A DNA stretch of 64,000 nucleotides from Aquificota bacterium (GTDB lineage Bacteria; Aquificota; Aquificia; Aquificales; Aquificaceae): the NCBI GenBank assembly GCA_018771605.1, contig CP076324.1, forward strand, positions 1,651,700 through 1,715,699, read 5' to 3'. The position numbers were made by a program, and so were the translations under genes. Every line of letters starts with the position of its first letter. Position 1 is the stretch's first letter. Below the pieces are notes generated by a model. The model worked only from the letters and a program-made list of their open reading frames with translations. It made no database searches and was not told where the DNA came from. Positions 1-64,000 of this stretch are shown one piece after another.

Positions 1-665
1 TTAGCCTTAATCACACCCCCTATATTCATACCAAAAGACCTTAAAAATTCTATAACGCTAAGTATGGCTTCTTTTTTGAACTCATCCTCTCTTACTATAC
101 CCTTTTTTACCTTCTTTGGTTCCAGTTCAAACTGAGGCTTTACAAGCACAAGCAATACACCATCCTCCTTTAAAAATCTTAACACATTAGGAAGCACTTT
201 TCTTGCTGATATAAAGGATACGTCTACGGTTATTAAATCCACAGATTGGGGTATATGTTCCTCTGTTAGCTCCCTTGCATCCGTTTCTTCATATAGGACC
301 ACTCTTGGGTCATATCTTAACTTTGGGTCCATCTGCCCCCTGCCCACATCTACCGCATAGACCCTTTTTACACCATGCATAAGTAAACACTGGGTAAAGC
401 CCCCAGTAGAAGAACCCACATCAAGGGCTATCATATCCTTTACATTTAAATTAAACCTCTGCAAGGCCCACTCAAGCTTATAACCAGCCCTTGAAACATA
501 CTTAGGTGGCTCTTTTACTTCTATTTTTTGACCCTCCTTTACCTTTGTGCCTGGCTTTGTAATTACCCTCCCATCCACAAGAACAAGGCCCGCCATTATC
601 ATGGCCTGAGCTTTCTCTCTGGTTGGCGCATAGCCCTTTTCTACCAAATAGACATCAAGCCTCAA
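1..665 (-). CDS. tlyA: TlyA-family 2'-O-rRNA methyltransferase / hemolysin A (3' end cut by window edge)
   Basis: About 221 residues are visible; the C-terminus lies outside the window. An N-terminal S4 RNA-binding domain (starting [18 protein letters not shown]) is followed by an FtsJ-type Rossmann methyltransferase with the SAM motif LDVGSSTGGF near residue 80 and a VDLITVDVSFIS strand. This is the TlyA architecture; the family methylates ribose 2'-OH groups in 16S/23S rRNA. The start is probably TTG, overlapping the TGA stop of yggT (TTGA), because the S4 domain begins immediately there and no ATG lies upstream in frame. It is the last visible gene of the ribosomal operon, so co-expression with ribosomal proteins is inferred. 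Confidence 0.88.
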   Translation of the reverse strand, partial: MRLDVYLVEKGYAPTREKAQAMIMAGLVLVDGRVITKPGTKVKEGQKIEVKEPPKYVSRAGYKLEWALQRFNLNVKDMIALDVGSSTGGFTQCLLMHGVKRVYAVDVGRGQMDPKLRYDPRVVLYEETDARELTEEHIPQSVDLITVDVSFISARKVLPNVLRFLKEDGVLLVLVKPQFELEPKKVKKGIVREDEFKKEAILSVIEFLRSFGMNIGGVIKA

Positions 666-901
666 AGTTTAAAAAGATGTTTTATTAAATAAAGGATAAA
701 GAGCAAAACAAGGGGAGAGAAATCAAGACCGCTTACCGGTGGAATTACTCTTCTTATAGGGTCAAGTAGGAGTGATATAAACCTGTCAAGAGAAACATAA
801 AACTTGCTTTCCCTTACCTGTGGTATCCAAGAACCAATAGCATGCAAAAAAACTAATACTATTAAAAGGTTTATAAGTAGGGATAGTATACCCTTAATCA
901 T
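662..901 (-). CDS. YggT-family small membrane protein
   Basis: A 79-residue protein with two hydrophobic helices (about residues 3-22 and 62-78) around an amphipathic stretch containing DPIRRVIPP, which is the YggT signature (family consensus DPxxxxxRxxxPP). YggT/CCB3-like proteins are small inner-membrane proteins of uncertain role, linked to osmotic tolerance or cytochrome and division factors in some lineages. Its start overlaps the rplQ stop by 4 bases and its stop overlaps the tlyA start, so it is translationally coupled at both ends. Confidence 0.8.
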
Positions 902-1254
902 TCTACAAGCTCAAGAATAGCAAGCTCGCATCCATCACCCTTTCTTCTGTCTGGAAGCTTTATTATTCTTGTATATCCACCATTTCTGTTTTCAAACCTT
1001 GGAGCAATTTCTTCAAAAAGCTTTCTAATTGCCTTTTTGTCAGGAAGAAGCTGTAGAGCTAATCTGCGTGCGGTAAGGTCTCCTTTTTTCCCAAGGGTTA
1101 TAAGCCTTTCTACAAAAGGCTTTACTGCTTTTGCCTTTTGAAGAGATGTTTCTATCCTTTCTTCCATTATTATGGCCCTCGCAAGGGACCTATAAAGGGC
1201 CAATCTTTGTTCTTTTGTTCTATCAAAGTGCTTTTTCTTAACCTTGTGCCTCAT
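898..1254 (-). CDS. rplQ: 50S ribosomal protein L17 (bL17)
   Basis: A 118-residue basic protein beginning [20 protein letters not shown], the invariant bL17 N-terminus (MRHRxxxxxLxRxxxHRxAL). bL17 sits near the peptide exit tunnel. It lies 3 bases after rpoA, the canonical end of the alpha operon. Length is normal for the family. Confidence 0.97.
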
Positions 1255-1257
1255 GTT

Positions 1258-2211
1258 TTACCTCCTGCTTTCTATGTCCATCCCTAAGTATAGGCCCATC
1301 TGTTTTAAGGCTTCCTTTATTTCATTAATCGCCTTTCTGCCCACATTCTTTGTGCTTTTTAGGTCCTCTTCTGTTATCCTTACCAGGTCGCCTATGGTGG
1401 TTATACCCATTCTTTTTATGGAATTAAGCGCCCTTTGAGAAACATCCAATTCCTCTATGGGAAGGCTAAGCTTTTCTATAAACTCATCCACCACAGCAAC
1501 TGGTTCTTCTATAACAGGAACTTCATAAGAGATATTCTCTAAGGCACTAAAGTTTTTGACTATAAGCTGGACAGCTTCCTTTATAACCTCGTCGGGTGTT
1601 TTTGTACCGTCAGTGTATATTTCCATTATAAGCCTATCGTAATCGCTCCTTTTTTCTACTCTGGTCTTTTCTACCCTAAAGGCTACCTGCCTTACTGGAG
1701 AAAAGTCCGCATCTACCAATATCCACCCAACTTCTCCAAGTACTTCCATTTCTTCGGTTGGTACGTATCCGAAGCCACGTTCAATCCTTATTTCCATATT
1801 TATCTCTTTCTCTGGGTCTGTTATCGTTAGTATCTTTTGGTCCGGATTTATAATCTCCACGTTGGGTGGAAGACTTAAATCCTTAGCATAGACCACACCT
1901 TCACCTTTTTTCTTAAGGTATAGTATCTCCACATCTGCATTGTGAAGTTTAAACCTAACCTTTTTTAGGTTGGCTATTATCTCAAGAGTGTCTTCTTGCA
2001 CGCCTTCTATGGAAGAAAACTCATGGTAAACACCGTATATCTTTACAGCGGTTATGGCTGTGCCTTCTATTGAAGAAAGTAAGGTCCTCCTTAATGAATT
2101 ACCTATGGTTATACCAAATCCTCTTTCTAAAGGCTCTACTATCAACCTTCCGTAGGTTTTTGTCCTCTCTTCCCAATAAACCTTTGAAGGAAATATAAAT
2201 TCTCTTAACAT
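1258..2211 (-). CDS. rpoA: DNA-directed RNA polymerase subunit alpha
   Basis: A 317-residue protein. Residues about 1-230 form the alpha N-terminal dimerisation domain (GFGITIGNSLRRTLLSSIEG is the classic strand-turn). A linker follows, then an alpha C-terminal domain of helix-hairpin-helix type from about 250 (LPIEELDVSQRALNSIKRMG ... NVGRKAINEIKE), which contacts UP elements and activators. Full length. It lies between rpsD and rplQ as in most bacteria. Confidence 0.98.
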   Translation of the reverse strand: MLREFIFPSKVYWEERTKTYGRLIVEPLERGFGITIGNSLRRTLLSSIEGTAITAVKIYGVYHEFSSIEGVQEDTLEIIANLKKVRFKLHNADVEILYLKKKGEGVVYAKDLSLPPNVEIINPDQKILTITDPEKEINMEIRIERGFGYVPTEEMEVLGEVGWILVDADFSPVRQVAFRVEKTRVEKRSDYDRLIMEIYTDGTKTPDEVIKEAVQLIVKNFSALENISYEVPVIEEPVAVVDEFIEKLSLPIEELDVSQRALNSIKRMGITTIGDLVRITEEDLKSTKNVGRKAINEIKEALKQMGLYLGMDIESRR

Positions 2212-2223
2212 TAAACCTCCTCC

Positions 2224-2853
2224 TTATACTCTTGAATAGAACTCTATGATGTACTGAAGGTTTATCGGCACTTCAAGCTGAATGTCCTTAGGCAAGTCAA
2301 GCACCTTTCCTCTAAAGTTGTCTTTGTCCAGTTCAAGCCATGGAGGTATGCTTCTTGGGTCCACCTTTTGAAGGTTTTCAAGAAGTTGAGGAATGTCCCT
2401 TGATGTAGGCTTTACTTCAATTATATCTCCTGGTTCAACCCTGTAGGATGGTATGTTTACCTTTTTACCGTTTACCAAGAAGTGGCCATGGGCTACCCAC
2501 TGCCTTGCCTGCCTTCTTGTAGAAGCAAAGCCAAGCCTATAAACTACGTTGTCCAGTCTTCTTTCAAGTAATTGGAGGAGTACCTGGCCAGTATTACCTT
2601 TTGAGCGAGAAGCCTCGTCAAAGTATCTCTTGAATTGCTTTTCTCTTAGGCCTCCATACAGGAACTTAAGCTTTTGTTTCTCCATAAGACGGAGACCATA
2701 CTCGGTAAGCTTCCTTCTTCTACCTTTTGTCCTTCCATGCTGTCCTGGTGGGAAGTTCCTTCTTGCTAATATCTTTGGAGCGCTTGCTTTCCCTGATACA
2801 ACAACTCCAAACCTTCTATCGTGTCTTATCTGTGGTCCTATATACCTACCCAT
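2224..2853 (-). CDS. rpsD: 30S ribosomal protein S4 (uS4)
   Basis: A 209-residue protein starting MGRYIGPQIRHDRRFG, with the S4 RNA-binding domain at about residues 95-160 (ERRLDNVVYRLGFASTRRQA). The N-terminal region has no cysteines, so this is the zinc-free (C-) form of uS4. uS4 is a primary 16S rRNA binder and, in several bacteria, the autorepressor of the alpha operon; whether that applies here cannot be told from sequence alone. Confidence 0.97.
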   Translation of the reverse strand: MGRYIGPQIRHDRRFGVVVSGKASAPKILARRNFPPGQHGRTKGRRRKLTEYGLRLMEKQKLKFLYGGLREKQFKRYFDEASRSKGNTGQVLLQLLERRLDNVVYRLGFASTRRQARQWVAHGHFLVNGKKVNIPSYRVEPGDIIEVKPTSRDIPQLLENLQKVDPRSIPPWLELDKDNFRGKVLDLPKDIQLEVPINLQYIIEFYSRV

Positions 2854-2856
2854 GCT

Positions 2857-3246
2857 TCAAACCCTCCTCTTTGCAGGTGGTCTGCATCCATTGTGAGGAA
2901 TTGGAGTAACGTCCCTTATGGCCTTTATCTTTATACCAGCTGCGTGTATGGCCCTAAGGGCAGATTCCCTACCTGCACCAGCACCTTTAATCCTTACTTC
3001 TGCTTCCTGAAGACCATACTCTTGGATGGCTCTTTTGGCTGCCTTTTGGGCTGCAAGTTGTGCTGCATAGGGTGTGCTTTTCCTTGTGCCTTTAAAGCCA
3101 ACCGTTCCGCCGCTTTCCCACACTAATGTATTGCCCTGCTTGTCCGTTATGGTCACAATAGTATTATTAAAGGTGCTAAGTATATGCACTATACCTTCTG
3201 TTACAGTCCTCTTTTGCTTTTTTGCTTGTTGCTTCTTCTTTGCCAT
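2857..3246 (-). CDS. rpsK: 30S ribosomal protein S11 (uS11)
   Basis: A 129-residue protein with a lysine/glutamine-rich N-terminus and the uS11 core [22 protein letters not shown] and C-terminal CRPPAKRRV. It forms the 30S platform with uS7 and bS18. It lies 3 bases upstream of rpsD and 11 bases downstream of rpsM. Confidence 0.97.
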
Positions 3247-3257
3247 ATACTACCTCC

Positions 3258-3638
3258 TTACTTAACTATCTTCTTCTTTGTGCCTCCCACTGTTTTCCTC
3301 TTGCCCTTCCTTGTTCTTGCATTGGTCCTTGTCTGTTGTCCTCTAACTGGGAGGCCTCTAACGTGCCTTATACCTCTATAGCATCCCATATCTATAAGCT
3401 TTTTGATGTTCATCTGCACTTCTCTTCTTAGGTCTCCTTCCACTGTATAGTTTTGTTCTATAAACTTACGTATGGTGTTAAGCTCTTCTGGGGTTAGCTC
3501 TCCAAGCCTTTTTGTGCATGGAATACCAGTTTTTTCACATATTTCCCTTGCCCTTGCCCAACCGATGCCATAAAGGTAGGTAAGGGCCACTTCCAGCTTT
3601 TTGCCGTCAGGAAGGTCAACGCCTGCTATCCTTGCCAT
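3258..3638 (-). CDS. rpsM: 30S ribosomal protein S13 (uS13)
   Basis: A 126-residue protein beginning [26 protein letters not shown], with the H2TH-like helix region and the basic tail ([19 protein letters not shown]) that reaches the P-site tRNA. Position between rpmJ and rpsK is canonical for the alpha operon. Confidence 0.97.
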
Positions 3639-3649
3639 CTTTTACCTCC

Positions 3650-3763
3650 TTAGCCTTGCCTTTGCTTGTGTTTTGGGTTTTCGCATATTACCATAACTCT
3701 TCCCTTTCTTCTAATCACCTTACACTTGGCACATATGGGCTTCACGGAAGGTTTAACCTTCAT
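3650..3763 (-). CDS. rpmJ: 50S ribosomal protein L36 (bL36), zinc-binding form
   Basis: A 37-residue protein. It starts [20 protein letters not shown] and ends KHKQRQG. Cys11, Cys14, Cys27 and His32 form the bL36 zinc ribbon, so this is the zinc-containing (C+) type. A purine-rich ribosome binding site (AAGGAGG) lies just upstream. It sits between infA and rpsM, its usual place. Identified by reading the 160-base gap between those genes. Confidence 0.95.
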
Positions 3764-3799
3764 GCTTACCTCCTTGCAAGCTAAAAATTATACCATAAA

Positions 3800-4031
3800 T
3801 CATCCTCTGTAGATGATCCTACCCCTTGTAAGGTCATAAGGGGATAGCTCTACCTTTACCTTATCACCCGGTAGTATCCTTATAAAGTGGATACGCATTT
3901 TACCAGATACATGGGCAAGTACTTCATGGCCTGTTTCTAACCTTACCCTAAACATGGCGTTGGGCAAGGCCTCTAAAACTTCACCCTCAAGCACTATGCC
4001 TTTCTCTTTGGGTTTTTCTTCTCCTTTCTTC

Positions 4032-4039
<8 letters not shown>
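3800..4039 (-). CDS. infA: Translation initiation factor IF-1
   Basis: A 79-residue S1-type OB-fold protein with the IF-1 core [33 protein letters not shown] and the C-terminal [12 protein letters not shown]-1 occupies the 30S A site during initiation. It carries about eight extra lysine/glutamate residues at the N-terminus compared with the usual 71-72 residues. Its start overlaps the map stop by 8 bases. Confidence 0.96.
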
Positions 4040-6742
<2,703 letters not shown>

Positions 6743-6746
<4 letters not shown>

Positions 6747-7189
6747 CTTATCTCCTCACAGGTACCACCAAGGGCTTGAATCTTTTCCCTTGCGGATTGT
6801 GAGAAGGCATGAGCCTTTACTTTGAGCGCCTTTGTAAGTTCTCCATCGCCAAGCACTTTTACGGGCAAGCCTTTCTTCACAAGACCTCTTTCCAGTAGCT
6901 TTTCTGGCGTTACCTCTTCACCAGATTCAAAGTATTTCTCAAGGGTCCTAAGGTTTACTACCGAGTATTCCACCTTATTTAAAGGCCTAAAGCCTCTCTT
7001 GGGAATCCTTTTGTGTAATGGCGTTTGTCCGCCTTCAAACCACGAAGGCAATCTTCTATCTCCCGAACGTGTCTTTTGACCCTTGTGGCCCTTACCACAG
7101 GTCTTTCCAAGGCCGGAACCTATACCTCTTCCTACCCTTCTCTTTTCCTTTGTAGCTCCTTCGTTGGGTGCCAATTCATGCAGCTTCAT
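6743..7189 (-). CDS. rplO: 50S ribosomal protein L15 (uL15)
   Basis: A 148-residue protein with the Gly/Arg/Lys-rich N-terminal extension [20 protein letters not shown] that threads into 23S rRNA, and the globular L18e/L15 domain behind it. Placement between rpmD and secY is canonical; it overlaps both neighbours by 4 bases. Confidence 0.97.
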
Positions 7190-7371
7190 CCTTCTACCTC
7201 CTCCACCTCAAGAAGGTGGATAGCTTTACGTATATTTCCTCTAACCATAGGGTTATCCTCAAGTATTACCTCCTGGCCAGTTTTTCTAAGGCCAAGGCTT
7301 TTAACCGCCTTTATTTGAGATTCTGGCTTTCCAGCCAATCCCCTTACAAGCTTTACTCTCAACTTTGCCAT
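7186..7371 (-). CDS. rpmD: 50S ribosomal protein L30 (uL30)
   Basis: A 61-residue protein with the uL30 fold signature [20 protein letters not shown] and [10 protein letters not shown]. Length is standard for bacterial uL30. It overlaps rplO by 4 bases. Confidence 0.95.
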
Positions 7372-7383
7372 AGCATACCTCCC

Positions 7384-7971
7384 TTAGGGTATACGCAGGT
7401 CTCTTGCGTATATGTGGTATCTTTTCCTCAATACTTCTGGGTCTATGCCTCTTTCCTTTGCCACCTCTTCCAAGGACCTAAGCTTCAAAAGGGCATCAAA
7501 AACAGCTCTTACCACATTGTTTGGGTTTGTGCTACCTTGTAGCTTGGTAAGCACGTCCGTGTATCCTGCCAGTTCAAAGATGGGTTTGGCAGCACCACCA
7601 GCCACTATACCAGTTCCACGCCTTGCAGGTATTACCTTTATCATAGTTGGCCCATAATGCCCAATAACATCGTGGGGGACTGTACCGTTTTCAATGGGAA
7701 CTCTTATAATGTGCTTTTTCCCGTCTTCTATTGCCTTGGCTATAGCTATGGGAACTTCCCTTGCCTTTCCAAGTCCAAAGCCTACATAGCCTCTTTTGTC
7801 TCCTACTATGACAAGGGCGCTAAAAGAAAACCTTTTTCCACCTTTGGTGACTCTTGTGGTCCTCTTGGCATATATGAGTCTTTCTTCTATCTGTAGCTGG
7901 TCTTCAATCTCTGCTATCCTCTGCTCTCTCCTTTTGTTGTCAATAAGTTTCTCAATGGATATGCCGCCCAT
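7384..7971 (-). CDS. rpsE: 30S ribosomal protein S5 (uS5)
   Basis: A 195-residue protein. The N-terminal double-stranded RNA-binding-like domain contains RVTKGGKRFSFSALVIVGDK and VGFGLGKAREVPIAI; the C-terminal domain contains GTGIVAGGAAKPIFELAGYTD. uS5 lies at the mRNA entrance and affects decoding fidelity. Somewhat longer than the E. coli protein because of an N-terminal extension. Confidence 0.97.
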   Translation of the reverse strand: MGGISIEKLIDNKRREQRIAEIEDQLQIEERLIYAKRTTRVTKGGKRFSFSALVIVGDKRGYVGFGLGKAREVPIAIAKAIEDGKKHIIRVPIENGTVPHDVIGHYGPTMIKVIPARRGTGIVAGGAAKPIFELAGYTDVLTKLQGSTNPNNVVRAVFDALLKLRSLEEVAKERGIDPEVLRKRYHIYARDLRIP

Positions 7972-7982
7972 CTTTACCTCCT

Positions 7983-8354
7983 TTAAAACTCAAGACCAAG
8001 CTCTCTGCATTTATCTGCAAAGGCTTTTATTTTACCGTGGTAGAGGAAGCCACCTCTATCAAAAACTACCTTTTTTATACCCTTTTCAAGAGCTTTTTTC
8101 ACCAAAATTTCTGCTACTTTTTGCACATCTTGTATAGATTTTCCTCCTCTTTTGCCAGTTAACTGCACAAATTCAGGATCTATGGAAGAGGCGGAAACAA
8201 GAGTATGGGCCCTCATATCATCTATTATCTGGGCATAGAAGGCGTTTAAGCTTCTGTAAACACAAAGCCTGGGCCTTTCTGGGGTGCCAAATATCTTTTT
8301 CCTTATCCTCTTGTGCCTTCTTTCTCTCTTTTCATGCCTACTTAACTTTGCCAT
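7983..8354 (-). CDS. rplR: 50S ribosomal protein L18 (uL18)
   Basis: A 123-residue 5S rRNA-binding protein. Signature segments are [18 protein letters not shown] and [19 protein letters not shown] at the C-terminus. Basic N-terminus ([15 protein letters not shown]) fits rRNA contact. Standard position between rplF and rpsE. Confidence 0.97.
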
Positions 8355-8365
8355 GCCTTACCTCC

Positions 8366-8920
8366 TTACTTCTTACCACCCTTTCCTTTTCCAGCAGCCT
8401 TACCAGCCTTGAGCCTTAGCACTTCGCCTTCATAACGTATACCTTTACCTTTGTATGCATCGGGTTTTCTAAAGGCTCTTATCTGCGCACAAACTTGACC
8501 AACTCTCTCCTTATCTATACCGCTAACGTATATCTTATTTTCCTTTACCTCAATCTTAATATCGGGCGGTATGGGATATATTACCGGATGAGAAAGTCCC
8601 AAGCTTAGCTCCAAGTTATTCCCTTTTACTGCAGCCCTGTATCCAAGTCCAACCACTTCAAGCACTTTGGTATAGCCCTCTGTAACTCCTTTTATCATGT
8701 TCCTTATAAGGGCTGCGGTGGTGCCGTGCATTGCCCTATGGAAGGGTTGGTCCGTGGGCCTTTCCACTTTTATCACGTTGTTTTCAATGGAAACCTTTAT
8801 GTCTGGGTGTATTCTCATAGAGAGCTTGCCCTTTGGACCTTCTACTTTGATCTCTCCATTTTGAAGGCTTACCTTTACGTTCTGTGGTATCTCTATGGGT
8901 TTTTTACCTATTCTTGACAT
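8366..8920 (-). CDS. rplF: 50S ribosomal protein L6 (uL6)
   Basis: A 184-residue protein with two duplicated alpha/beta domains; signature [17 protein letters not shown] at the start and [19 protein letters not shown] with GKGIRYEGE near the end. The ATG at 8920 is preferred to the GTG two codons upstream because a GAGG ribosome binding site sits 7 bases before it. uL6 lies at the base of the L7/L12 stalk. Confidence 0.96.
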
Positions 8921-8929
8921 GGCCACACC

Positions 8930-9334
8930 TCACCATACATAAGCTATAAGCTCTCCACCTTTGCCAAGCTTACGGGCCTCATGGTCTGTGATAATTCCCG
9001 CATCGGTGGAGAGTATGGCTATACCAAAGCCTCTTTTGACATAAGGTATTTTATGCTTTGGAGTATATATCCTTCTCCCTGGCTTTGACACCTTTTCAAG
9101 CCCAGATATAACATTCCTTTCTTTTTTGGGGTCCACATACTTAAGGTGTATCCTTAGCTTGTATTGGGTGCCTTTCTTCTCCTCTTCCAACCTTTCCCAA
9201 TCCTTTATATAGCCTTCCTTCTTGAGAAGCTCAAGAATTGCCTCCTTTAGCTTTGAAGATGGCACATCCACATAATCCATGCGCCTTTGTATGGCGTTCT
9301 TTATAGCGGAGAACATATCTGCTATAGGGTCCAT
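8930..9334 (-). CDS. rpsH: 30S ribosomal protein S8 (uS8)
   Basis: A 134-residue protein starting DPIADMFSAIKNAIQRR, with the C-terminal GIAILSTDAGIITDHEARK and GELIAYVW ending that are diagnostic of uS8. uS8 binds helix 21 of 16S rRNA and is the translational repressor of the spc operon in E. coli; no matching leader motif was identified here. Confidence 0.97.
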   Translation of the reverse strand: MDPIADMFSAIKNAIQRRMDYVDVPSSKLKEAILELLKKEGYIKDWERLEEEKKGTQYKLRIHLKYVDPKKERNVISGLEKVSKPGRRIYTPKHKIPYVKRGFGIAILSTDAGIITDHEARKLGKGGELIAYVW

Positions 9335-9346
9335 CCCTTTACCTCC

Positions 9347-9535
9347 TTACCAGCTTGCTTTCCTTACACCTGGAAGCTCACCCTTAAGAGCAAGCTCCCT
9401 AAAACAAAGCCTGCACATACCAAACTGCCTTATAAAACCCCTTGGCCTGCCACATAGAGGGCATCTGTTTTTTTGCCTTACCACATACTTAGGAAAATGC
9501 TTTACATCTTTTGCCACTTTTGCTTTTCTTGGCAT
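9347..9535 (-). CDS. rpsN: 30S ribosomal protein S14, zinc-binding type Z (uS14)
   Basis: A 62-residue short form of uS14 with two CxxC motifs (CPLCGRPRG and CRLCFRE) that bind structural zinc. The short zinc form is typical of Gram-positive and thermophilic bacteria; the long form has about 100 residues and no cysteines. One base separates it from rplE. Confidence 0.96.
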
Positions 9536-9536
9536 G

Positions 9537-10106
9537 TTAACCTCCTACACTCCTTATGGGAAGTCCGAGGAGAGAAAGTAGCCAAAAGGCCTCCTCATCC
9601 TTCTTTGCCGTTGTATGGATTATTATGTCCATACCCCTTATGGCATCCACCTTTTCGTAGTCAATCTCTGGGAAGACTATCTGCTCCGCAATACCAAAGG
9701 CGTAGTTTCCCCTTCCATCAAAGGACCTTGGGTTTAGCCCCTTAAAGTCCTTAACCCTTGGCAAAGCCACAGATATAAGCTTATCAAGGAAGTCCCACAT
9801 CCTTTCCTTTCTGAGCGTAACCTTTAGGCCTACGGGCATACCCTTCCTTAGCTTAAAACCTGCCTCAGACTTTTTTGCCCTCCTTACAGCTGGCTGTTGC
9901 CCTGTAATGGCCCTTAGGTCCTCCATAGCCCTTTCAAGCTGTTTAATATCTCCCACAGCCTCACCCACGCCCATATTTACCACTATTTTGACTATCTTTG
10001 GCACTTCCATAGGATTTTTGTAGCCAAAGCGGTTTATTAGCTGTGGGACCACTTCTTCCTTGTACTTAATATAAAGCCTTGGCACATACTTAGTCTCTAC
10101 ACTCAT
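9537..10106 (-). CDS. rplE: 50S ribosomal protein L5 (uL5)
   Basis: A 189-residue 5S rRNA- and P-site-tRNA-contacting protein. Signature [34 protein letters not shown] and [10 protein letters not shown] with RGMDI. Its start overlaps the stop of rplX by 4 bases. Confidence 0.97.
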
Positions 10107-10459
10107 CTCTTAACCCTCACTTTTTCTTTCACAAGGTCAATGTTTTCGTTGCATTTTTTACAGTACCTGTACTTCCTTATAGTATCTCCTTCTACAAGGG
10201 TTCTTATGCCTACCCTGGTAGGCCTTTGGCACTTGGGACAAAGGAGCATCACATTGCTAATATGAATGGGAGCCTCTATTTCGTATATACCACCCTCTCT
10301 AACATTGGGAATTTCCTTTACATGCTTTTTTACAAGGTTCACATCCTTTACTATTACTCTGTTTTCTTCCCTGAGTACCTTTATAACTTCTCCTGTCTTT
10401 CCTTTTTCTCTGCCCCTCATAACCACAACTGTATCACCCTTTTTTATCTTCTGAGCCAT
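10103..10459 (-). CDS. rplX: 50S ribosomal protein L24 (uL24)
   Basis: A 118-residue KOW-domain protein: [22 protein letters not shown] at the N-terminus, [19 protein letters not shown] further on. It also has a second Cys pair (CKKCN) near the C-terminus, so a small zinc ribbon is possible; this extended form occurs in several thermophiles. The ATG at 10459, which overlaps the rplN stop as TGATG, is preferred to the GTG one codon upstream because its spacing to GGAGG is better. Confidence 0.95.
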
Positions 10460-10824
10460 CACACCACCTCCGGAGCCAAAGATGCCAACTTGGTAAAGCC
10501 TCTATTTCTCACTTCTCTTGCAATGGGCCCCAATATACGTGTCCCAAGTGGCTCTCCATACTGATTTAGCAAAACCACTGCATTGTCATCAAACTTTATA
10601 TAGCTACCATCTGGGCGCCTTACTTCCTTTTTTGTCCTTACCACCACAGCCCTGTAAACTTTACCCTTCTTTGCAGGGCTATTGGGTGCAGCCACCTTAA
10701 CTGTTACGGTGACCACATCACCCACGGTGGCATACTTTCTTGGTGCATAAGGTATGCCTATTATCTGCACCTTTTTAGCACCCGAGTTATCCGCTACATT
10801 AGCATAGCTTTGTCTTTGTATCAT
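10459..10824 (-). CDS. rplN: 50S ribosomal protein L14 (uL14)
   Basis: A 121-residue protein with the uL14 motif [20 protein letters not shown] and the C-terminal [13 protein letters not shown]. It is the first gene of the operon in this window; upstream there is only promoter sequence and a divergent gene, whereas most bacteria have rpsQ immediately before rplN. Confidence 0.97.
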
Positions 10825-10852
10825 GGCTCTTCACCTCTAACATAAGCTAAGA

Positions 10853-10881
10853 ATTATATCACAATTTAACCTTTGTGTAAA
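10853..10881 (-). promoter_or_regulatory. Proximal promoter P2 of the ribosomal-protein operon
   Basis: On the minus strand TTTACA (10881-10876) is followed after 17 bases by TATAAT (10858-10853). The predicted transcript starts near 10846, leaving a leader of about 20 bases with a GGTG-containing ribosome binding site before rplN. Spacing and hexamers match the primary sigma factor consensus. Confidence 0.7.
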
Positions 10882-10889
10882 GGCCCAAA

Positions 10890-10918
10890 CCTTCGGAGCC
10901 AAACCTAAGGCTCTAAGG
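10890..10918 (-). promoter_or_regulatory. Hairpin at the 5' end of the P1 transcript
   Basis: CCTT-c-GGAGCC (10890-10900) pairs with GGCTCT-AAGG (10909-10918), giving a ten-pair stem with one bulge and an 8-base loop. It lies between P1 and P2, directly at the predicted 5' end of the P1 RNA. A role in mRNA stability or ribosomal-protein feedback is possible but not shown. Confidence 0.45.
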
Positions 10919-10925
10919 GTAGAGA

Positions 10926-10955
10926 ATTATAAAAGATAATACATGCTTTTGTCAA
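10926..10955 (-). promoter_or_regulatory. Distal promoter P1 of the ribosomal-protein operon (perfect consensus)
   Basis: Minus strand TTGACA (10955-10950), 18-base spacer, TATAAT (10931-10926). Both hexamers match the sigma-70 consensus exactly. Predicted start near 10919, about 95 bases upstream of rplN. Confidence 0.75.
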
Positions 10956-11003
10956 GGAAATATTTCACGAAAACATCACGCAAAGATAATAGGGTGGATA
11001 AAT

Positions 11004-11009
11004 TATAAT
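11004..11009 (+). promoter_or_regulatory. -10 element for the DUF4382 lipoprotein gene
   Basis: TATAAT at 11004-11009 on the plus strand, 33 bases before the ATG; no good -35 hexamer is seen. A strong AAGGAGGG ribosome binding site follows at 11028-11035. Confidence 0.5.
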
Positions 11010-11042
11010 AAACTGTAAACAAAGCTTAAGGAGGGCTAAGCC

Positions 11043-12149
11043 ATGAGGAAATGGATATCAATGCTCATTGGACTTGTAGTAGTCATACTTTCTGGACTGT
11101 TTTTTACAGCTTGCGGAGGTGGAGGAGGTGGCACGCAAACGGGTAGTGTTTCTCTATTCTTTACAGATTCACCAGCAAATGTCTATTCTTCTGTGCTTGT
11201 AAAGGTATATGAGGTAAACCTTTGTTCAGATAACCAATGCCAGAATAAGGTCAAACTCTTTACAAACTAGCAAGGCCTTGAGGTGGACCTAAGCAAGCTA
11301 AACGGCATCCTCCAGTATATAAACACTGCAAACATACCACAGGAAACCTACAACAGGCTTGAGGTAATACTGGACAAAAACCTAACTATAATTGATGGCT
11401 CTGGAGTATCTCATTCTGCTATTTTTACGCCCATGCAAGAAAAACCCAACAAGCCTAACACAGTGCAGTGTGATAATGCTAACAACAAATGTTATATAAG
11501 GTTTAATGGCACAGTGCAGCCCTTTGCCATGGGTAAGCTTGTGGTGGACTTTGTGTTAAAGGAGTTTGAGGTGAATGAAAACACTAACCCTTGGCAAGTT
11601 ACAGAAGTAAAAATGATGCCCTTAACACCACAAACCAACAAATACAAAGTATACCTTTCTGTACAAAGCGTAAACTCACAGAACAACACCATTACAGGCA
11701 CTTGGATGGGTAAAACTTACACGGTAAACATAAGCTCAAATACGGTATGTGAGATAAATGACAACTACTATCAAGGAACTAACTGCATCAATCAAATACA
11801 AAGTGGCATGTGCATTGAGGTAAAGACCTATCAAGACCCTTCAAACCTTACCACTTTTACAGCTACCAAGATAGAAATGGAAGAGCCAGACAAGTGTGCA
11901 AATTCTTCCGGACCTAGTCCTAACTACACAGAACTAAAAGGAACTGTATCATCAAAAGACAGCCAAAATTCAACCTTTAACATAAATAAATATAACAATC
12001 CCATAAAGGTAACACCTTCCACTTACTGCGAATACCAAGAAGATGTTTATATGATGGGCACTCAATGTCTCACAAACCTTCAAACTGGCTGGCTTGTAGA
12101 GGTAAAGATAAACTCCAACAATGAAGCCATAAAGATAGAGAAAGAGTAG
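11043..12149 (+). pseudogene. DUF4382/DUF5666-like lipoprotein gene interrupted by one in-frame amber codon
   Basis: The reading frame starting at ATG 11043 runs 75 codons to TAG at 11268-11270 and then continues in the same frame without another stop to 12149. The N-terminus is a lipoprotein signal (hydrophobic helix, lipobox FFTAC, then a glycine run). The parts on both sides of the TAG together make one DUF4382 domain: VSLFFTDSPANVYSSVLVKVYEV before it, then VDLSKLNGILQYI and ETYNRLEVILD after it. Two repeats of a DUF5666-like beta domain follow (about codons 205-285 and 300-368), each with an early Cys pair. A GTG at 11283 could only restart a protein without signal peptide. So this is a recent nonsense mutation, a readthrough gene or a sequencing error. 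Function is unknown; the family is predicted to be cell-surface. Confidence 0.7.
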
Positions 12150-12160
12150 TAAAACTTTTG

Positions 12161-12179
12161 GGCAGGCCTTTGGCCTGCC
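12161..12179 (+). terminator. Hairpin after the DUF4382 gene
   Basis: GGCAGGCC-TTT-GGCCTGCC forms a perfect 8-pair GC-rich stem 12 bases past the stop codon. There is no clear U-run after it. It closely resembles the inner hairpin of the mobile-looking repeat at 15921, with compensating base changes, so it may be a repeat-derived terminator. Confidence 0.6.
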
Positions 12180-12190
12180 TGCTTACCACC

Positions 12191-12233
12191 TTAAACTAAA
12201 AATAAATACCCTTTATAATGGATGTGTTATAAT
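12191..12233 (+). promoter_or_regulatory. Promoter region of the rplT-pheS operon
   Basis: TTAAAC (12191-12196), 17-base spacer, TATAAT (12214-12219). A second TATAAT sits at 12228-12233 with no good -35. The ribosome binding site AAGGAGGT lies before the rplT ATG at 12261. The leader is too short to hold the usual infC/rpmI autoregulatory pseudoknot. Confidence 0.6.
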
Positions 12234-12260
12234 AGAGATTTCTGTATAAGGAGGTAAAGG

Positions 12261-12620
12261 ATGCGTGTAAAGGGTCCCTCTTCAAGGAAGTTTAAGAAGA
12301 AGATCCTCAAGCTTGCCAAGGGCTTTAGAGGTCAGAGGAAGAATGTTTACAGAAGGGCAAAGGAGTATGTCTTTAGGGCTTTGCAATATCAATATAGGGA
12401 CAGAAGGCAAAGGAAAAGGCAATTTAGAAGGCTTTGGATTGCTCGTATAAACGCAGCAGTAAGACCTTATGGACTATCCTACAGCAGGTTTATAAATGGA
12501 CTTTCAAAGGCTGGTATAAACTTGAATAGAAAGGTGCTTGCAGATATGGCAGTAAGAGACCCAGAAGGCTTTGCCCAGATTGTAAACAAGGTGAAGGAAG
12601 CCCTCGCCCAGCCTGTATGA
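12261..12620 (+). CDS. rplT: 50S ribosomal protein L20 (bL20)
   Basis: A 119-residue very basic protein ([35 protein letters not shown]...), with the long N-terminal helix of bL20 that is needed early in 50S assembly. Infrequent arrangement: infC and rpmI, usually just upstream, are absent; rplT is instead coupled to pheS by a 4-base overlap. Confidence 0.97.
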
Positions 12621-13630
12621 TAGACCTAAAAAGCTTAGAAGAAGAGTTGAAAGGGGACCTACATAAGGTAGAGTCCCTTACTCAGCTACAGGGTATAAAG
12701 GCTAAGTATATAGGTAAAAGTGGATTTATAACTCAAGCAATCGCCAACATAAAGAATGTGCCACCAGAAGAAAGAAGAGAATATGGGCAAAGGGTAAATA
12801 AGCTAAAGGAGTATGCGGAAGAGTTAATAAGAAAAAAGGAAGAGGAGCTAAAGAAGCTTGAGCTTGAAAAAAGGCTATCGCAAGAGTGGCTTGACCTCTC
12901 GGTAGTTCTTGAGCCTTCCTTTGGCACATACCACCCACTAACTAAAACACTCAAGAGGATAAAGGACATATTTGTAAGCATGGGCTTTTCTGTTATGGAA
13001 GGCCCAGAGGTGGAGCTAGAGGAGTACAACTTTGACAAGCTAAACATCCCAAAGGACCACCCAGCGAGGGATATGCAAGACACATTCTATGTAAACAAAG
13101 AGGGCTACCTTTTGAGGACTCACACTTCACCAGTACAGATAAGAACTATGCTATCCCAAAAGCCGCCCATATACATGATAGCTCCAGGCAAAGTATACAG
13201 AAGGGATGATGACCCAACCCATTCGCCCATGTTCCATCAGGTAGAAGGTCTGGCAGTGGATAAGTACATAAACTTTGGCCATATGAAGTACACCATAGAA
13301 ACCTTTCTTAAAGAGTTTTTTGAGGTGGATGTGCCTGTACGTTTTAGGGCCTCTTACTTTCCTTTTACAGAGCCTTCTGCCGAAGTGGATATTGGGTGTG
13401 TTATATGTGGTGGTGAGGGTTGTAGGGTTTGTAAAGAATCTGGCTGGCTTGAGGTGATGGGGTGTGGTATGGTGCATCCTGCAGTGCTTGAAAACTGCCA
13501 TATTGACCCAGAGGTCTATCAGGGCTTTGCCTTTGGTATGGGAGTAGAAAGGCTTGCCATGTTATACTTTGGCATAGATAACATAAAGCTCTTCTTTGAA
13601 AACGACCTGAGATTTCTAAAACAGTTTTAG
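12617..13630 (+). CDS. pheS: Phenylalanyl-tRNA synthetase alpha subunit
   Basis: A 337-residue class II synthetase subunit. An N-terminal coiled-coil (about 1-90, Lys/Glu-rich) precedes the catalytic domain with motif 2 ([22 protein letters not shown]) and motif 3 ([18 protein letters not shown]). It charges tRNA-Phe with the beta subunit, which is not in this window. Overlaps rplT by 4 bases. Confidence 0.97.
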
Positions 13631-13632
13631 CC

Positions 13633-14832
13633 ATGTTAAAAGAATTTACACCAGAGGAAAGAAAGGTAGTTTTAAGCATAACCTTTGCCGTTATGGTACG
13701 TATGCTTGGTCTTTTCTTGCTTTTGCCCGTATTATCTCCCTATCTTAAGACACTGCAAGGTTCCACACCACAGCTCATAGGCCTAGCCATAGGCATATAC
13801 GGCCTTGCCCAAGCTCTTTTGCAAATACCCTTTGGATACCTATCGGACAAGCATGGAAGGAAGCCCATCATTTTTGTAGGTATGTTCACCTACGCCATAG
13901 GAAGCTTGATGGCAGGCCTTGCGGGAAATATATGGAGTATGGTTTTTGCTCGTTTTATTCAGGGATTTGGTGCGGTTTCTTCTGCCATGATAGCTCTATC
14001 GGCGGACCTTACCAGAGAAGAGGTAAGGACTAGGGCCTTTGCCCATATAGGTGCTTCCATAGGTCTTACCTTTGCGCTAAGCCTTGCCATATCCCCTGTG
14101 CTGGCGGGGAAGTTTGGCGTTCCCTTTCTCTTCTTCCTTACAGCCTTTTTAAGTATACTGGCTCTATTTATCCTTATGACGCAGGTGTCAGAGCCAAAAG
14201 TAAGGTCCACAGAAAGGGAGATAAACCCTTCCCTTAGCAACATAACTCATCTTTTAAAAGACAAAAATCAAATCTTTTTAAACTTTTCTGTGGGCTTACT
14301 TCATGCTTACTTGGTACTTTTATTTACAGTAGTTCCCTATGAACTTGTATATGAGTATAGTCTTCCAAAGATAAAGCACTGGGAAATATACTTGCCTACA
14401 GTTTTGCTTTCTCTTATTCTCATGGTACCAGCCATAATAGTGGCGGAAAAAAGAAAAAAGTTTAGAGAAGTCTTCCTTTCTGCAGTTTTCTTACTTGGGC
14501 TTTCTTTTGCCACTTTACATTTTGTGGGAAATTTTGTAGGTATTGTTTTGGCTGTGCTCCTTTTCTTTTTGGGGTTTAATATGCTGGAAGCCCTTATTCC
14601 TTCTCTTCTCACAAGGCTAACCCATAAGGACCTTAGAGGCCTTTCCCTAGGCTTTTTTAATACAACTCAATTTTTGGGAGCTTTCCTTGGCGGTATGTGG
14701 GGAGGCTATACCTTAAAACATGGCTACAGTTATATGACCCTTTTTGCCATGGCTTTTGCCATCTTTTGGTTTTTTGTGGGAAGCCTTTGGTTTTTGGGGC
14801 TAAGAATTCCTAATGCATCTACAAGGTCTTGA
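13633..14832 (+). CDS. MFS transporter, YajR-like
   Basis: A 399-residue membrane protein with about 12 hydrophobic helices. The MFS motif A-like loop between helices 2 and 3 reads [16 protein letters not shown], and [26 protein letters not shown] is the helix 4-5 region. Closest in feel to YajR-type drug/H+ antiporters but without the C-terminal YAM domain. Substrate unknown. It begins 2 bases after pheS, so it is probably in the same transcript. Confidence 0.8.
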
Positions 14833-15910
14833 ACTACTACTTACTATACTTGAATACAGGGATGTTTATACAAGAGGGCATACAGATAGGGGCATCTTTT
14901 ACGCCACAAAGATAGGCGAAAGCCTTGGACTTTACGAAAGGGAACTTGACCTTCTTCGTATTGGTGGTATGTTGCACGATGTGGGGAAAATAGCCATACC
15001 AGACGTTATACTCCTAAAGCCGGGAAAGCTTACAAAAGAAGAGTTTGAAGTGATGAAGCTCCATGTGCAACTGGGCTATGAAATGGTAAAGGGCCTTGAC
15101 CTACCTTATGAATCCCTTGAAGTTTTACTATACCATCAAGAAAAATACGATGGTACTGGATACCCTTACGGATTGAAAGGTCAAGAAATACCTTTACTTG
15201 CAAGGATATACACCATTGCGGATGCTTTTGAAGCTATGACTGCAAGGAGAATATACAAAAGAGCAAAAACTTGGGAACAAGCTTTAAACGAGCTTGAGGA
15301 GTTGGCAGGTATGCAGTTTGACCCAGATATAGTAGGTTATGCCGTCAAAACATTGAGAGGGCTAAAACACGTGGAAATAAGCCATTCACGTGTAAATCAA
15401 GAAATAGAAAAGATACGGTGGAGCTTTCAGTATTTAGACCCAAGCGGTGCTATAAAGGGAGACCTTTTCCTAACTACGCTAAAGGCCTTTATGGACCAAA
15501 GGGAAAGTTTTTGTTTGACAGTTTTTGATATAAAAAATCTCACTCAAATAAACCTTGAAAGGGGTTGGGAGGCTGGCAACGAAGTCTTAAAACATCTTGT
15601 AAGAGCTATAAACATTCAATGCTGTGCTTCTTACGATATAAGGGACATAATCCTAAGGCTGATGAAGGAGGATGTAATAGATATAACAAGCCCTGTTGTA
15701 TTCCGTATAGGGGGCGATGAGTTTGCAGTTATAGCACCGTATATTCCACCTGAGGAGAAGGTTCTTGGAGTTATAAAGGCTATGAAAGATATTAACGTAG
15801 AAATAGACTATATGCGACTTGAATATCCTTCAGTCATTTCCACTTATCAGGAGGCTATTAATAGAATCTTTGCTTTTACTAAGAATAAGTTCATTGATTT
15901 TTATAGATAA
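14813..15910 (+). CDS. HD-GYP domain protein with C-terminal GGDEF domain
   Basis: A 365-residue cytoplasmic protein with no membrane segments. An HD-GYP phosphodiesterase domain (about 1-190) carries [10 protein letters not shown] (His55-Asp56), [11 protein letters not shown] (108-118) and [14 protein letters not shown] shorter GGDEF domain follows (about 215-340) with an intact GGDEF at 300-304, though its upstream part is diverged ([17 protein letters not shown]). Likely a c-di-GMP turnover protein; which activity dominates cannot be judged. It overlaps the MFS gene by 20 bases. Its stop codon lies within a 19-bp direct repeat that borders the adjacent MITE-like insertion. Confidence 0.85.
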
Positions 15911-15920
15911 GGTCTATAAT
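15902..15920 (+). repeat. Left copy of 19-bp direct repeat (putative target-site duplication)
   Basis: tatagataaggtctataat, identical to 16083-16101. It contains the stop codon of the HD-GYP gene (taa at 15908-15910) and a TATAAT. Confidence 0.75.
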
Positions 15921-16082
15921 ACGTTTGGTGAGAAATTGATTAAGCAAAGGTGATGCCATTAGACCTTTTGTTAAAAATAAATGAGACAAAAAATGTATGG
16001 GCGGGTCTTTGACCCGCCTGATGTTTTATAATCTGGCAGGTTTAAAACCTGCCACTACAAAGGATGAATTTCTCACCTGGCG
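15921..16082. mobile_element. MITE-like element, 162 bp, with terminal inverted repeats and two inner hairpins
   Basis: Left end ACGTTTGGTGAGAAATTGAT (15921-15940) and the reverse complement of the right end ACGCCAGGTGAGAAATTCAT (16083-16064) match at 16 of 20 positions. Inside are two perfect hairpins: GGCGGGTC-TTT-GACCCGCC (about 15999-16017) and GGCAGGTTT-A-AAACCTGCC (about 16035-16053). No coding capacity. The element is flanked by the exact 19-bp duplication. A related copy is at 43548-43692. Any transposase would act from elsewhere. Confidence 0.65.
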
Positions 16083-16101
16083 TATAGATAAGGTCTATAA
16101 T
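16083..16101 (+). repeat. Right copy of 19-bp direct repeat, supplying the murF -10 box
   Basis: Identical to 15902-15920. Its final TATAAT (16096-16101) lies 8 bases before the murF ATG, so this copy is the probable murF promoter. Confidence 0.7.
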
Positions 16102-16109
16102 GTATTCTC

Positions 16110-17435
16110 ATGAATACACAAGAGCTTGCTAAAATTTTAAAAGCATCACATGTGGGTGAGCCACTTTCCTTCTTTGGCTTTTCCATAGACAGTAGGGCAA
16201 TAAAAGGTGGGGAGGTTTTTATAGCCCTGAGGGGTAAGGTGCATGATGGTCATAGCTTTGCCCAAGAGGCCATAAAAAAAGGTGCGGTTGCTGTCCTTTG
16301 TGAAAGGCTTCTTGACCTTCCTAAGGATGTGCCACAGATATTGGTAGAAGATAGCCTATTAGCTTTAAGAGATATAGCCCTTTGGAAAAGGGAAAACTTT
16401 AAAGGTAAAGTGGTCGCAATAGCTGGTTCGGCTGGTAAAACCACCACAAAGGAGATGACAGCCTTTTTACTATCCAAGGTAGGGAAGGTGTGTAAAACTC
16501 CGAGAAATTACAATTCGCAGGTTGGTGTGCCTTTGTCTGTGGCTAACTTTGAAGAAGACTGTGCTTTTTGGGTTGTGGAGCTTGGAGCAAGTCAAAAGGG
16601 TGATGTTAAAAGGCTTGTGGAAATAGTAAAGCCACATATAAGGGCTATAACGGCTATAGGAGAAGAACACTTGGAAACCTTTGGATGCCTTGATGATGTA
16701 ATTCTTGGGAATGGGGAAATATTTTATGGGATGGGAGAAGAAGACTGGGGGGTATGTCCTACAAAGGTATCTCATTGCTATGCCATACCTAAAAAGCTAA
16801 CCTTCGGTGATGGAGATTTTTCTGCCAAAGATATAAAACTTTCTGCAGAAGGAGTAAGTTTTAAAGTAAAAGGAAAAGAAGTATTTATTCCTATACCAAG
16901 CCTTGCGGTGGTAGAAAATGCTTTGTGTGCCTTTCGCATACTTGAAGCCCTTGGTATTGAATGGAGAGAACTATCCAATAGCCTTGCAGATTTCCATCCT
17001 GTAGAAGGAAGGTTTAGAGTCATAAAAAGGAAGGACATTATTCTTATTGATGATACCTACAACGCCAATCCACCGTCGGTAAGGATGGCCCTAAAAAGCC
17101 TTAGCCTTTTCAACGGATACAGAATAGCGGTCTTGGGGGATATGTTGGAGCTTGGAGAGCTTTCAGAAGCCTATCATAGGGAAATAGGAAGGCTTTGCGC
17201 AGAGCTTGGTATAGACCTTTGCTTGTTTTATGGAGACCATATGAAGTACGCCTACCAAGAATGCCTTCAAAAAGGCGGTAATTGTAGATTTTTTGATGAT
17301 AAGAAAGGGCTATTGGATTTTCTCCTGGGTAAGCCCTTTGGAAAAGCTGTTATACTTTTTAAGGGTTCAAGAGGTATGAAGATGGAAGAACTGGTGGAGG
17401 GTTTCACCGATGGCAAACTTTGTGGATATTTATAA
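16110..17435 (+). CDS. murF: UDP-N-acetylmuramoyl-tripeptide--D-alanyl-D-alanine ligase
   Basis: A 441-residue Mur ligase. N-terminal UDP-MurNAc-binding domain (about 1-90) has IDSRAIKGGEVFIALRG; the central ATPase has AGSAGKTTTKE near residue 110 and NYNSQVGVPLS; the C-terminal domain contains DDTYNANPPSVRMAL and GDMLELG. It adds D-Ala-D-Ala to the peptidoglycan precursor in the cytoplasm. No Shine-Dalgarno is visible; the start lies only 8 bases from the -10, so a leaderless or near-leaderless mRNA is likely. Confidence 0.96.
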   Translation: MNTQELAKILKASHVGEPLSFFGFSIDSRAIKGGEVFIALRGKVHDGHSFAQEAIKKGAVAVLCERLLDLPKDVPQILVEDSLLALRDIALWKRENFKGKVVAIAGSAGKTTTKEMTAFLLSKVGKVCKTPRNYNSQVGVPLSVANFEEDCAFWVVELGASQKGDVKRLVEIVKPHIRAITAIGEEHLETFGCLDDVILGNGEIFYGMGEEDWGVCPTKVSHCYAIPKKLTFGDGDFSAKDIKLSAEGVSFKVKGKEVFIPIPSLAVVENALCAFRILEALGIEWRELSNSLADFHPVEGRFRVIKRKDIILIDDTYNANPPSVRMALKSLSLFNGYRIAVLGDMLELGELSEAYHREIGRLCAELGIDLCLFYGDHMKYAYQECLQKGGNCRFFDDKKGLLDFLLGKPFGKAVILFKGSRGMKMEELVEGFTDGKLCGYL

Positions 17436-18003
17436 AAAACTTGAAGAGAACGTATTATTCCACACCAAGCTTGAAAAGATAAAGTATGAGGAGGGAAAAC
17501 TATTTTTAACCATTACACCACTTTCCCAAAGGTTTTTGCTCTTGGGAGATTCTGTCAAGGTAGGTTATATAAGCATGCTTCTTCCTGGTAAAGTTGTAGG
17601 AAAGGGCGAAAACTTAATAATAAATCTATTCTATTCGGGAGAAGGCAAGTGGGGAGATAGGAGCAAGCCAAGGGTGCCTGTTCAAAAGGACCTTAATTTC
17701 ACAGTACTTATAAAGATAGATGGAATTTATAGAGCCTTTGAACCTATGGATATCTCCGAAGTTGGTCTGTCTCTGATAACATTTGATGACTCTGTATTAC
17801 CTATGATGATAGGTAAAAGTTTGGAATTTAAAATAACAGGCAGAGAAGAATTATCCGGTGTATCTGGCACACTCCGGTTGGTGGGAATTATGGAAGATAA
17901 AAATGTGATAAAGCTATCATGTGAAATGGACTTAGATGATGCAGACACAACAAAAGTAAGGTTATATGTTATAAAGACAATAGAAAAGCTTTTTTCCATT
18001 TAG
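17410..18003 (+). CDS. PilZ domain protein
   Basis: A 197-residue protein with the two c-di-GMP-binding motifs of PilZ: RSKPR at 84-88 (RxxxR) and DISEVG at 114-119 (D/NxSxxG). An N-terminal YcgR-N-like beta region (1-80) precedes it. This layout resembles YcgR-type effectors that slow the flagellar motor or control surface behaviour when c-di-GMP is high. It overlaps the end of murF by 26 bases and uses a GGAGG site inside murF. Function in this organism is inferred. Confidence 0.8.
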   Translation: MANFVDIYKKLEENVLFHTKLEKIKYEEGKLFLTITPLSQRFLLLGDSVKVGYISMLLPGKVVGKGENLIINLFYSGEGKWGDRSKPRVPVQKDLNFTVLIKIDGIYRAFEPMDISEVGLSLITFDDSVLPMMIGKSLEFKITGREELSGVSGTLRLVGIMEDKNVIKLSCEMDLDDADTTKVRLYVIKTIEKLFSI

Positions 18004-18032
18004 GGTATTTCAAAAACAGCCTCCTTGACCAC

Positions 18033-18061
18033 TTGACATATTAAAGTGAGGTAATTATATT
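18033..18061 (+). promoter_or_regulatory. Promoter of the tmRNA gene
   Basis: TTGACA (18033-18038), 17-base spacer, TATATT (18056-18061); predicted start near 18068, 12 bases before the mature tmRNA 5' end, leaving a short RNase P-processed leader. Confidence 0.75.
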
Positions 18062-18079
18062 AACTCTTTGGTTCCCTTA

Positions 18080-18422
18080 GGGGGCGAATGGGTTCGACGG
18101 GGACTGTAGGACAGGGTTGCAGGCAGGGTGGCAACCTAAACAGCCATCCAAAACACTTCCCGAAAGGGAACTCGCTCTCGCTGCTTAATTAACGGCAGCG
18201 GCTCTCCCATGGCTTAGCCCCTGGGCTGTGGGAAGGGCTTAGAGACAGGGGTGTAGGCTATGGCTGGTGCAGGGACAGCCTTAGCCGAAGTTTAGCCCTG
18301 CTCGCCCTATGGGGTTTGCCAGTGGACACCCATAGGGTCAGAAGAAAACACTGGCTAAGCCTGTAGAGGCTCTGGGTGCCGAAGGTCCTCGGACGCGGGT
18401 TCGATTCCCGCCGCCTCCACCA
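18080..18422 (+). ncRNA. ssrA: tmRNA (10Sa RNA)
   Basis: The 5' end GGGGGCGAATGGGTTCGACGGG is the tmRNA hallmark and the 3' end has a T-arm (GGACGCGGGTTCGATTCCCG) and CCA. Acceptor GGGGGCG (18080-18086) pairs with CGCCTCC (18412-18418), followed by A-CCA, encoded in the genome. Length 343 nt, one-piece type. The tag reading frame ends ...PERELALAA then TAA at about 18185-18187, very similar to other Aquificales tags (…ELALAA). The resume codon is not certain. With SmpB it rescues stalled ribosomes and marks peptides for proteolysis. Confidence 0.96.
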
Positions 18423-18441
18423 AAAGTTAAATTATAAAACC

Positions 18442-19368
18442 ATGCTAACTTTTCAAAGGCCAAAGCTTGTGCTTAGCCGATGTTTTTTTGACCACGTTAG
18501 GTATGATGGTGGCATCATAATAGACCCTTTTGTAGAAAAGCTAAAAAGCTACGTGGATGTTATAACCGTATGTCCAGAGATGGATATAGGCCTTGGAACA
18601 CCAAGGCAGAGGATAATAGTTTTAAAAGAAGCAAAGGGCAGAAAACTTTTCCAGCCAGAAACGGGCAAGGACCTTACGGCTACCATGGAAGATTTTGCCA
18701 ATAAATTCCTTTTAAACTTAGAAGAAGTTGATGGCTTCCTTCTAAAGAGTAAATCACCTTCCTGTGGTGTTGGGACTACAAAGCTTTATGAAGGGGATAA
18801 GGTAATAGGAAGAACTTATGGTATGTTTGCGCAAAAAGTTAAAGAAAATTTACCATATATACCTTTAGAAGACGAAGGAAGACTGAATGATAGAAGAATA
18901 AGAGAACATTTTTTAACAAGAGTTTATGCCTTTGCAGACCTTAGACGTTTAAAACATAGCTTTTCATCAAAAGCTCTCGTAGAATTTCATAGTTCCTATA
19001 AGTATCTCCTCATGACATACAATCAAAGTGCGTTGAAAAAACTGGGACAAATAGTATCAAGAGTTGGCAAAGAACCAGAAAAAGCGTTGAAGGCTTACGA
19101 AGAAGTCTTTCGTAGTGCTTTTAGTAAGATGCCTTCACCTTCAAAGCATGCCAATACCCTTTTACATATATTAGGACATATTAGCAGAAGATTAAATTCT
19201 ATGGAAAAGAAGCACATAATACATCTCATTCAAAAAGTAAAGCATGGGCGCATAAGCTGCAGGCTTGTGGTAGAGATAATAAGGAACATAGCTTATAGAT
19301 ATGAGGAAAAATATCTTCTAAAACAGAGATATTTTGACCCTTTCCCAGAGGAATTATTGGAAGATTAA
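18442..19368 (+). CDS. DUF523 and DUF1722 (YbgA-like) protein
   Basis: A 308-residue protein. N-terminal DUF523 domain (about 1-150) with conserved cysteines in VLSRC, VCPEMDIGLGTPR and KSKSPSCGVGTTK; C-terminal DUF1722/YbgA domain with LKHSFSSKALVEFHSSYKYLLM and the ending LKQRYFDPFPEEL. Function is unknown; DUF523 has been connected with 2-thiouracil desulfidation and YbgA with photolyase neighbourhoods. The ATG at 18442 is chosen because an upstream in-frame ATG lies inside the tmRNA. Its TAA shares the tetranucleotide TTAA with the stop of the converging gene. Confidence 0.85.
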   Translation: MLTFQRPKLVLSRCFFDHVRYDGGIIIDPFVEKLKSYVDVITVCPEMDIGLGTPRQRIIVLKEAKGRKLFQPETGKDLTATMEDFANKFLLNLEEVDGFLLKSKSPSCGVGTTKLYEGDKVIGRTYGMFAQKVKENLPYIPLEDEGRLNDRRIREHFLTRVYAFADLRRLKHSFSSKALVEFHSSYKYLLMTYNQSALKKLGQIVSRVGKEPEKALKAYEEVFRSAFSKMPSPSKHANTLLHILGHISRRLNSMEKKHIIHLIQKVKHGRISCRLVVEIIRNIAYRYEEKYLLKQRYFDPFPEELLED

Positions 19369-19691
19369 CTTGCTTTTGCTCCTTCCTTAATATCCCTATC
19401 TGGCACTATAAGGGAAAGGTTTTCACCGTCGGAAAGGGCAAGAACCATGCCTTGGGATTCTACGCCAAAGATCTTCCTTGGTTTTAGGTTGGCAAGCATA
19501 AGCACCTTCTTCCCTACAAGCTCCTCTGGGCTATAAAACTTGGCTATGCCAGCCATAAGAGTCCTTTCTTCCTCTCCAAGGGAGACCCTTAGCTTTAAAA
19601 GCTTTTCCGAACCTTCCACCCTCTCTGCGGAAACTATCTTGGCAAGCCTTATATCAAGCTTTAAAAAGTCCTCAATGCCCACAAGCTCCAT
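19365..19691 (-). CDS. Methionyl-tRNA synthetase beta subunit (tRNA-binding OB-fold protein)
   Basis: A 108-residue EMAP-II/Trbp111-type OB fold: IEDFLKLDIRLAKIVSAERVEGSEKLLKLRVSLG, TLMAGIAKFYSPEELVGKKVLMLANL and SQGMVLAL. In Aquifex the MetRS catalytic chain and this tRNA-binding C-terminal domain are separate genes, and this matches the beta subunit. It could also be a free-standing CsaA/Trbp-like protein, but the length and sequence favour MetRS beta. The catalytic subunit is not in the window. Confidence 0.8.
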   Translation of the reverse strand: MELVGIEDFLKLDIRLAKIVSAERVEGSEKLLKLRVSLGEEERTLMAGIAKFYSPEELVGKKVLMLANLKPRKIFGVESQGMVLALSDGENLSLIVPDRDIKEGAKAS

Positions 19692-19700
19692 CTTTAACTC

Positions 19701-20516
19701 CTAAAAATGCACATCACACACTTGCTCATACTCTATAAGCTCTTTTATGGTGGGGTTTTTACCACAAAGGGGGCAGTTGGGGTCCTTACGTAGTTTGACC
19801 TTTCTAAAGTCCATAGAAAGGGCATCCATTATAAGAAGCCTGCCTACCAAAGGCTCACCTATGCCAAGAAGTAGCTTTATGGCCTCCGTTGCCTGAATGC
19901 AACCCATAATACCACCAATAGGACCAAGGATGCCAGCCTCTTGGCAAGAAGGCACCAGGCCTGGTGGTGGTGGCTCTGGATAAAGACACCTATAGCAGGG
20001 AGAGTTTTCCTTATCTCTGTAATCAAAGACGGAAATTTGTCCCTCAAACCTTAACATGGCAGCAGATACCAAAGGCTTTCCAAGAAAGTAGCAAGCATCG
20101 TTTATGAGAAACCGTGTGGAGAAGTTATCTGTGCCATCAAGGACCACATCATAGTCCTTTATAATGTCCATAACGTTGGACTTGCTTATCATGGTGTTGT
20201 AGGTTATCACCTTAACATCTGGATTTAGCTTCTCTACGGTCATGCGTGCGGATTCTACTTTCGGAATGCCAACCCTTTCTGTGTTGTGAAGAATCTGCCT
20301 TTGGAGGTTAGAGAAATCCACCACATCAAAATCCACTATACCAATGGTTCCTACGCCTGCGGCAGCAAGGTAATATATGGCCGGAGAGCCAAGACCACCA
20401 GCTCCGATTACAAGCACCTTGGATTTTAAAAGCTTTTCCTGTCCCTTTCCGCCAACCTCAGGTAGGATTATATGTCTTGCATAGCGTTTTATTTGCTCCT
20501 CTGTAAACTGAAACAT
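19701..20516 (-). CDS. MoeB/ThiF-family adenylyltransferase
   Basis: A 271-residue E1-like enzyme that adenylates the C-terminal glycine of MoaD or ThiS. The nucleotide-binding VLVIGAGGLGSPAIYYLAAAGVG is at about 33-55, VDFSNLQRQILH and DGTDNFSTR are the family motifs, and two CxxC pairs (CYRC; CPLC) bind zinc. Starts RYARHIILPEVG as MoeB does. No rhodanese domain. It is 9 bases upstream of MetRS beta, a pairing without obvious logic. Confidence 0.88.
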   Translation of the reverse strand: MFQFTEEQIKRYARHIILPEVGGKGQEKLLKSKVLVIGAGGLGSPAIYYLAAAGVGTIGIVDFDVVDFSNLQRQILHNTERVGIPKVESARMTVEKLNPDVKVITYNTMISKSNVMDIIKDYDVVLDGTDNFSTRFLINDACYFLGKPLVSAAMLRFEGQISVFDYRDKENSPCYRCLYPEPPPPGLVPSCQEAGILGPIGGIMGCIQATEAIKLLLGIGEPLVGRLLIMDALSMDFRKVKLRKDPNCPLCGKNPTIKELIEYEQVCDVHF

Positions 20517-20525
20517 AGTTTATAA

Positions 20526-20531
20526 ATTATA
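20526..20531 (-). promoter_or_regulatory. -10 box of the moeB/thiF gene
   Basis: Minus-strand TATAAT at 20531-20526, 9 bases before the ATG, with TTGCAT (20553-20548) 16 bases upstream. No Shine-Dalgarno sits between, so the mRNA is probably leaderless. Confidence 0.55.
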
Positions 20532-20560
20532 AAACCACTCAATACCTATGCAAGCTTTTC

Positions 20561-20604
20561 TTTAAACTACGAAATACTTAGGGTATACTATATGATAATT
20601 ATCA
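20561..20604 (+). promoter_or_regulatory. Promoter with FNR/CRP-like palindrome upstream of the di-iron protein gene
   Basis: TTTAAA (20561-20566), 17-base spacer, TATACT (20584-20589). The perfect palindrome TGATAATTATCA (20593-20604) has the TGAT-N4-ATCA form of Crp/Fnr family sites and covers the predicted transcription start, a position fitting repression. Confidence 0.5.
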
Positions 20605-20620
20605 GGTTGGAGGTGTGTCC

Positions 20621-21382
20621 ATGAAGAAGGTCATCTTTAACACGCCAGACCACAAAGTAATATTTTTCGAAGAGCTTACTCCTGCCAGTGCGGTGCAAGC
20701 CAATCAGGTTCTTATAATTCACAAAGATGAAGGCATGCTTTTAGACCCAGGAGGTCATAAGGTCTTTTCTAAGCTTCTTTCCGAGCTTTCCGTTTATATA
20801 CCACCAAGTCAAATAAAGTATATCTTTCTCTCCCATCAAGACCCAGATATAGTGGCATCCATAAACGGTTGGCTTATGACCACAAAGGCAGAGGCCTATA
20901 TATCCAAGCTTTGGATGAGGTTTTTACCACACTTTGGTTTGGATTCCCAGCTTGAAGGCAGAGTAAAGCCCATAGATGACAACGGCACAGTGCTTACCCT
21001 TGGTGGAGACTGTAAATTGTATATACTTCCAGCACACTTTTTGCATTCAGAGGGTAATTTTCAGGTTTATGACCCATGCTCTAAGATACTCTTTTCCGGA
21101 GACCTTGGTGCTTCCTTGGGGCAGGATTACTTCTTTGTGGAGGACTTTGACAAGCACATAAGGTACATGGAAGGCTTTCATAGGAGGTATATGGTTAGCA
21201 ACAAAGTATTGAGGTTTTGGGCCAACATGGTAAAAGACCTGGATATTGAGATGATAGTGCCACAGCATGGAGCCATCTTTAAAGGTAAGGATATGGTAAA
21301 GAGGTTTATAGAATGGGTGGAAAACCTTGAGGTGGGCGTAGACCTTCTAACACAAGATATGTATAAGGTGCCATCCGGATAA
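20621..21382 (+). CDS. ODP-type oxygen-binding di-iron protein (metallo-beta-lactamase fold)
   Basis: A 253-residue metallo-beta-lactamase fold protein related to the di-iron domain of flavodiiron proteins. The metal motif is SHQDPDIVAS, and further ligands lie in PAHFLHSEGN, SGDLG and VPQHG. HQDPD is the variant seen in stand-alone oxygen-binding di-iron proteins (ODP), which often serve as O2 sensors, for example with chemotaxis receptors. There is no flavodoxin domain. The ATG at 20621 is preferred to the GTG at 20615 because it is better spaced from GGAGG. An FNR-like operator in its promoter supports oxygen-linked control; that role is inferred. Confidence 0.8.
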   Translation: MKKVIFNTPDHKVIFFEELTPASAVQANQVLIIHKDEGMLLDPGGHKVFSKLLSELSVYIPPSQIKYIFLSHQDPDIVASINGWLMTTKAEAYISKLWMRFLPHFGLDSQLEGRVKPIDDNGTVLTLGGDCKLYILPAHFLHSEGNFQVYDPCSKILFSGDLGASLGQDYFFVEDFDKHIRYMEGFHRRYMVSNKVLRFWANMVKDLDIEMIVPQHGAIFKGKDMVKRFIEWVENLEVGVDLLTQDMYKVPSG

Positions 21383-21418
21383 AAAGCACAATAGGCTAAA
21401 TATTTAGGGAAGCTTCGC

Positions 21419-21443
21419 AAAAGGCTTATGCATCAAGCCTTTT
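21419..21443 (+). terminator. Intrinsic terminator after the ODP gene
   Basis: AAAAGGCTT (21419-21427), loop ATGCATC, AAGCCTTTT (21435-21443): a perfect 9-pair stem ending in a short T-run. Confidence 0.75.
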
Positions 21444-21448
21444 AGGGT

Positions 21449-21477
21449 TTGTATTTTAGAATCCTTCATAGTATGCT
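21449..21477 (+). promoter_or_regulatory. dnaE promoter
   Basis: TTGTAT (21449-21454), 17-base spacer, TATGCT (21472-21477); the ATG at 21486 follows after 8 bases, so the transcript is near-leaderless. Confidence 0.6.
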
Positions 21478-21485
21478 AATAGAAT

Positions 21486-24400
21486 ATGAAAGACTTTGTG
21501 CATCTGCACCTTCATACTCAATACTCCTTGCTTGATGGAGCTATAAAGATAAAGGACCTGTCAAAGAAGGCAACAGAGTATGGCTATAAGGCGGTTGCCA
21601 TAACAGACCATGGAAACCTTTTTGGCATACTGGACTTTTATAAGGAGATGAAGTCCGTAGGTATAAAGCCTCTTATAGGTATGGAGGCCTACTTTACCAC
21701 AGGCTCACGCTTTGATAGAAGGGGTAAGGCATCGGAAGATAACATAACCGACAGACACAACCATCATCTCATCCTTATAGCAAAGAACGACCAAGGGCTT
21801 AAAAACCTTATGAAGCTTTCCACCCTTTCTTATAAGGAGGGCTTTTATTACAAGCCACGTATAGATTATGAACTTTTGAGCCAATACCATAAAGGGCTAA
21901 TAGCCATAACGGCATGTTTGAAGGGCGTGCCTACTTATTATGCAAGCCTTGGAGAAGAGCAGAAGGCTGAGGAATGGGTAAAAAAGTTCTTAGACCTTTT
22001 TGGTGAGGACTTATACCTTGAACTTCAATCCAACTCCTTGCCAGAGCAAGAAGTTGCCAACAAAACCCTTATAAAGATAGCCAAAAGGCTTGGAGTAAAG
22101 CTTGTGGCCACCAACGATTCTCACTACCTTATGCCCGAAGACAGACTTGCTCACCAAGTACTTATGGCCATACAGATGAAGAAAACTCTAATGGAGATAC
22201 AGCAAGGTGGTGGCCTAAAATGCGCCAACGAAGGCCTGCACTTTGCAAGCCCAGAAGAGGTATGGGAGAAGTTTAAGGGTAGGTTTGAAGGATGGGAGGA
22301 GGCTCTTAAGAACACCCTTGAGGTGGCAGAGAAAACGGCTGATAGCTTTGAGATCCTCGAAAACAAGGGCTATCTTATGCCCCACTTTCCTGTGGAGGGT
22401 TCAAGCCTTGGAGAGTTTCTCAAAGACCTTTCTATAAAGGGTTTGAGACAGAGAATAGAACAAGGTTTGGCAAGGGATAGTAAAGAATATTGGGATAGGC
22501 TACACTACGAGCTTGATGTGGTTTCCCGTATGGGTTTTGAGGGTTATTTCCTTATAGTTCAAGACTTTATCAACTGGGCAAAGTCCCAAGGCATTCCTGT
22601 AGGTCCCGGTAGAGGCTCTGCCGCTGGTTCCCTACTTGCCTTTGCCTTAGGTATAACCGATGTGGACCCCATAAGGCATGGTCTTCTCTTTGAAAGGTTT
22701 TTAAACCCAGAAAGAATTTCCATGCCCGATATAGACGTAGACTTTTGTATGGAAAACAGAGACAGGGTAATAGAGTATGTAAAGGAGAAGTATGGATCGG
22801 ACAAGGTGGCTCAGATCATCACCTACAACGTGATGAAGGCAAAGCAAACCCTAAGGGACACGGCCAGGGCCCTTGGCATATCCTATCAAACTGCGGACAC
22901 CTTAGCCAAGCTTATACCCCAAGGCGATGTGCAAGGCACATGGCTAAACCTTGAGGAGATGTATATAACACCCATAGAGGAGCTTTTGGAAAAGTATGGT
23001 AGGCATAGGACGGATATAGAGGAAAACGTGAAAAAGTTCAGAAGGCTTTGTGATGAAAATCCAGAGCTAAAAAGGCTTGTGGAGATAGCCTTAAGGCTTG
23101 AGGGACTTACAAGGCATACTTCTTTGCACGCCGCAGGCGTGGTTATAGCTCCCAAACCCTTGGAGGAACTGTTGCCTCTTTATTATGACAAGGAAGGTTC
23201 GGTGGCCACCCAGTTTGACATGGTAAAGCTTGAAGAGATAGGCCTTATAAAGATGGACTTTTTGGGTCTAAAGACCCTTACAGAACTGCAAAGAATGAGG
23301 GAAATGATAAGGGAAAGGCATGGAGTAGATATAAACCTTTTGAGCCTGCCCCTTGATGATAAGGAGGTTTTTGAGCTTTTGAGGGAGGGCAACACCACGG
23401 GCGTGTTCCAGCTTGAAAGTGTTGGTATGAAGAACCTACTTAGAAGGCTGTTGCCTGATAGCTTTGAAGATATTGTGGCAGTCCTTGCCCTATACAGGCC
23501 AGGGCCTCTAAAAAGTGGCCTTGTGGACAGCTACATAAACAGAAAGCATGGTAAGGAACCTGTAGAATACCCCTTCCCAGAGCTTGAGCCAGTGCTAAAG
23601 GAAACCTACGGCGTGTGGGTCTATCAGGAACAGATAATGAAAGCATCTCAGATATTGGCTGGCTTTACGCCCGGCGAGGCGGACACCCTTAGAAAGGCCA
23701 TAGGTAAGAAGAAGGCGGACCTAATGGCTCAGATGAAGGAGAAGTTTATAAAGGGAGCTGTGGAAAGGGGCTACAACGAGAAAAAGATAACAGAACTTTG
23801 GGAAGACATAGAAAAGTTTGCCAGCTATTCCTTTAATAAATCTCACTCAGTAGCCTACGGCTACCTTTCTTACTGGACTGCTTATTTAAAGGCACATTAC
23901 CCAGAGGAGTTTTTCTGTGTAAAGCTCTCCACAGAAAAGAGCGACAAAAAGTTTATAAGCCTTATTAAGGATGTTAAAAAAGAAGGCTTTAAGCTGTTGC
24001 CACCGGATATAAACAAAAGCCATGTAGACTTTGTCATAGAGGGCAAAAAGACCATAAGGTTTGGCCTTGCCCGTATAAAGGGCGTAGGGGAAGAAACTGC
24101 AAGGCTTATAGTAGAAAGCAGGAAAAGGCCTTGGACTTCCTTGGGTGATTTTGTAAGAAGTGTGGATAATAGAAAGGTAAACAAAAAGACCCTTGAAGCT
24201 CTTATAAAGGCTGGGGCATTTGACTTTGCTGGGGAAAAGCGCTCTTATCTACTAAGCAGGCTTGAAAGTGGGTCTTCCATGTTTACAAAAGGGCTTTTTG
24301 GTTTTAAGGAGGAGGTGAAGGAAGAGGACAACTCCAAGTATGAAAAGGAAGTTCTTGGCTTTTATATATCTTCCCACCCACTTGATCCATATGAAAAGCT

Positions 24401-24950
24401 CCTTAAGGGTAAGGTGTCTTCCTTGGAAATCCTAGAAGAGGTGGAAGAAGGTGCCTATACTTTTGCCGGCGTTATAACGGAGCTAAAACTTAAAAAGACG
24501 CAGAAGGGTAATTATATAGCCACCTTCAACTTAGTGGATAAGACAGGAATAGCTCAGGTCTTTGTTTTCCCAGAAGCCCTTGAACAGAGTAAGGAAAAGA
24601 TAAAAGAGGACCAAGTTTTAGTGGGCAGGTTTGAGGTGGATAAGGACGAGGAAACGGAAGAGGTAAAGCTCATACTAAAAGAAGCATATACACCGGAGGA
24701 GTTTTTAAGGAGCAAAAACATGATGTTAAGGCTTGTATTTTTGAAGGAACTGGAAGAAGACAAGCTGGAAAAATTAAAGTCCTTAATAGAACAGTGCAAA
24801 GATGAGGAGGGCAAAGAGTTGCTTATTGAGTTAAGAATAAACGGATATAGGACACTGCTTCAGGCAGACCCAAGGATAAGGGTTGGTATGGATATACTAA
24901 AGTTTAAAGAGGAACTGGAGAGAATGGGTGTAAGGGTGGAGATGATTTAG
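21486..24950 (+). CDS. dnaE: DNA polymerase III subunit alpha
   Basis: A 1154-residue replicative polymerase. An N-terminal PHP domain opens with FVHLHLHTQYSLLDGA; the Pol beta-like palm has GPGRGSAAGSLLAFALGITDVDP and the catalytic PDIDVDF (about residue 412-418); helix-hairpin-helix motifs occur at about 860-910; an OB domain (YTFAGVITELKLKKTQKGN) lies at about 990-1060. Close in size to Aquifex DnaE. No intein. The stop shares bases with the converging DUF309 gene. Confidence 0.97.
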   Translation: MKDFVHLHLHTQYSLLDGAIKIKDLSKKATEYGYKAVAITDHGNLFGILDFYKEMKSVGIKPLIGMEAYFTTGSRFDRRGKASEDNITDRHNHHLILIAKNDQGLKNLMKLSTLSYKEGFYYKPRIDYELLSQYHKGLIAITACLKGVPTYYASLGEEQKAEEWVKKFLDLFGEDLYLELQSNSLPEQEVANKTLIKIAKRLGVKLVATNDSHYLMPEDRLAHQVLMAIQMKKTLMEIQQGGGLKCANEGLHFASPEEVWEKFKGRFEGWEEALKNTLEVAEKTADSFEILENKGYLMPHFPVEGSSLGEFLKDLSIKGLRQRIEQGLARDSKEYWDRLHYELDVVSRMGFEGYFLIVQDFINWAKSQGIPVGPGRGSAAGSLLAFALGITDVDPIRHGLLFERFLNPERISMPDIDVDFCMENRDRVIEYVKEKYGSDKVAQIITYNVMKAKQTLRDTARALGISYQTADTLAKLIPQGDVQGTWLNLEEMYITPIEELLEKYGRHRTDIEENVKKFRRLCDENPELKRLVEIALRLEGLTRHTSLHAAGVVIAPKPLEELLPLYYDKEGSVATQFDMVKLEEIGLIKMDFLGLKTLTELQRMREMIRERHGVDINLLSLPLDDKEVFELLREGNTTGVFQLESVGMKNLLRRLLPDSFEDIVAVLALYRPGPLKSGLVDSYINRKHGKEPVEYPFPELEPVLKETYGVWVYQEQIMKASQILAGFTPGEADTLRKAIGKKKADLMAQMKEKFIKGAVERGYNEKKITELWEDIEKFASYSFNKSHSVAYGYLSYWTAYLKAHYPEEFFCVKLSTEKSDKKFISLIKDVKKEGFKLLPPDINKSHVDFVIEGKKTIRFGLARIKGVGEETARLIVESRKRPWTSLGDFVRSVDNRKVNKKTLEALIKAGAFDFAGEKRSYLLSRLESGSSMFTKGLFGFKEEVKEEDNSKYEKEVLGFYISSHPLDPYEKLLKGKVSSLEILEEVEEGAYTFAGVITELKLKKTQKGNYIATFNLVDKTGIAQVFVFPEALEQSKEKIKEDQVLVGRFEVDKDEETEEVKLILKEAYTPEEFLRSKNMMLRLVFLKELEEDKLEKLKSLIEQCKDEEGKELLIELRINGYRTLLQADPRIRVGMDILKFKEELERMGVRVEMI

Positions 24951-25306
24951 ATGTTCAAAAGTCTAAGCTGTGGAAACTCCTCTATCCCTCCTCCCCCTTC
25001 CAAAGCTTTTATATGGACATCCACAAATTTAAGAAGGTAAGGCACATCCACATACCTAAGCACACTATCACAATTCATCAATTGCTCGTAAGACATTTTT
25101 AAAACTCTAAGACAGCTGTCCCTTCTTCCGCAGATGTAATGGTTGTATGCTATAGCAAGCCTTATAAGGCCTTGATAGCAGTTCCTTGAAGCCCTATCAT
25201 CCTTTGGAAATAATCTCCATATGTCCTCAAGGATCTCGTGGGCTCCATAAAAATCGCCTAAATCCCAAAGTTTTTTTGCTTCTTCTAAAAGCTCTTTTTC
25301 TCTCAA
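24947..25306 (-). CDS. DUF309 protein
   Basis: A 119-residue helical protein with the DUF309 core FYGAHEILEDIWR (His and Glu conserved) and YQGLIRLAIAYNHY. Function unknown in the family. It overlaps the FUN14-like gene by 4 bases and so is probably the last gene of the radical SAM operon. Confidence 0.8.
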   Translation of the reverse strand: MREKELLEEAKKLWDLGDFYGAHEILEDIWRLFPKDDRASRNCYQGLIRLAIAYNHYICGRRDSCLRVLKMSYEQLMNCDSVLRYVDVPYLLKFVDVHIKALEGGGGIEEFPQLRLLNI

Positions 25307-25593
25307 ACCTTAAACCCTATAGCAAAGCCCACTGCAAAGCTACCGGCAAAGGCAAGCTTTCTAATCAATCCATGCACGAAGGCCGTAAAGCCTTCAAACA
25401 TACCCTTAAAGAGGGCAAAGAGATTGCTCCAATCCACATGGATTATACCCTTGCTGGCAAGCCACATGAGAGAAAGTATATAAAGGCCAAGGAGGAGAAG
25501 GAAAAAGTTAAGCACCCTCTTTACCGCAAAGCCCACCACAAAGCCTGCAAAGCCCGCATAACCCATATCCAAAAGAAGATCACCCCAGTTCAT
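25303..25593 (-). CDS. FUN14-family membrane protein
   Basis: A 96-residue protein with hydrophobic segments near 10-50 and 75-96. The glycine-rich pattern GYAGFAGFVVGFAVKRVL and C-terminal FAGSFAVGFAIGFKV is typical of FUN14 proteins, which are best known from mitochondria and archaea. Role in bacteria unknown. It is coupled to both neighbours by 4-base overlaps. Confidence 0.75.
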   Translation of the reverse strand: MNWGDLLLDMGYAGFAGFVVGFAVKRVLNFFLLLLGLYILSLMWLASKGIIHVDWSNLFALFKGMFEGFTAFVHGLIRKLAFAGSFAVGFAIGFKV

Positions 25594-26705
25594 TGGTACC
25601 TAAGGACGCTTGGATTTAGCACATCGGGGTAGTTGGTGGTCATCTCATAGTCAAAGAGCTGTTTTCTTATTCTTTGTAGGTCTGCCTTGTTTGGCTTGAA
25701 GGGATAGCTCTTTATATCGGTTACAGAGCTATCTCCAAAGGGCCTGTTGCAAGCAACCTCTGTGGTTTTCCCTCTGCATCCTGAGGTCATGAATGGCCTT
25801 CCGCTCCAAAAGAGTTCTTCAAAAGTGTCCTTATCTATACCAAAGTCAATTATCTGGCCCTTTTCATTGAACTTCATGTCTTCGTAGCGAGCTATCCTGT
25901 TGTCTATCAAATATCTTGCAAACTGGACCCTTCTGTATTGGGGTGCTGGACAAGGCTTTTCCTTTTCCATCATAGAACCTTCCTCCGGCCAGAAGGAGAA
26001 AAGGTGGGTTCTGGCACCCAGGTCTCTTACCTTTTGTATGGTTTCTACCATTTCTTGTTCTGTTTCACCCAAGCCCACTACAAGGTGGCATCCTGCATAA
26101 CCGTCCCCCATCACATCACAGGCCCACTCAAGCACCTTCCAGAAGGTTTCCCACTTGTGAGGGCTGTTCATAGGCCTGCCCCTTAGCTTTTCAAAGACCT
26201 CCGGCGTGGCGCAGTCTATGGCAACGGTTACCGTGTCTGCACCCAGTTTTTTGTAATCTTCCATGTCTTCGTAGGTGGTGCCTGTGGCGTTTATAAGTAA
26301 GGAAACAAAGATTTTATCTCCAAGCTCGGAGAGGACCTTTTTAAGCACATACTTGGTATCCCTTATGGCCTTTGGATGGGTTATCTGGGCTATGCACAGC
26401 CTTTCCACATGGCCTACCGCCTTCGCCCTTTCTATTATCTCATCAAGCTTTACCGTGGGCCATTCCACCCTTATGAAGTTCTTCTTTGAATACTCCATAT
26501 CCCTTGCCTTTTGAAGTCCACAATAGGCGCAGGTGGCATGGCATCCAGAAGGGTAGGTCAAAAGCGTATTTATACAGCTTAGCCTTGTATTTCTATAGAA
26601 CTGCCCTGGCACTATGCCAAGGGTCATGGCTGCCGCCATGCTTATCTGAAGGTATTCTGGACTTTCCTTTTGCTCTGTAAGCCTTTCAAGAACTAACCTG
26701 TCCAT
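25590..26705 (-). CDS. Radical SAM protein of the BioB/LipS-like group
   Basis: A 371-residue radical SAM enzyme. The [4Fe-4S] motif is C55-HAT-C59-AY-C62 within GCHATCAYCG. A Cys-bearing C-terminal segment (SGC at 310, VACNRPFG with Cys319) could hold an auxiliary cluster. The middle resembles biotin synthase-like folds (LLINATGTTYEDMEDYKKLGADTVTVAIDC; GCHLVVGLGETEQEM). It might be a LipS-type lipoyl synthase component, a group first described in archaea and sulfur oxidisers, but that is a guess from resemblance and from the lipoate ligase fusion at 52190. Other BioB-like reactions are possible. Heads a three-gene operon with FUN14 and DUF309 proteins. Confidence 0.7.
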   Translation of the reverse strand: MDRLVLERLTEQKESPEYLQISMAAAMTLGIVPGQFYRNTRLSCINTLLTYPSGCHATCAYCGLQKARDMEYSKKNFIRVEWPTVKLDEIIERAKAVGHVERLCIAQITHPKAIRDTKYVLKKVLSELGDKIFVSLLINATGTTYEDMEDYKKLGADTVTVAIDCATPEVFEKLRGRPMNSPHKWETFWKVLEWACDVMGDGYAGCHLVVGLGETEQEMVETIQKVRDLGARTHLFSFWPEEGSMMEKEKPCPAPQYRRVQFARYLIDNRIARYEDMKFNEKGQIIDFGIDKDTFEELFWSGRPFMTSGCRGKTTEVACNRPFGDSSVTDIKSYPFKPNKADLQRIRKQLFDYEMTTNYPDVLNPSVLRYQ

Positions 26706-26725
26706 CTTTCCACCTCCAAAGACTT

Positions 26726-26731
26726 ATTATA
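26726..26731 (-). promoter_or_regulatory. -10 box of the radical SAM operon
   Basis: Minus-strand TATAAT (26731-26726), 20 bases before the ATG, followed by a GGAGGTGG ribosome binding site. No convincing -35. Confidence 0.5.
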
Positions 26732-26779
26732 AGCCCACTCTCAATAAGGCTTTTAAGAAATTCTTATAATTCCATAAGC

Positions 26780-27202
26780 TCACCTTTTCTTTTTCCTTTC
26801 CAATATTATGGCGGAGACCTCAGCAGCCTTTTTGGGGTCCATGGCTTCAAGTATGGCTGCGGCCTGCCTTTCCTTTAGGTTTATTAGAACTTCTGCGGCA
26901 AGGTTGGAGTCTAAGTTATTCATTATGGCTCCAGCCTCATCTGGTGATGCCTTGTTGAATATATCTACAAGCTTTTTTACCTCTGGTAGTTGTTCTTCCT
27001 TTTTTGGCTCTACTCTTTTTAGTTCCTCAAGCTTTTTTCGTTCCTCTTCAAGCCTTTTAAGCTTTTCTTCAAGGTCCTTCGTCATAACACTTATTTCATC
27101 TTTTGCCTTTCTTTCCCTGTCTTCTTTTATCTTTTTCTGCAAGGCAGATTGAGAAAAGGAAAAGGATAAAAGAATAGCCATAATAAAGAGAGCCTTAAGC
27201 AT
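26780..27202 (-). CDS. MotE-like flagellar chaperone (MgtE-N/FliG-like helical domain)
   Basis: A 140-residue protein with a signal peptide (MLKALFIMAILLSFSFSQS), a Lys/Glu-rich coiled coil (about 20-70) and a C-terminal MgtE-N-like helical domain (VDIFNKASPDEAGAIMNNLD ... EAMDPKKAAEVSAIIL). This is the MotE layout; MotE is a periplasmic chaperone for a flagellar motor protein in alphaproteobacteria. It overlaps fliJ by 8 bases, the usual FliJ-MotE pairing. Confidence 0.75.
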   Translation of the reverse strand: MLKALFIMAILLSFSFSQSALQKKIKEDRERKAKDEISVMTKDLEEKLKRLEEERKKLEELKRVEPKKEEQLPEVKKLVDIFNKASPDEAGAIMNNLDSNLAAEVLINLKERQAAAILEAMDPKKAAEVSAIILERKKKR

Positions 27203-27602
27203 TTCTATGCCACCTCTTTATTAAATGCATGAAGTTTACGTTTTGTGCTTCAAGGCTAACAGTCTTAAACCTTTGCATTCTATCAAAATTTTCTTTTAGT
27301 ATTTCAAGGGCTTTAAGGTCTTTATATGCTTCTTTTAGTCTTTGTTTTCTTTCTTCCTTAAATTGTTTTAACTCTGTTAACTTGTTTAATAAATCTCTTT
27401 TCTTGGATAGCATGGCTCTATATCGCAGTAGTAAGCCCTCCGAAAAGGAAGCCTTGATAAGGTTGTTTATCTCCTCTATCACCGTATCTATCTGTTGTAT
27501 TTCTCTTTTTATAAGGTCTATCTGTATATCAATCTCTTTTAGCTCTTTGGACCTTAGGTCCTTTATCCCCTCCTTTATCTTTATAATCCTACGCAGGTCC
27601 AT
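27195..27602 (-). CDS. fliJ: FliJ-like flagellar export chaperone
   Basis: A 135-residue, almost wholly helical coiled-coil protein (charged heptads over residues 5-115) with a basic C-terminus (RWHRNA). Sequence similarity in FliJ is weak, so the call rests on length, coiled coil and coupling to motE. FliJ links export substrates to the FliI ATPase. A TATAAT sits 11 bases before the ATG. Other flagellar genes, apart from motAB, are elsewhere. Confidence 0.65.
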   Translation of the reverse strand: MDLRRIIKIKEGIKDLRSKELKEIDIQIDLIKREIQQIDTVIEEINNLIKASFSEGLLLRYRAMLSKKRDLLNKLTELKQFKEERKQRLKEAYKDLKALEILKENFDRMQRFKTVSLEAQNVNFMHLIKRWHRNA

Positions 27603-27631
27603 GGTAAAAATTAATTATAAAACCTAACATC

Positions 27632-29218
27632 CTAATTGGATTCCATCTCTTCCTCATCCTTGTGGAGTTTGTAAATAAGGCTGTCCGCAAGGGCTATCCA
27701 AGAGGCTTCTATGATGTTCTCGGAAACTCCTACCGTACCCCATCTTCTATTTCCATCGGTTGATTCAATAAGCACCCTAACCTTGGCACCCGTGCCTTCA
27801 GACTCGTTAACTATCCTAACCTTATAGTCTATAAGCTGGACCTCCTTAAGGTTTGGATAAAACTCCTCAAGGGCCTTTCTCAAAGCTCTATCCAAGGCGC
27901 TTACAGGTCCATTACCCAGGGCGGCAGTATGCTGTTTTACATCTCCAACAAAGAGCCTCACAGTGGCCTCCGAAACAGGCAGGTTGTCCGTGCTTCTTTT
28001 TGCTATAAGAACTCTGTAGGCGTCAAGGGTAAAGTAGTCCCTTACCAAGCCAAAATGCCTTTTGCAAAGTAGCTCAAAGGATGCTTCAGCGGCCTCAAAA
28101 TGGTAGCCCTCCTTTTCCAGTTCCTTTATCCTTTCCAAAAGCTTTAGAACCTCTGGAGATTTTTCGTCCACCTCAATACCCATCTCTCTAAGCTTATAGA
28201 GTATGTTGCTCCTTCCAGAGAGGTCCGAAACGGTTACCTTTCTCTTGTTGCCTACAAGTGCTGGGTCAATGTGTTCGTAGGTGCCAGCATGCTTCATAAC
28301 TGCAGAGGCATGCACGCCCGCCTTGTGAGCAAAGGCGCTCTCACCCACATAGGGCATGTTCTTTGGTAAGGGCATGTTGGACATCTCTGAGACAAAGTGG
28401 CTAAGCTCTGTGAGTTTTTTTAGGTTTTCCTCCGGCACAGCCCTATAGCCCATCTTTAGTTGCAGGTTTGGTATTATGGAACAAAGGTTTGCATTGCCCG
28501 TTCTTTCCCCTATACCGTTTATAGTGCCATGCACCTGTCTGGCGCCTGCCAAAATGGCCATCAAAGAGTTGGCTACGGCCGTATCCGAATCGTTGTGGGC
28601 ATGTATGCCTATGTTTACCTCCGGAAAGGCTTCCTTTACCTTTTTTGTTATCTCATAAACCTCGTGAGGAAGGCTTCCACCGTTGGTATCGCATAGCACT
28701 ATCCAGTCCGCACCACCTTCTAAGGCAGACCTTAGGACCTCAAGGGCATACTGGGGGTTGTTTTTGTATCCGTCAAAGAAGTGTTCTGCGTCAAAGATGA
28801 CCTCTTCTACATGCTTCTTTAAAAAGCTTACCGATTCATAGACCATGGAAAGGTTCTCTTCTAAGGTGGTCTTTAGGGCCTCAAGCACATGGAAATCCCA
28901 GCTTTTGCCAAAGATGGTAATGACTTTAGCACCAGACTTTATAAGGTTTTCAAGCTGTGGGTCTTCTTCTGCCCTTTTGCCAGGCCTTCTTGTGGAGCCA
29001 AAGGCCACTATTTTGGCATGTATTGGCTTGTATTTCTTTAGCCTTTCAAAAAATATGGTGTCCTTTGGATTGGCTCCAGGCCATCCACCTTCTATGTAAT
29101 CAATGCCAAACTCATCCAGTTTTTGGAGTATGCGTAGCTTGTCCTCAAGGGAAAAGTTCACACCTTCTGCTTGGGAGCCATCCCTTAATGTGGTATCATA
29201 AATGAAAACCTTTTCCAT
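27632..29218 (-). CDS. cimA: (R)-citramalate synthase
   Basis: A 528-residue HMGL-like enzyme condensing acetyl-CoA and pyruvate to citramalate, which opens the threonine-independent isoleucine route. N-terminal motif [17 protein letters not shown] and [14 protein letters not shown] are those of the isopropylmalate/citramalate family; GERTGNANL and [13 protein letters not shown] are typical for the DUF-type long CimA. A C-terminal LeuA regulatory domain (about 390-520) suggests isoleucine feedback. It follows dnaG by 13 bases. Confidence 0.92.
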
Positions 29219-29231
29219 AATATAAAATATA

Positions 29232-30764
29232 TCACTTTATCCTTAGCTTCCTTGGTTGAGCTTTGCTTTTCTGTCTTAACTCTTCAAAATCGGTAGGCTT
29301 TTCTATGTCTGGCAGGCTAAGGGCCCTCAGGCTTTCTTGAAAGGCCCTCTCAAGGTTATAGGCCTTAAAGTTCTTCACATAATCTGGTATAAGGTGGTAT
29401 TCTTCTCTTTTTAATGCCTCAATAAGCTCCATAAGGTAAGGCGATAGCCTGAGTTTATCCAATTCAACGCCCTCAAAGCCAAACCTGTAAAGCCCAGCCA
29501 AAAGCACAGCCTCATGATAGCTCAAAGGGGTTTGTTCTTTTTCTTCCCTTTTCTCTACTTTTACAATCCTCTCTTGAAGGCTTGTTATAGGAAGGGATGT
29601 GGCCTTTGAAAGCTCTTTTAAAAGCTCATACCTTTTTACACCATCCGGTATAAAACCGCAGAAGTATAAAAGGTCATCAAAGGCCTCCTTGTCTCCTTCT
29701 TTTACCCTTTGAAGAAAATAAACCTCCACCTCCTGACTGGTCTTTATCAAGCTTTTTAGGGCTTGTGGGTCCTTCCTTACAAAGGAGTCTGGGTCTTCTC
29801 CCTCTGGCAGATAGACTACCCTTACTTGCATACCAGCCTTCAACAGGTAAGGCACAGAGGACCTAACGGCCTTCCTTCCAGCCTTATCGCCATCGTAGAG
29901 TAAAACAACTCTTTTTACCAACTTTGATAGCATAAGGGCATGCTCTTCCGTTAGGGCCGTTCCAAGGGGTGCCACGCAGTTCCTTATTCCCTCTTGCCAA
30001 AGGCTCATAAGGTCAAAGTAGCCTTCTACTATGATTACTTCTCCCTCTTCCCTTATGTATTCCTTTGCTTCGTAAAGCCCAAAAAGGGTGGACCTCTTTT
30101 TAAAGACCTCCGACTCGGGTGAGTTTATATACTTGGGCTGGCTTCCATCAAGGCTTCTTCCCCCAAAGGCTATTACATCACCCTTTATATCCCTTACCGG
30201 AATGATAAGCCTGTTTTTAAAGAGGTCTCTGTAAAAGCCCTCCTCTATCTTTGTTATGTTTCCACTCTTTTCATAAACCTCTAATAGCCCCTCCTCAGAA
30301 AGTAGTCTTATAAGCTTTTCTGTATTTCCAGAAAAACCCAGAGTGAACTTGCTTATGGTTCTTGAGCTTATCCCTCTACTCTCAAGGTATTCTAAGGCCT
30401 GTTTGCTCTCCTTTAGTTGTTCATGATAAAACTCTGCCACCTTTTGAAGTGCAATAAGGAGCTTGCTGTCCTTTTCTTTCCTTCTTAGTTTTATGGAAAT
30501 TCCATACCTTTGGGCGAGCCTTTCTACAGCCTCCCAGTAGTCTATATTCTCATAAAGAGATACAAACTTTATGGCATCTCCACCCACACCGCAACCAAAG
30601 CATTTGAATATACCCTTGGAAGGTGAAACGTAAAAGGAAGGTGTGTCATCGGGATGAAAGGGACATCTGGCGGCGTAGTTGTTTCCAATTCTCTTTAGCT
30701 CTATGTAAGAGGAGATAACATCCACTATGTCAATCTTTCCAAGAAGGTCCTTGAGGGAGGACAT
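29232..30764 (-). CDS. dnaG: DNA primase
   Basis: A 510-residue primase. The N-terminal CHC2 zinc finger ([26 protein letters not shown]) at about 37-66 is followed by the RNA polymerase/Toprim domain ([28 protein letters not shown]). The helicase-binding C-terminus is shorter than in E. coli (581 residues). Makes RNA primers for replication with DnaB. Confidence 0.96.
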
Positions 30765-30773
30765 AGGGAATAA

Positions 30774-30968
30774 TTATAGGTCTATCTCCACCCTTGAGTT
30801 TTCATCGTAAATGTATAGCTTTCCTTCTTCCTCATCTTTTGTCCTTTTATGAGAGCCATCACAAAAAGGAAGCTTTTTTGAAAGACCACATTGGCATATG
30901 TAAAAGGTCTCTTCCCCTACCTCAAGCTTATAAGGGCCTTTTTCTGTATGCTTTACAAGTCTTGCCAT
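30774..30968 (-). CDS. CDGSH iron-sulfur domain protein
   Basis: A 64-residue protein with the CDGSH motif CQCGLSKKLPFCDGSH, which gives the 3-Cys 1-His [2Fe-2S] cluster seen in mitoNEET-like proteins. Function in bacteria is not settled. The ATG at 30968 is chosen over an upstream in-frame start because a GGAGG lies 6 bases before it and the family domain starts there. It precedes dnaG by 9 bases. Confidence 0.88.
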   Translation of the reverse strand: MARLVKHTEKGPYKLEVGEETFYICQCGLSKKLPFCDGSHKRTKDEEEGKLYIYDENSRVEIDL

Positions 30969-30989
30969 AGCAAACCTCCTTAAACGTAT

Positions 30990-30997
30990 AGTATAAT
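30990..30997. promoter_or_regulatory. Overlapping divergent -10 boxes between the CDGSH and EAL genes
   Basis: The plus strand has TATAAT (30992-30997) pointing to the EAL gene; the minus strand has TATACT (30995-30990) pointing to the CDGSH/dnaG/cimA genes. The boxes overlap, so the two transcripts probably compete. Confidence 0.5.
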
Positions 30998-31017
30998 ACC
31001 AATAGTAAAAGTTGGCT

Positions 31018-32040
31018 ATGATCGCTTTATACCTAAAAGATTCACCACAAAAGCTTTCCAATATACTGTCTTCCTTAGGAGTTTCCTTTTCTACCATTGG
31101 AAATGTTTTTATACTGGATATGGAAAAGCATGCCTTTTTTCTTATAGTAGAAGACCTTCCAAAGGAAATAACAAAAAAGTTAAAAATTTCCTTTGTAGAA
31201 AAAGAAGACCTTTCAAGCGCAGAAAAGTTAATTGAGATAGGTTTTAGATCTATATCCCTTGAAGAGTTTGCCGAAGAAAACTTGTTCTATGGTTTGTCTG
31301 AGGTGCTGAATAATGGGGATATCTATTTTCATTCCATCATAGATGTAAAAACAAAGAAGATATACGGCTTTGAAGCCTTGTGCAGACTACCTATTCCCAT
31401 ATATAAGCTCTTTAAAGTAAGCGATAGGATTGCCTTCTTTGCGGACAATTTCTGCAGAGAAAGGGCTTTGCTGGACTATACAAGGCGTTTTCCCATGCAA
31501 AATTATCATCTGTTTTTAAACTTTCATCCCAAGTTTTTGAAAAACCCTTTGGAGAACGTGGGAGAGTTGATCACAAGCCTTATGAACAAGGAAGTGGATG
31601 CTTCAAAGATAGTTGTGGAAATAGATGAGTATGAGGGAATGGATTTAAAGAGTGTAAAGCTTATTAGAGACTTTTTAAAGGCGGAAGGTATACAGGTTGC
31701 CCTTGATGATGTGGGGGCTGGCTACGCTGGGCTTTACCAGCTGACAGAAATACACCCAGACATCGCCAAGCTTGACATGGCCCTCGTTAGAGATGTTTAT
31801 AAAAGCCCTGTTAAGCAGGCCGTTGTAAAGGGGCTAATATCTGCCTGCAAAGCCAGTAATATAAAGGTTTTGGCCGAAGGCATAGAAAAGGAAGAAGAGC
31901 TACTCTTCCTTTTGGAGGCTGGTGTGGACCTGCTTCAAGGCTTCCTCTTTTCCAAGCCAAGCCCATATCCAAACACAAGGGAAATAGAGAAGGTGGCTTA
32001 TAATTTATTAGCTAAACACCCTTTAGGAGGTTTATTATGA
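31018..32040 (+). CDS. EAL-domain c-di-GMP phosphodiesterase
   Basis: A 340-residue protein: residues about 1-90 are an unrecognised N-terminal region, then a complete EAL domain. Catalytic elements are visible in order: GFEALCR (EAL), LFLNFHP (Asn), VVEIDEYEG (Glu), [12 protein letters not shown] (Asp-Asp), AKLDMAL (Lys), LAEGIE (Glu) and [10 protein letters not shown] (Gln). Likely active in hydrolysing c-di-GMP to pGpG. ATG 31018 is preferred to a TTG at 31012. No ribosome binding site is evident before it. Its stop overlaps metE (ATGA). Confidence 0.85.
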
Positions 32041-34313
32041 AAACCTTAGCCTATGGCTTTCCTAAGCTGGGAGAAAAAAGAGAATTCAAAAGCCTTCTGG
32101 AAGACTTTTGGAAAGGTAAGATAAAAGAGGAAAACCTCATAGATGGTATGAACTCTCTAAAAGAATGGATAGCAAGCCTATATAAATCACATACAGACCT
32201 CTTTCCTTCTGGTGATGTTTCTTATTATGACTTTATGCTTGATATGGCAATAACGGTGGGAGCCATACCAAAGAGGTTTGGCCAATACATGGGCCTTGAA
32301 ACCTACTTCCAGATGGCAAGGGGCGCTCAGGCGCTGGAGATGACCAAATACTTTAACACCAACTACCACTACCTTGTGCCAGAATTGGAAGGAAAAGACT
32401 TCAAACTTTTCAAGAATATACCCCTTGAGGAGTATAGCTTTTTAAAATCCAAGGGCTACGACCCCCTTCCAAGGCTTATAGCACCCTTTACCTTTTTGAA
32501 ACTTTCCAAGGTTTTGAAAAGGTCCGAATATTCAGAGTTGCCCCTTTATGAGCTTTCAAAGATAGAAAGCCAAAAGGATATGGAAGACCACCTAAATGCC
32601 ATCTTCCCCGTTTATGAAGAGCTTCTAAAAAGCCTCTCTCAAGCTGGTGCAGGGGCTGTTTTGATGGAGGACCCAGCCCTATGCCTTGATATGGAGGAGT
32701 GGGAGTGGGACCTGGTGCATGAAACCTACAGCTGTCTTAGCAAGTATGCAGACCTTTATGTGATAACCTATTACGATAGTGTGTCAAACTACAAGAGGTT
32801 TGTAGACCTTCCCGTAAAGGCCTTGGGCCTTGACCTTGTATCCAATGGTGAAAACCTTGAGAACATAAGAAAGTATGGCTTTCCGGAGGATAAGGCTCTT
32901 ATAGCGGGCATAATAAACGGAAGGAATGTATGGAGGGCAAACCTAAAGGAAAAGCTAAGCCTTATAGAGGAGCTTTCCAAGCTTTCAAAGGACCTTATAA
33001 TCTCCAACTCCTGCCCCCTTTTCCACCTTCCTGTGAGCGTAGAGCCAGAAGACAGCCTGCCGGAGGGCCTAAAAGAGAGGCTTTCATTTGCCAAGGAAAG
33101 GCTCCGTGAGCTAAAGACTCTAAAGCTTGCCTTTGAGGGAGAAGAAGGTGCCTTAAAAGAAGTGGAGGAGTCTGCAAGGCTATCAAAAGAGGGCTTTGGA
33201 GCAAGAGAGGAGGTAAGGAGAAGGATAGCAAGCCTCAGGACAGAGGATTTTCAGAGGGAACTTCCTTATGCGGAAAGGATAAAGATTCAGCAGGAGATCT
33301 TAAACCTGCCCCTCTTACCCACCACCACCATAGGCTCCTTCCCACAGACAGAGGAGGTGAGGAAGGCAAGGACTGCCTACAACTCTGGAAAGATATCGGA
33401 GGAAGAGTACAAGGAGTTTATAAGAAAACAGATAGAGCATGTGATAAGGGTTCAAGAGGAGATAGGTCTGGATGTGCTTGTGCATGGTGAGTTTGAAAGG
33501 ACAGACATGGTGGAGTTCTTTGCCCAAAGGCTGGAGGGCATTGCTACCACCAAGCACGGATGGGTTCTCTCTTATGGCTCAAGGGTCTACAGGCCACCTA
33601 TCATATACGGCGATGTCTACAGGCCAAGGTCTATGACGGTGGAGGAGATAACTTACGCCCAGTCTTTGACAAACAAGCCAGTCAAAGGCATGCTTACAGG
33701 ACCTGTCACCATCCTAAACTGGAGCTACTACAGGGAAGATATACCAAAGCATGAGATAGCCTACCAGATAGCCTTGGCCCTCTTAGAAGAGGTAAAAGAC
33801 CTTGAGTCTGCGGGCATAAAGGTTATCCAGATAGATGAACCTGCCTTTAGAGAGGGGGCGCCTCTAAAGAGGAGGGATTGGCCCTCTTACTTTGATTGGG
33901 CTGTAAAGGCCTTTAGGCTGTGTTCCAAGGCAAAGCCCCAGACCCAGATACACACCCACATGTGCTACAGTGAGTTTAACGAGGTGATTGAATACATCTA
34001 TCAGATGGACTTTGATGTCATATCCATAGAGGCCTCAAGGAGTAAAGGAGAGATCATATCAGCCTTTGAGAGCTTTAAAGGGTGGGACAGGCAGATAGGT
34101 ATAGGTGTTTATGATATACACTCGCCCGCCGTGCCTACAAAGGCACAGATAAGGGCAGTGCTTGAAAGGTCCATGAAGGTCCTTCCTGTAGAGCTCCTTT
34201 GGGTAAACCCAGACTGTGGCCTAAAGACAAGAAGATGGGAGGAGGTAGTGCCATCTTTGAAGAATATGGTAGAAACTGCCAAAGAGCTAAGGGAGGAGCT
34301 TGTAAAGGCATGA
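32037..34313 (+). CDS. metE: Cobalamin-independent methionine synthase
   Basis: A 758-residue two-barrel enzyme transferring a methyl group from methyltetrahydrofolate-polyglutamate to homocysteine. The C-terminal catalytic barrel carries [36 protein letters not shown] (zinc His/Cys), and NPDCGLKTR (zinc Cys). Full length. GGAGG in the end of the EAL gene serves as ribosome binding site; the stop overlaps the tkt start. No S-box or B12 riboswitch was seen upstream. Confidence 0.96.
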
Positions 34314-36292
34314 GTAAGGACCAGCTTCTTATAAACACCATAAGGTTTTTAAGCGTGGACCAGGTGGAAAGGGCAAAGTCTGGACATCCGGGCATGCCCC
34401 TGGGCGCAAGCCACATAGCCTACCTTATCTTTGACAGGTTTTTACGCTTTAACCCCAAAAACCCCAAGTGGATAAACAGAGACAGGTTTGTGCTTTCTGC
34501 GGGCCATGCCAGCGCCATGCTCTATTCTCTCCTCTTTGTTATGGGCTATGACCTTGACCTTGAGGACCTCAAAAACTTCAGACAGCTTGGAAGCAGAACG
34601 CCGGGACATCCAGAAAGTTTTTTAACACCTGGAGTAGAGGCCACAACAGGACCCCTTGGCCAAGGCATAGGCAACGCCGTAGGCATGGCCTTGGCCGAAA
34701 AGTACCTTTCCTCTTACTTTAACAGGGAAAGCTTTCCTATCATAGACCACTACACCTTTGCCCTTGTGAGCGACGGAGACCTTATGGAAGGAATCTCCTG
34801 CGAAGTGGCCCAGCTGGCGGGCCACTGGAGGCTAAATAAACTCATAGTAATATGGGACAACAACAAGGTTTCCATAGACGGCCCCACTTCCTTAGCATGG
34901 TCTGAGGATGTATGTGAGAGGTTTTCCGCCTTTGGCTGGTATGTACAGCATATAGAGGATGGATACAACCTGGAAGAGATAGAAGGGGCCATAAGAAGGG
35001 CCATGGAGCAAAAAGATAGGCCTTCCTTTATATCCGTAAGGACCCATCTGGGCTATGGCTCTCCAAAGCAGGATGATGCCAGCGTGCATGGCGCACCCTT
35101 AGGAAAGGACCTTGCCCTGCAGACAAAGAGAAACTTTGGCTGGCCAGAAGAGGAGTTTTATGTGCCGCAGGAGGTGTGGGAATACAGGGAGGAGAAGATA
35201 AAGAGAGGAAAAGAGCTGGAAGAAGAGTGGAACAGGCTCTTTGAAGCCTACAGGGAAAAGTACCCTGATCTGGCGGACATGCTTTTGAAATACTTTAACA
35301 AGGACTGGGGAGAGGAGTACAAAAAGCATATTCCTACCTTTAGTGAGCCTATGGCCACGCGCCAGGCCAGTGGAAAGGTGCTAAACGCCATTGCCAAGCA
35401 CATACCCGTCCTTTTTGGTGGCTCTGCAGACCTCTCTGAGTCCAACAACACCTACCTGCACGGTATGGGAGACTTTTCCGCAGAGAACCCCCTTGGAAGG
35501 AACATACACTTTGGAGTAAGAGAGCATGCCATGGGTACCATCCTAAACGGCATGGCCTACCATGGGGGAATACTTCCTTACGGTGGCACCTTCTTGGTTT
35601 TCTCCGACTATATGAGGCCTTCCATAAGGCTTGCCAGCATGGCCGGCCTTCAGGTTATATACGTCTTTACCCATGACTCCATAGGCCTTGGAGAAGATGG
35701 ACCAACCCACCAGCCTGTGGAACAGCTAAGCTCTTTGAGGCTCATACCAAACCTTTGGGTAATAAGGCCGGCGGATGCCAATGAAACAGCCATAGCCTGG
35801 CAGATGGCCATAGAAAGAAAGGATGGTCCAACAGCCCTTATACTCACAAGGCAAAAGCTACCTCTCATAGACAGGTCTAAATACCCATCTGCGGAAGGCA
35901 TAAGGAGAGGTGCTTATATACTCCTTGACTGCGAAGGAACTCCAGACCTTATCATCCTTGCCAGCGGGTCTGAAGTACACCCTGCCCTACGGGCCGGAGA
36001 GCTTTTAAAGGAGGAAGGCATAAGGGTAAGGGTGGTAAATATGGCAAGCTTTGAAGTCTTTGAAGGCCAAGAGGAAGGCTACAAAAGGCATGTTCTTCCG
36101 CCGGAAGTAAAAAGGAGGGTAGCAGTAGAGGCGGGAAGGGGCCTCTGTTGGTATAAATATGTAGGGCTTGAGGGCCTTGTTATAAGTTTGGAGACCTTTG
36201 GCAAGTCTGCACCGGGCGAAGTGCTTATGCAACACTTTGGCTTTAGCCCAGAGGCTATTGTTAAAAAGATAAAAGAACACTATTCCTTTTAA
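34310..36292 (+). CDS. tkt: Transketolase
   Basis: A 660-residue thiamine diphosphate enzyme for two-carbon transfer in the pentose phosphate pathway and sugar-precursor synthesis. The TPP motif reads [32 protein letters not shown] (seen as [10 protein letters not shown] then ...WDNN); the central pyrimidine domain has [21 protein letters not shown]. Start ATG 34310 overlaps the metE stop as ATGA; earlier in-frame starts lie inside metE. No ribosome binding site of its own is strong, so translation is probably coupled. Confidence 0.95.
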
Positions 36293-36295
36293 AAA

Positions 36296-36312
36296 AGCCC
36301 CCGGCGGGGGCT
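36296..36312. terminator. Bidirectional terminator between tkt and the subtilisin gene
   Basis: AGCCCCC-GGC-GGGGGCT, a 7-pair GC-rich stem. On the minus strand it is followed by TTTTTT (complement of the A-run 36291-36296), an ideal terminator for the protease operon; on the plus strand the T-rich tail comes 6 bases later. Confidence 0.85.
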
Positions 36313-36318
36313 AAAGGT

Positions 36319-38490
36319 TTATTTTTTGAAGGTCCTCCTGAAAGCTATAAGTATTGGTGGCAAGAGCCAGAGGAGGACATTGAGAGGATTGGAACCTGTA
36401 GCCATGGAACATCCACCACCCCCACCAGAGGAGGAGCTACTCACAGAGAAGTTAAAGATGGCATAGCAGCTTTTGTCCGAATTCATACTTATGGTGCATT
36501 GGGAACCCATTCCACAAGATTGACAATCCCCGCCCCAACCGCCAAAGGTGGAGCCGGCGTTTGGTGTAGCGGTAAGGGTGACAGAAGTGTTTGGATCAAA
36601 GTTTGCAGAACATATGGTGCCACAGCTTATGCCAGCTGGATTGCTTGTTATAGTGCCAGAACCGGTGCCAGATTTGCTAATGCTTAGTATGTATTTTGAC
36701 CTTACAAAGTATGCAATACATGCTTTGTTGTTGTTGGCAGTTATGGTGCATATGGGATTATTGCCGCAGCTTTCACAATCTCCAAGCCAGATTTTGAAGG
36801 CAGAAATAGAATCTGGTGTGGCTTGTAATGTTATAGAAGAGCCTTCGTTAAATATGCCATAACAAGTATCACCACAATTTATTCCTGTAGGATTGCTTAT
36901 TATAGTGCCTTTGCCTTCGCCACTTTTTATTACAGCGACTACAACCTTATCAAACACAGCTACACATTTTTTGTCTGAATTCATAACAATCTGACATGTG
37001 GTGCTGGTTCCACAAGCTGAGCAGTCTCCCGACCAGCCTTTGAAGGATGCTCCAGTGTAAGGTGTTGCTGTCAGTGTGGCTGTACTGCCATTATTGTAAA
37101 CACCGACGTTACCATCTACAGCACCCAAACCCCTTACATCTACAAGCAGAAAGTAAAAAGTTCCTGGCTGACAATCGCTAATCGTTAAAGCCTTATAGGC
37201 GTTTATCCTTCCGCCAGTTATGGTCTTTCCGTTGAGGGAAGAAAGAGGATCCACACCCTTCATTATCCTACACTTTAGCTCTCTCCATGTATAGCTTGAG
37301 TTTTGAGCCTTCAAAAGGGCTGCAAGGCCTGCCACATGAGGTGAAGCCATAGAGGTGCCACTAAACTCACAATATTGGTAACCATTTAAGGTGTAGCACG
37401 TATAACCAGTGAATTGCAAATTAGGCACAGTACTCAAAATATCTACCCCCGGCGCTCCCACATGGACAGAGTTCCTTCCGTAATTGGAAAAGCTCGCCAA
37501 AAGGTCGTTTTGGTCTGTTGCAGCAATGGAGATTATATTTTCCAAATCATAGGAAGCTGGGTATAAAGGAATGAGGTCGTTGTCATTAGCTTCATTCCCA
37601 GCTGCCGCAACAAACAGTATGCCCGCATTCTTTGCGCTTGCTATGGCATCCCTTAAAGCTTGGCTATAGCCGTAGCCTCCCCAGCTTGCGTTTATGATGT
37701 GGGCACCCTTCTGTATGGCGTAGTTGATGCAGTCTATGGCATCTGAGGTGGTGCCTGAGCCATCGCTACCCATAAACTTAAGAGCCATTATCTTGACCTG
37801 CCAATTTACACCCACTACGCCAACGCCGTTATTACCCACCGCACCAATTGTTCCAGCCACATGTGTCCCATGCCCGTTGTCATCCATAGGGTCGTTTGGA
37901 TTGGATGCACCTGTAATACAGTTTTTGCCATAATATCCAGTGGCTGGGTCCTTCCACATATTATCCTTTAGGTCCGGGTGGTTATAGTCCACCCCCGTAT
38001 CTATTACCGCCACCACCACGCTTTGGCTTCCTCTGGTAATGTCCCATGCCAATGGAGCCTGTATTTTTGCAAGGCCCCAAAGGTTATTCCACAGTGGGTC
38101 GTTTGGTATTGTGGCTTTTATGGTGTATATGTAGTCTGGTTCTGCGTATTCCACATCGGGCCTTTTTCTTAGCTCTGCGATAGCTTCATGGGGAGTCTTA
38201 TCTTTTGGCAACTTAAACACGTAGATATTTAAGTTTCTAAACTCCTTTATGCTTTGAAGCCCATACTGACTTTTAACTTCTGATAGAGCTTGCAATCTAA
38301 ACTGACCTCCTTTGAACTTTACTATAACCCTATCTAAGGCATACCTTGGCACTGGCGTGTATTGAGGTCCGAAAGATGTAGATCTATTAGTCTGCGCTTT
38401 GCTAATTTGACTACCTTGAGAGCTAAAAAGTGTTCCCAAAATTACAGCAAAAAGCCATAATAAAAGCCTTGATGTGCGTTTAAGCTTCAT
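36319..38490 (-). CDS. Secreted subtilisin-like serine protease (S8) with Cys-rich repeats and a C-terminal sorting tail
   Basis: A 723-residue preproprotease. A signal peptide (MKLKRTSRLLLWLFAVILGT) and an I9-type propeptide (about 45-125) precede the S8 domain. The triad is Asp164 (AVIDTGVD), His207 (NGHGTHVAG), Ser380 (SGTSMASP), with Asn299 (AAAGNEAND) as oxyanion residue. Three InlB-B/bacterial-repeat-like modules follow (about 455-515, 520-596, 602-680), each with four to six Cys. The C-terminus has a serine/glycine linker, GGGGGCSM (Cys694), a membrane helix and RRTFKK, like Cys-type C-terminal sorting signals. Start at 38490 is based on GGAGG 6 bases upstream. Likely an extracellular, surface-held thermostable protease. 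Confidence 0.9.
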   Translation of the reverse strand: MKLKRTSRLLLWLFAVILGTLFSSQGSQISKAQTNRSTSFGPQYTPVPRYALDRVIVKFKGGQFRLQALSEVKSQYGLQSIKEFRNLNIYVFKLPKDKTPHEAIAELRKRPDVEYAEPDYIYTIKATIPNDPLWNNLWGLAKIQAPLAWDITRGSQSVVVAVIDTGVDYNHPDLKDNMWKDPATGYYGKNCITGASNPNDPMDDNGHGTHVAGTIGAVGNNGVGVVGVNWQVKIMALKFMGSDGSGTTSDAIDCINYAIQKGAHIINASWGGYGYSQALRDAIASAKNAGILFVAAAGNEANDNDLIPLYPASYDLENIISIAATDQNDLLASFSNYGRNSVHVGAPGVDILSTVPNLQFTGYTCYTLNGYQYCEFSGTSMASPHVAGLAALLKAQNSSYTWRELKCRIMKGVDPLSSLNGKTITGGRINAYKALTISDCQPGTFYFLLVDVRGLGAVDGNVGVYNNGSTATLTATPYTGASFKGWSGDCSACGTSTTCQIVMNSDKKCVAVFDKVVVAVIKSGEGKGTIISNPTGINCGDTCYGIFNEGSSITLQATPDSISAFKIWLGDCESCGNNPICTITANNNKACIAYFVRSKYILSISKSGTGSGTITSNPAGISCGTICSANFDPNTSVTLTATPNAGSTFGGWGGDCQSCGMGSQCTISMNSDKSCYAIFNFSVSSSSSGGGGGCSMATGSNPLNVLLWLLPPILIAFRRTFKK

Positions 38491-38501
38491 AACCCACCTC
38501 C

Positions 38502-38828
38502 CTACCATATTCTATAAATCCTATCAGGTTCTACATACTCAACCTCTTTTCTTTCAGAGAGTTTTTTCATCAGCTCTTCCTGCGATGCCCTTTCTGGCAC
38601 TTCCACCACATACATGTTTAAGTCTTCAATAACCTTTACAAGCCTTAGTCCATACTGGCTTATTATTTCCTTCCTCTTTTCTTCTGGCACGTCCTTCTTA
38701 AACTTTATTATCAGCCTTTGGGATGTTTTCATAGGTACTTCTCCAGTGTTTAAAGGTCTGCTTGTGGCACAGCCTTGGCTAAAAAGGGTGAAGCCAAGCA
38801 AAAGGGCTAAAAGCAAGCTTTTAAACAT
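38502..38828 (-). CDS. Free-standing subtilisin propeptide-like lipoprotein
   Basis: A 108-residue protein. A signal peptide with lipobox FSQGC (Cys20) is followed by an inhibitor-I9-like domain (QRLIIKFKKDVPEEKRKEII ... VEYVEPDRIYRIW). This domain matches the propeptide of the neighbouring protease (RVIVKFKGGQFRLQALSEVK ... VEYAEPDYIYTI) in pattern and length. Stand-alone I9 domains act as inhibitors or folding chaperones of subtilases; membrane anchoring of one is unusual. The ATG 38828 is chosen for its GGAGG spacing. It lies 11 bases before the protease start. Confidence 0.8.
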   Translation of the reverse strand: MFKSLLLALLLGFTLFSQGCATSRPLNTGEVPMKTSQRLIIKFKKDVPEEKRKEIISQYGLRLVKVIEDLNMYVVEVPERASQEELMKKLSERKEVEYVEPDRIYRIW

Positions 38829-38830
38829 GA

Positions 38831-39355
38831 TCACCTCCTTCCATACCTTCCCATAGTTTGCCCTTGTCCTATTACATGTCCCTGCATCTTGCTTTCCACC
38901 TCCCTCCTTGTGGCACCGGGCCTCAGGCCTAGGCTTTCCACATCAAGGGCATAAACCTTTATGTAATATCTATGAGTATGCCCACGAGGGGGACAGGGGC
39001 CACCATAGCCCACACGGCCAAAATCGTTAATACCTTGTTTTATACTTCCAACCTCACTCCTTTTGGGAAAGTTCTCCTGCAAACTTGTTTGGCTTGCGGG
39101 AATATCATAAACTATCCAGTGGGTAAAGGTGCCAACGGGCGCATCTGGGTCATCCATGATAAGCACAAAGGACTTGGCGTTGCTTGGCTGTCCAGACCAT
39201 TTAATCTGAGGAGATACATCTTCTCCATCACAAGTATATTTGCGAGGTATATCTTGACCTTCTTTGAAAGGAGCTTCTACCTTCATGGCTTCCCTCCCAA
39301 GGCTGTAATTGATAAAAAGTAAAGCAAAAATTATGGCAAGCAATGCCTTTTTCAA
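38831..39355 (-). CDS. Exported PEBP/RKIP-family protein (YbhB/YbcL type)
   Basis: A 174-residue protein with a signal peptide (MKKALLAIIFALLFINYSLG). The PEBP fold shows KYTCDGEDVSPQIKWSG, LIMDDPDAPVGTFTHWIVYDIP and YGGPCPPRGHTHRYYIKVYAL, all family hallmarks. Bacterial members are of unknown function; eukaryotic and some bacterial members inhibit serine or carboxypeptidases. The TTG at 39355 is chosen because GGAGG lies 7 bases upstream and the signal peptide begins there; a GTG-initiated or upstream ATG frame would add 14 implausible residues. Two bases separate it from the propeptide-lipoprotein gene. Confidence 0.85.
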   Translation of the reverse strand: MKKALLAIIFALLFINYSLGREAMKVEAPFKEGQDIPRKYTCDGEDVSPQIKWSGQPSNAKSFVLIMDDPDAPVGTFTHWIVYDIPASQTSLQENFPKRSEVGSIKQGINDFGRVGYGGPCPPRGHTHRYYIKVYALDVESLGLRPGATRREVESKMQGHVIGQGQTMGRYGRR

Positions 39356-39393
39356 GACCCACCCTCCAAGGTTTATTATATACCAAAGTCCTA

Positions 39394-39912
39394 TCATTTA
39401 TATTCTTTACCATTCCATTTCAGTTTACGATAATTACCATTACTGTCCATTACAATAAGGTCATACCACCCGTAGCTTTTGCTTTTTATTATTCCAATCT
39501 TAGGTTCAGGCAAAACAAAAGCAAAGTTTATTGGGCTTAGTTGACCCTTTTTATTTATATAAATCTCAACAAAGCATCCTAAGGACCCGCAATAATATGT
39601 ATGGTAAAAATAGGCGATAACATCCATTATACCGTCTCCATTGATATCCTCTAATGCTATAAGAATTTCCACTTTTTGTTTTGTAAGTTTTTCTGCCTCT
39701 TCAATATCCTCTTTCTCCAATTCTCTAACTAAATTGCGTTCATAAGAATATTTAGTGGCAGAAAAGTCTAACCATTTGATATGTTTGGTATTAATCTGCG
39801 TTCCCTTATTTTCAGCCAACGCTGTTTGGCTTGCAGTTAGGACAAACAGCAATAGAAATAAAGCTACTCTGTATCTTCTGAAAATCCCTAATGCTTCCCT
39901 TATCCCTCTCAT
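39394..39912 (-). CDS. Exported protein of unknown function
   Basis: A 172-residue protein with a signal peptide (hydrophobic 16-30, cleavage after TALA). The middle holds DINGDGIMDVIAYFY, a calcium-loop-like DxNxDGxxD sequence as in FG-GAP/dockerin motifs, then a pair of cysteines (YYCGSLGCFV) and a C-terminal segment KLKWNGKEYK. I do not recognise a family. It begins the operon that continues into PEBP, propeptide and subtilisin genes, after a 38-base gap. Confidence 0.75.
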   Translation of the reverse strand: MRGIREALGIFRRYRVALFLLLFVLTASQTALAENKGTQINTKHIKWLDFSATKYSYERNLVRELEKEDIEEAEKLTKQKVEILIALEDINGDGIMDVIAYFYHTYYCGSLGCFVEIYINKKGQLSPINFAFVLPEPKIGIIKSKSYGWYDLIVMDSNGNYRKLKWNGKEYK

Positions 39913-39937
39913 TTTATTACCCCTCTTTTAAACTAAA

Positions 39938-39943
39938 ATTATA
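39938..39943 (-). promoter_or_regulatory. -10 box of the subtilisin operon
   Basis: Minus-strand TATAAT (39943-39938), 25 bases before the first ATG, with GAGGGG as ribosome binding site. No clear -35. Confidence 0.45.
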
Positions 39944-40056
39944 TCCAGGAATTGTTAAAATTTTGTTAGGGCTTAGTTATAACTCATTTTTAGCAATGGG
40001 TTTAGGTATAAGCTTATTGAGTTTCCCACACAGTACCTCTCCGAAGAGCCTTGTAG

Positions 40057-40062
40057 TATAAT
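40057..40062 (+). promoter_or_regulatory. valS -10 box
   Basis: TATAAT at 40057-40062, 9 bases before the valS ATG; weak -35. Transcript predicted to start at or next to the ATG. Confidence 0.55.
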
Positions 40063-40071
40063 CCTTTCTTT

Positions 40072-43071
40072 ATGAAGGATATAGGCCAGTACGACCACAA
40101 GAAGGTGGAAGAAAGATACTCCAAGCTTTGGGTGGAAAGGGCTTTGTATTCTGTAAAGGATACATCTGGAGAGAAGTTTTCTGTGGTTATCCCACCCCCT
40201 AATGTGACGGGCTCTTTGCATATGGGCCATGCCTTGAACGCTACCCTTCAGGACATAATTTGCAGATGGCAGAGGATGTTGGGTAAAGAGGTGGTTTGGG
40301 TGCCGGGCTTTGACCATGCGGGCATAGCCACCCAATATGTGGTAGACAGACAGCTAAGGGAAAAGGGCATAAACAGGCTGGACCTTGGAAGGGAGGAGTT
40401 TTTAAAGAAAGTTTGGGAGTGGGTGCCCATATCAAGGAATGCCATTAGAGAACAGCTTGAAAAGCTGGGCGTTAGCGTAGATTGGAAAAGGGAGAGGTTC
40501 ACCCTTGATGAGGGCTTTTCAAGGGCTGTAAGGTATGCCTTCAGAAGGCTCTATGAAGAAGGTCTTATATACCGTGGAGAGTATATGGTTAGCTGGTGCC
40601 CAAAGGACCTTACAGCCCTTTCGGACCTTGAGGTGGAGCATGAGGAAGAGGAGGGAAAGCTCTACTACATACGCTATCCCCTTGAGGATGGCTCAGGGCA
40701 TATAACCGTTGCCACCACAAGGCCGGAGACCATGCTGGGAGACACGGCTGTAGCCGTGCATCCGAAGGATGAAAGGTACAAAAGCCTTGTGGGCAAAAAG
40801 GTAAGGCTTCCCCTTGTGGAGTGGAAGAGGAAGGCTATGGATGGCTCAGAAGTAGAGCCAATTATCCCCATAATAGCGGATGAGAGGGTAAAGCCAGAGT
40901 TTGGAACGGGTGCGGTAAAGATCACGCCAGCCCATGACCCCTTAGACTTTGAGATAGGAAAGACCCATGGCCTTCCCTTTGTGCAGGTTATGGACCAGTT
41001 TGCCCGTATGAACCACAATGCAGGCCAGTTTGAGGGCCTTGACAGGTATGAGGCAAGGAAAAAGATAGTGGAAAGGCTTGAGGAGCTTGGCCTTCTTGAA
41101 AAGGTGGAAAGCCACAGGCATGCGGTAGGCAAATGCTACAGGTGTAAAACGGTGCTTGAGCCCTTTGTCTCTACCCAGTGGTTTTTAAAGGTCTCAGACC
41201 CACGCATAAGGGACCAAGCCATAAGGGTGGTAAAAGAAGGCCTAATTAGGTTTATTCCAGAAAACTGGTCCAAGATATACCTCCAGTGGATGGAAAATCT
41301 AAAAGACTGGTGCATATCACGCCAGATATGGTGGGGCCATAGAATACCCGTTTGGTACTGCGAGGACTGTGGAGAGGAAAACATATTTACCGATGAAGAC
41401 TTTGACAGGGTTTATGACAAGCTAATCTTTAACCTCATGGCAGATGGTAAGATAGGAGAGGAGTTCACTCCGGAGGAGGTGGCAGATATTCTCAACTCTC
41501 CCTCCTTTGTGCATCCAGAGATGACCGTCTTGGACTTTTATAAGCATTTTGCCTTTCATAAATACCACTCTACGGAAGTGGATGCCAACTCTCTCAGGCT
41601 CTTCTTTACGCAGGATCTTAACCCCATGGCCATACTCACAGAGAAAAAGAGCAGGTACAGGTATAATCCGCAGAAGAAGGCCTACCGCTTTGTCTTAAGG
41701 TGTAAAAAGTGTGGTTCAGAAAGGCTAAAGCAAGAAAGGGACGTATTGGATACTTGGTTTTCTTCTGCCCTTTGGCCCTTTGGAGTCTTTGGCTGGCCGG
41801 AGGCCACTCAGGACCTTCAAAAGCTATATCCTACAGACCTTTTGGTTACAGGCTTTGACATCATCTTCTTCTGGGTTGCCCGTATGGTGATGATGGGCAC
41901 CTACTTTACAAAGGACATACCCTTTAAGGATGTCTACATTCATGCCCTCATAAGGGATGAGAAGGGTCAAAAGATGTCAAAAACTAAAGGCAATGTGATA
42001 GACCCCCTTGATATTGTGGAAAAGTATGGTGCAGACGCTTTGAGGTTTACCCTTGCCATACTCACACAGCAGGGAAGGGACATTAGACTGTCAGAAAAGC
42101 GTTTTGAGGGCTATAAGCACTTTGCCAACAAGCTCTGGAATGCGGGAAGGTTTATACTTATGAACCTTGATGAGGACCTTCTTTCCAACCTTCCCTACGG
42201 CGCCCCGCCGAGGCCTGAGGACCTCTGGATAATCACAAAGCTTAACAGGACCATAGAAAGGGTCAACAAGGCCCTTTCTGAGTATGAGTTTTCCGAGGCT
42301 GCAAGGGAGCTTTATGAGTTTATATGGAGTGAGTTCTGCGATTGGTATATAGAGTTTTCTAAGATAAGGCTTTATGCCAAGCCTCAATCGGAAGATCCAG
42401 AAGAGGAAAAAAGGATAAAGGCGGAGAAGATAAGCGCACAGGCCACCCTCCTTATGGTCTTTGAGAAAACTCTCAGGCTCTTGCACCCCTTTATGCCCTA
42501 CATAACAGAAGAGCTATGGCAAGCTCTGCCAACGGCATACCAAGAGAGTATTTCCTTAACTCAATACCCACAGTTCAACCCCCAAGAGGTCTATGAAGAG
42601 GCGGAGAAGAAAGTGGAAAGGATAAAGGAGATCATCTCCTCCATAAGGTCCTTGAGGAGCGATCTTCGCATTGAGCCATCAAGGAGGATAAAGCTATACT
42701 ACAGAGCGGAGGAAAGCAAAAGCCTTGTGGAAGAGTTTATGCCTCACATTCTCAGCCTTGCGAGGCTTGAAAGCCTTGAGGAAGTGGCAGAAAGGCCACC
42801 CAAATCTGTGGCGGGCTTTTCAAGGGACTTTGAATTCTATGTGCTGGCAGAAGAGAACATAAATCTGGAGGAGCTTATAAACTCTTACTCACGAAGGCTT
42901 TCAGAGGTGGAAAAGTCCATGGAAACCTTTGAGAAAAGGCTCAGCAACGAAAACTTCTTAAAGAAGGCACCGGAAGAGGAGGTCCAAAGGACAAGGGAGG
43001 CCCTTGAGGAGCTAAGAGAAGAAAGGGAAAGGATTCAAAGGCTTTTGGGTATGTTGCAAGAGGCAAGGTAA
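40072..43071 (+). CDS. valS: Valyl-tRNA synthetase with a large zinc-domain insertion
   Basis: A 999-residue class I synthetase. HIGH motif (PPPNVTGSLHMGHALN) near residue 45, editing CP1 domain with TTRPETMLGDTAVAVHP, KMSKS motif (KMSKTKGN) near 633, anticodon domain, and a C-terminal coiled coil arm (EVEKSMETFEKRL). Typical length is 860-950. Between the zinc half-motifs CEDCG (about 428) and CKKCG (about 544) lies roughly 110 residues, where about 15-25 is usual. The gene converges on fabZ with a single-base gap. Confidence 0.96.
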   Translation: MKDIGQYDHKKVEERYSKLWVERALYSVKDTSGEKFSVVIPPPNVTGSLHMGHALNATLQDIICRWQRMLGKEVVWVPGFDHAGIATQYVVDRQLREKGINRLDLGREEFLKKVWEWVPISRNAIREQLEKLGVSVDWKRERFTLDEGFSRAVRYAFRRLYEEGLIYRGEYMVSWCPKDLTALSDLEVEHEEEEGKLYYIRYPLEDGSGHITVATTRPETMLGDTAVAVHPKDERYKSLVGKKVRLPLVEWKRKAMDGSEVEPIIPIIADERVKPEFGTGAVKITPAHDPLDFEIGKTHGLPFVQVMDQFARMNHNAGQFEGLDRYEARKKIVERLEELGLLEKVESHRHAVGKCYRCKTVLEPFVSTQWFLKVSDPRIRDQAIRVVKEGLIRFIPENWSKIYLQWMENLKDWCISRQIWWGHRIPVWYCEDCGEENIFTDEDFDRVYDKLIFNLMADGKIGEEFTPEEVADILNSPSFVHPEMTVLDFYKHFAFHKYHSTEVDANSLRLFFTQDLNPMAILTEKKSRYRYNPQKKAYRFVLRCKKCGSERLKQERDVLDTWFSSALWPFGVFGWPEATQDLQKLYPTDLLVTGFDIIFFWVARMVMMGTYFTKDIPFKDVYIHALIRDEKGQKMSKTKGNVIDPLDIVEKYGADALRFTLAILTQQGRDIRLSEKRFEGYKHFANKLWNAGRFILMNLDEDLLSNLPYGAPPRPEDLWIITKLNRTIERVNKALSEYEFSEAARELYEFIWSEFCDWYIEFSKIRLYAKPQSEDPEEEKRIKAEKISAQATLLMVFEKTLRLLHPFMPYITEELWQALPTAYQESISLTQYPQFNPQEVYEEAEKKVERIKEIISSIRSLRSDLRIEPSRRIKLYYRAEESKSLVEEFMPHILSLARLESLEEVAERPPKSVAGFSRDFEFYVLAEENINLEELINSYSRRLSEVEKSMETFEKRLSNENFLKKAPEEEVQRTREALEELREERERIQRLLGMLQEAR

Positions 43072-43072
43072 G

Positions 43073-43522
43073 TTATCTTTTTATATCCTTTAGCTCCCTT
43101 GCAGCGGCGTAGAGTATGGCGGTAGCCACAATCTCAGAATCTACCCTTGCCACCCCCTTCATCTTTGAAAGGCTTTTCTTTAAAGAGATGACTTCCAGCT
43201 CCATTATAAGTTGGTCCCCCGGATATACTGGCCTTTTGAACCTTGCCTCATCAATGCCGGCAAAGACTATGGCATACTTTCCTATCTCAAGCCCAAGTGA
43301 CTTTATCATGAGAATACCGCCTACTTGCGCCATGGCCTCAAGGATGTAAACACCGGGCATGAGAGGGAATCCGGGAAAGTGCCCTTGGAAGACAGGTTCA
43401 TTAACGGAAACGTTCTTTAGACCCACTATCCTTTTGCCCTCTTCCATTTCAAGGATTTTGTCCACCAAAAGGATGGGATACCTGTGTGGAAGTATTTCCA
43501 TTATTTCCCTTGCGTCTAGCAT
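43073..43522 (-). CDS. fabZ: 3-hydroxyacyl-ACP dehydratase
   Basis: A 149-residue hotdog protein. Signature HRYPILLVD (catalytic His) and [15 protein letters not shown] (Glu) are in place. It dehydrates beta-hydroxyacyl-ACP in fatty acid elongation. Translation start lies only 8 bases from TATAAT (43536-43531). Confidence 0.95.
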
Positions 43523-43530
43523 AGCTTAAA

Positions 43531-43536
43531 ATTATA
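43531..43536 (-). promoter_or_regulatory. fabZ -10 box
   Basis: Minus-strand TATAAT (43536-43531), 8 bases before the ATG. The -35 region falls inside the terminal repeat of the MITE-like element just upstream. Confidence 0.5.
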
Positions 43537-43547
43537 CAAGGATTTAC

Positions 43548-43692
43548 ACGGATGAGAAATTAAAGGTTTAGGATCTTCGCCGGCTAATTTTTTATGTAGG
43601 GGTAGGGCTTATCCTGTCCAATAGGGCACCCGTAAGGTGTGCCCATACAAGATTAATACCATATTTTCAAAAGAGAATTTTTCACCCAACGT
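43548..43692. mobile_element. Second MITE-like element, 145 bp
   Basis: Left end ACGGATGAGAAATT (43548-43561) and the inverted right end ACGTTGGGTGAAAAATT (43692-43676) resemble the ends of the element at 15921. Inner hairpins: a GGGTAGG/CCTGTCC stem near 43600-43620 and GGGCACCcgtaaGGTGTGCCC at 43624-43644. No coding potential. No target duplication recognised. It fills most of the 211-base gap between fabZ and the DUF29 gene. Confidence 0.5.
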
Positions 43693-43733
43693 AACAGTTT
43701 AAAAGATTTGTCTCAATTATCTTCAGCAAGGCT

Positions 43734-44225
43734 TTACCCTTTCATTTCTCTGTTCAAATCTCTTGTCATGGCCTTTTCATAGGTATAAGGACATACATCC
43801 GGTAAATCATCTTTAGAAAGATCAATGTTGTTATTCCATGCCCACCTTAAAAGTTCTATTTTTGCAAATTCCCAAGCATAATCTACTTCATTGGGGAGCT
43901 TATTCTTCAGGCTTGGATACCAATCAAAAAGTATTTCTATCTCCTCCCTTGCATTTCTTATATTTTTTAACCACCTTTGGCTTTCTTTAGGTTCTGCCAG
44001 ACTTTGAAAATTGTCCAGCTTGTATAGATGTTCCAAAATGACTGCAAGATAACCCACAAGAACATCAAGTTCTCTCCGCCACATATCCTCTATCTCCTCT
44101 AAGAGGTTTTCCCAGTCTACCAAGTGGTAGGCCTTTTCTTTGAGAAGCTGCAGGTTTATCTCCACCCACAGGGGAAAGTCCTTATCATAAAGCTCTTTTA
44201 ACTCTTCTTTGCTTATTGCCTTCAT
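43734..44225 (-). CDS. DUF29 protein
   Basis: A 163-residue helical protein with the DUF29 pattern YDKDFPLWVEINLQLLKEKAY, DWENLLEEIEDMWRRE and VGYLAVILEHLYKL. Function is unknown; DUF29 genes are common in cyanobacteria and Aquificales and are often multicopy. It starts 15 bases after the RND pump gene and may belong to the metal operon or ride on it. Confidence 0.85.
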   Translation of the reverse strand: MKAISKEELKELYDKDFPLWVEINLQLLKEKAYHLVDWENLLEEIEDMWRRELDVLVGYLAVILEHLYKLDNFQSLAEPKESQRWLKNIRNAREEIEILFDWYPSLKNKLPNEVDYAWEFAKIELLRWAWNNNIDLSKDDLPDVCPYTYEKAMTRDLNREMKG

Positions 44226-44240
44226 GCTTTAAAAATATAT

Positions 44241-47200
44241 TTAGCTCTTCCTTCCGAACCTCTCATATACCAAAGGAAGTATCAGCAAGGTGAGGGCTGT
44301 GGATGTAAAAATGCCCCCTATAACCACCACCGCCAAAGGCTTTTGAACCTCCGACCCTATACCTTTGGAAAATAACATGGGCAAAAGGCCCAAGGAGGCA
44401 GCTGTGGCAGTTATAAGGATGGGCCTTAGCCTTCTTGAGGCGCCCAAAAGCACAGCTTCTTTGAGGCTATATCCATTTTCCAGCAAGGACCTCACATAAG
44501 ATATCAAAACCACTCCGTTGAGTGTGGCTATGCCAAAGAGAGCTATAAAGCCCACCGCAGAAGGCACAGAAAGGTTATAACCGGATATATACAAGGAAAG
44601 CACGCCACCTATGGTAGCAAAGGGCACGTTCAGGATAACTATTAGGGCATCCCTAAGGGAGTTGTAGTTTAGATAAAGGAGTAGCAATATAAGAAGAACA
44701 GACAAAGGCACCACTATGGAGAGCCTCTTCATTGCCCTCTCTTGGTTTTCAAACTGCCCGCCAAAGCTTATAAAGTAGCCAGGTGGAAGCTTGACCTCTT
44801 TGGCTATCCTCTCCTTTATCTCCTTTACAAAGCCTCCCAGATCTCTGCCTTGAAGGTTGGATTGCACAAGGGCAAACCTCATGCCGTTCTCCCTCCTTAT
44901 CTTTGAAAAGCCTTCAGTTATTTCCACGTCAGCTACCTGTAAGAGGGTCAATATGTTGCCATCCTTTGTGATAAGGGGTAGGTTCTTTATGCTCTCTAGG
45001 TCCTTTTTCTCTAAGCCCAAGACCAAGGGGAAGAGTATGGTATCTTGCTGTATGTAGCCTACTTCCCTTCCTCCCAAGGCATAGGCCACCAAGTTCATAA
45101 GCTCTGCGGTGGTTAGGTTGTACCTTTTTAACACCTCCATCTTTGGCACAATCCTCAGTTGTAGCTTTCCAGACTGGGCTTCCGTTTCCACATCCACCGC
45201 ACCCTTTATACCTTTTACTATCTCTTCAATCTTATAGGCTATCTCGTTTATCTTTTTTAGGTCATCGCCAAAGACCTTTATGGCTACCGTGGATTTCACA
45301 CCCGAAAGGAGTTCATCTATCCTCATCTGTATGGGCTGTGTAAAGCTAAATTCCACCCCTGGCATGCCCTCAAGCCTTTCTCTTAGTATATTTTCAAACT
45401 CCTGCCTGCTTTTGAAGCTTTTCCACTCTTCCGCAGGCTTAAGGATTATAAAGGTCTCAATGTAGCTAAGGTCCTCCGGCTCTCCCACCTCAGCCCTTCC
45501 TATGTTGGAAAAGGTCCTTACCACCTCTGGGTATTCAAGGGCAGTCTCCTCTACCACCCTTGCCACCCTTTTGGCCTCTTCCATAGAGACGTTTGGGTTC
45601 AAAAAGGACTTTACCAAAAGGGCTCCTTCTTCCAACTGTGGGGCAAACTCTGTTCCTATGCGGGAAAGTAGGAAAAGGGAGAATAAGAAAAGGCCAAGGG
45701 TGGCTGTCAAAAGCAAGCTTCTAATCTTAAAGGCACCTTCCAAAAGCTTTAGATAGAGTTCTCTTAGCCTTTTGAAAAAGTAGGTCTCTTCCCTTCCGGG
45801 CCTTATCACATAGTAGGAAAGCACAGGCATAAAGAGGAAGGCAACCACCAAGGAAGAAAAGAGGGCAAGGATGATGGTGAGGGCCAAGGGCTTGTAGTAT
45901 TTTCCTTCCACAGATTCAAAGCTAAAGATGGGCAAAAAGACAAGCATGATAATGCCTACTGCAAAGCTAACGGGCCTTAGGACCTCGCTTACAGATTCAA
46001 CTATTATGGAAAACTTGTTTGCCTGTGGCCTCTCAGAAAGATGTCTGTATATATTCTCCACCACCACCACGGTGGCGTCCGCAAAAAGGCCTATACCTAT
46101 GGCAAGACCGCCAAGGGTCATGAGGTTCCCAGAGATGCCAAGGTTTTTGAGAAAGATAAAGGTGATAAGAAGGGTAAGTGGTACAGAGAGGGCCACCAAA
46201 AGGGCAACTCTAAGGTTCCACATATAAAGGGCTATGGCCAGAGATACCAACAGTATGCCTTCTATAAGGGCCCTTTCTACGGTGGAGAGGGCCTTTTGAG
46301 TAAGGTAGGACTGGTCATAAAGGACCTCCACCTTTAAGCCATCTGGCAATATCTTTTGAACCTCTTCAAGCTTCTTTTTCAGCTCTTCTACAAGCTCCAT
46401 GGTGTTTGTTTGAACTCTTTTCAAAACTATGTTGCCTTGAACCTCTTGGCCGTTGAGGGTGAAGACTCCCCTTCTGTTTGGAAGCTCTGAGGGCAAGACC
46501 TCCGCAATATCCCTTATGGTAAGGCTTACTCCTCCCTCCTTCTTTATTGGCACATTCTCCACCTCTTCTACGCTTTTTAGCCTTCCAAGGCCTCTTACCA
46601 CCAGGTCTCCCTCGGGAGATTGCAGAAAGCCCCCACCCGCTATCTGGTTATAGTCTTCTAAGGCTTTTACCACATCCTCCAAGCTTATGCCGTATAGAAC
46701 CATCTTTTCTGGCTTTAGCCTTATCAAATATGCCCTTTCTGGCCCCCACTGGGATATGTCTTCCACGCCATCGGTGGCCTTTATAATGGGCCTTATCTTC
46801 CACATCTGGATGGTCTTTAGATCCTCAAGGGAGTAGTTTCCCTTTTCATCCAAAAGGGCATAAAAAAGCACGTTGCCAAGGCCGGAGGTGTTTGGCCCCA
46901 TCCTTGGCACATAGCCCTGTGGTATTTGGGCTTGGGCCTCTGGAAGCTTTTGGGCCACAAGGTTTCTGGCAAAGTATATGTCTGTGCCATCTTTAAAAAA
47001 GACGCTCACATAGGAGAGACCCGGAAGGCTTACAGACCTTACAAGCTCCACATCCTTTATACCAGACAGAACAAACTCTATGGGCTTGGTGACCAAAAGC
47101 TCCGTTTCCTCCGCAGAGAGGCCCGGCGTTTCTGTGTATATGATCACTTGTATGGGTGTGGGGTCTGGAAAGGTGTCTATGGGCAGCCTTCTGAAAGACC

Positions 47201-47270
47201 AAAGTCCAAGGGCTACCACTCCAAAAAGAAGCAAAAGCACCAAAAGCCTGTACTTTAAGACCTTCCTCAT
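44241..47270 (-). CDS. Heavy-metal efflux RND pump (CzcA/CusA family)
   Basis: A 1009-residue inner-membrane proton antiporter with the RND layout: TM1, large porter domain, TM2-6, second porter domain, TM7-12. N-terminal PIDTFPDPTPIQVIIYTETPGLSAEETE is typical of the HME-RND group, and TM4 reads GLAIGIGLFADATVVVVENI. The Asp-Asp-Glu set of zinc pumps is incomplete (the first Asp is replaced by an Ala-Ile-Gly run), and the three CusA copper methionines also appear absent, so the substrate is open. Start overlaps the MFP gene by 4 bases. Confidence 0.9.
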   Translation of the reverse strand: MRKVLKYRLLVLLLLFGVVALGLWSFRRLPIDTFPDPTPIQVIIYTETPGLSAEETELLVTKPIEFVLSGIKDVELVRSVSLPGLSYVSVFFKDGTDIYFARNLVAQKLPEAQAQIPQGYVPRMGPNTSGLGNVLFYALLDEKGNYSLEDLKTIQMWKIRPIIKATDGVEDISQWGPERAYLIRLKPEKMVLYGISLEDVVKALEDYNQIAGGGFLQSPEGDLVVRGLGRLKSVEEVENVPIKKEGGVSLTIRDIAEVLPSELPNRRGVFTLNGQEVQGNIVLKRVQTNTMELVEELKKKLEEVQKILPDGLKVEVLYDQSYLTQKALSTVERALIEGILLVSLAIALYMWNLRVALLVALSVPLTLLITFIFLKNLGISGNLMTLGGLAIGIGLFADATVVVVENIYRHLSERPQANKFSIIVESVSEVLRPVSFAVGIIMLVFLPIFSFESVEGKYYKPLALTIILALFSSLVVAFLFMPVLSYYVIRPGREETYFFKRLRELYLKLLEGAFKIRSLLLTATLGLFLFSLFLLSRIGTEFAPQLEEGALLVKSFLNPNVSMEEAKRVARVVEETALEYPEVVRTFSNIGRAEVGEPEDLSYIETFIILKPAEEWKSFKSRQEFENILRERLEGMPGVEFSFTQPIQMRIDELLSGVKSTVAIKVFGDDLKKINEIAYKIEEIVKGIKGAVDVETEAQSGKLQLRIVPKMEVLKRYNLTTAELMNLVAYALGGREVGYIQQDTILFPLVLGLEKKDLESIKNLPLITKDGNILTLLQVADVEITEGFSKIRRENGMRFALVQSNLQGRDLGGFVKEIKERIAKEVKLPPGYFISFGGQFENQERAMKRLSIVVPLSVLLILLLLYLNYNSLRDALIVILNVPFATIGGVLSLYISGYNLSVPSAVGFIALFGIATLNGVVLISYVRSLLENGYSLKEAVLLGASRRLRPILITATAASLGLLPMLFSKGIGSEVQKPLAVVVIGGIFTSTALTLLILPLVYERFGRKS

Positions 47271-48295
47271 CTCTCTACCTGAGATTTAAGGAATACAAGA
47301 CCGCTCATGGCCACCCTTTCACCTTTTCTTATGCTCCCCTCCACCAGCACCTTGTCCCCCACCTCCTTTACCTTCTTTACCTTCCTCACCTCAAAGCCCT
47401 CCTTAGTTTTCACAAAGACCACATAATCCTCTCCAAGCCTTTGGAGGCTCTGGGCAGGTAGCCAAAGGCCCCTTATATTCCCAAGCTGAAGGTAGACATC
47501 CACCATAAGACCGGGCCTCAAAAGCTCTTCCCTGTTTTCCACCAAAAGCCTTATGGGAACCCTCTTTGTGTTTTTATCCACCTCCCCCGATATATAATCC
47601 ACAGTCCCCCAAAGCCTTTTATCCTTCCAAAGCACATAACCTTTTGTCCCCTTTTTTATCCTATCCACATCCCTTGGGTCCGCATAGGCATATACCCAAA
47701 GCCTCTCATAAGACTGGATTTTAAACATCTCCTTGGAAGTATCCACACCAGACCCAACGAAAACACTTTGTTCCACCACATAACCGCTTATGGGAGACCT
47801 AACAAATACCTCATTTTCCCTTACCTCACCAAAGGACCTAAGGGCCATCAAAAGGGCCTCATACTCCCCCTTTGCCTTCTCATACTCTATCTTTGCACCG
47901 TAATATCTGGCATAGGGAATGACCTCTTCTTTGTATAGCATCTCCTCCCTCCTTAGCGTTTCCTCCGCCGTCTTTAGCCTCACCTTTGCCATCCTTATCT
48001 GGGCCTGAAGCTCTGCCACTTGAGGAGAATAAACAGAGGCCAAGGCTTGACCCTTTTTCACAAAATCACCCTGCTTTACAAAAAGCCTTTTGACTATACC
48101 AGAAATTGGAGAATGGACCTGAGCTACAGAGCTTGAATAATTGCTTACCTGTGCGGGAAGTCTTAGTTCCTCCACCACCTCTTCCTCCTTTACCTCCCAA
48201 AGTTTTATGCTTAGCTTTTTCTCCTTTTCTGGGTCCAGCCTTATAACCTGGGAGAAGGAAAGAATAGGTAAAAGCAAAAGAATCCAAAGCCTCAT
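47267..48295 (-). CDS. RND periplasmic adaptor (membrane fusion protein, CzcB/CusB family)
   Basis: A 342-residue exported adaptor. After a signal peptide, a split lipoyl domain (VAQVHSPISGIVKRLFVKQGDFVKKGQALASVYSP and VFVRSPISGYVVEQSVFVGSGVD) flanks an alpha-helical hairpin (LQAQIRMAKVRLKTAEETL), then beta-barrel and membrane-proximal domains. It joins the inner pump to the outer-membrane channel. The N-terminal metal-binding methionines of CusB are not seen. Overlaps both partners by 4 bases. Confidence 0.9.
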   Translation of the reverse strand: MRLWILLLLPILSFSQVIRLDPEKEKKLSIKLWEVKEEEVVEELRLPAQVSNYSSSVAQVHSPISGIVKRLFVKQGDFVKKGQALASVYSPQVAELQAQIRMAKVRLKTAEETLRREEMLYKEEVIPYARYYGAKIEYEKAKGEYEALLMALRSFGEVRENEVFVRSPISGYVVEQSVFVGSGVDTSKEMFKIQSYERLWVYAYADPRDVDRIKKGTKGYVLWKDKRLWGTVDYISGEVDKNTKRVPIRLLVENREELLRPGLMVDVYLQLGNIRGLWLPAQSLQRLGEDYVVFVKTKEGFEVRKVKKVKEVGDKVLVEGSIRKGERVAMSGLVFLKSQVER

Positions 48296-49461
48296 AGCTC
48301 ACCCCCAAGGCTTAAATATTTGGCATACTCCTCGTGTGCCTGCCTTATTAGTTCCAGCCTATACTTTAAAAGCTCCACATACCTTCTCTTTGTCTCTGTA
48401 AGCTCCAAAAGGGTTATGGTCCTTAGCTTGTAGCTCTTTATGGCAAGGCTAAGCTCCTCCTTTGCCTTTGGTATGGTCTGCTTTTCTATCCTTTCTATCT
48501 CTTCCAAAAGCTTTTCATACCTTGACCTGACAAGCTCATAATCCCTTTTTAAGCTTAGCTCCTCCAGACTTTTCCTAAGCTCCATGCTCCTCCTTTCTGC
48601 CAAAAGCTGTAATATCTCTCCCTCCCTTCTGTAGAATAGTGGAAGTGCGGCAGAAATACCAACTCTGAAGCCATACTCTTGGGAAGAGACCTTTTCTCCA
48701 AGCACTGTAAGGCTAAACTGGGGCTTGGAAAGTATTCTTTCCACCTCTATGCCTGCCTCCAAGCCCTTTATGGCATACTGGTACTGCTTTAGCCTTGGTG
48801 AATTTTCAAAGTTTATCTCCTTTATGCTGTGTAGCCTGTCAAAGCTTTCTTCCAAGTCCTCCACCCTTTGGCCTATAAGGTAAGAGAGGTTTTTTAAAGC
48901 GTTCTCATAGTCCCTTTGGGCCATCTCCAACTCAACCCTTGCCAAATCAAGCTCCCTTTCGGACCTAAAGACCTCCAGCTTGGTGGTCTCTCCAAGTTCA
49001 AAAAGCCTTTTTATAAAACTGTGAAGCTCTTGGCTTATCTTATAGTTTTCTTGAGCCACTTTTAATAGTTCTTTCCTGTATAGGGCCATATAGTAGGCCA
49101 GATAAACCTCGCTTATCAAAAGGCTTTTTTCCTGCTCCATCCTCTCAAGGAATGCCTTCTCTTCGTAATCTACCATATTTTTGAAGCTTTTCCCAATGGG
49201 ATAAATACTAAGAGGTTGAGAGTAAGAAAGGCTGTATATAGGATTTGTTTTGACGCTTTCCTTTGCTGTGCCAAAGTTTCCCACCTCCACCTCAAGGCTT
49301 GGGTTTAGGTAGGACCTGTAGGTCATGGCCTTGCCTTTGAACTTGGTCCTTTCTTCCTTTAGTGCCTTTAAGGATGGATAGTATTCCAAAGCCCTATCAA
49401 TGACACCCCTTAGGTCTATGGCGTAGCACACTTGGATAAGCAAAAGTAGGACTATTATCAT
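48292..49461 (-). CDS. Outer-membrane efflux protein (TolC/CzcC family)
   Basis: A 389-residue exported protein with long heptad helices: signal peptide MIIVLLLLIQVCYA, then repeats of the OEP pattern (LRGVIDRALEYYPSLKALKEERTK; SLEVEVGNF; ELDLARVELEMAQRDYENAL). Forms the trimeric outer-membrane channel for the RND pump. Coupled to the MFP gene and to the DUF2231 gene by 4-base overlaps. Confidence 0.88.
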   Translation of the reverse strand: MIIVLLLLIQVCYAIDLRGVIDRALEYYPSLKALKEERTKFKGKAMTYRSYLNPSLEVEVGNFGTAKESVKTNPIYSLSYSQPLSIYPIGKSFKNMVDYEEKAFLERMEQEKSLLISEVYLAYYMALYRKELLKVAQENYKISQELHSFIKRLFELGETTKLEVFRSERELDLARVELEMAQRDYENALKNLSYLIGQRVEDLEESFDRLHSIKEINFENSPRLKQYQYAIKGLEAGIEVERILSKPQFSLTVLGEKVSSQEYGFRVGISAALPLFYRREGEILQLLAERRSMELRKSLEELSLKRDYELVRSRYEKLLEEIERIEKQTIPKAKEELSLAIKSYKLRTITLLELTETKRRYVELLKYRLELIRQAHEEYAKYLSLGGEL

Positions 49462-49862
49462 GGCTGAGTTTTAACAAGGTGTTCATACACCACAACTCCA
49501 CCCATCCATCCCTGCAAAAATAAAAGCAATACACCAATCAAAAGCATGATTGTAAAAAGGTTCCTCTTCTTATAAAACCTGACAAGGCCAAGGGCCAAAA
49601 AGTACAAAGCCAAAAATAGGCCTAAGGCCTCATGGTAATTGAATATGGTGATGTTTTCCAAAAGCTTTTCAACAGGCTCGTGGGCTATTGTACCCGATAT
49701 GCTTCCACCCACCACCGCCAAGACAGATAAATAGGTCAAAAGAGCATGCAAGCCATCAAGCTCCTTTTTTATAATCCTATAATAAATATCCACCACAAGT
49801 AAAAACACTGGAAAAGCTATAGCAAAATGCACCACTGGTGGATGTGTCTTTATAAGCTCCAT
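49458..49862 (-). CDS. DUF2231 four-helix membrane protein
   Basis: A 134-residue protein with four hydrophobic helices. The start HPPVVHFAIAFPVFLLVVDIYYR and the segment GSISGTIAHEPVEKLLE match DUF2231 proteins, which can bind b-type heme through conserved His residues (His8, His13 and His48 look suitable). Role in the metal operon is not known. Confidence 0.75.
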   Translation of the reverse strand: MELIKTHPPVVHFAIAFPVFLLVVDIYYRIIKKELDGLHALLTYLSVLAVVGGSISGTIAHEPVEKLLENITIFNYHEALGLFLALYFLALGLVRFYKKRNLFTIMLLIGVLLLFLQGWMGGVVVYEHLVKTQP

Positions 49863-49885
49863 GTTTTAATTTTACCTTACCAAGC

Positions 49886-51127
49886 TTAACACAGGCTTAA
49901 CCGCAAAGAAGCCTCCACTCTATAACCTTCTTCTACCCTCTCTTGTCCTATTTTTAAATCACAGCCCATCATCTTACATAGGTTATAAGCCACATAAAGG
50001 CCTATGCCCGTATGCCTTCCCTCAAAGGGCTTAAAAAGCACCCTATCTTCTACAGACTTTTCCGAAAGGTTGCTCACCTTTACATAAACATATTCTCCAT
50101 CCTTTTCCACCCTTATATCCACCTTGCCCTCTTCAATGCCATGCCTTATGGCGTTATCCACAAGCACGCCAAGCACCTCCAAAAGCACATCCCTATCACA
50201 ATAAGCACAAAGAGGTTCTTCCAAAAGGCTTAGCCTTATCCTTTTGCCCTCTGGGTCATACAGCCTTACTATGCCTTTTAAAACCTCCTCCAGATTGCAC
50301 CTTTCCTTCTTTATAAGGTCCTGCTGGCTTTCCATTTTGGCCATCCTGAGGAAGGTACTTAGGCTTCTTTCCAGCCTCCACAATTCTTCATGGATAGTCT
50401 TTAGCCTATCATCTTTATGGGACCTCATGAGGTCTTCCAAAAGAAGAAGGGCAGTAGAAAGGGGCGTTTTTACAGAGTGGCTAAGGGCCAAAAGTATGTT
50501 CCTATGCCTTTCTGCGCTCTCCCTTATTTTCTTTATCCCCTCATGCACCTTTTCCATAAAGGGCCTTAGCTCTTCATAGACTTCTTCATCAAACCTCTCT
50601 TCAAAAAGGCTATCACTTGCCCTCTTTATAGAATTTAGCAAAGACCTTACGGTAAAAAGGTATATGCCAGCCAAGATGAAAAGGAATAAAAGCCATGATA
50701 GGAACAAAAAGACCTTTAACCTTTCTAAAAACTCCTTTTCTGATGTGAAGTTTACCGCATACTGCACGTAAAAACCATCTTTTCTTTTGTAGGTTAGCAT
50801 TCTGTAAAATCTGTCTCCCACCTTTATAAGTCGTAGGTCTGGCGTTGTCCAGTCTTTACTAAAGGGTAAAGAGATGTCTTCCGAAGCCTCCAAAAGGCTT
50901 CCATCGGGCGTCCTTATGGCATAAAGCTCATAGCCTGGGTGAGGTTCAAAATCCTTTCCAAAAAAGTAAGATTGTTCAAAGATCCTTGCATCGTCCGTTA
51001 TGTGTCTGTCCACCGATGCAAGAAGGGCCTTTTCCACCACCATATAAAGCACAAGGCTATAGAAGGTAAAGAGAAGAAGGAAAATTGCAAAAAACAAATT
51101 TAGATGAAGCTTTATAAACCTTTTCAT
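49886..51127 (-). CDS. Sensor histidine kinase of the metal-efflux operon
   Basis: A 413-residue membrane kinase. TM1 (about 10-32), a periplasmic sensor of about 110 residues, TM2 (about 145-165), a HAMP-like linker, then DHp with H-box LSHSVKTPLS and the ATPase with N-box DNAIRHG and G-box TGIGLYVAYNL. OmpR/CusS-like. Its start overlaps the response regulator stop by 4 bases. The periplasmic part has no obvious Cys/His metal cluster. Confidence 0.92.
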   Translation of the reverse strand: MKRFIKLHLNLFFAIFLLLFTFYSLVLYMVVEKALLASVDRHITDDARIFEQSYFFGKDFEPHPGYELYAIRTPDGSLLEASEDISLPFSKDWTTPDLRLIKVGDRFYRMLTYKRKDGFYVQYAVNFTSEKEFLERLKVFLFLSWLLFLFILAGIYLFTVRSLLNSIKRASDSLFEERFDEEVYEELRPFMEKVHEGIKKIRESAERHRNILLALSHSVKTPLSTALLLLEDLMRSHKDDRLKTIHEELWRLERSLSTFLRMAKMESQQDLIKKERCNLEEVLKGIVRLYDPEGKRIRLSLLEEPLCAYCDRDVLLEVLGVLVDNAIRHGIEEGKVDIRVEKDGEYVYVKVSNLSEKSVEDRVLFKPFEGRHTGIGLYVAYNLCKMMGCDLKIGQERVEEGYRVEASLRLSLC

Positions 51128-51774
51128 TCCACCATGTACCCCAAACCTTTCACAGATTTTATAATATCCCTTGACCCAAGCTTTTTCCTTATCCTTGAGA
51201 TAAGCACCTCCAAGCTGTTGCTATCGGAGTGGTAGTAAAAGACCTTTTCCCTTAACTCTTCTTTGCTTACATACCTTCCTCTGTTTAGGCATAGGTATTC
51301 AAGGATGGCATACTCTCCATATGTAAGCTTTATCTCCTCCCCTTTCACAAAGACATTTTTTCTTCCCATATCCAGCCTCAATTCCCCTATCTGTATCACA
51401 TCGGAAGATCCTCCATACCTCCTCCTTATCAAGGCCCTCACCCTTGCCAAAAGCTCTTCAAGGTGAAAAGGCTTGGTAAGGTAGTCATCCGCACCCAAAG
51501 TGAAAAGCTTAACCTTTTGAGATATATCTCCCATAACAGTGAGCATAAGGACAGGTGTATTGATCCCCTCTTCCCTTAGCCTTTTTACTATCTTATCCCC
51601 CTCCAAAGTGGGAAGAAGAAGGTCCAGAATGATAAGGTCAAAGCCTCCACTTAGGGCCAGATCAAGTCCTCTTTTACCATCCGAGGCCAAGTTGACCTTG
51701 TAGCCCTCCCTCTCAAGGACGCTTTTCAAGGACCTTGCCAAAGAAAGGTCATCCTCTACGAGGAGTATCCTCAA
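51124..51774 (-). CDS. OmpR-family response regulator
   Basis: A 216-residue regulator. Receiver domain has acidic residues VEDD, phospho-Asp in LIILDLLLPT (about 51), conserved Thr in MLTVMGD and Lys in LTKPF. The winged-helix C-terminus has LRLDMGRKNVFVKGEEIKLTYGEYAILEYL. Probably binds the direct repeats at 52099-52115 and controls this operon; inferred from position. Confidence 0.93.
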   Translation of the reverse strand: MRILLVEDDLSLARSLKSVLEREGYKVNLASDGKRGLDLALSGGFDLIILDLLLPTLEGDKIVKRLREEGINTPVLMLTVMGDISQKVKLFTLGADDYLTKPFHLEELLARVRALIRRRYGGSSDVIQIGELRLDMGRKNVFVKGEEIKLTYGEYAILEYLCLNRGRYVSKEELREKVFYYHSDSNSLEVLISRIRKKLGSRDIIKSVKGLGYMVE

Positions 51775-52061
51775 GGTCTTGGCGCTGCCTCCATTAGCAT
51801 CTTTTTGCGTATTTCATAGTCTTCCCTTCTTTTCTGTTCCTTTACATCCATCATACAAAGCTTCATATCCCTATAGCTTTTTGCCTTCTCCACACACTCT
51901 CTTTCCTTGGGAAGATACTTTTCCTTTAGCTTTATCTTCTCCAGCATATACACTTTACACTTTTCCCAGTTTTGTTCACACCACTCCTTGTGCATCTTTC
52001 CATCCATGGGATGGGCAAGGCTTACGCTTGTAAGGGCTATCAAAAGTAGAAGTTTCTTCAT
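51771..52061 (-). CDS. Small exported helical protein leading the metal operon
   Basis: A 96-residue protein with a signal peptide (MKKLLLLIALTSVSLAHP). The mature part is helical and rich in Lys/Glu/Met with four cysteines, in a C-x6-C then C-x13-C pattern (CEQNWEKC; CVEKAKSYRDMKLC). I do not recognise a family. It could bind metal or form two disulfides in the periplasm. Overlaps the response regulator by 4 bases and carries the operon promoter upstream. Confidence 0.75.
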   Translation of the reverse strand: MKKLLLLIALTSVSLAHPMDGKMHKEWCEQNWEKCKVYMLEKIKLKEKYLPKERECVEKAKSYRDMKLCMMDVKEQKRREDYEIRKKMLMEAAPRP

Positions 52062-52079
52062 GGCTTTACCTCCTTAAGT

Positions 52080-52115
52080 TTAATCTAAAGCCTTTTCCTT
52101 AACCAAAGATTAACC
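52080..52115 (-). promoter_or_regulatory. Metal-operon promoter with OmpR-type direct repeat
   Basis: TTAACC (52099-52104) and TTAACC (52110-52115) repeat with 11-base periodicity, as expected for a PhoB/CusR-type regulator dimer. The candidate minus-strand -10 TAGATT (52087-52082) places its -35 within these repeats. A GGAGG site precedes the first gene. Confidence 0.5.
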
Positions 52116-52189
52116 ATTAAAGGCTGAGCCATATCAGTAAAGGCGTGGCCATGAAGGATTAAAATTTTCAAATCAAAGAGGAGGCAGAC

Positions 52190-54370
52190 ATGTGGAGAGT
52201 TGTATATACGGGCCAGAGGCCCCACTATGAGAACATAGCCCTTGATAGGATCATGATAGACCTTATGGTAGAGAATAAAATCCCACCAACCATAAGGTTT
52301 TTACAGTTTAAGCCAGAATGTGTTCTTGTAGGTTTTCACCAGGCGGTGGAACAAGAGGTAAGGCTTGAATATACTCAAAGAGAAGGCATAGAGGTGGGAA
52401 GGCGTATAACGGGCGGTGGTGCCATATACTTTGATGAAACCCATATAGGCTGGGAGGTGATAGCCACAAAGGACCATCTTGGGGACCTAAACTACGAAGA
52501 ACTTACAAGGAAGATATGCACTGGCGTGGCAAAGGGGCTTCAAAAGCTTGGAATAAAGGCAGAGTTCAGACCAAGGAATGACATAGAGGTGGAGGGAAGG
52601 AAGATCTCTGGCACAGGCGGAGTCTTTGAAGGCAAGGCCTTCTTATACCAAGGCACTGTGCTTATGGATTTTAACGTAGAGAGGATGTTAAAGTCTTTGC
52701 AGATACCAGTAGAAAAGCTAACCTCTAAGGGGATAAAATCTGCGGAAGACAGAGTAGAGTGGGTAAAGAGGGCCTTGGGATATATGCCGGAAAAGGAAAA
52801 GGTCTTTGAGGCCATACTCCAAGGCTTAAAGGAAGAGCTAAACATTGACTTCCAGTGGGGAGAGCTAACCGATGAGGAGCTAAGGCTCCTTGAAGAAAAG
52901 AAGGACTACTTCAGGAGCGAGGAATGGATATACCATGTAAAGAAGGCGCCCACCGACAGCGAGATGCTCTTTGGTATATACAGATGCCCAGGTGGAACCT
53001 TTAGGGTCTCCGCCAAAGTGGATCTTCAAAGCAAAGTCTTACAACAGATTATCATAAACGGAGATTTCTTTGTAAAACCCCAAAGGCTCATATACGACCT
53101 TGAGGCCTACCTAAAGCATACACCCATAAGGGATGTGGAAAATAGGATAAGGGACTTTTTCTCCCAAAGGGAATGGGAAGGGCTAAACCTAAGGGTAGAG
53201 GACTTTGTGGAGGCGGTTTTATTTCCCCTTAGAAAGGTGGAAGGCATAGACCTTGGCATAGAAAAAAAAAGATTGAATAACATCATAGCCTCCATAGGAG
53301 GAGGCCTAATAGAGAACCTTCAAAAGGCAAAGGTAATGCTCCTTCCTTATTGCGCCAAGCCAAGATGGTGTGATTATAGACACCTTGACGATTGTGGTGA
53401 ATGCGGTGGTTGCACTGTGGGCGATGCCTACAGGCTTGCCTACCAAAAGGGCATGATACCCATAACTATAACTTCTTTTGAACTTCTTAGGGATACTCTC
53501 CTCTGGTGCGCTCAGAACGGCTACACTTACGTAGGCCATTGTTGTTATGAGTTTTATGAAAAGAGGTATGAGATATTCAAAAGGGCTTCTGAAGAAGGTG
53601 CCAATGGTGTTCTTTTTGACATAGTGGGAACCACATGCTACAGCCTTGGAGTGGAAGAAGAAGAAAAGGCCTATCATGGAGAGTTTACGGTGGAGCTGGA
53701 CCTTATAAAGGAAGACCTATACAAAAGCTTATCTGTTAAGGAGGATGAAGGGATAGAAATAGAAAAGCAAAGAGTAAGCTTTGATTTTTCTCCATACCTT
53801 GCGGACTTCAAACCCACCTACTACAAAAAGCCCAAGGCTGTACCCACGCCAGAAGAGGACAGAACGAGAACTTCCATGCAGAAGGAAGTCTTCCTTGGCG
53901 AGGCCACCCTTGAGGACAGAGTTGTAGGCTATAAGGAGGCCTTGGAGATCCTTGCCAAGTGGATAAAGGAGTCAGAAAGGCCCACCATAGTGCTTGGCCC
54001 CCTTGTCTTCTGGGATTTTGGAGAAAAAGAGCTTCAAGAAAAGGCAAAGGCTGTAAGAGACCTTATAGAAAAGGTGGGAAGGTTCAACGTTAAAGTCCTT
54101 CCAGATTATAGGCCAAAGCTGAAAAAGTATGACCCTTCTGTGGAGATGGACCCACCAAACCCTCATCATGCCATCTTACATGGCAAGCATGACCTCACCA
54201 TCCTTGTGGGAGTCCATTGCTACAGAACAGACTTTGTTATAAGACTTTTGAAAAAACACACGGATACAAAGATAGCAACTTTGTGTGGCCTATACGGCCA
54301 TCCTACAGCCCATCTTTCCACTGCCTTTACAGATGCGCAAAAGATTGAAGGCCTGATAAAGCTACTTTAG
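52190..54370 (+). CDS. Lipoate-protein ligase fused to a DUF116 domain and a CODH-epsilon-like domain
   Basis: A 726-residue three-part protein. Residues about 1-310 are a full lipoate ligase (VGRRITGGGAIYFDETH at 69-85, RPRNDIEVEGRKISGTGG at 127-144, C-terminal accessory domain near 255-310). Residues about 385-500 form a DUF116 domain with many cysteines (C388, C394, C402, C405, C408, C440, C451, C452, C483), suited to iron-sulfur binding. Residues about 598-726 resemble the Rossmann-like CODH/ACS epsilon (CdhB) domain (TIVLGPLVFWDF; LTILVGVHCYRTDF). It may load lipoate or octanoate onto GcvH or an sHdr-type lipoate-binding protein. ATG has an AGAGGAGG site. Confidence 0.8.
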   Translation: MWRVVYTGQRPHYENIALDRIMIDLMVENKIPPTIRFLQFKPECVLVGFHQAVEQEVRLEYTQREGIEVGRRITGGGAIYFDETHIGWEVIATKDHLGDLNYEELTRKICTGVAKGLQKLGIKAEFRPRNDIEVEGRKISGTGGVFEGKAFLYQGTVLMDFNVERMLKSLQIPVEKLTSKGIKSAEDRVEWVKRALGYMPEKEKVFEAILQGLKEELNIDFQWGELTDEELRLLEEKKDYFRSEEWIYHVKKAPTDSEMLFGIYRCPGGTFRVSAKVDLQSKVLQQIIINGDFFVKPQRLIYDLEAYLKHTPIRDVENRIRDFFSQREWEGLNLRVEDFVEAVLFPLRKVEGIDLGIEKKRLNNIIASIGGGLIENLQKAKVMLLPYCAKPRWCDYRHLDDCGECGGCTVGDAYRLAYQKGMIPITITSFELLRDTLLWCAQNGYTYVGHCCYEFYEKRYEIFKRASEEGANGVLFDIVGTTCYSLGVEEEEKAYHGEFTVELDLIKEDLYKSLSVKEDEGIEIEKQRVSFDFSPYLADFKPTYYKKPKAVPTPEEDRTRTSMQKEVFLGEATLEDRVVGYKEALEILAKWIKESERPTIVLGPLVFWDFGEKELQEKAKAVRDLIEKVGRFNVKVLPDYRPKLKKYDPSVEMDPPNPHHAILHGKHDLTILVGVHCYRTDFVIRLLKKHTDTKIATLCGLYGHPTAHLSTAFTDAQKIEGLIKLL

Positions 54371-54381
54371 AGTTTTTTCCA

Positions 54382-54410
54382 AAGGCTTGATATAAAGGCC
54401 TATAAGCCTT
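54382..54410 (+). terminator. Possible terminator after the lipoate-ligase fusion
   Basis: AAGGCTT (54382-54388) and AAGCCTT (54404-54410) make a 7-pair stem around a 15-base loop. No T-run follows, so it is weak. Confidence 0.3.
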
Positions 54411-54434
54411 GCAACTTTGCAAAAACACAAGGCA

Positions 54435-54440
54435 TATACT
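54435..54440 (+). promoter_or_regulatory. -10 box of the DegT-type aminotransferase gene
   Basis: TATACT at 54435-54440, 9 bases before the ATG; no Shine-Dalgarno, so a leaderless start is likely. Confidence 0.5.
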
Positions 54441-54449
54441 AAATAACTT

Positions 54450-55508
54450 ATGATAAGAATTATTGAGCCAAGGTTTTCGGAAGAGGAGAAGGAAGTACTC
54501 TTAGAAATCTTAGACAGCGGGCACATAACAAGAGGCAAGTGGACAGCCCTATTTCAGGAAGAGTTTGCCAGATACATCGGCGTAAAGCATGTCTTTACTG
54601 TGTGTTCTGGAACTGTGGCCCTCTTTATAGCCCTAAAGGCTTTAAACGTGGAAGGTAAGTATGTGGTTGTGCCTGCCATGAGCTTTATGGCCACCATAGA
54701 TGCGGTTTATTTGGCGGGAGGTATTCCTGTGGTGGTGGACGTGGATGAGTACTACACCATGGACCCAAACCAGCTGGAAGAGGCTGTAAAAAAATACAAC
54801 CCTAAGGTGGTTATCCCCGTACACCTTTATGGACAGACGGCGGATATGGATTCAATCATGTGGCTTTCAGAAAGGTATGGCTTTTATGTGCTTGAGGATT
54901 CTGCTCAGGCCCATGGTGCCATGTGGAAGGATAAAAGGGCAGGGTCTTTGGGTCATCTTTCGGCCTTTAGCTTTTACGCCTCTAAAAACATTCCCATGGG
55001 AGAAGGTGGTGCCATAGCCACCAACGACGACAAACTTGCCCAAGAGATAAAAAAGTGGATAGACTTTGGAGACCATCCTGCCTTTAATGTGAGAATTACC
55101 GAATTTCAGGCGGGAATTGGCTATGTGCAACTAAAAAAAGTGGAAGAAAACAACAGAAGAAGAAGGGAGATAGCATTAAAGTATAAGAAATACTTGAATG
55201 GAAGCTTTGTGCATCCAGAGGAGAGGGAAAAAGCCTACCATGTTTACCACCTTTATACTCTTAGACATCCAGAGAGGGATAAGATAGTAGAAAGCTTAAA
55301 AGAAAAAGGAATAGATGCAAGGGTTTATTATCCTTACCTACTTCATGAGCTAAGGGGGGCAGAGCATTTGCCTACTCCAAAGGCAGAAAGCTTTAAAAAG
55401 GAAGTCTTTTCCATACCAGTCCATCCATACCTTATGGAAGAAGAGGTGAATTTTATCATTGATTCTCTTCTATCTTTGGCACAGTTAGTTCCGAACCCTT
55501 TATATTGA
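54450..55508 (+). CDS. DegT/DnrJ/EryC1/StrS-family aminotransferase
   Basis: A 352-residue PLP enzyme of the sugar-aminotransferase group. The Lys-bearing motif is SAFSFYASKNIPMGEGGAI near 172-190, and LEDSAQAHGA contains the cofactor-contacting Asp. Such enzymes transaminate nucleotide keto-sugars for LPS, S-layer glycans or flagellin glycosylation. Its 3' end overlaps the convergent motB gene by 53 bases. Proximity to motAB may hint at flagellin glycosylation, but no other glycan genes are nearby. Confidence 0.88.
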   Translation: MIRIIEPRFSEEEKEVLLEILDSGHITRGKWTALFQEEFARYIGVKHVFTVCSGTVALFIALKALNVEGKYVVVPAMSFMATIDAVYLAGGIPVVVDVDEYYTMDPNQLEEAVKKYNPKVVIPVHLYGQTADMDSIMWLSERYGFYVLEDSAQAHGAMWKDKRAGSLGHLSAFSFYASKNIPMGEGGAIATNDDKLAQEIKKWIDFGDHPAFNVRITEFQAGIGYVQLKKVEENNRRRREIALKYKKYLNGSFVHPEEREKAYHVYHLYTLRHPERDKIVESLKEKGIDARVYYPYLLHELRGAEHLPTPKAESFKKEVFSIPVHPYLMEEEVNFIIDSLLSLAQLVPNPLY

Positions 55509-56196
55509 GTATGACTATCTCCACTCTTCTGTTTTGAGCCCTGCCCTCTGGGGTAGCGTTGGATGCCAAAGGCCTTGTATCCGCATAGCCAGAAGCCTTT
55601 AACCTTTCTGGGTTTATACCCTTTGATATAAAGTATCTTACTATTGAGCTTGCCCTTGCACCAGAAAGCTCCCAGTTGGAGGGGAACCTCTCGGTGGATA
55701 TGGGTATATTGTCTGTATGACCTTCCACCTCTACCGGGTTTGGAAGGTCCTTGATTATCTCATATATCTTATCCAGTATGGGTCTCATCTCCGGTTTTAT
55801 GTCTGCACTTCCTGGGTCAAAAAGGAGTTTTTCTTGGAGTATGAGCCTAATGCCTATGGCTTCGTAGGCTATTTTAAATTCTCCCTCCAAACCAAGCTTT
55901 TTAAGCATCTCTTGAAGCTCTTGGAGTTGCCTTTGTATTTTTCTACCTTTTTCCGTAGGTTCAGCCCTTTTTAGTACAGGTGCTGGTAGTATCTGCTTGG
56001 GAAGGGTCTCTTGAAAAGGCACCAACCTCATACCAAAGGCCTTTGCAAAGGCTTGAGCGTATTCCATAGCTGCTTGTTTACCTGCCTGGGCCATGGCAAA
56101 AAGTGCTATAAAAAGACAAAGAAGCAAGGTAAGGAAGTCTGCATATGGTATGGCCCATTTTTCAGAAACTTCTTCTGGGCACTTTTTCTTCTTCAT
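55456..56196 (-). CDS. motB: Flagellar motor stator protein MotB
   Basis: A 246-residue protein with one N-terminal membrane helix bearing the proton-path Asp (YADFLTLLLCLFIALFAMA) and a C-terminal OmpA-like peptidoglycan domain (VEGHTDNIPIST ... NWELSGARASSIV ... NRRVEIVIL). Canonical size. It immediately follows motA with a 1-base overlap. Its 3' end overlaps the convergent aminotransferase. Confidence 0.95.
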   Translation of the reverse strand: MKKKKCPEEVSEKWAIPYADFLTLLLCLFIALFAMAQAGKQAAMEYAQAFAKAFGMRLVPFQETLPKQILPAPVLKRAEPTEKGRKIQRQLQELQEMLKKLGLEGEFKIAYEAIGIRLILQEKLLFDPGSADIKPEMRPILDKIYEIIKDLPNPVEVEGHTDNIPISTERFPSNWELSGARASSIVRYFISKGINPERLKASGYADTRPLASNATPEGRAQNRRVEIVILNIKGSELTVPKIEENQ

Positions 56197-56945
56197 TAAC
56201 CTTTCACCTCAATGTAAGAACTTAGCCTTTCTTCTATGAGCCTTGGGTTTTCCCCTCTTACCATCATCCTACAGGCGTCCAAAACCATGTACATTTTAAG
56301 TATTTCCTCTTTGGATTTTATTTTTATCTTCTTTGAAAGTGGTCCAAAAACAAGGTAAGAGAAGGTTATACCATAAACTGTAGCCACAAAGGCTGATGAT
56401 ACGCCGTGAGCAAGCTCTTGGGCGTTGTCAAGGCTTTTTAGGGCCTTCATAAGGCCAAAAACTGCACCTACAAGGCCAAAGGTGGGCGCACTTTCCGCAG
56501 AGTTTTTCCAATACTCTACCGCTATTTCAAAGTCTTCTTCCTTTTTTGCTATTTCGGCTTCAAGGCTTTCAACCAATACATTTTCATCCACACCAAGCAC
56601 CATAAGGTCTATAGCCCTTCTAAGAAAGGGGTCTTCTATCTCCTCCGCTTTTGTTTCAAGAGCAAGCATGCCTTCCTTTCTTACAAGGTTTGCCAGCTCT
56701 ACCAGTTGATTCTTTACCTCAAGCATTTCATTACCGCCACCTTTAAAGGCCATCTTAAGCCCTTCTATTATCAGGGAAAACTTAGATAAGGGCATAACCA
56801 CAAGGCTTGCGAAAAGAGTGGTAGGGACCACTATTACAAAGGCAGCAGGCTGTATCAAAAATAGGATGCTTGCGCCTTTTAAAATAGCACCTATCAAAAG
56901 AGCAACAAGCCCTCCTACTATCCCCACAACCGTAAGAATATCCAT
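56196..56945 (-). CDS. motA: Flagellar motor stator protein MotA
   Basis: A 249-residue protein with four membrane helices: VVGIVGGLVALLIGAIL at the start, then an S/P-rich helix 2 and the cytoplasmic loop with conserved charged residues and (SAPTFGLVGAVFGLMKAL ... GITFSYLVFGPL) for helices 3-4. It forms the stator with MotB. Its promoter has a sigma-28 sequence. Confidence 0.95.
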   Translation of the reverse strand: MDILTVVGIVGGLVALLIGAILKGASILFLIQPAAFVIVVPTTLFASLVVMPLSKFSLIIEGLKMAFKGGGNEMLEVKNQLVELANLVRKEGMLALETKAEEIEDPFLRRAIDLMVLGVDENVLVESLEAEIAKKEEDFEIAVEYWKNSAESAPTFGLVGAVFGLMKALKSLDNAQELAHGVSSAFVATVYGITFSYLVFGPLSKKIKIKSKEEILKMYMVLDACRMMVRGENPRLIEERLSSYIEVKG

Positions 56946-56956
56946 GGCTATTATTA

Positions 56957-56983
56957 TAATCGGCCATTGTGGTTTAATATTTA
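56957..56983 (-). promoter_or_regulatory. Sigma-28 (FliA) type promoter of motAB
   Basis: Minus-strand TAAATATT (starting 56983) with GCCGATTA at 56964-56957, exactly TAAA-N15-GCCGATnA. The family consensus is TAAAGTTT-N11-GCCGATAA. Transcription would begin about 5-8 bases after, just ahead of the ATG at 56945. Implies a FliA ortholog elsewhere. Confidence 0.7.
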
Positions 56984-56988
56984 AACCA
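56970..56988 (+). promoter_or_regulatory. Inverted repeat over the trpS promoter/start codon
   Basis: TGGTTTAA-TAT-TTAAACCA has perfect 8-base arms. It includes the candidate -10 TAATAT (56975-56980) and the A of the trpS ATG, and it shares DNA with the motAB -35 region. Confidence 0.4.
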
Positions 56989-58172
56989 TGAGGATTTTAA
57001 GCGGTATGAGACCTACAGGAAAGCTTCATCTTGGACACTATTTTGGCGTTATAAAAAACTGGGTAAAGCTACAGGAGGAACATCAAACCTTTTATATGAT
57101 CGCAGACTGGCACGCCCTAACTACAGGCTACAAAAAGGTTCAGGAGATACCACAGAACATAGAGGAGATGCTTATAGACTGGATTGCACTTGGAATAGAC
57201 CCGCAAAAGAGCGTCCTTTTTAAACAATCGGACATAAAAGAGCATGCAGAGCTTTTTCTCATATTTTCCATGATAACGCCCAAAAGTTGGCTTGAATGGA
57301 ACCCAACCTACAAGGATACAAAATACAACCTATTGAGGATAGCAGACCTCAGCCTTATGTTCAAAGGTGGCATAAGGGACCTTGTGAGGACCTTCATAGC
57401 CTCTTTGCCTTATAAGGTAGAAGACTTTGAGGCCCTTGAGGATATGCTTTTGGACAACCTCTCAGATGCCCTTATTGAGGCCCTCTTTGAAGGCCACTTG
57501 GACAAGGAGATACTCAAGGAGCTAAATGTTTCAAAAAGGGATTTTTATGATACGGATACTTATGGCTTTCTTGGATATCCTGTTTTGCAAGCTGTAGATA
57601 TTCTCATATACAAGGCGGAGGCAGTGCCTGTAGGAGAGGACCAATTGCCACACATAGAACTGGCAAGGGAAATAGCAAGGAGGTTCAACAGCCTATACGG
57701 TGAAACCTTTCCAGAACCACAGGCCATGCTTACAGAAACACCAAGGCTTCCCGGCACCGATGGTAGGAAGATGAGCAAATCTTACAACAACGCCATCTAT
57801 TTTGCGGACAGCAAAGAAGAAGTCCAAAGGAAGGTGATGAGCTTTTTCACAGACCCTCAAAAGCTCCGTAAAGGGGACCCGGGAAGGCCTGAGATATGCC
57901 CTGTATTTTTCTACCACAAGGTATTTAGCCCATCACAAAAGGTGGAAGAGATAGAAAGGGACTGCAGGAGCGGTAAGCTTGGCTGTGTTGATTGTAAAAG
58001 GCTTATGTTTGAAGGTCTTGAGGCCTTCCTTGAACCAATAAGGGAAAGAAGAAAGGAGGTGGAAAAGGATAAAGAAAGATTAAAAGGGGTGTTAAAGGAA
58101 GGTGCTAAAAAGGCCAGAGCTATAGCGATCAAGACTATGGAAGAGGTAAGGGAGAAGATTAAGGTGGGATGA
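56988..58172 (+). CDS. trpS: Tryptophanyl-tRNA synthetase
   Basis: A 394-residue class Ic synthetase. HIGH-like GKLHLGHYFG at 11-20 and KMSKSYNN near 264-271 are intact. It is about 60 residues longer than standard TrpRS because of an insertion at about 113-188 before YGFLGYPVLQAVDIL. Translation is coupled to the PHP gene by ATGA. Confidence 0.94.
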   Translation: MRILSGMRPTGKLHLGHYFGVIKNWVKLQEEHQTFYMIADWHALTTGYKKVQEIPQNIEEMLIDWIALGIDPQKSVLFKQSDIKEHAELFLIFSMITPKSWLEWNPTYKDTKYNLLRIADLSLMFKGGIRDLVRTFIASLPYKVEDFEALEDMLLDNLSDALIEALFEGHLDKEILKELNVSKRDFYDTDTYGFLGYPVLQAVDILIYKAEAVPVGEDQLPHIELAREIARRFNSLYGETFPEPQAMLTETPRLPGTDGRKMSKSYNNAIYFADSKEEVQRKVMSFFTDPQKLRKGDPGRPEICPVFFYHKVFSPSQKVEEIERDCRSGKLGCVDCKRLMFEGLEAFLEPIRERRKEVEKDKERLKGVLKEGAKKARAIAIKTMEEVREKIKVG

Positions 58173-59254
58173 TCTTTTTTTTGACCGTTTTATTCTTATT
58201 GCTTATCTACATTGTCTTTTTAGAGTTATACCCTATAAGGAGGATAAAGGCCAAGAACATCAACCTTTTTCCCTCTAAGCTACCCAGCCTTTACCTCTAT
58301 TCTTTTGAGATACACCTTCATAGCCAGTTCTCCTATGATTCTTTGGGAAAGCCAGAGGACATAACAGACTCTGCAAAGTTGGAGGATATAGACTATGTGA
58401 TAGTCACGGACCACGACAAGGACCACATAAAATACTTTGCAGACCACAGGCTTATAGCCGGCGTAGAAAAGAAAGTGCTTGGAGAAAAGGGAAACATACT
58501 TGGAGACCTTCTCCTCGTAGAGGATATAAGGGTGGTGGCCCATCCCTTCAAAGAAAAGTATAGATGGAGGATGGACCTTCCAGAAGACTACCATTTTGAG
58601 CTTATAGACCTTAAAGATGCCCTTTTAGAAAGAAAAGGTTTGATGTTTTTCTTCCTTCCTTATATCCTAATAAGGGGCCTCTTTTCTGTAAACTGGGCCC
58701 TTGAAGCCATTAAAAAGTTAATACCTGTGGAAAAGTATGCCCTACAGTATCTTTCTATGGGTATAGAAAACCCTATAGTGGGAGGCCTTGACCATCATGT
58801 AAAGGTATATGTTAGAGAGGTAGGGATCAAATTTCTTTTTCCACACTATAGGCACAGCTTTAGGCTTATGAGGAACTTTCTTATCTCAGAAGAAAGGGTG
58901 GAAAGCAAAGAAGATTTTCTAAAACAGCTCAAAAGGGGCCATACGGTAATATCCTTTAGCAAAAAGCCTACGTTATATTGGAAGGAAGAAGGTAAGATCA
59001 AGATATACCCTTCCGAAAGATGTTTGCTTATTAGGTACAGCAGGGAAGGTGTGGAGGCCTATAAAGGATCTTACTTTGAGATGGAACAGGTTGGCACAAG
59101 TCTTTTTCTTGCATATACTTATAAATTCCAGTGGTCAAACTTCTACTTTGGGCTAAAGCCACTTTTTATCTTTTTATGGAAGGAGGAAGAGTATGGAAGA
59201 GATGCCTTTGCCAGAGGAAATAAAGGAGAAAATACTTCAAAAGGTTTCCAATAA
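58169..59254 (+). CDS. Membrane-anchored PHP-domain phosphoesterase-like protein
   Basis: A 361-residue protein with one N-terminal membrane helix (MIFFLTVLFLLLIYIVFLEL). A PHP metal site follows: HLHSQFSYD (about 49-57), VTDHDKDH (about 80), VVAHPFKE, and GLDHHVKVY. Similar membrane PHP proteins occur in Aquificales and deltaproteobacteria; substrate unknown. Coupled to trpS by overlap, and its 3' end overlaps the next small gene by 62 bases. Confidence 0.8.
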   Translation: MIFFLTVLFLLLIYIVFLELYPIRRIKAKNINLFPSKLPSLYLYSFEIHLHSQFSYDSLGKPEDITDSAKLEDIDYVIVTDHDKDHIKYFADHRLIAGVEKKVLGEKGNILGDLLLVEDIRVVAHPFKEKYRWRMDLPEDYHFELIDLKDALLERKGLMFFFLPYILIRGLFSVNWALEAIKKLIPVEKYALQYLSMGIENPIVGGLDHHVKVYVREVGIKFLFPHYRHSFRLMRNFLISEERVESKEDFLKQLKRGHTVISFSKKPTLYWKEEGKIKIYPSERCLLIRYSREGVEAYKGSYFEMEQVGTSLFLAYTYKFQWSNFYFGLKPLFIFLWKEEEYGRDAFARGNKGENTSKGFQ

Positions 59255-59423
59255 GGCCTTGGCCCTCAAGGCCTTTGAATATATAAAGCTTGTCAAAAGG
59301 GAAGACGGAACTCTATGGGTTAAAGAAGAGTTTGAAGACACAAACAATCATGCCCTTTGGTTTATGGTGCTTGCATGTGTTAATTACGCTCAAAGAATCT
59401 TGAAAGGAGAGGATATAGACTGA
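59193..59423 (+). CDS. Small protein of unknown function
   Basis: A 76-residue acidic helical protein (MEEMPLPEEIKEKILQK ... NYAQRILKGEDID) with a central KREDGTLWVKEEFEDTNNHA beta-like stretch. A good AAGGAGG site lies 6 bases before the ATG, inside the PHP gene. Stop and next ATG overlap as TGATG. No family recognised. Confidence 0.65.
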   Translation: MEEMPLPEEIKEKILQKVSNKALALKAFEYIKLVKREDGTLWVKEEFEDTNNHALWFMVLACVNYAQRILKGEDID

Positions 59424-59770
59424 TGCCTTGGAATGTGATTGTCAAAAAGAAATTTAGCTGGGCACATTTTTTGACAGATTACCATGGCGCGCCAGAGCCT
59501 GTGCATGGACATACATGGATCGTGGAGGTGCATATAAGGGCAGACAAGGTGGATGCGGGTGGTATGGGTATTGACTTTTTAGAGATAGATGGTTTTTTAA
59601 AAGATATTCTCCCAGACTATGTGCTTTTGAATGATATTGTAGATTTTTCTCCAAGTGCTGAAAACATGGCAAAGTGGATATATGAAAGGGTAAAAGAGAA
59701 ATACCCCACAGTCTCCAAGGTTTTAGTTTGGGAAAAGGAAGACTGTGGGGCTGAGTATTGGGAGGGTTAA
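59423..59770 (+). CDS. 6-pyruvoyl-tetrahydropterin synthase-like protein, PTPS-III type candidate
   Basis: A 115-residue T-fold protein of the QueD/PTPS family. Zinc His residues are H15, H28 and H30 (HGH). The usual catalytic Cys four residues before HGH is absent; a Glu (E25) lies three before the first His, as E-x2-HGH. That swap is what defines PTPS-III enzymes, which make 6-hydroxymethyl-dihydropterin from dihydroneopterin triphosphate and replace FolB in folate synthesis. A QueD role is thus less likely. The only Cys is C108. Confidence 0.75.
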   Translation: MPWNVIVKKKFSWAHFLTDYHGAPEPVHGHTWIVEVHIRADKVDAGGMGIDFLEIDGFLKDILPDYVLLNDIVDFSPSAENMAKWIYERVKEKYPTVSKVLVWEKEDCGAEYWEG

Positions 59771-60222
59771 CAGCTTACGCAACTATTTTCCTTTGCTTCT
59801 CTAGCCTTCTTTGCCATTTCTGGGTCATAGGCTTTGCCCTGCCACAGCATTTGATACACTACCTCGTGAGTGCTTTCTGCAAGCTGGGTCAATTCTTTGA
59901 AGAGCTTGTTAAAGCCTTCACTTCTATGAGATTCTTCGTGATCTTCTAAACTCCTCCAAAAGGTGATTATAAGCACTTCTCTGTCTTTTAGAGGGTGTTC
60001 TGTGGTTTGTCCTGCAGTGGATCCTTCCAAAGAAACACCGCCAGTGTTGAGAGCCACAAAGCCACCGTAAAAGCCCGTATCTGAGTGATAGGTCTTTACA
60101 TGCTCGCAAAGGTAGGCCACCTTCTCCGCCACATCATCCAAGGTGACCCCTTCTTTTAACACCACGTAATTTATGTTAACTATGGCATCCTCTGGTACAT
60201 CTACTATATAGTTTCCATACAT
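59767..60222 (-). CDS. Half-length sulfur oxygenase reductase-like protein
   Basis: A 151-residue protein resembling the N-terminal half of SOR. Cys39 matches the catalytic SOR Cys31 (KVC-MVTARHPGF versus YLC-EHVKTYHSDTGF). TFWRSLEDHEESHRSEGFNKLF has the iron His pair, H95 and H99 (SOR H86/H90), and Glu120 (HEVVYQMLW) matches SOR E114. It ends in CVSC. SOR is normally about 310 residues in two such domains. Possibly a small mononuclear iron thiol/sulfur oxygenase or a monooxygenase-like ABM dimer. Ribosome binding site AAAGGAGG. Faces the PTPS gene tail to tail with a 4-base overlap. Confidence 0.7.
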   Translation of the reverse strand: MYGNYIVDVPEDAIVNINYVVLKEGVTLDDVAEKVAYLCEHVKTYHSDTGFYGGFVALNTGGVSLEGSTAGQTTEHPLKDREVLIITFWRSLEDHEESHRSEGFNKLFKELTQLAESTHEVVYQMLWQGKAYDPEMAKKAREAKENSCVSC

Positions 60223-60257
60223 GGTAGCACCTCCTTTTAAGGTTATTCTGATATTCT

Positions 60258-60263
60258 AATATA
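60258..60263 (-). promoter_or_regulatory. -10 box of the SOR-like gene
   Basis: Minus-strand TATATT (60263-60258), 35 bases before the ATG; no clear -35. Suggests separate transcription from the upstream alcohol dehydrogenase gene. Confidence 0.4.
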
Positions 60264-60319
60264 CTGAAAACTTGGGAAATAAACCATGTTCTAAATCACA
60301 GATTAAGAGTCAAGTTCAA

Positions 60320-61480
60320 TCAATAGCCTTCGTAGGCCCTCTCATAAAGTTTGTATATATCCTCTGTGGTAGGTTCTACTGGATTTATGGGGAAAAGGCC
60401 CCTTGAGAGCATGTAGGTATCTTCTGTTAATCTTTCTATCTTTTCCCTTTCTACTCCAAGCTCTTTTAGGCTTAGCCTTAGCCCAACCTTTTCAAGAAAC
60501 TCTTCAAGGGCCTTTACGGCCATATGTGGCTTTGGCTCATAACCCATTAGCTCTGCAAAAAGGGCATACTTTTCTGGATTACCTCTGTAATTGAAATCTG
60601 TAATTGATACACCAAGGGCGGAAAGGCCCTCAGCATGGGCTATATGTGGATAGTGGGCCGATACGGGATGTTCCATACCATGTATGAGAGCAACCCTTTT
60701 TCTGTCTATGGCTATACCAGCCAGCATGGCAGCGTAGCTCATGTAGGACCTTGCCTGTAGGTTTTCTGGCTCTTCTATGGCTACTGGTAGCCACCTTCTT
60801 ATGATCTGTATGGCCCTTATGGCTAAGTCCTCCGCAAAGAAGTTTGAAAGTCTGTTGGTAAGGGATTCAAGGGCGTGCATAAGTGCGTCTATGCCCGTTA
60901 GGGCTGTAAGCCTTCTGTCCATGCTAACTGTTAGAGATGGGTCTATTATTGCTACCCTTGGATAGTTCAAGGAGTGGGATATGACCATCTTTTCCTTTCT
61001 TATGGGGTTTGATAGGACAGAATACCTATTTACCTCGCTTCCCGTTCCGGCGGTGGTAGGAATGCATATAACAGGCCTGTTTAAAAAGGGTATGAGCCTT
61101 GGCCCTTCTGGATAGTTCACATAGTCCCATGCATAGCCTTCGTTGGAGGACACTATGGATATGGCCTTGGCAGAGTCCAAGCTACTCCCACCACCAAGGC
61201 CTATAATGTAGTCTATCTTCTCTTTTACCACAATCTCGCTTGCAAGATTTACACTTTTATCCGTTGGATTGGGTTCTATCTGGTCAAAGATAATAATCTC
61301 TTCTGCTCCGTTCCTATTCAAAGACTCTACCACCCTATCTAAGGCACCGTTTTCCTTTGTGCTTTTTTTACCGGTGGCTATAAGAACTCTGTAGCCAAAG
61401 CGCCTTCCTACCTCACCAACCTTATTTACAGAACCAACCCCAAATATAACTTCTACAGGCAGATAGAGGTCAAAGTTCAT
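60320..61480 (-). CDS. Iron-containing alcohol dehydrogenase
   Basis: A 386-residue group III dehydrogenase with the NAD(P)-binding GLGGGSSLDSAKAISI (about 92-107), the family signature in the helical half, and metal ligands in D194-like region, HGMEHPVSAHYPHIAHAEGLSALG. Substrate unclear; in autotrophic thermophiles these may act on short alcohols or aldehydes. Overlaps the DksA-like gene by 4 bases. Confidence 0.88.
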   Translation of the reverse strand: MNFDLYLPVEVIFGVGSVNKVGEVGRRFGYRVLIATGKKSTKENGALDRVVESLNRNGAEEIIIFDQIEPNPTDKSVNLASEIVVKEKIDYIIGLGGGSSLDSAKAISIVSSNEGYAWDYVNYPEGPRLIPFLNRPVICIPTTAGTGSEVNRYSVLSNPIRKEKMVISHSLNYPRVAIIDPSLTVSMDRRLTALTGIDALMHALESLTNRLSNFFAEDLAIRAIQIIRRWLPVAIEEPENLQARSYMSYAAMLAGIAIDRKRVALIHGMEHPVSAHYPHIAHAEGLSALGVSITDFNYRGNPEKYALFAELMGYEPKPHMAVKALEEFLEKVGLRLSLKELGVEREKIERLTEDTYMLSRGLFPINPVEPTTEDIYKLYERAYEGY

Positions 61481-61920
61481 GCCTCTGTTATGTCTTCGCG
61501 CTGGATTTCCACGTCCTCTGGAATGGTTGCCTCAAAGGTAAAGGCTGGATAGGTAGGAACAATACCTTCTTCTTCTGCCTTCTCAGCACAATGGGCGTGG
61601 TACCTTGTCCATGGTATAGCCATTAGCCTTTCAAAGGGTATTTCTTCTCCGCAGTATTCGCATATTCCGTAGGTGCCAGCCTGTATTTTGTTAAGAGAGT
61701 GGTCAATTTCCTTAATTATGAAGAACTCCCTCGCAGAAAAGGTATCAAGAAGCTCTTGAGTATAGGTCATCTGGCTCACATCCTCCAAGTCCCTTGGTTC
61801 TTTGACCTCTTCCTCAATACGTGCCTGCGTATCCTCCTTCTTTTTGTAGCGTTCAAGGAGCTTTGCCTTCTCCTCAAGTAGTTTGTTCCTCAAAAGTTCA
61901 AGTTGTTCTTTACTTAGCAT
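61477..61920 (-). CDS. DksA/TraR-family zinc-finger protein
   Basis: A 147-residue protein. A Lys/Glu coiled coil (1-45) carries a DLEDVSQMTYTQELL tip, followed by a C4-type finger (CEYCGEEIPFERLMA ... HAHC) with one Cys replaced by His. Such proteins bind the RNA polymerase secondary channel. Here the acidic tip is Asp-Leu-Glu-Asp, unlike DxxDxA. It has a GGAGG-like site and is upstream of the alcohol dehydrogenase. Confidence 0.85.
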   Translation of the reverse strand: MLSKEQLELLRNKLLEEKAKLLERYKKKEDTQARIEEEVKEPRDLEDVSQMTYTQELLDTFSAREFFIIKEIDHSLNKIQAGTYGICEYCGEEIPFERLMAIPWTRYHAHCAEKAEEEGIVPTYPAFTFEATIPEDVEIQREDITEA

Positions 61921-61957
61921 CTCTAACCTCCTCTTTATAGGAATTCAAAATAATATA

Positions 61958-61966
61958 TGCTAAAAT
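61958..61966 (+). promoter_or_regulatory. Extended -10 promoter of the SurA/PpiD-like gene
   Basis: TG-C-TAAAAT (61958-61966), with the TG extension one base upstream of the -10. The ATG at 61975 lies 8 bases after, favouring it over the ATG at 61957, which overlaps the promoter. Confidence 0.45.
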
Positions 61967-61974
61967 TTTTTCTA

Positions 61975-63309
61975 ATGTATTCCCTACTACACAGGTATAA
62001 AAGTATAACCGTAGCCATTATAGCAGTTGCCACTGGCGGCTTTTTCCTGTGGCTCTTTTTTGCAGGTGGCCTTAGCGATATAACTTCTCCTTCCAAAAGA
62101 TGTGTGGTAGAGGTAAACTCTGGCTGTGTTACCATAAAGGACTACAGGAGAGAACTCCTTAGATTTTCCAATCTTCTCCAAAACCCTCAAATGGAAAAGC
62201 TTGTAAAGGACCAAGTGCTTTCAAACCTTATAGCCCAGGAGCTTCTTTATCAGAAGGCTAAGGACCTATCCTTAGTTGCCAGCAATGAGGAGGTGGTGGA
62301 GGTAATAAAGTCAGACCCCACCTTTCATGAAGGCGGTCTTTTTTCTGCATCCAAATATAAAGAAATACTATCAAGGAACGGCATGACTCCAGAGGAGTAT
62401 GAAGACTATTTAAGAAAAGCCATAAGCATTCAAAAGCTTTTAAGACTTTTGACCAACGGAGTCTATATTACGGAAGAAGAGTTTAAGATAAATCTTTTGG
62501 CAGATTCCACACTTTTGAGTGGTAGCCTATACCTTATAACACCATCGGACGTAAAAGATAGATACACACCAACGGACCAAGAACTTTTGGAGTATTACCA
62601 GAAAAATAAAGAACTTTTTAAGAGACAAGAGGGAAGGGTTGTACGTGTATGGAAGGAAAAAGACAAGGAAAAGGCTCTTTCCATATACAAAGACTTAAAG
62701 GCTGGAAAGGAGGTGCAGGGCTTTCAAGAGTTTAGACTCCCAGAGGATATTCAAAAGCTTGGAGAAGCCATAAATAAAGAAGCACAAAGGCTAACCCCAC
62801 AGGATAGAGTAAGCGTTTTTAAAGAAGGTGAAGAGTATGTGGTGGTTTATCTCAAAGAGCTTTTGCCCACAGGCTATGAAGACTTTGAGAAGGTGAAAGA
62901 AAAGGTAAAAGAAAAGCTAATAGAGGAAAAAAGCCAATCTTTTATGCTCCAGAAGGCACAAGAAGTAGTAAAGGCGATAAAAGAAGGGAAAAAACCGGAG
63001 GTAAAGGCGCTAAACTTTTCGCAAACTCCAGCCATGCAGTTGAGTGCAGTGATCAATATAAACCAAAAAGATTTAGTTAATATAGTCTTATCCCAAGAAA
63101 AAGTTTTTGGTCCTTATCCACTTAGGCAAGGCTATGGTGTGCTTTTCATAGAAAGTAGAAGCCAAAAGGAAATAAAGAAGGAAGAAAAACAAGAACTTTT
63201 TAAAGATATACTTAGCCTAAAATCTCAAGCTATACTCACAAGGTATATAGAATACCTTGAAAAGAATTCAAAAATAAAGATAAACAAAGAACTTCTTGGA
63301 GGTGGTTAA
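61975..63309 (+). CDS. Membrane-anchored SurA/PpiD-like periplasmic chaperone
   Basis: A 444-residue protein with one N-terminal membrane helix (about 11-32), then a SurA N-like domain (CVTIKDYRRELLRFSNLLQ; VLSNLIAQELLYQKAKDLSL; TPEEYEDYLRKAISIQKLL), then a C-terminal part with parvulin-like ordering (FGPYPLRQGYGVLFIESR) but no clear PPIase core. PpiD-type proteins assist folding of exported proteins. The start was moved to 61975 to fit the promoter; using 61957 would add six residues. Confidence 0.75.
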   Translation: MYSLLHRYKSITVAIIAVATGGFFLWLFFAGGLSDITSPSKRCVVEVNSGCVTIKDYRRELLRFSNLLQNPQMEKLVKDQVLSNLIAQELLYQKAKDLSLVASNEEVVEVIKSDPTFHEGGLFSASKYKEILSRNGMTPEEYEDYLRKAISIQKLLRLLTNGVYITEEEFKINLLADSTLLSGSLYLITPSDVKDRYTPTDQELLEYYQKNKELFKRQEGRVVRVWKEKDKEKALSIYKDLKAGKEVQGFQEFRLPEDIQKLGEAINKEAQRLTPQDRVSVFKEGEEYVVVYLKELLPTGYEDFEKVKEKVKEKLIEEKSQSFMLQKAQEVVKAIKEGKKPEVKALNFSQTPAMQLSAVININQKDLVNIVLSQEKVFGPYPLRQGYGVLFIESRSQKEIKKEEKQELFKDILSLKSQAILTRYIEYLEKNSKIKINKELLGGG

Positions 63310-63310
63310 G

Positions 63311-64000
63311 ATGGAAAAGAAGTGGAGAACGGCTATAACACAACATGTGGGTCATGAAACCTACATAAGAGGCTACAGGCTTTTGGACCTTGTGGGCAAT
63401 CTAAGCTTTGCCCAGGCAATCTATCTTATTCTCAAGGGTGAACTTCCCAACGAAAAAGAATCTAAGATGATGGAAGCTATGTTTGTTTCTGTGATAGACC
63501 ACGGTATTGCTCCACCTTCTGTGATAGCTGCCAGGGCTGTGGCTTCTGGTGGAAACTCTTTAAATGTAGGCGTTGCTGCAGGCGTGCTTGCCTTTGGTTC
63601 AGCCCACGGAGGAGCCTTAGAGGATGCAATGAAGTTCATTCAAGAGGGTGTGGCAAGCCAAAGGCCTGTGGAAGACATAGTTAGAGAATATTTAGAAGCC
63701 AAAAAGCCCATACCGGGCTATGGACATAGGTATTATAAGGACTTTGACCCAAGGACGAAGAGGCTTATGGACATAGCCAAGGAGCTTGGCTTTTATGGGA
63801 AGCATTGCCAGTTTGCAGAAGAGGTGCAAGAGGAGATAGGAAGGCAAAAGGGCAAAAAGTTGGTGCTTAACGTGGATGGTGGCATTGCGGCAGTTGCTTC
63901 AGAGATGGGCTTTGATTGGAGGCTTGGAAAAGGCTTTTTCATCATAGGAAGGGTGCCAGGCCTTGTGGCCCATGTGTATGAAGAGTTAACTATGGAAAAG
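63311..64000 (+). CDS. ccl: Citryl-CoA lyase-like citrate synthase homolog (cut by window edge)
   Basis: At least 230 residues are visible. It is a small citrate synthase-fold protein: AHGGALEDAM carries the first catalytic His, PGYGHRYYKDFDPRT the second, and LNVDGGIAAV the region of the Asp. It lacks the long N-terminus of true citrate synthase. In Hydrogenobacter, citryl-CoA lyase splits citryl-CoA into acetyl-CoA and oxaloacetate after citryl-CoA synthetase, a step of the reductive TCA cycle. A citrate synthase-like alternative is not ruled out. Ribosome binding site GGAGGT lies in the previous gene end. Confidence 0.85.
   Translation, partial: MEKKWRTAITQHVGHETYIRGYRLLDLVGNLSFAQAIYLILKGELPNEKESKMMEAMFVSVIDHGIAPPSVIAARAVASGGNSLNVGVAAGVLAFGSAHGGALEDAMKFIQEGVASQRPVEDIVREYLEAKKPIPGYGHRYYKDFDPRTKRLMDIAKELGFYGKHCQFAEEVQEEIGRQKGKKLVLNVDGGIAAVASEMGFDWRLGKGFFIIGRVPGLVAHVYEELTMEK

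Follow-up and report, generated by a model that had tools for sequence, protein, structure and literature searches.

Why should a subtilase that already carries its own propeptide be encoded directly behind a separate gene for what appears to be a second one? The question is raised by a locus of a heat-loving Aquificota bacterium (Aquificaceae; assembly GCA_018771605.1), the genome of which is a single contig of 1.72 Mb. The locus lies within a stretch of 64,000 nucleotides (contig CP076324.1, positions 1,651,700 to 1,715,699), referred to here as the window; coordinates are positions of the window unless stated otherwise. An earlier note on this DNA had described one minus-strand operon of four genes separated by 38, 2 and 11 bases. 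All four genes, running from 39912 down to 36319 and encoding a 172-aa exported protein, a PEBP, a 108-aa lipoprotein and a 723-aa subtilase, were reproduced with exactly these gaps, counted from starts preceded by Shine–Dalgarno-like sequences. The starts supported by ribosome-binding sites were TTG at 39355 (PEBP), ATG at 38828 (lipoprotein) and ATG at 38490 (subtilase), with AAGGAGGTGATC immediately 5' of the lipoprotein ATG. The features are as follows.

36293–40055, no strand assigned: four-gene block, absent in congener G047, where transketolase and valS lie about 20 bases apart
39397–39912, minus strand: exported orphan protein, 172 aa, no family above cut-off
38834–39355, minus strand: PEBP of YbhB/YbcL type within the block, TTG start, signal peptide
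38505–38828, minus strand: lipoprotein, 108 aa, stop at 38502–38504; lipobox LFSQGC (Cys20), one propeptide, chain end EPDRIYRIW
36322–38490, minus strand: subtilase, 723 aa, ATG at 38490, stop at 36319–36321; signal peptide, cis propeptide, S8 domain, three repeats, tail
36325–36429, minus strand: sorting-tag-like tail, the last 35 aa of the subtilase (GGGGGC, hydrophobic stretch, RR)
36296–36312, minus strand: terminator-like hairpin 3' of the subtilase stop, between the convergent transketolase and subtilase genes; consensus match only; across the region, shuffled sequence gave at least as many hairpins
L140:4632-8874 (G000:C1:830631-834873), outside the window: type II secretion system (T2SS) operon with a myxosortase-like protease

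The lipoprotein consists of one propeptide alone, with no protease domain. The fervidolysin-type prodomain family PF22148 matched almost the whole mature chain (E 3e-13; 50.3 bits versus a cut-off of 21), whereas the Pfam Inhibitor_I9 model (PF05922) scored 20.5, just below its gathering cut-off of 21.2; its earlier description as a free-standing I9 propeptide was thus correct as to the propeptide and not as to the I9 label. Aligned with the N-terminal part of the subtilase, the lipoprotein showed 36% identity over 109 aa (E 6e-17), a match centred on the propeptide and far beyond chance, and the neighbour's cis propeptide was the one most similar to it (37% identity). Near the N terminus, a lipobox pattern of the PS51257 type matched at Cys20. 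A single-sequence AF2 model had a core pLDDT above 90, and its top structural matches (Foldseek, VIA-align) were subtilisin-bound propeptides (1scj_B, Z 9.5; 3cnq_P and 1spb_P, Z 9.4), with POIA1, a free-standing fungal inhibitor on subtilisin BPN', in fifth place (1v5i_B, Z 8.9). The fold match by itself is weak evidence, because unrelated ferredoxin-like folds reached Z 7 to 8.7; together, fold and sequence argue strongly that the lipoprotein is a propeptide.

For the position of the chain end, the reference was the BPN' propeptide, the last residue of which (77) is the P1 position. In that propeptide, Glu69 and Asp71 cap enzyme helices (PMC6993865). The lipoprotein keeps the helix-capping pair as EPD, followed by six residues to the C terminus; this spacing equals that from Glu69/Asp71 to residue 77 and makes the C terminus the P1-equivalent residue. 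The register rests on sequence spacing, because the last three residues of the model are of low confidence. Among 11 free-standing propeptides, nine ended 0 to 4 residues past the P1-equivalent point and two ended 8 to 10 past it. An inhibitor supplied ready-made, in already cleaved form, would be expected to end in this way. The P1-equivalent residue itself differs, being Trp in the lipoprotein and Lys in the cis propeptide of the subtilase, which counts against an inhibitor.

That the subtilase has its own propeptide, as had been claimed, was confirmed by matches to PF22148 (3e-13) and PF00082 (2e-64), followed by three PF18998 repeats (InlB-type B-repeats). The motifs of the catalytic triad are intact (VVAVIDTGV, HGTHVA and GTSMASP for D, H and S), and the closest solved relative is deseasin MCP-01 (3vv3, E 2e-80). 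The B-repeats are Cys-rich (GDCxxCG; window:36450-37130 and L002:1159-2220), and repeats of this kind recur in several exported proteins of the genome and the family with an otherwise different architecture. The C-terminal tail matched the JDVT-CTERM model weakly, at 13.8 bits versus a curated cut-off of 27. Similar tails were found on Aquificota subtilases of three further genomes (G101, G017 and G023) and on paired subtilases of another phylum discussed below (G396 and G393). The T2SS operon of the genome comprises GspE, two unassigned genes, GspK and an Rce1-like intramembrane protease, the gene of which overlaps the end of gspK. The best NCBIfam models for this protease were of the myxosortase family, all below cut-off, and no curated sorting-protease cut-off was reached in the genome (Mrt_core, 47.5 versus 100; MrtJ, 38.2 versus 75); EExxxR-like and HxxxN motifs are legible in its sequence. 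MrtJ-type matches, likewise below cut-off, were seen in 49 of 64 family genomes, and in G101 a subtilase with such a tail adjoins GspE and GspD genes. MYXO-CTERM proteins are cut by such a protease and use the T2SS to reach the surface (PMC11980579). Given this precedent, the sorting-tag-like tail and the myxosortase-like protease in the T2SS operon make surface export of the subtilase likely by analogy.

Within its own phylum, the free-standing gene was found once. No other free-standing homologue was detected among 136 genomes at E 0.001, all other matches being N-terminal propeptides of long S8 frames. Two short frames with PF22148 matches were rejected as free-standing genes. One, of 99 aa in G077, turned out to be the beginning of a subtilase gene with a broken frame (L054:4706-6390), apparently split between propeptide and catalytic domain; the other, of 179 aa in G001, did not reach the cut-off and had no S8 neighbour. 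The four-gene block occupies a site that is empty in congener G047, because transketolase and valS adjoin there and the window's valS leader, TATAATCCTTTCTTTATG, recurs there unchanged; in the other congeners seen, different genes come after transketolase. As a separate observation, two propeptide-like domains stand in tandem within one subtilase gene in G349 and G208 (L129:4159-6168 and L130:268-2277), an arrangement from which a separate propeptide could have split off.

A scan of 391 genomes for free-standing PF22148 frames revealed a few more. In G242, of another phylum, the gene of a single-propeptide lipoprotein (lipobox IIQGC) shares one base with that of a subtilase having its own propeptide, and 7 of the 12 genomes of that phylum contain a free-standing gene. 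In at least five (G242, G391, G396, G397 and G393) it lies directly before a propeptide-bearing S8 gene; in G398 the S8 reading after it is broken, and in G392 the stretch after it is masked. The pair comes right after GspL/GspM-like T2SS genes in G396, G397, G393 and G392, and Pfam searches covering one or two such loci confirmed GspM and GspK, with GspL below cut-off. Most free-standing propeptides of this phylum have no lipobox pattern and would reside in the periplasm in soluble form. As a further observation, subtilases of this phylum (L132-L135 and L138) have a divergent His motif, HGT[RFL][IV][SC]GI, and GTSF in place of GTSM.

The free-standing genes of this phylum form a clade (support 0.996) distinct from the cis propeptides that these genomes also encode, with that of G242 outside it; because they form a clade of their own, the pairing is old there. 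The window's copy grouped beside Aquificaceae cis propeptides in the propeptide tree (0.62, weak) and for this reason probably arose separately. The pair is unlikely to have been transferred from the other phylum, as the catalytic domains there are 26–49% identical to that of the window's subtilase, versus 51–56% for its three nearest family members; the propeptide tree, with its weak support, also points away from it.

Elsewhere in the scan, the free-standing propeptide gene of G222 overlaps that of a 1184-aa S8-like protein (L126:1163-5094) in which neither a cis propeptide nor recognisable D/H motifs were found and which is possibly a pseudoprotease. G221 contains an orphan 105-aa propeptide ending at the P1-equivalent residue (L124:5292-5609), with no subtilase in its surroundings within the fetched locus; a search of two genomes of its phylum added nothing. 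A short PF22148 frame of G201, truncated by a contig end, was rejected on the grounds that it continues into an S8 domain. Matches in a plasmid collection were cis propeptides of Priestia S8 proteases, plus one Natrinema match in an unannotated record.

Our preferred reading, to which we give a probability of about 60%, is that the lipoprotein is a resident periplasmic, stand-alone inhibitor derived from a propeptide, which rebinds the neighbouring subtilase if this becomes active prematurely. The subtilase would cross via Sec in zymogen form; the cis propeptide would fold and inhibit it briefly. This protection in cis would be lost once the propeptide is cut and degraded, possibly with the enzyme still in the periplasm, where its C-terminal membrane tail would hold it ahead of surface transport. 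The lipoprotein, anchored in a membrane leaflet facing the periplasm, would rebind the active site by its pre-formed C terminus, with Tyr-Arg-Ile-Trp at P4–P1, thereby shielding envelope proteins; enzyme already on its way to the surface would escape it. In favour of an inhibitor are the cis propeptide and triad motifs kept by its partner, as well as the recurrence of the pair, in G242 as a clear lipoprotein; the occurrence of the arrangement in one genome only within its own phylum counts against it, as do the missing lipobox in most free-standing propeptides of the other phylum and the below-cut-off scores of the tail and of the myxosortase-like protease. There is precedent in a hyperthermophilic propeptide that inhibits its cognate enzyme tightly and selectively (PMC10580911). 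Lasting inhibition by the lipoprotein is not guaranteed, because propeptides can be degraded by their enzyme.

The earlier note had envisaged a wider, self-contained system in which all four genes belong together, the PEBP is a second candidate inhibitor, and membrane-anchored immunity or chaperone proteins perhaps protect the cell from its own enzyme. The tight co-directional arrangement agrees with this, and some eukaryotic PEBPs are inhibitors of serine proteases or carboxypeptidases, although a PEBP domain does not imply inhibition. The window's PEBP is the usual YbhB-type gene of the bacterial family (PF01161, 3e-47; TIGR00481 above cut-off), present in 38 of 64 family genomes. At the 19 loci inspected in relatives it never stood beside a subtilase and, as read from the sequences, it often adjoins SCO1- and PCuAC-like genes. 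On this gene context its role as an inhibitor was rejected, and it is probably not part of the protease function. The 172-aa protein is an orphan with no homologue in the family's genomes and no family match over a cut-off (AF2 pLDDT 46), and neither gene travels with the propeptide–subtilase pair in the other phylum. We regard a four-gene system with two inhibitors as highly improbable. What survives of the claim is the idea of the lipoprotein as an inhibitor or immunity protein for the neighbouring exported subtilase, which is well supported by its sequence, fold, chain end and the recurrence of its pairing; likewise, when conservation in relatives was checked, the group of four genes was not retained, and the pair of propeptide and subtilase was, in another phylum.

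Two further explanations concern the lipoprotein itself. It might serve mainly as an intermolecular chaperone that folds the subtilase in trans, with inhibition secondary. Subtilase propeptides are stated to be foldases in mesophiles (PMC10580911), and the free-standing propeptide of G222 overlaps an S8-like gene with no detected cis propeptide; that protein, however, has no recognisable D/H motifs and may not be a working protease. Because the paired subtilases of the other phylum, like that of the window, retain their own propeptides, a folding helper seems unlikely. The lipoprotein could also be a remnant with no specific role, left when a propeptide was duplicated or when a tandem-propeptide gene such as those of G349 and G208 broke up; its closest match is the cis propeptide next door, and a single genome of the phylum has it. 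The intact frame, the strong ribosome-binding site, the lipobox and a chain that stops precisely at the P1-equivalent residue argue against such a leftover, and an identity of just 37% to its neighbour implies that the lipoprotein has persisted for long. The pair has also recurred independently in another phylum, where the free-standing genes make up an old, conserved clade; we consider this explanation quite improbable. Returning to the periplasmic inhibitor, we tentatively extend it, at somewhat less than even odds, to a general pattern in which T2SS bacteria with surface subtilases have repeatedly and independently split off a propeptide as a periplasmic guard module, lipid-anchored in some lineages.

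Stand-alone propeptide inhibitors, and lipoprotein inhibitors encoded directly before protease genes, are already known. POIA1, yeast PBI2, Arabidopsis SPI-1, TgMIC5 and Plasmodium SUB1-ProM are stand-alone I9- or propeptide-like inhibitors (PMC6993865) that share with the lipoprotein a small, separate gene product and the subtilase-propeptide fold; the SUB1-ProM gene also adjoins subtilase genes. These are eukaryotic and not lipoproteins, whereas the window's protein is bacterial and a predicted lipoprotein; unlike POIA1-type inhibitors, it shows clear homology to the cis propeptide of its neighbour, shares an operon with it and ends at the P1-equivalent residue. Potempins of Tannerella forsythia are reported each to inhibit specifically the coexpressed KLIKK protease (PMC7296668) and, as here, are small lipoproteins encoded directly before an exported protease. 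Propeptide homology is not reported for them in that paper, whereas the window's lipoprotein is a propeptide homologue, and the KLIKK proteases, from a member of the Bacteroidota, use T9SS-type secretion, compared with a probable T2SS for the window's subtilase. PopD of Myxococcus xanthus restrains the secretion of PopC and is removed by regulated degradation (PMC6434023); the likeness lies in a separate partner protein complexed with a subtilisin-like protease ahead of release. The cis propeptides of fervidolysin, pernisine and BPN' have the same domain family (PF22148) and fold as the lipoprotein, but in the window an extra copy is a separate, predicted lipid-anchored gene product. In the MYXO-CTERM, JDVT-CTERM and GlyGly-CTERM systems with T2SS (PMC11980579, PMC6219818), exported proteins likewise end in a Gly-rich/Cys, hydrophobic and Arg tail; compared with the MYXO-CTERM and JDVT-CTERM systems, both the tail of the window's subtilase and the myxosortase-like protease of the genome score below the curated cut-offs.

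A literature search, the coverage of which left out most subscription journals, returned no bacterial stand-alone subtilase propeptide; neither the lipoprotein form paired with a tail-bearing subtilase nor the T2SS-linked form of the other phylum was found in the searched literature. An inhibitor of this kind would extend stand-alone propeptide inhibitors, the examples of which found in the literature are eukaryotic, to bacterial lipoproteins, and could furnish heat-stable inhibitors of cognate subtilases. On its way out through the T2SS, a folded protease crosses the periplasm in an activatable form, and only rarely is a dedicated protein offered as the reason why the cell survives this. A guard of the propeptide type, linked genetically to the enzyme, would answer in a testable way how cells survive their own exported protease, and the presence of the same gene pair beside secretion machinery in an unrelated bacterial group suggests a dedicated safety catch for such an enzyme.
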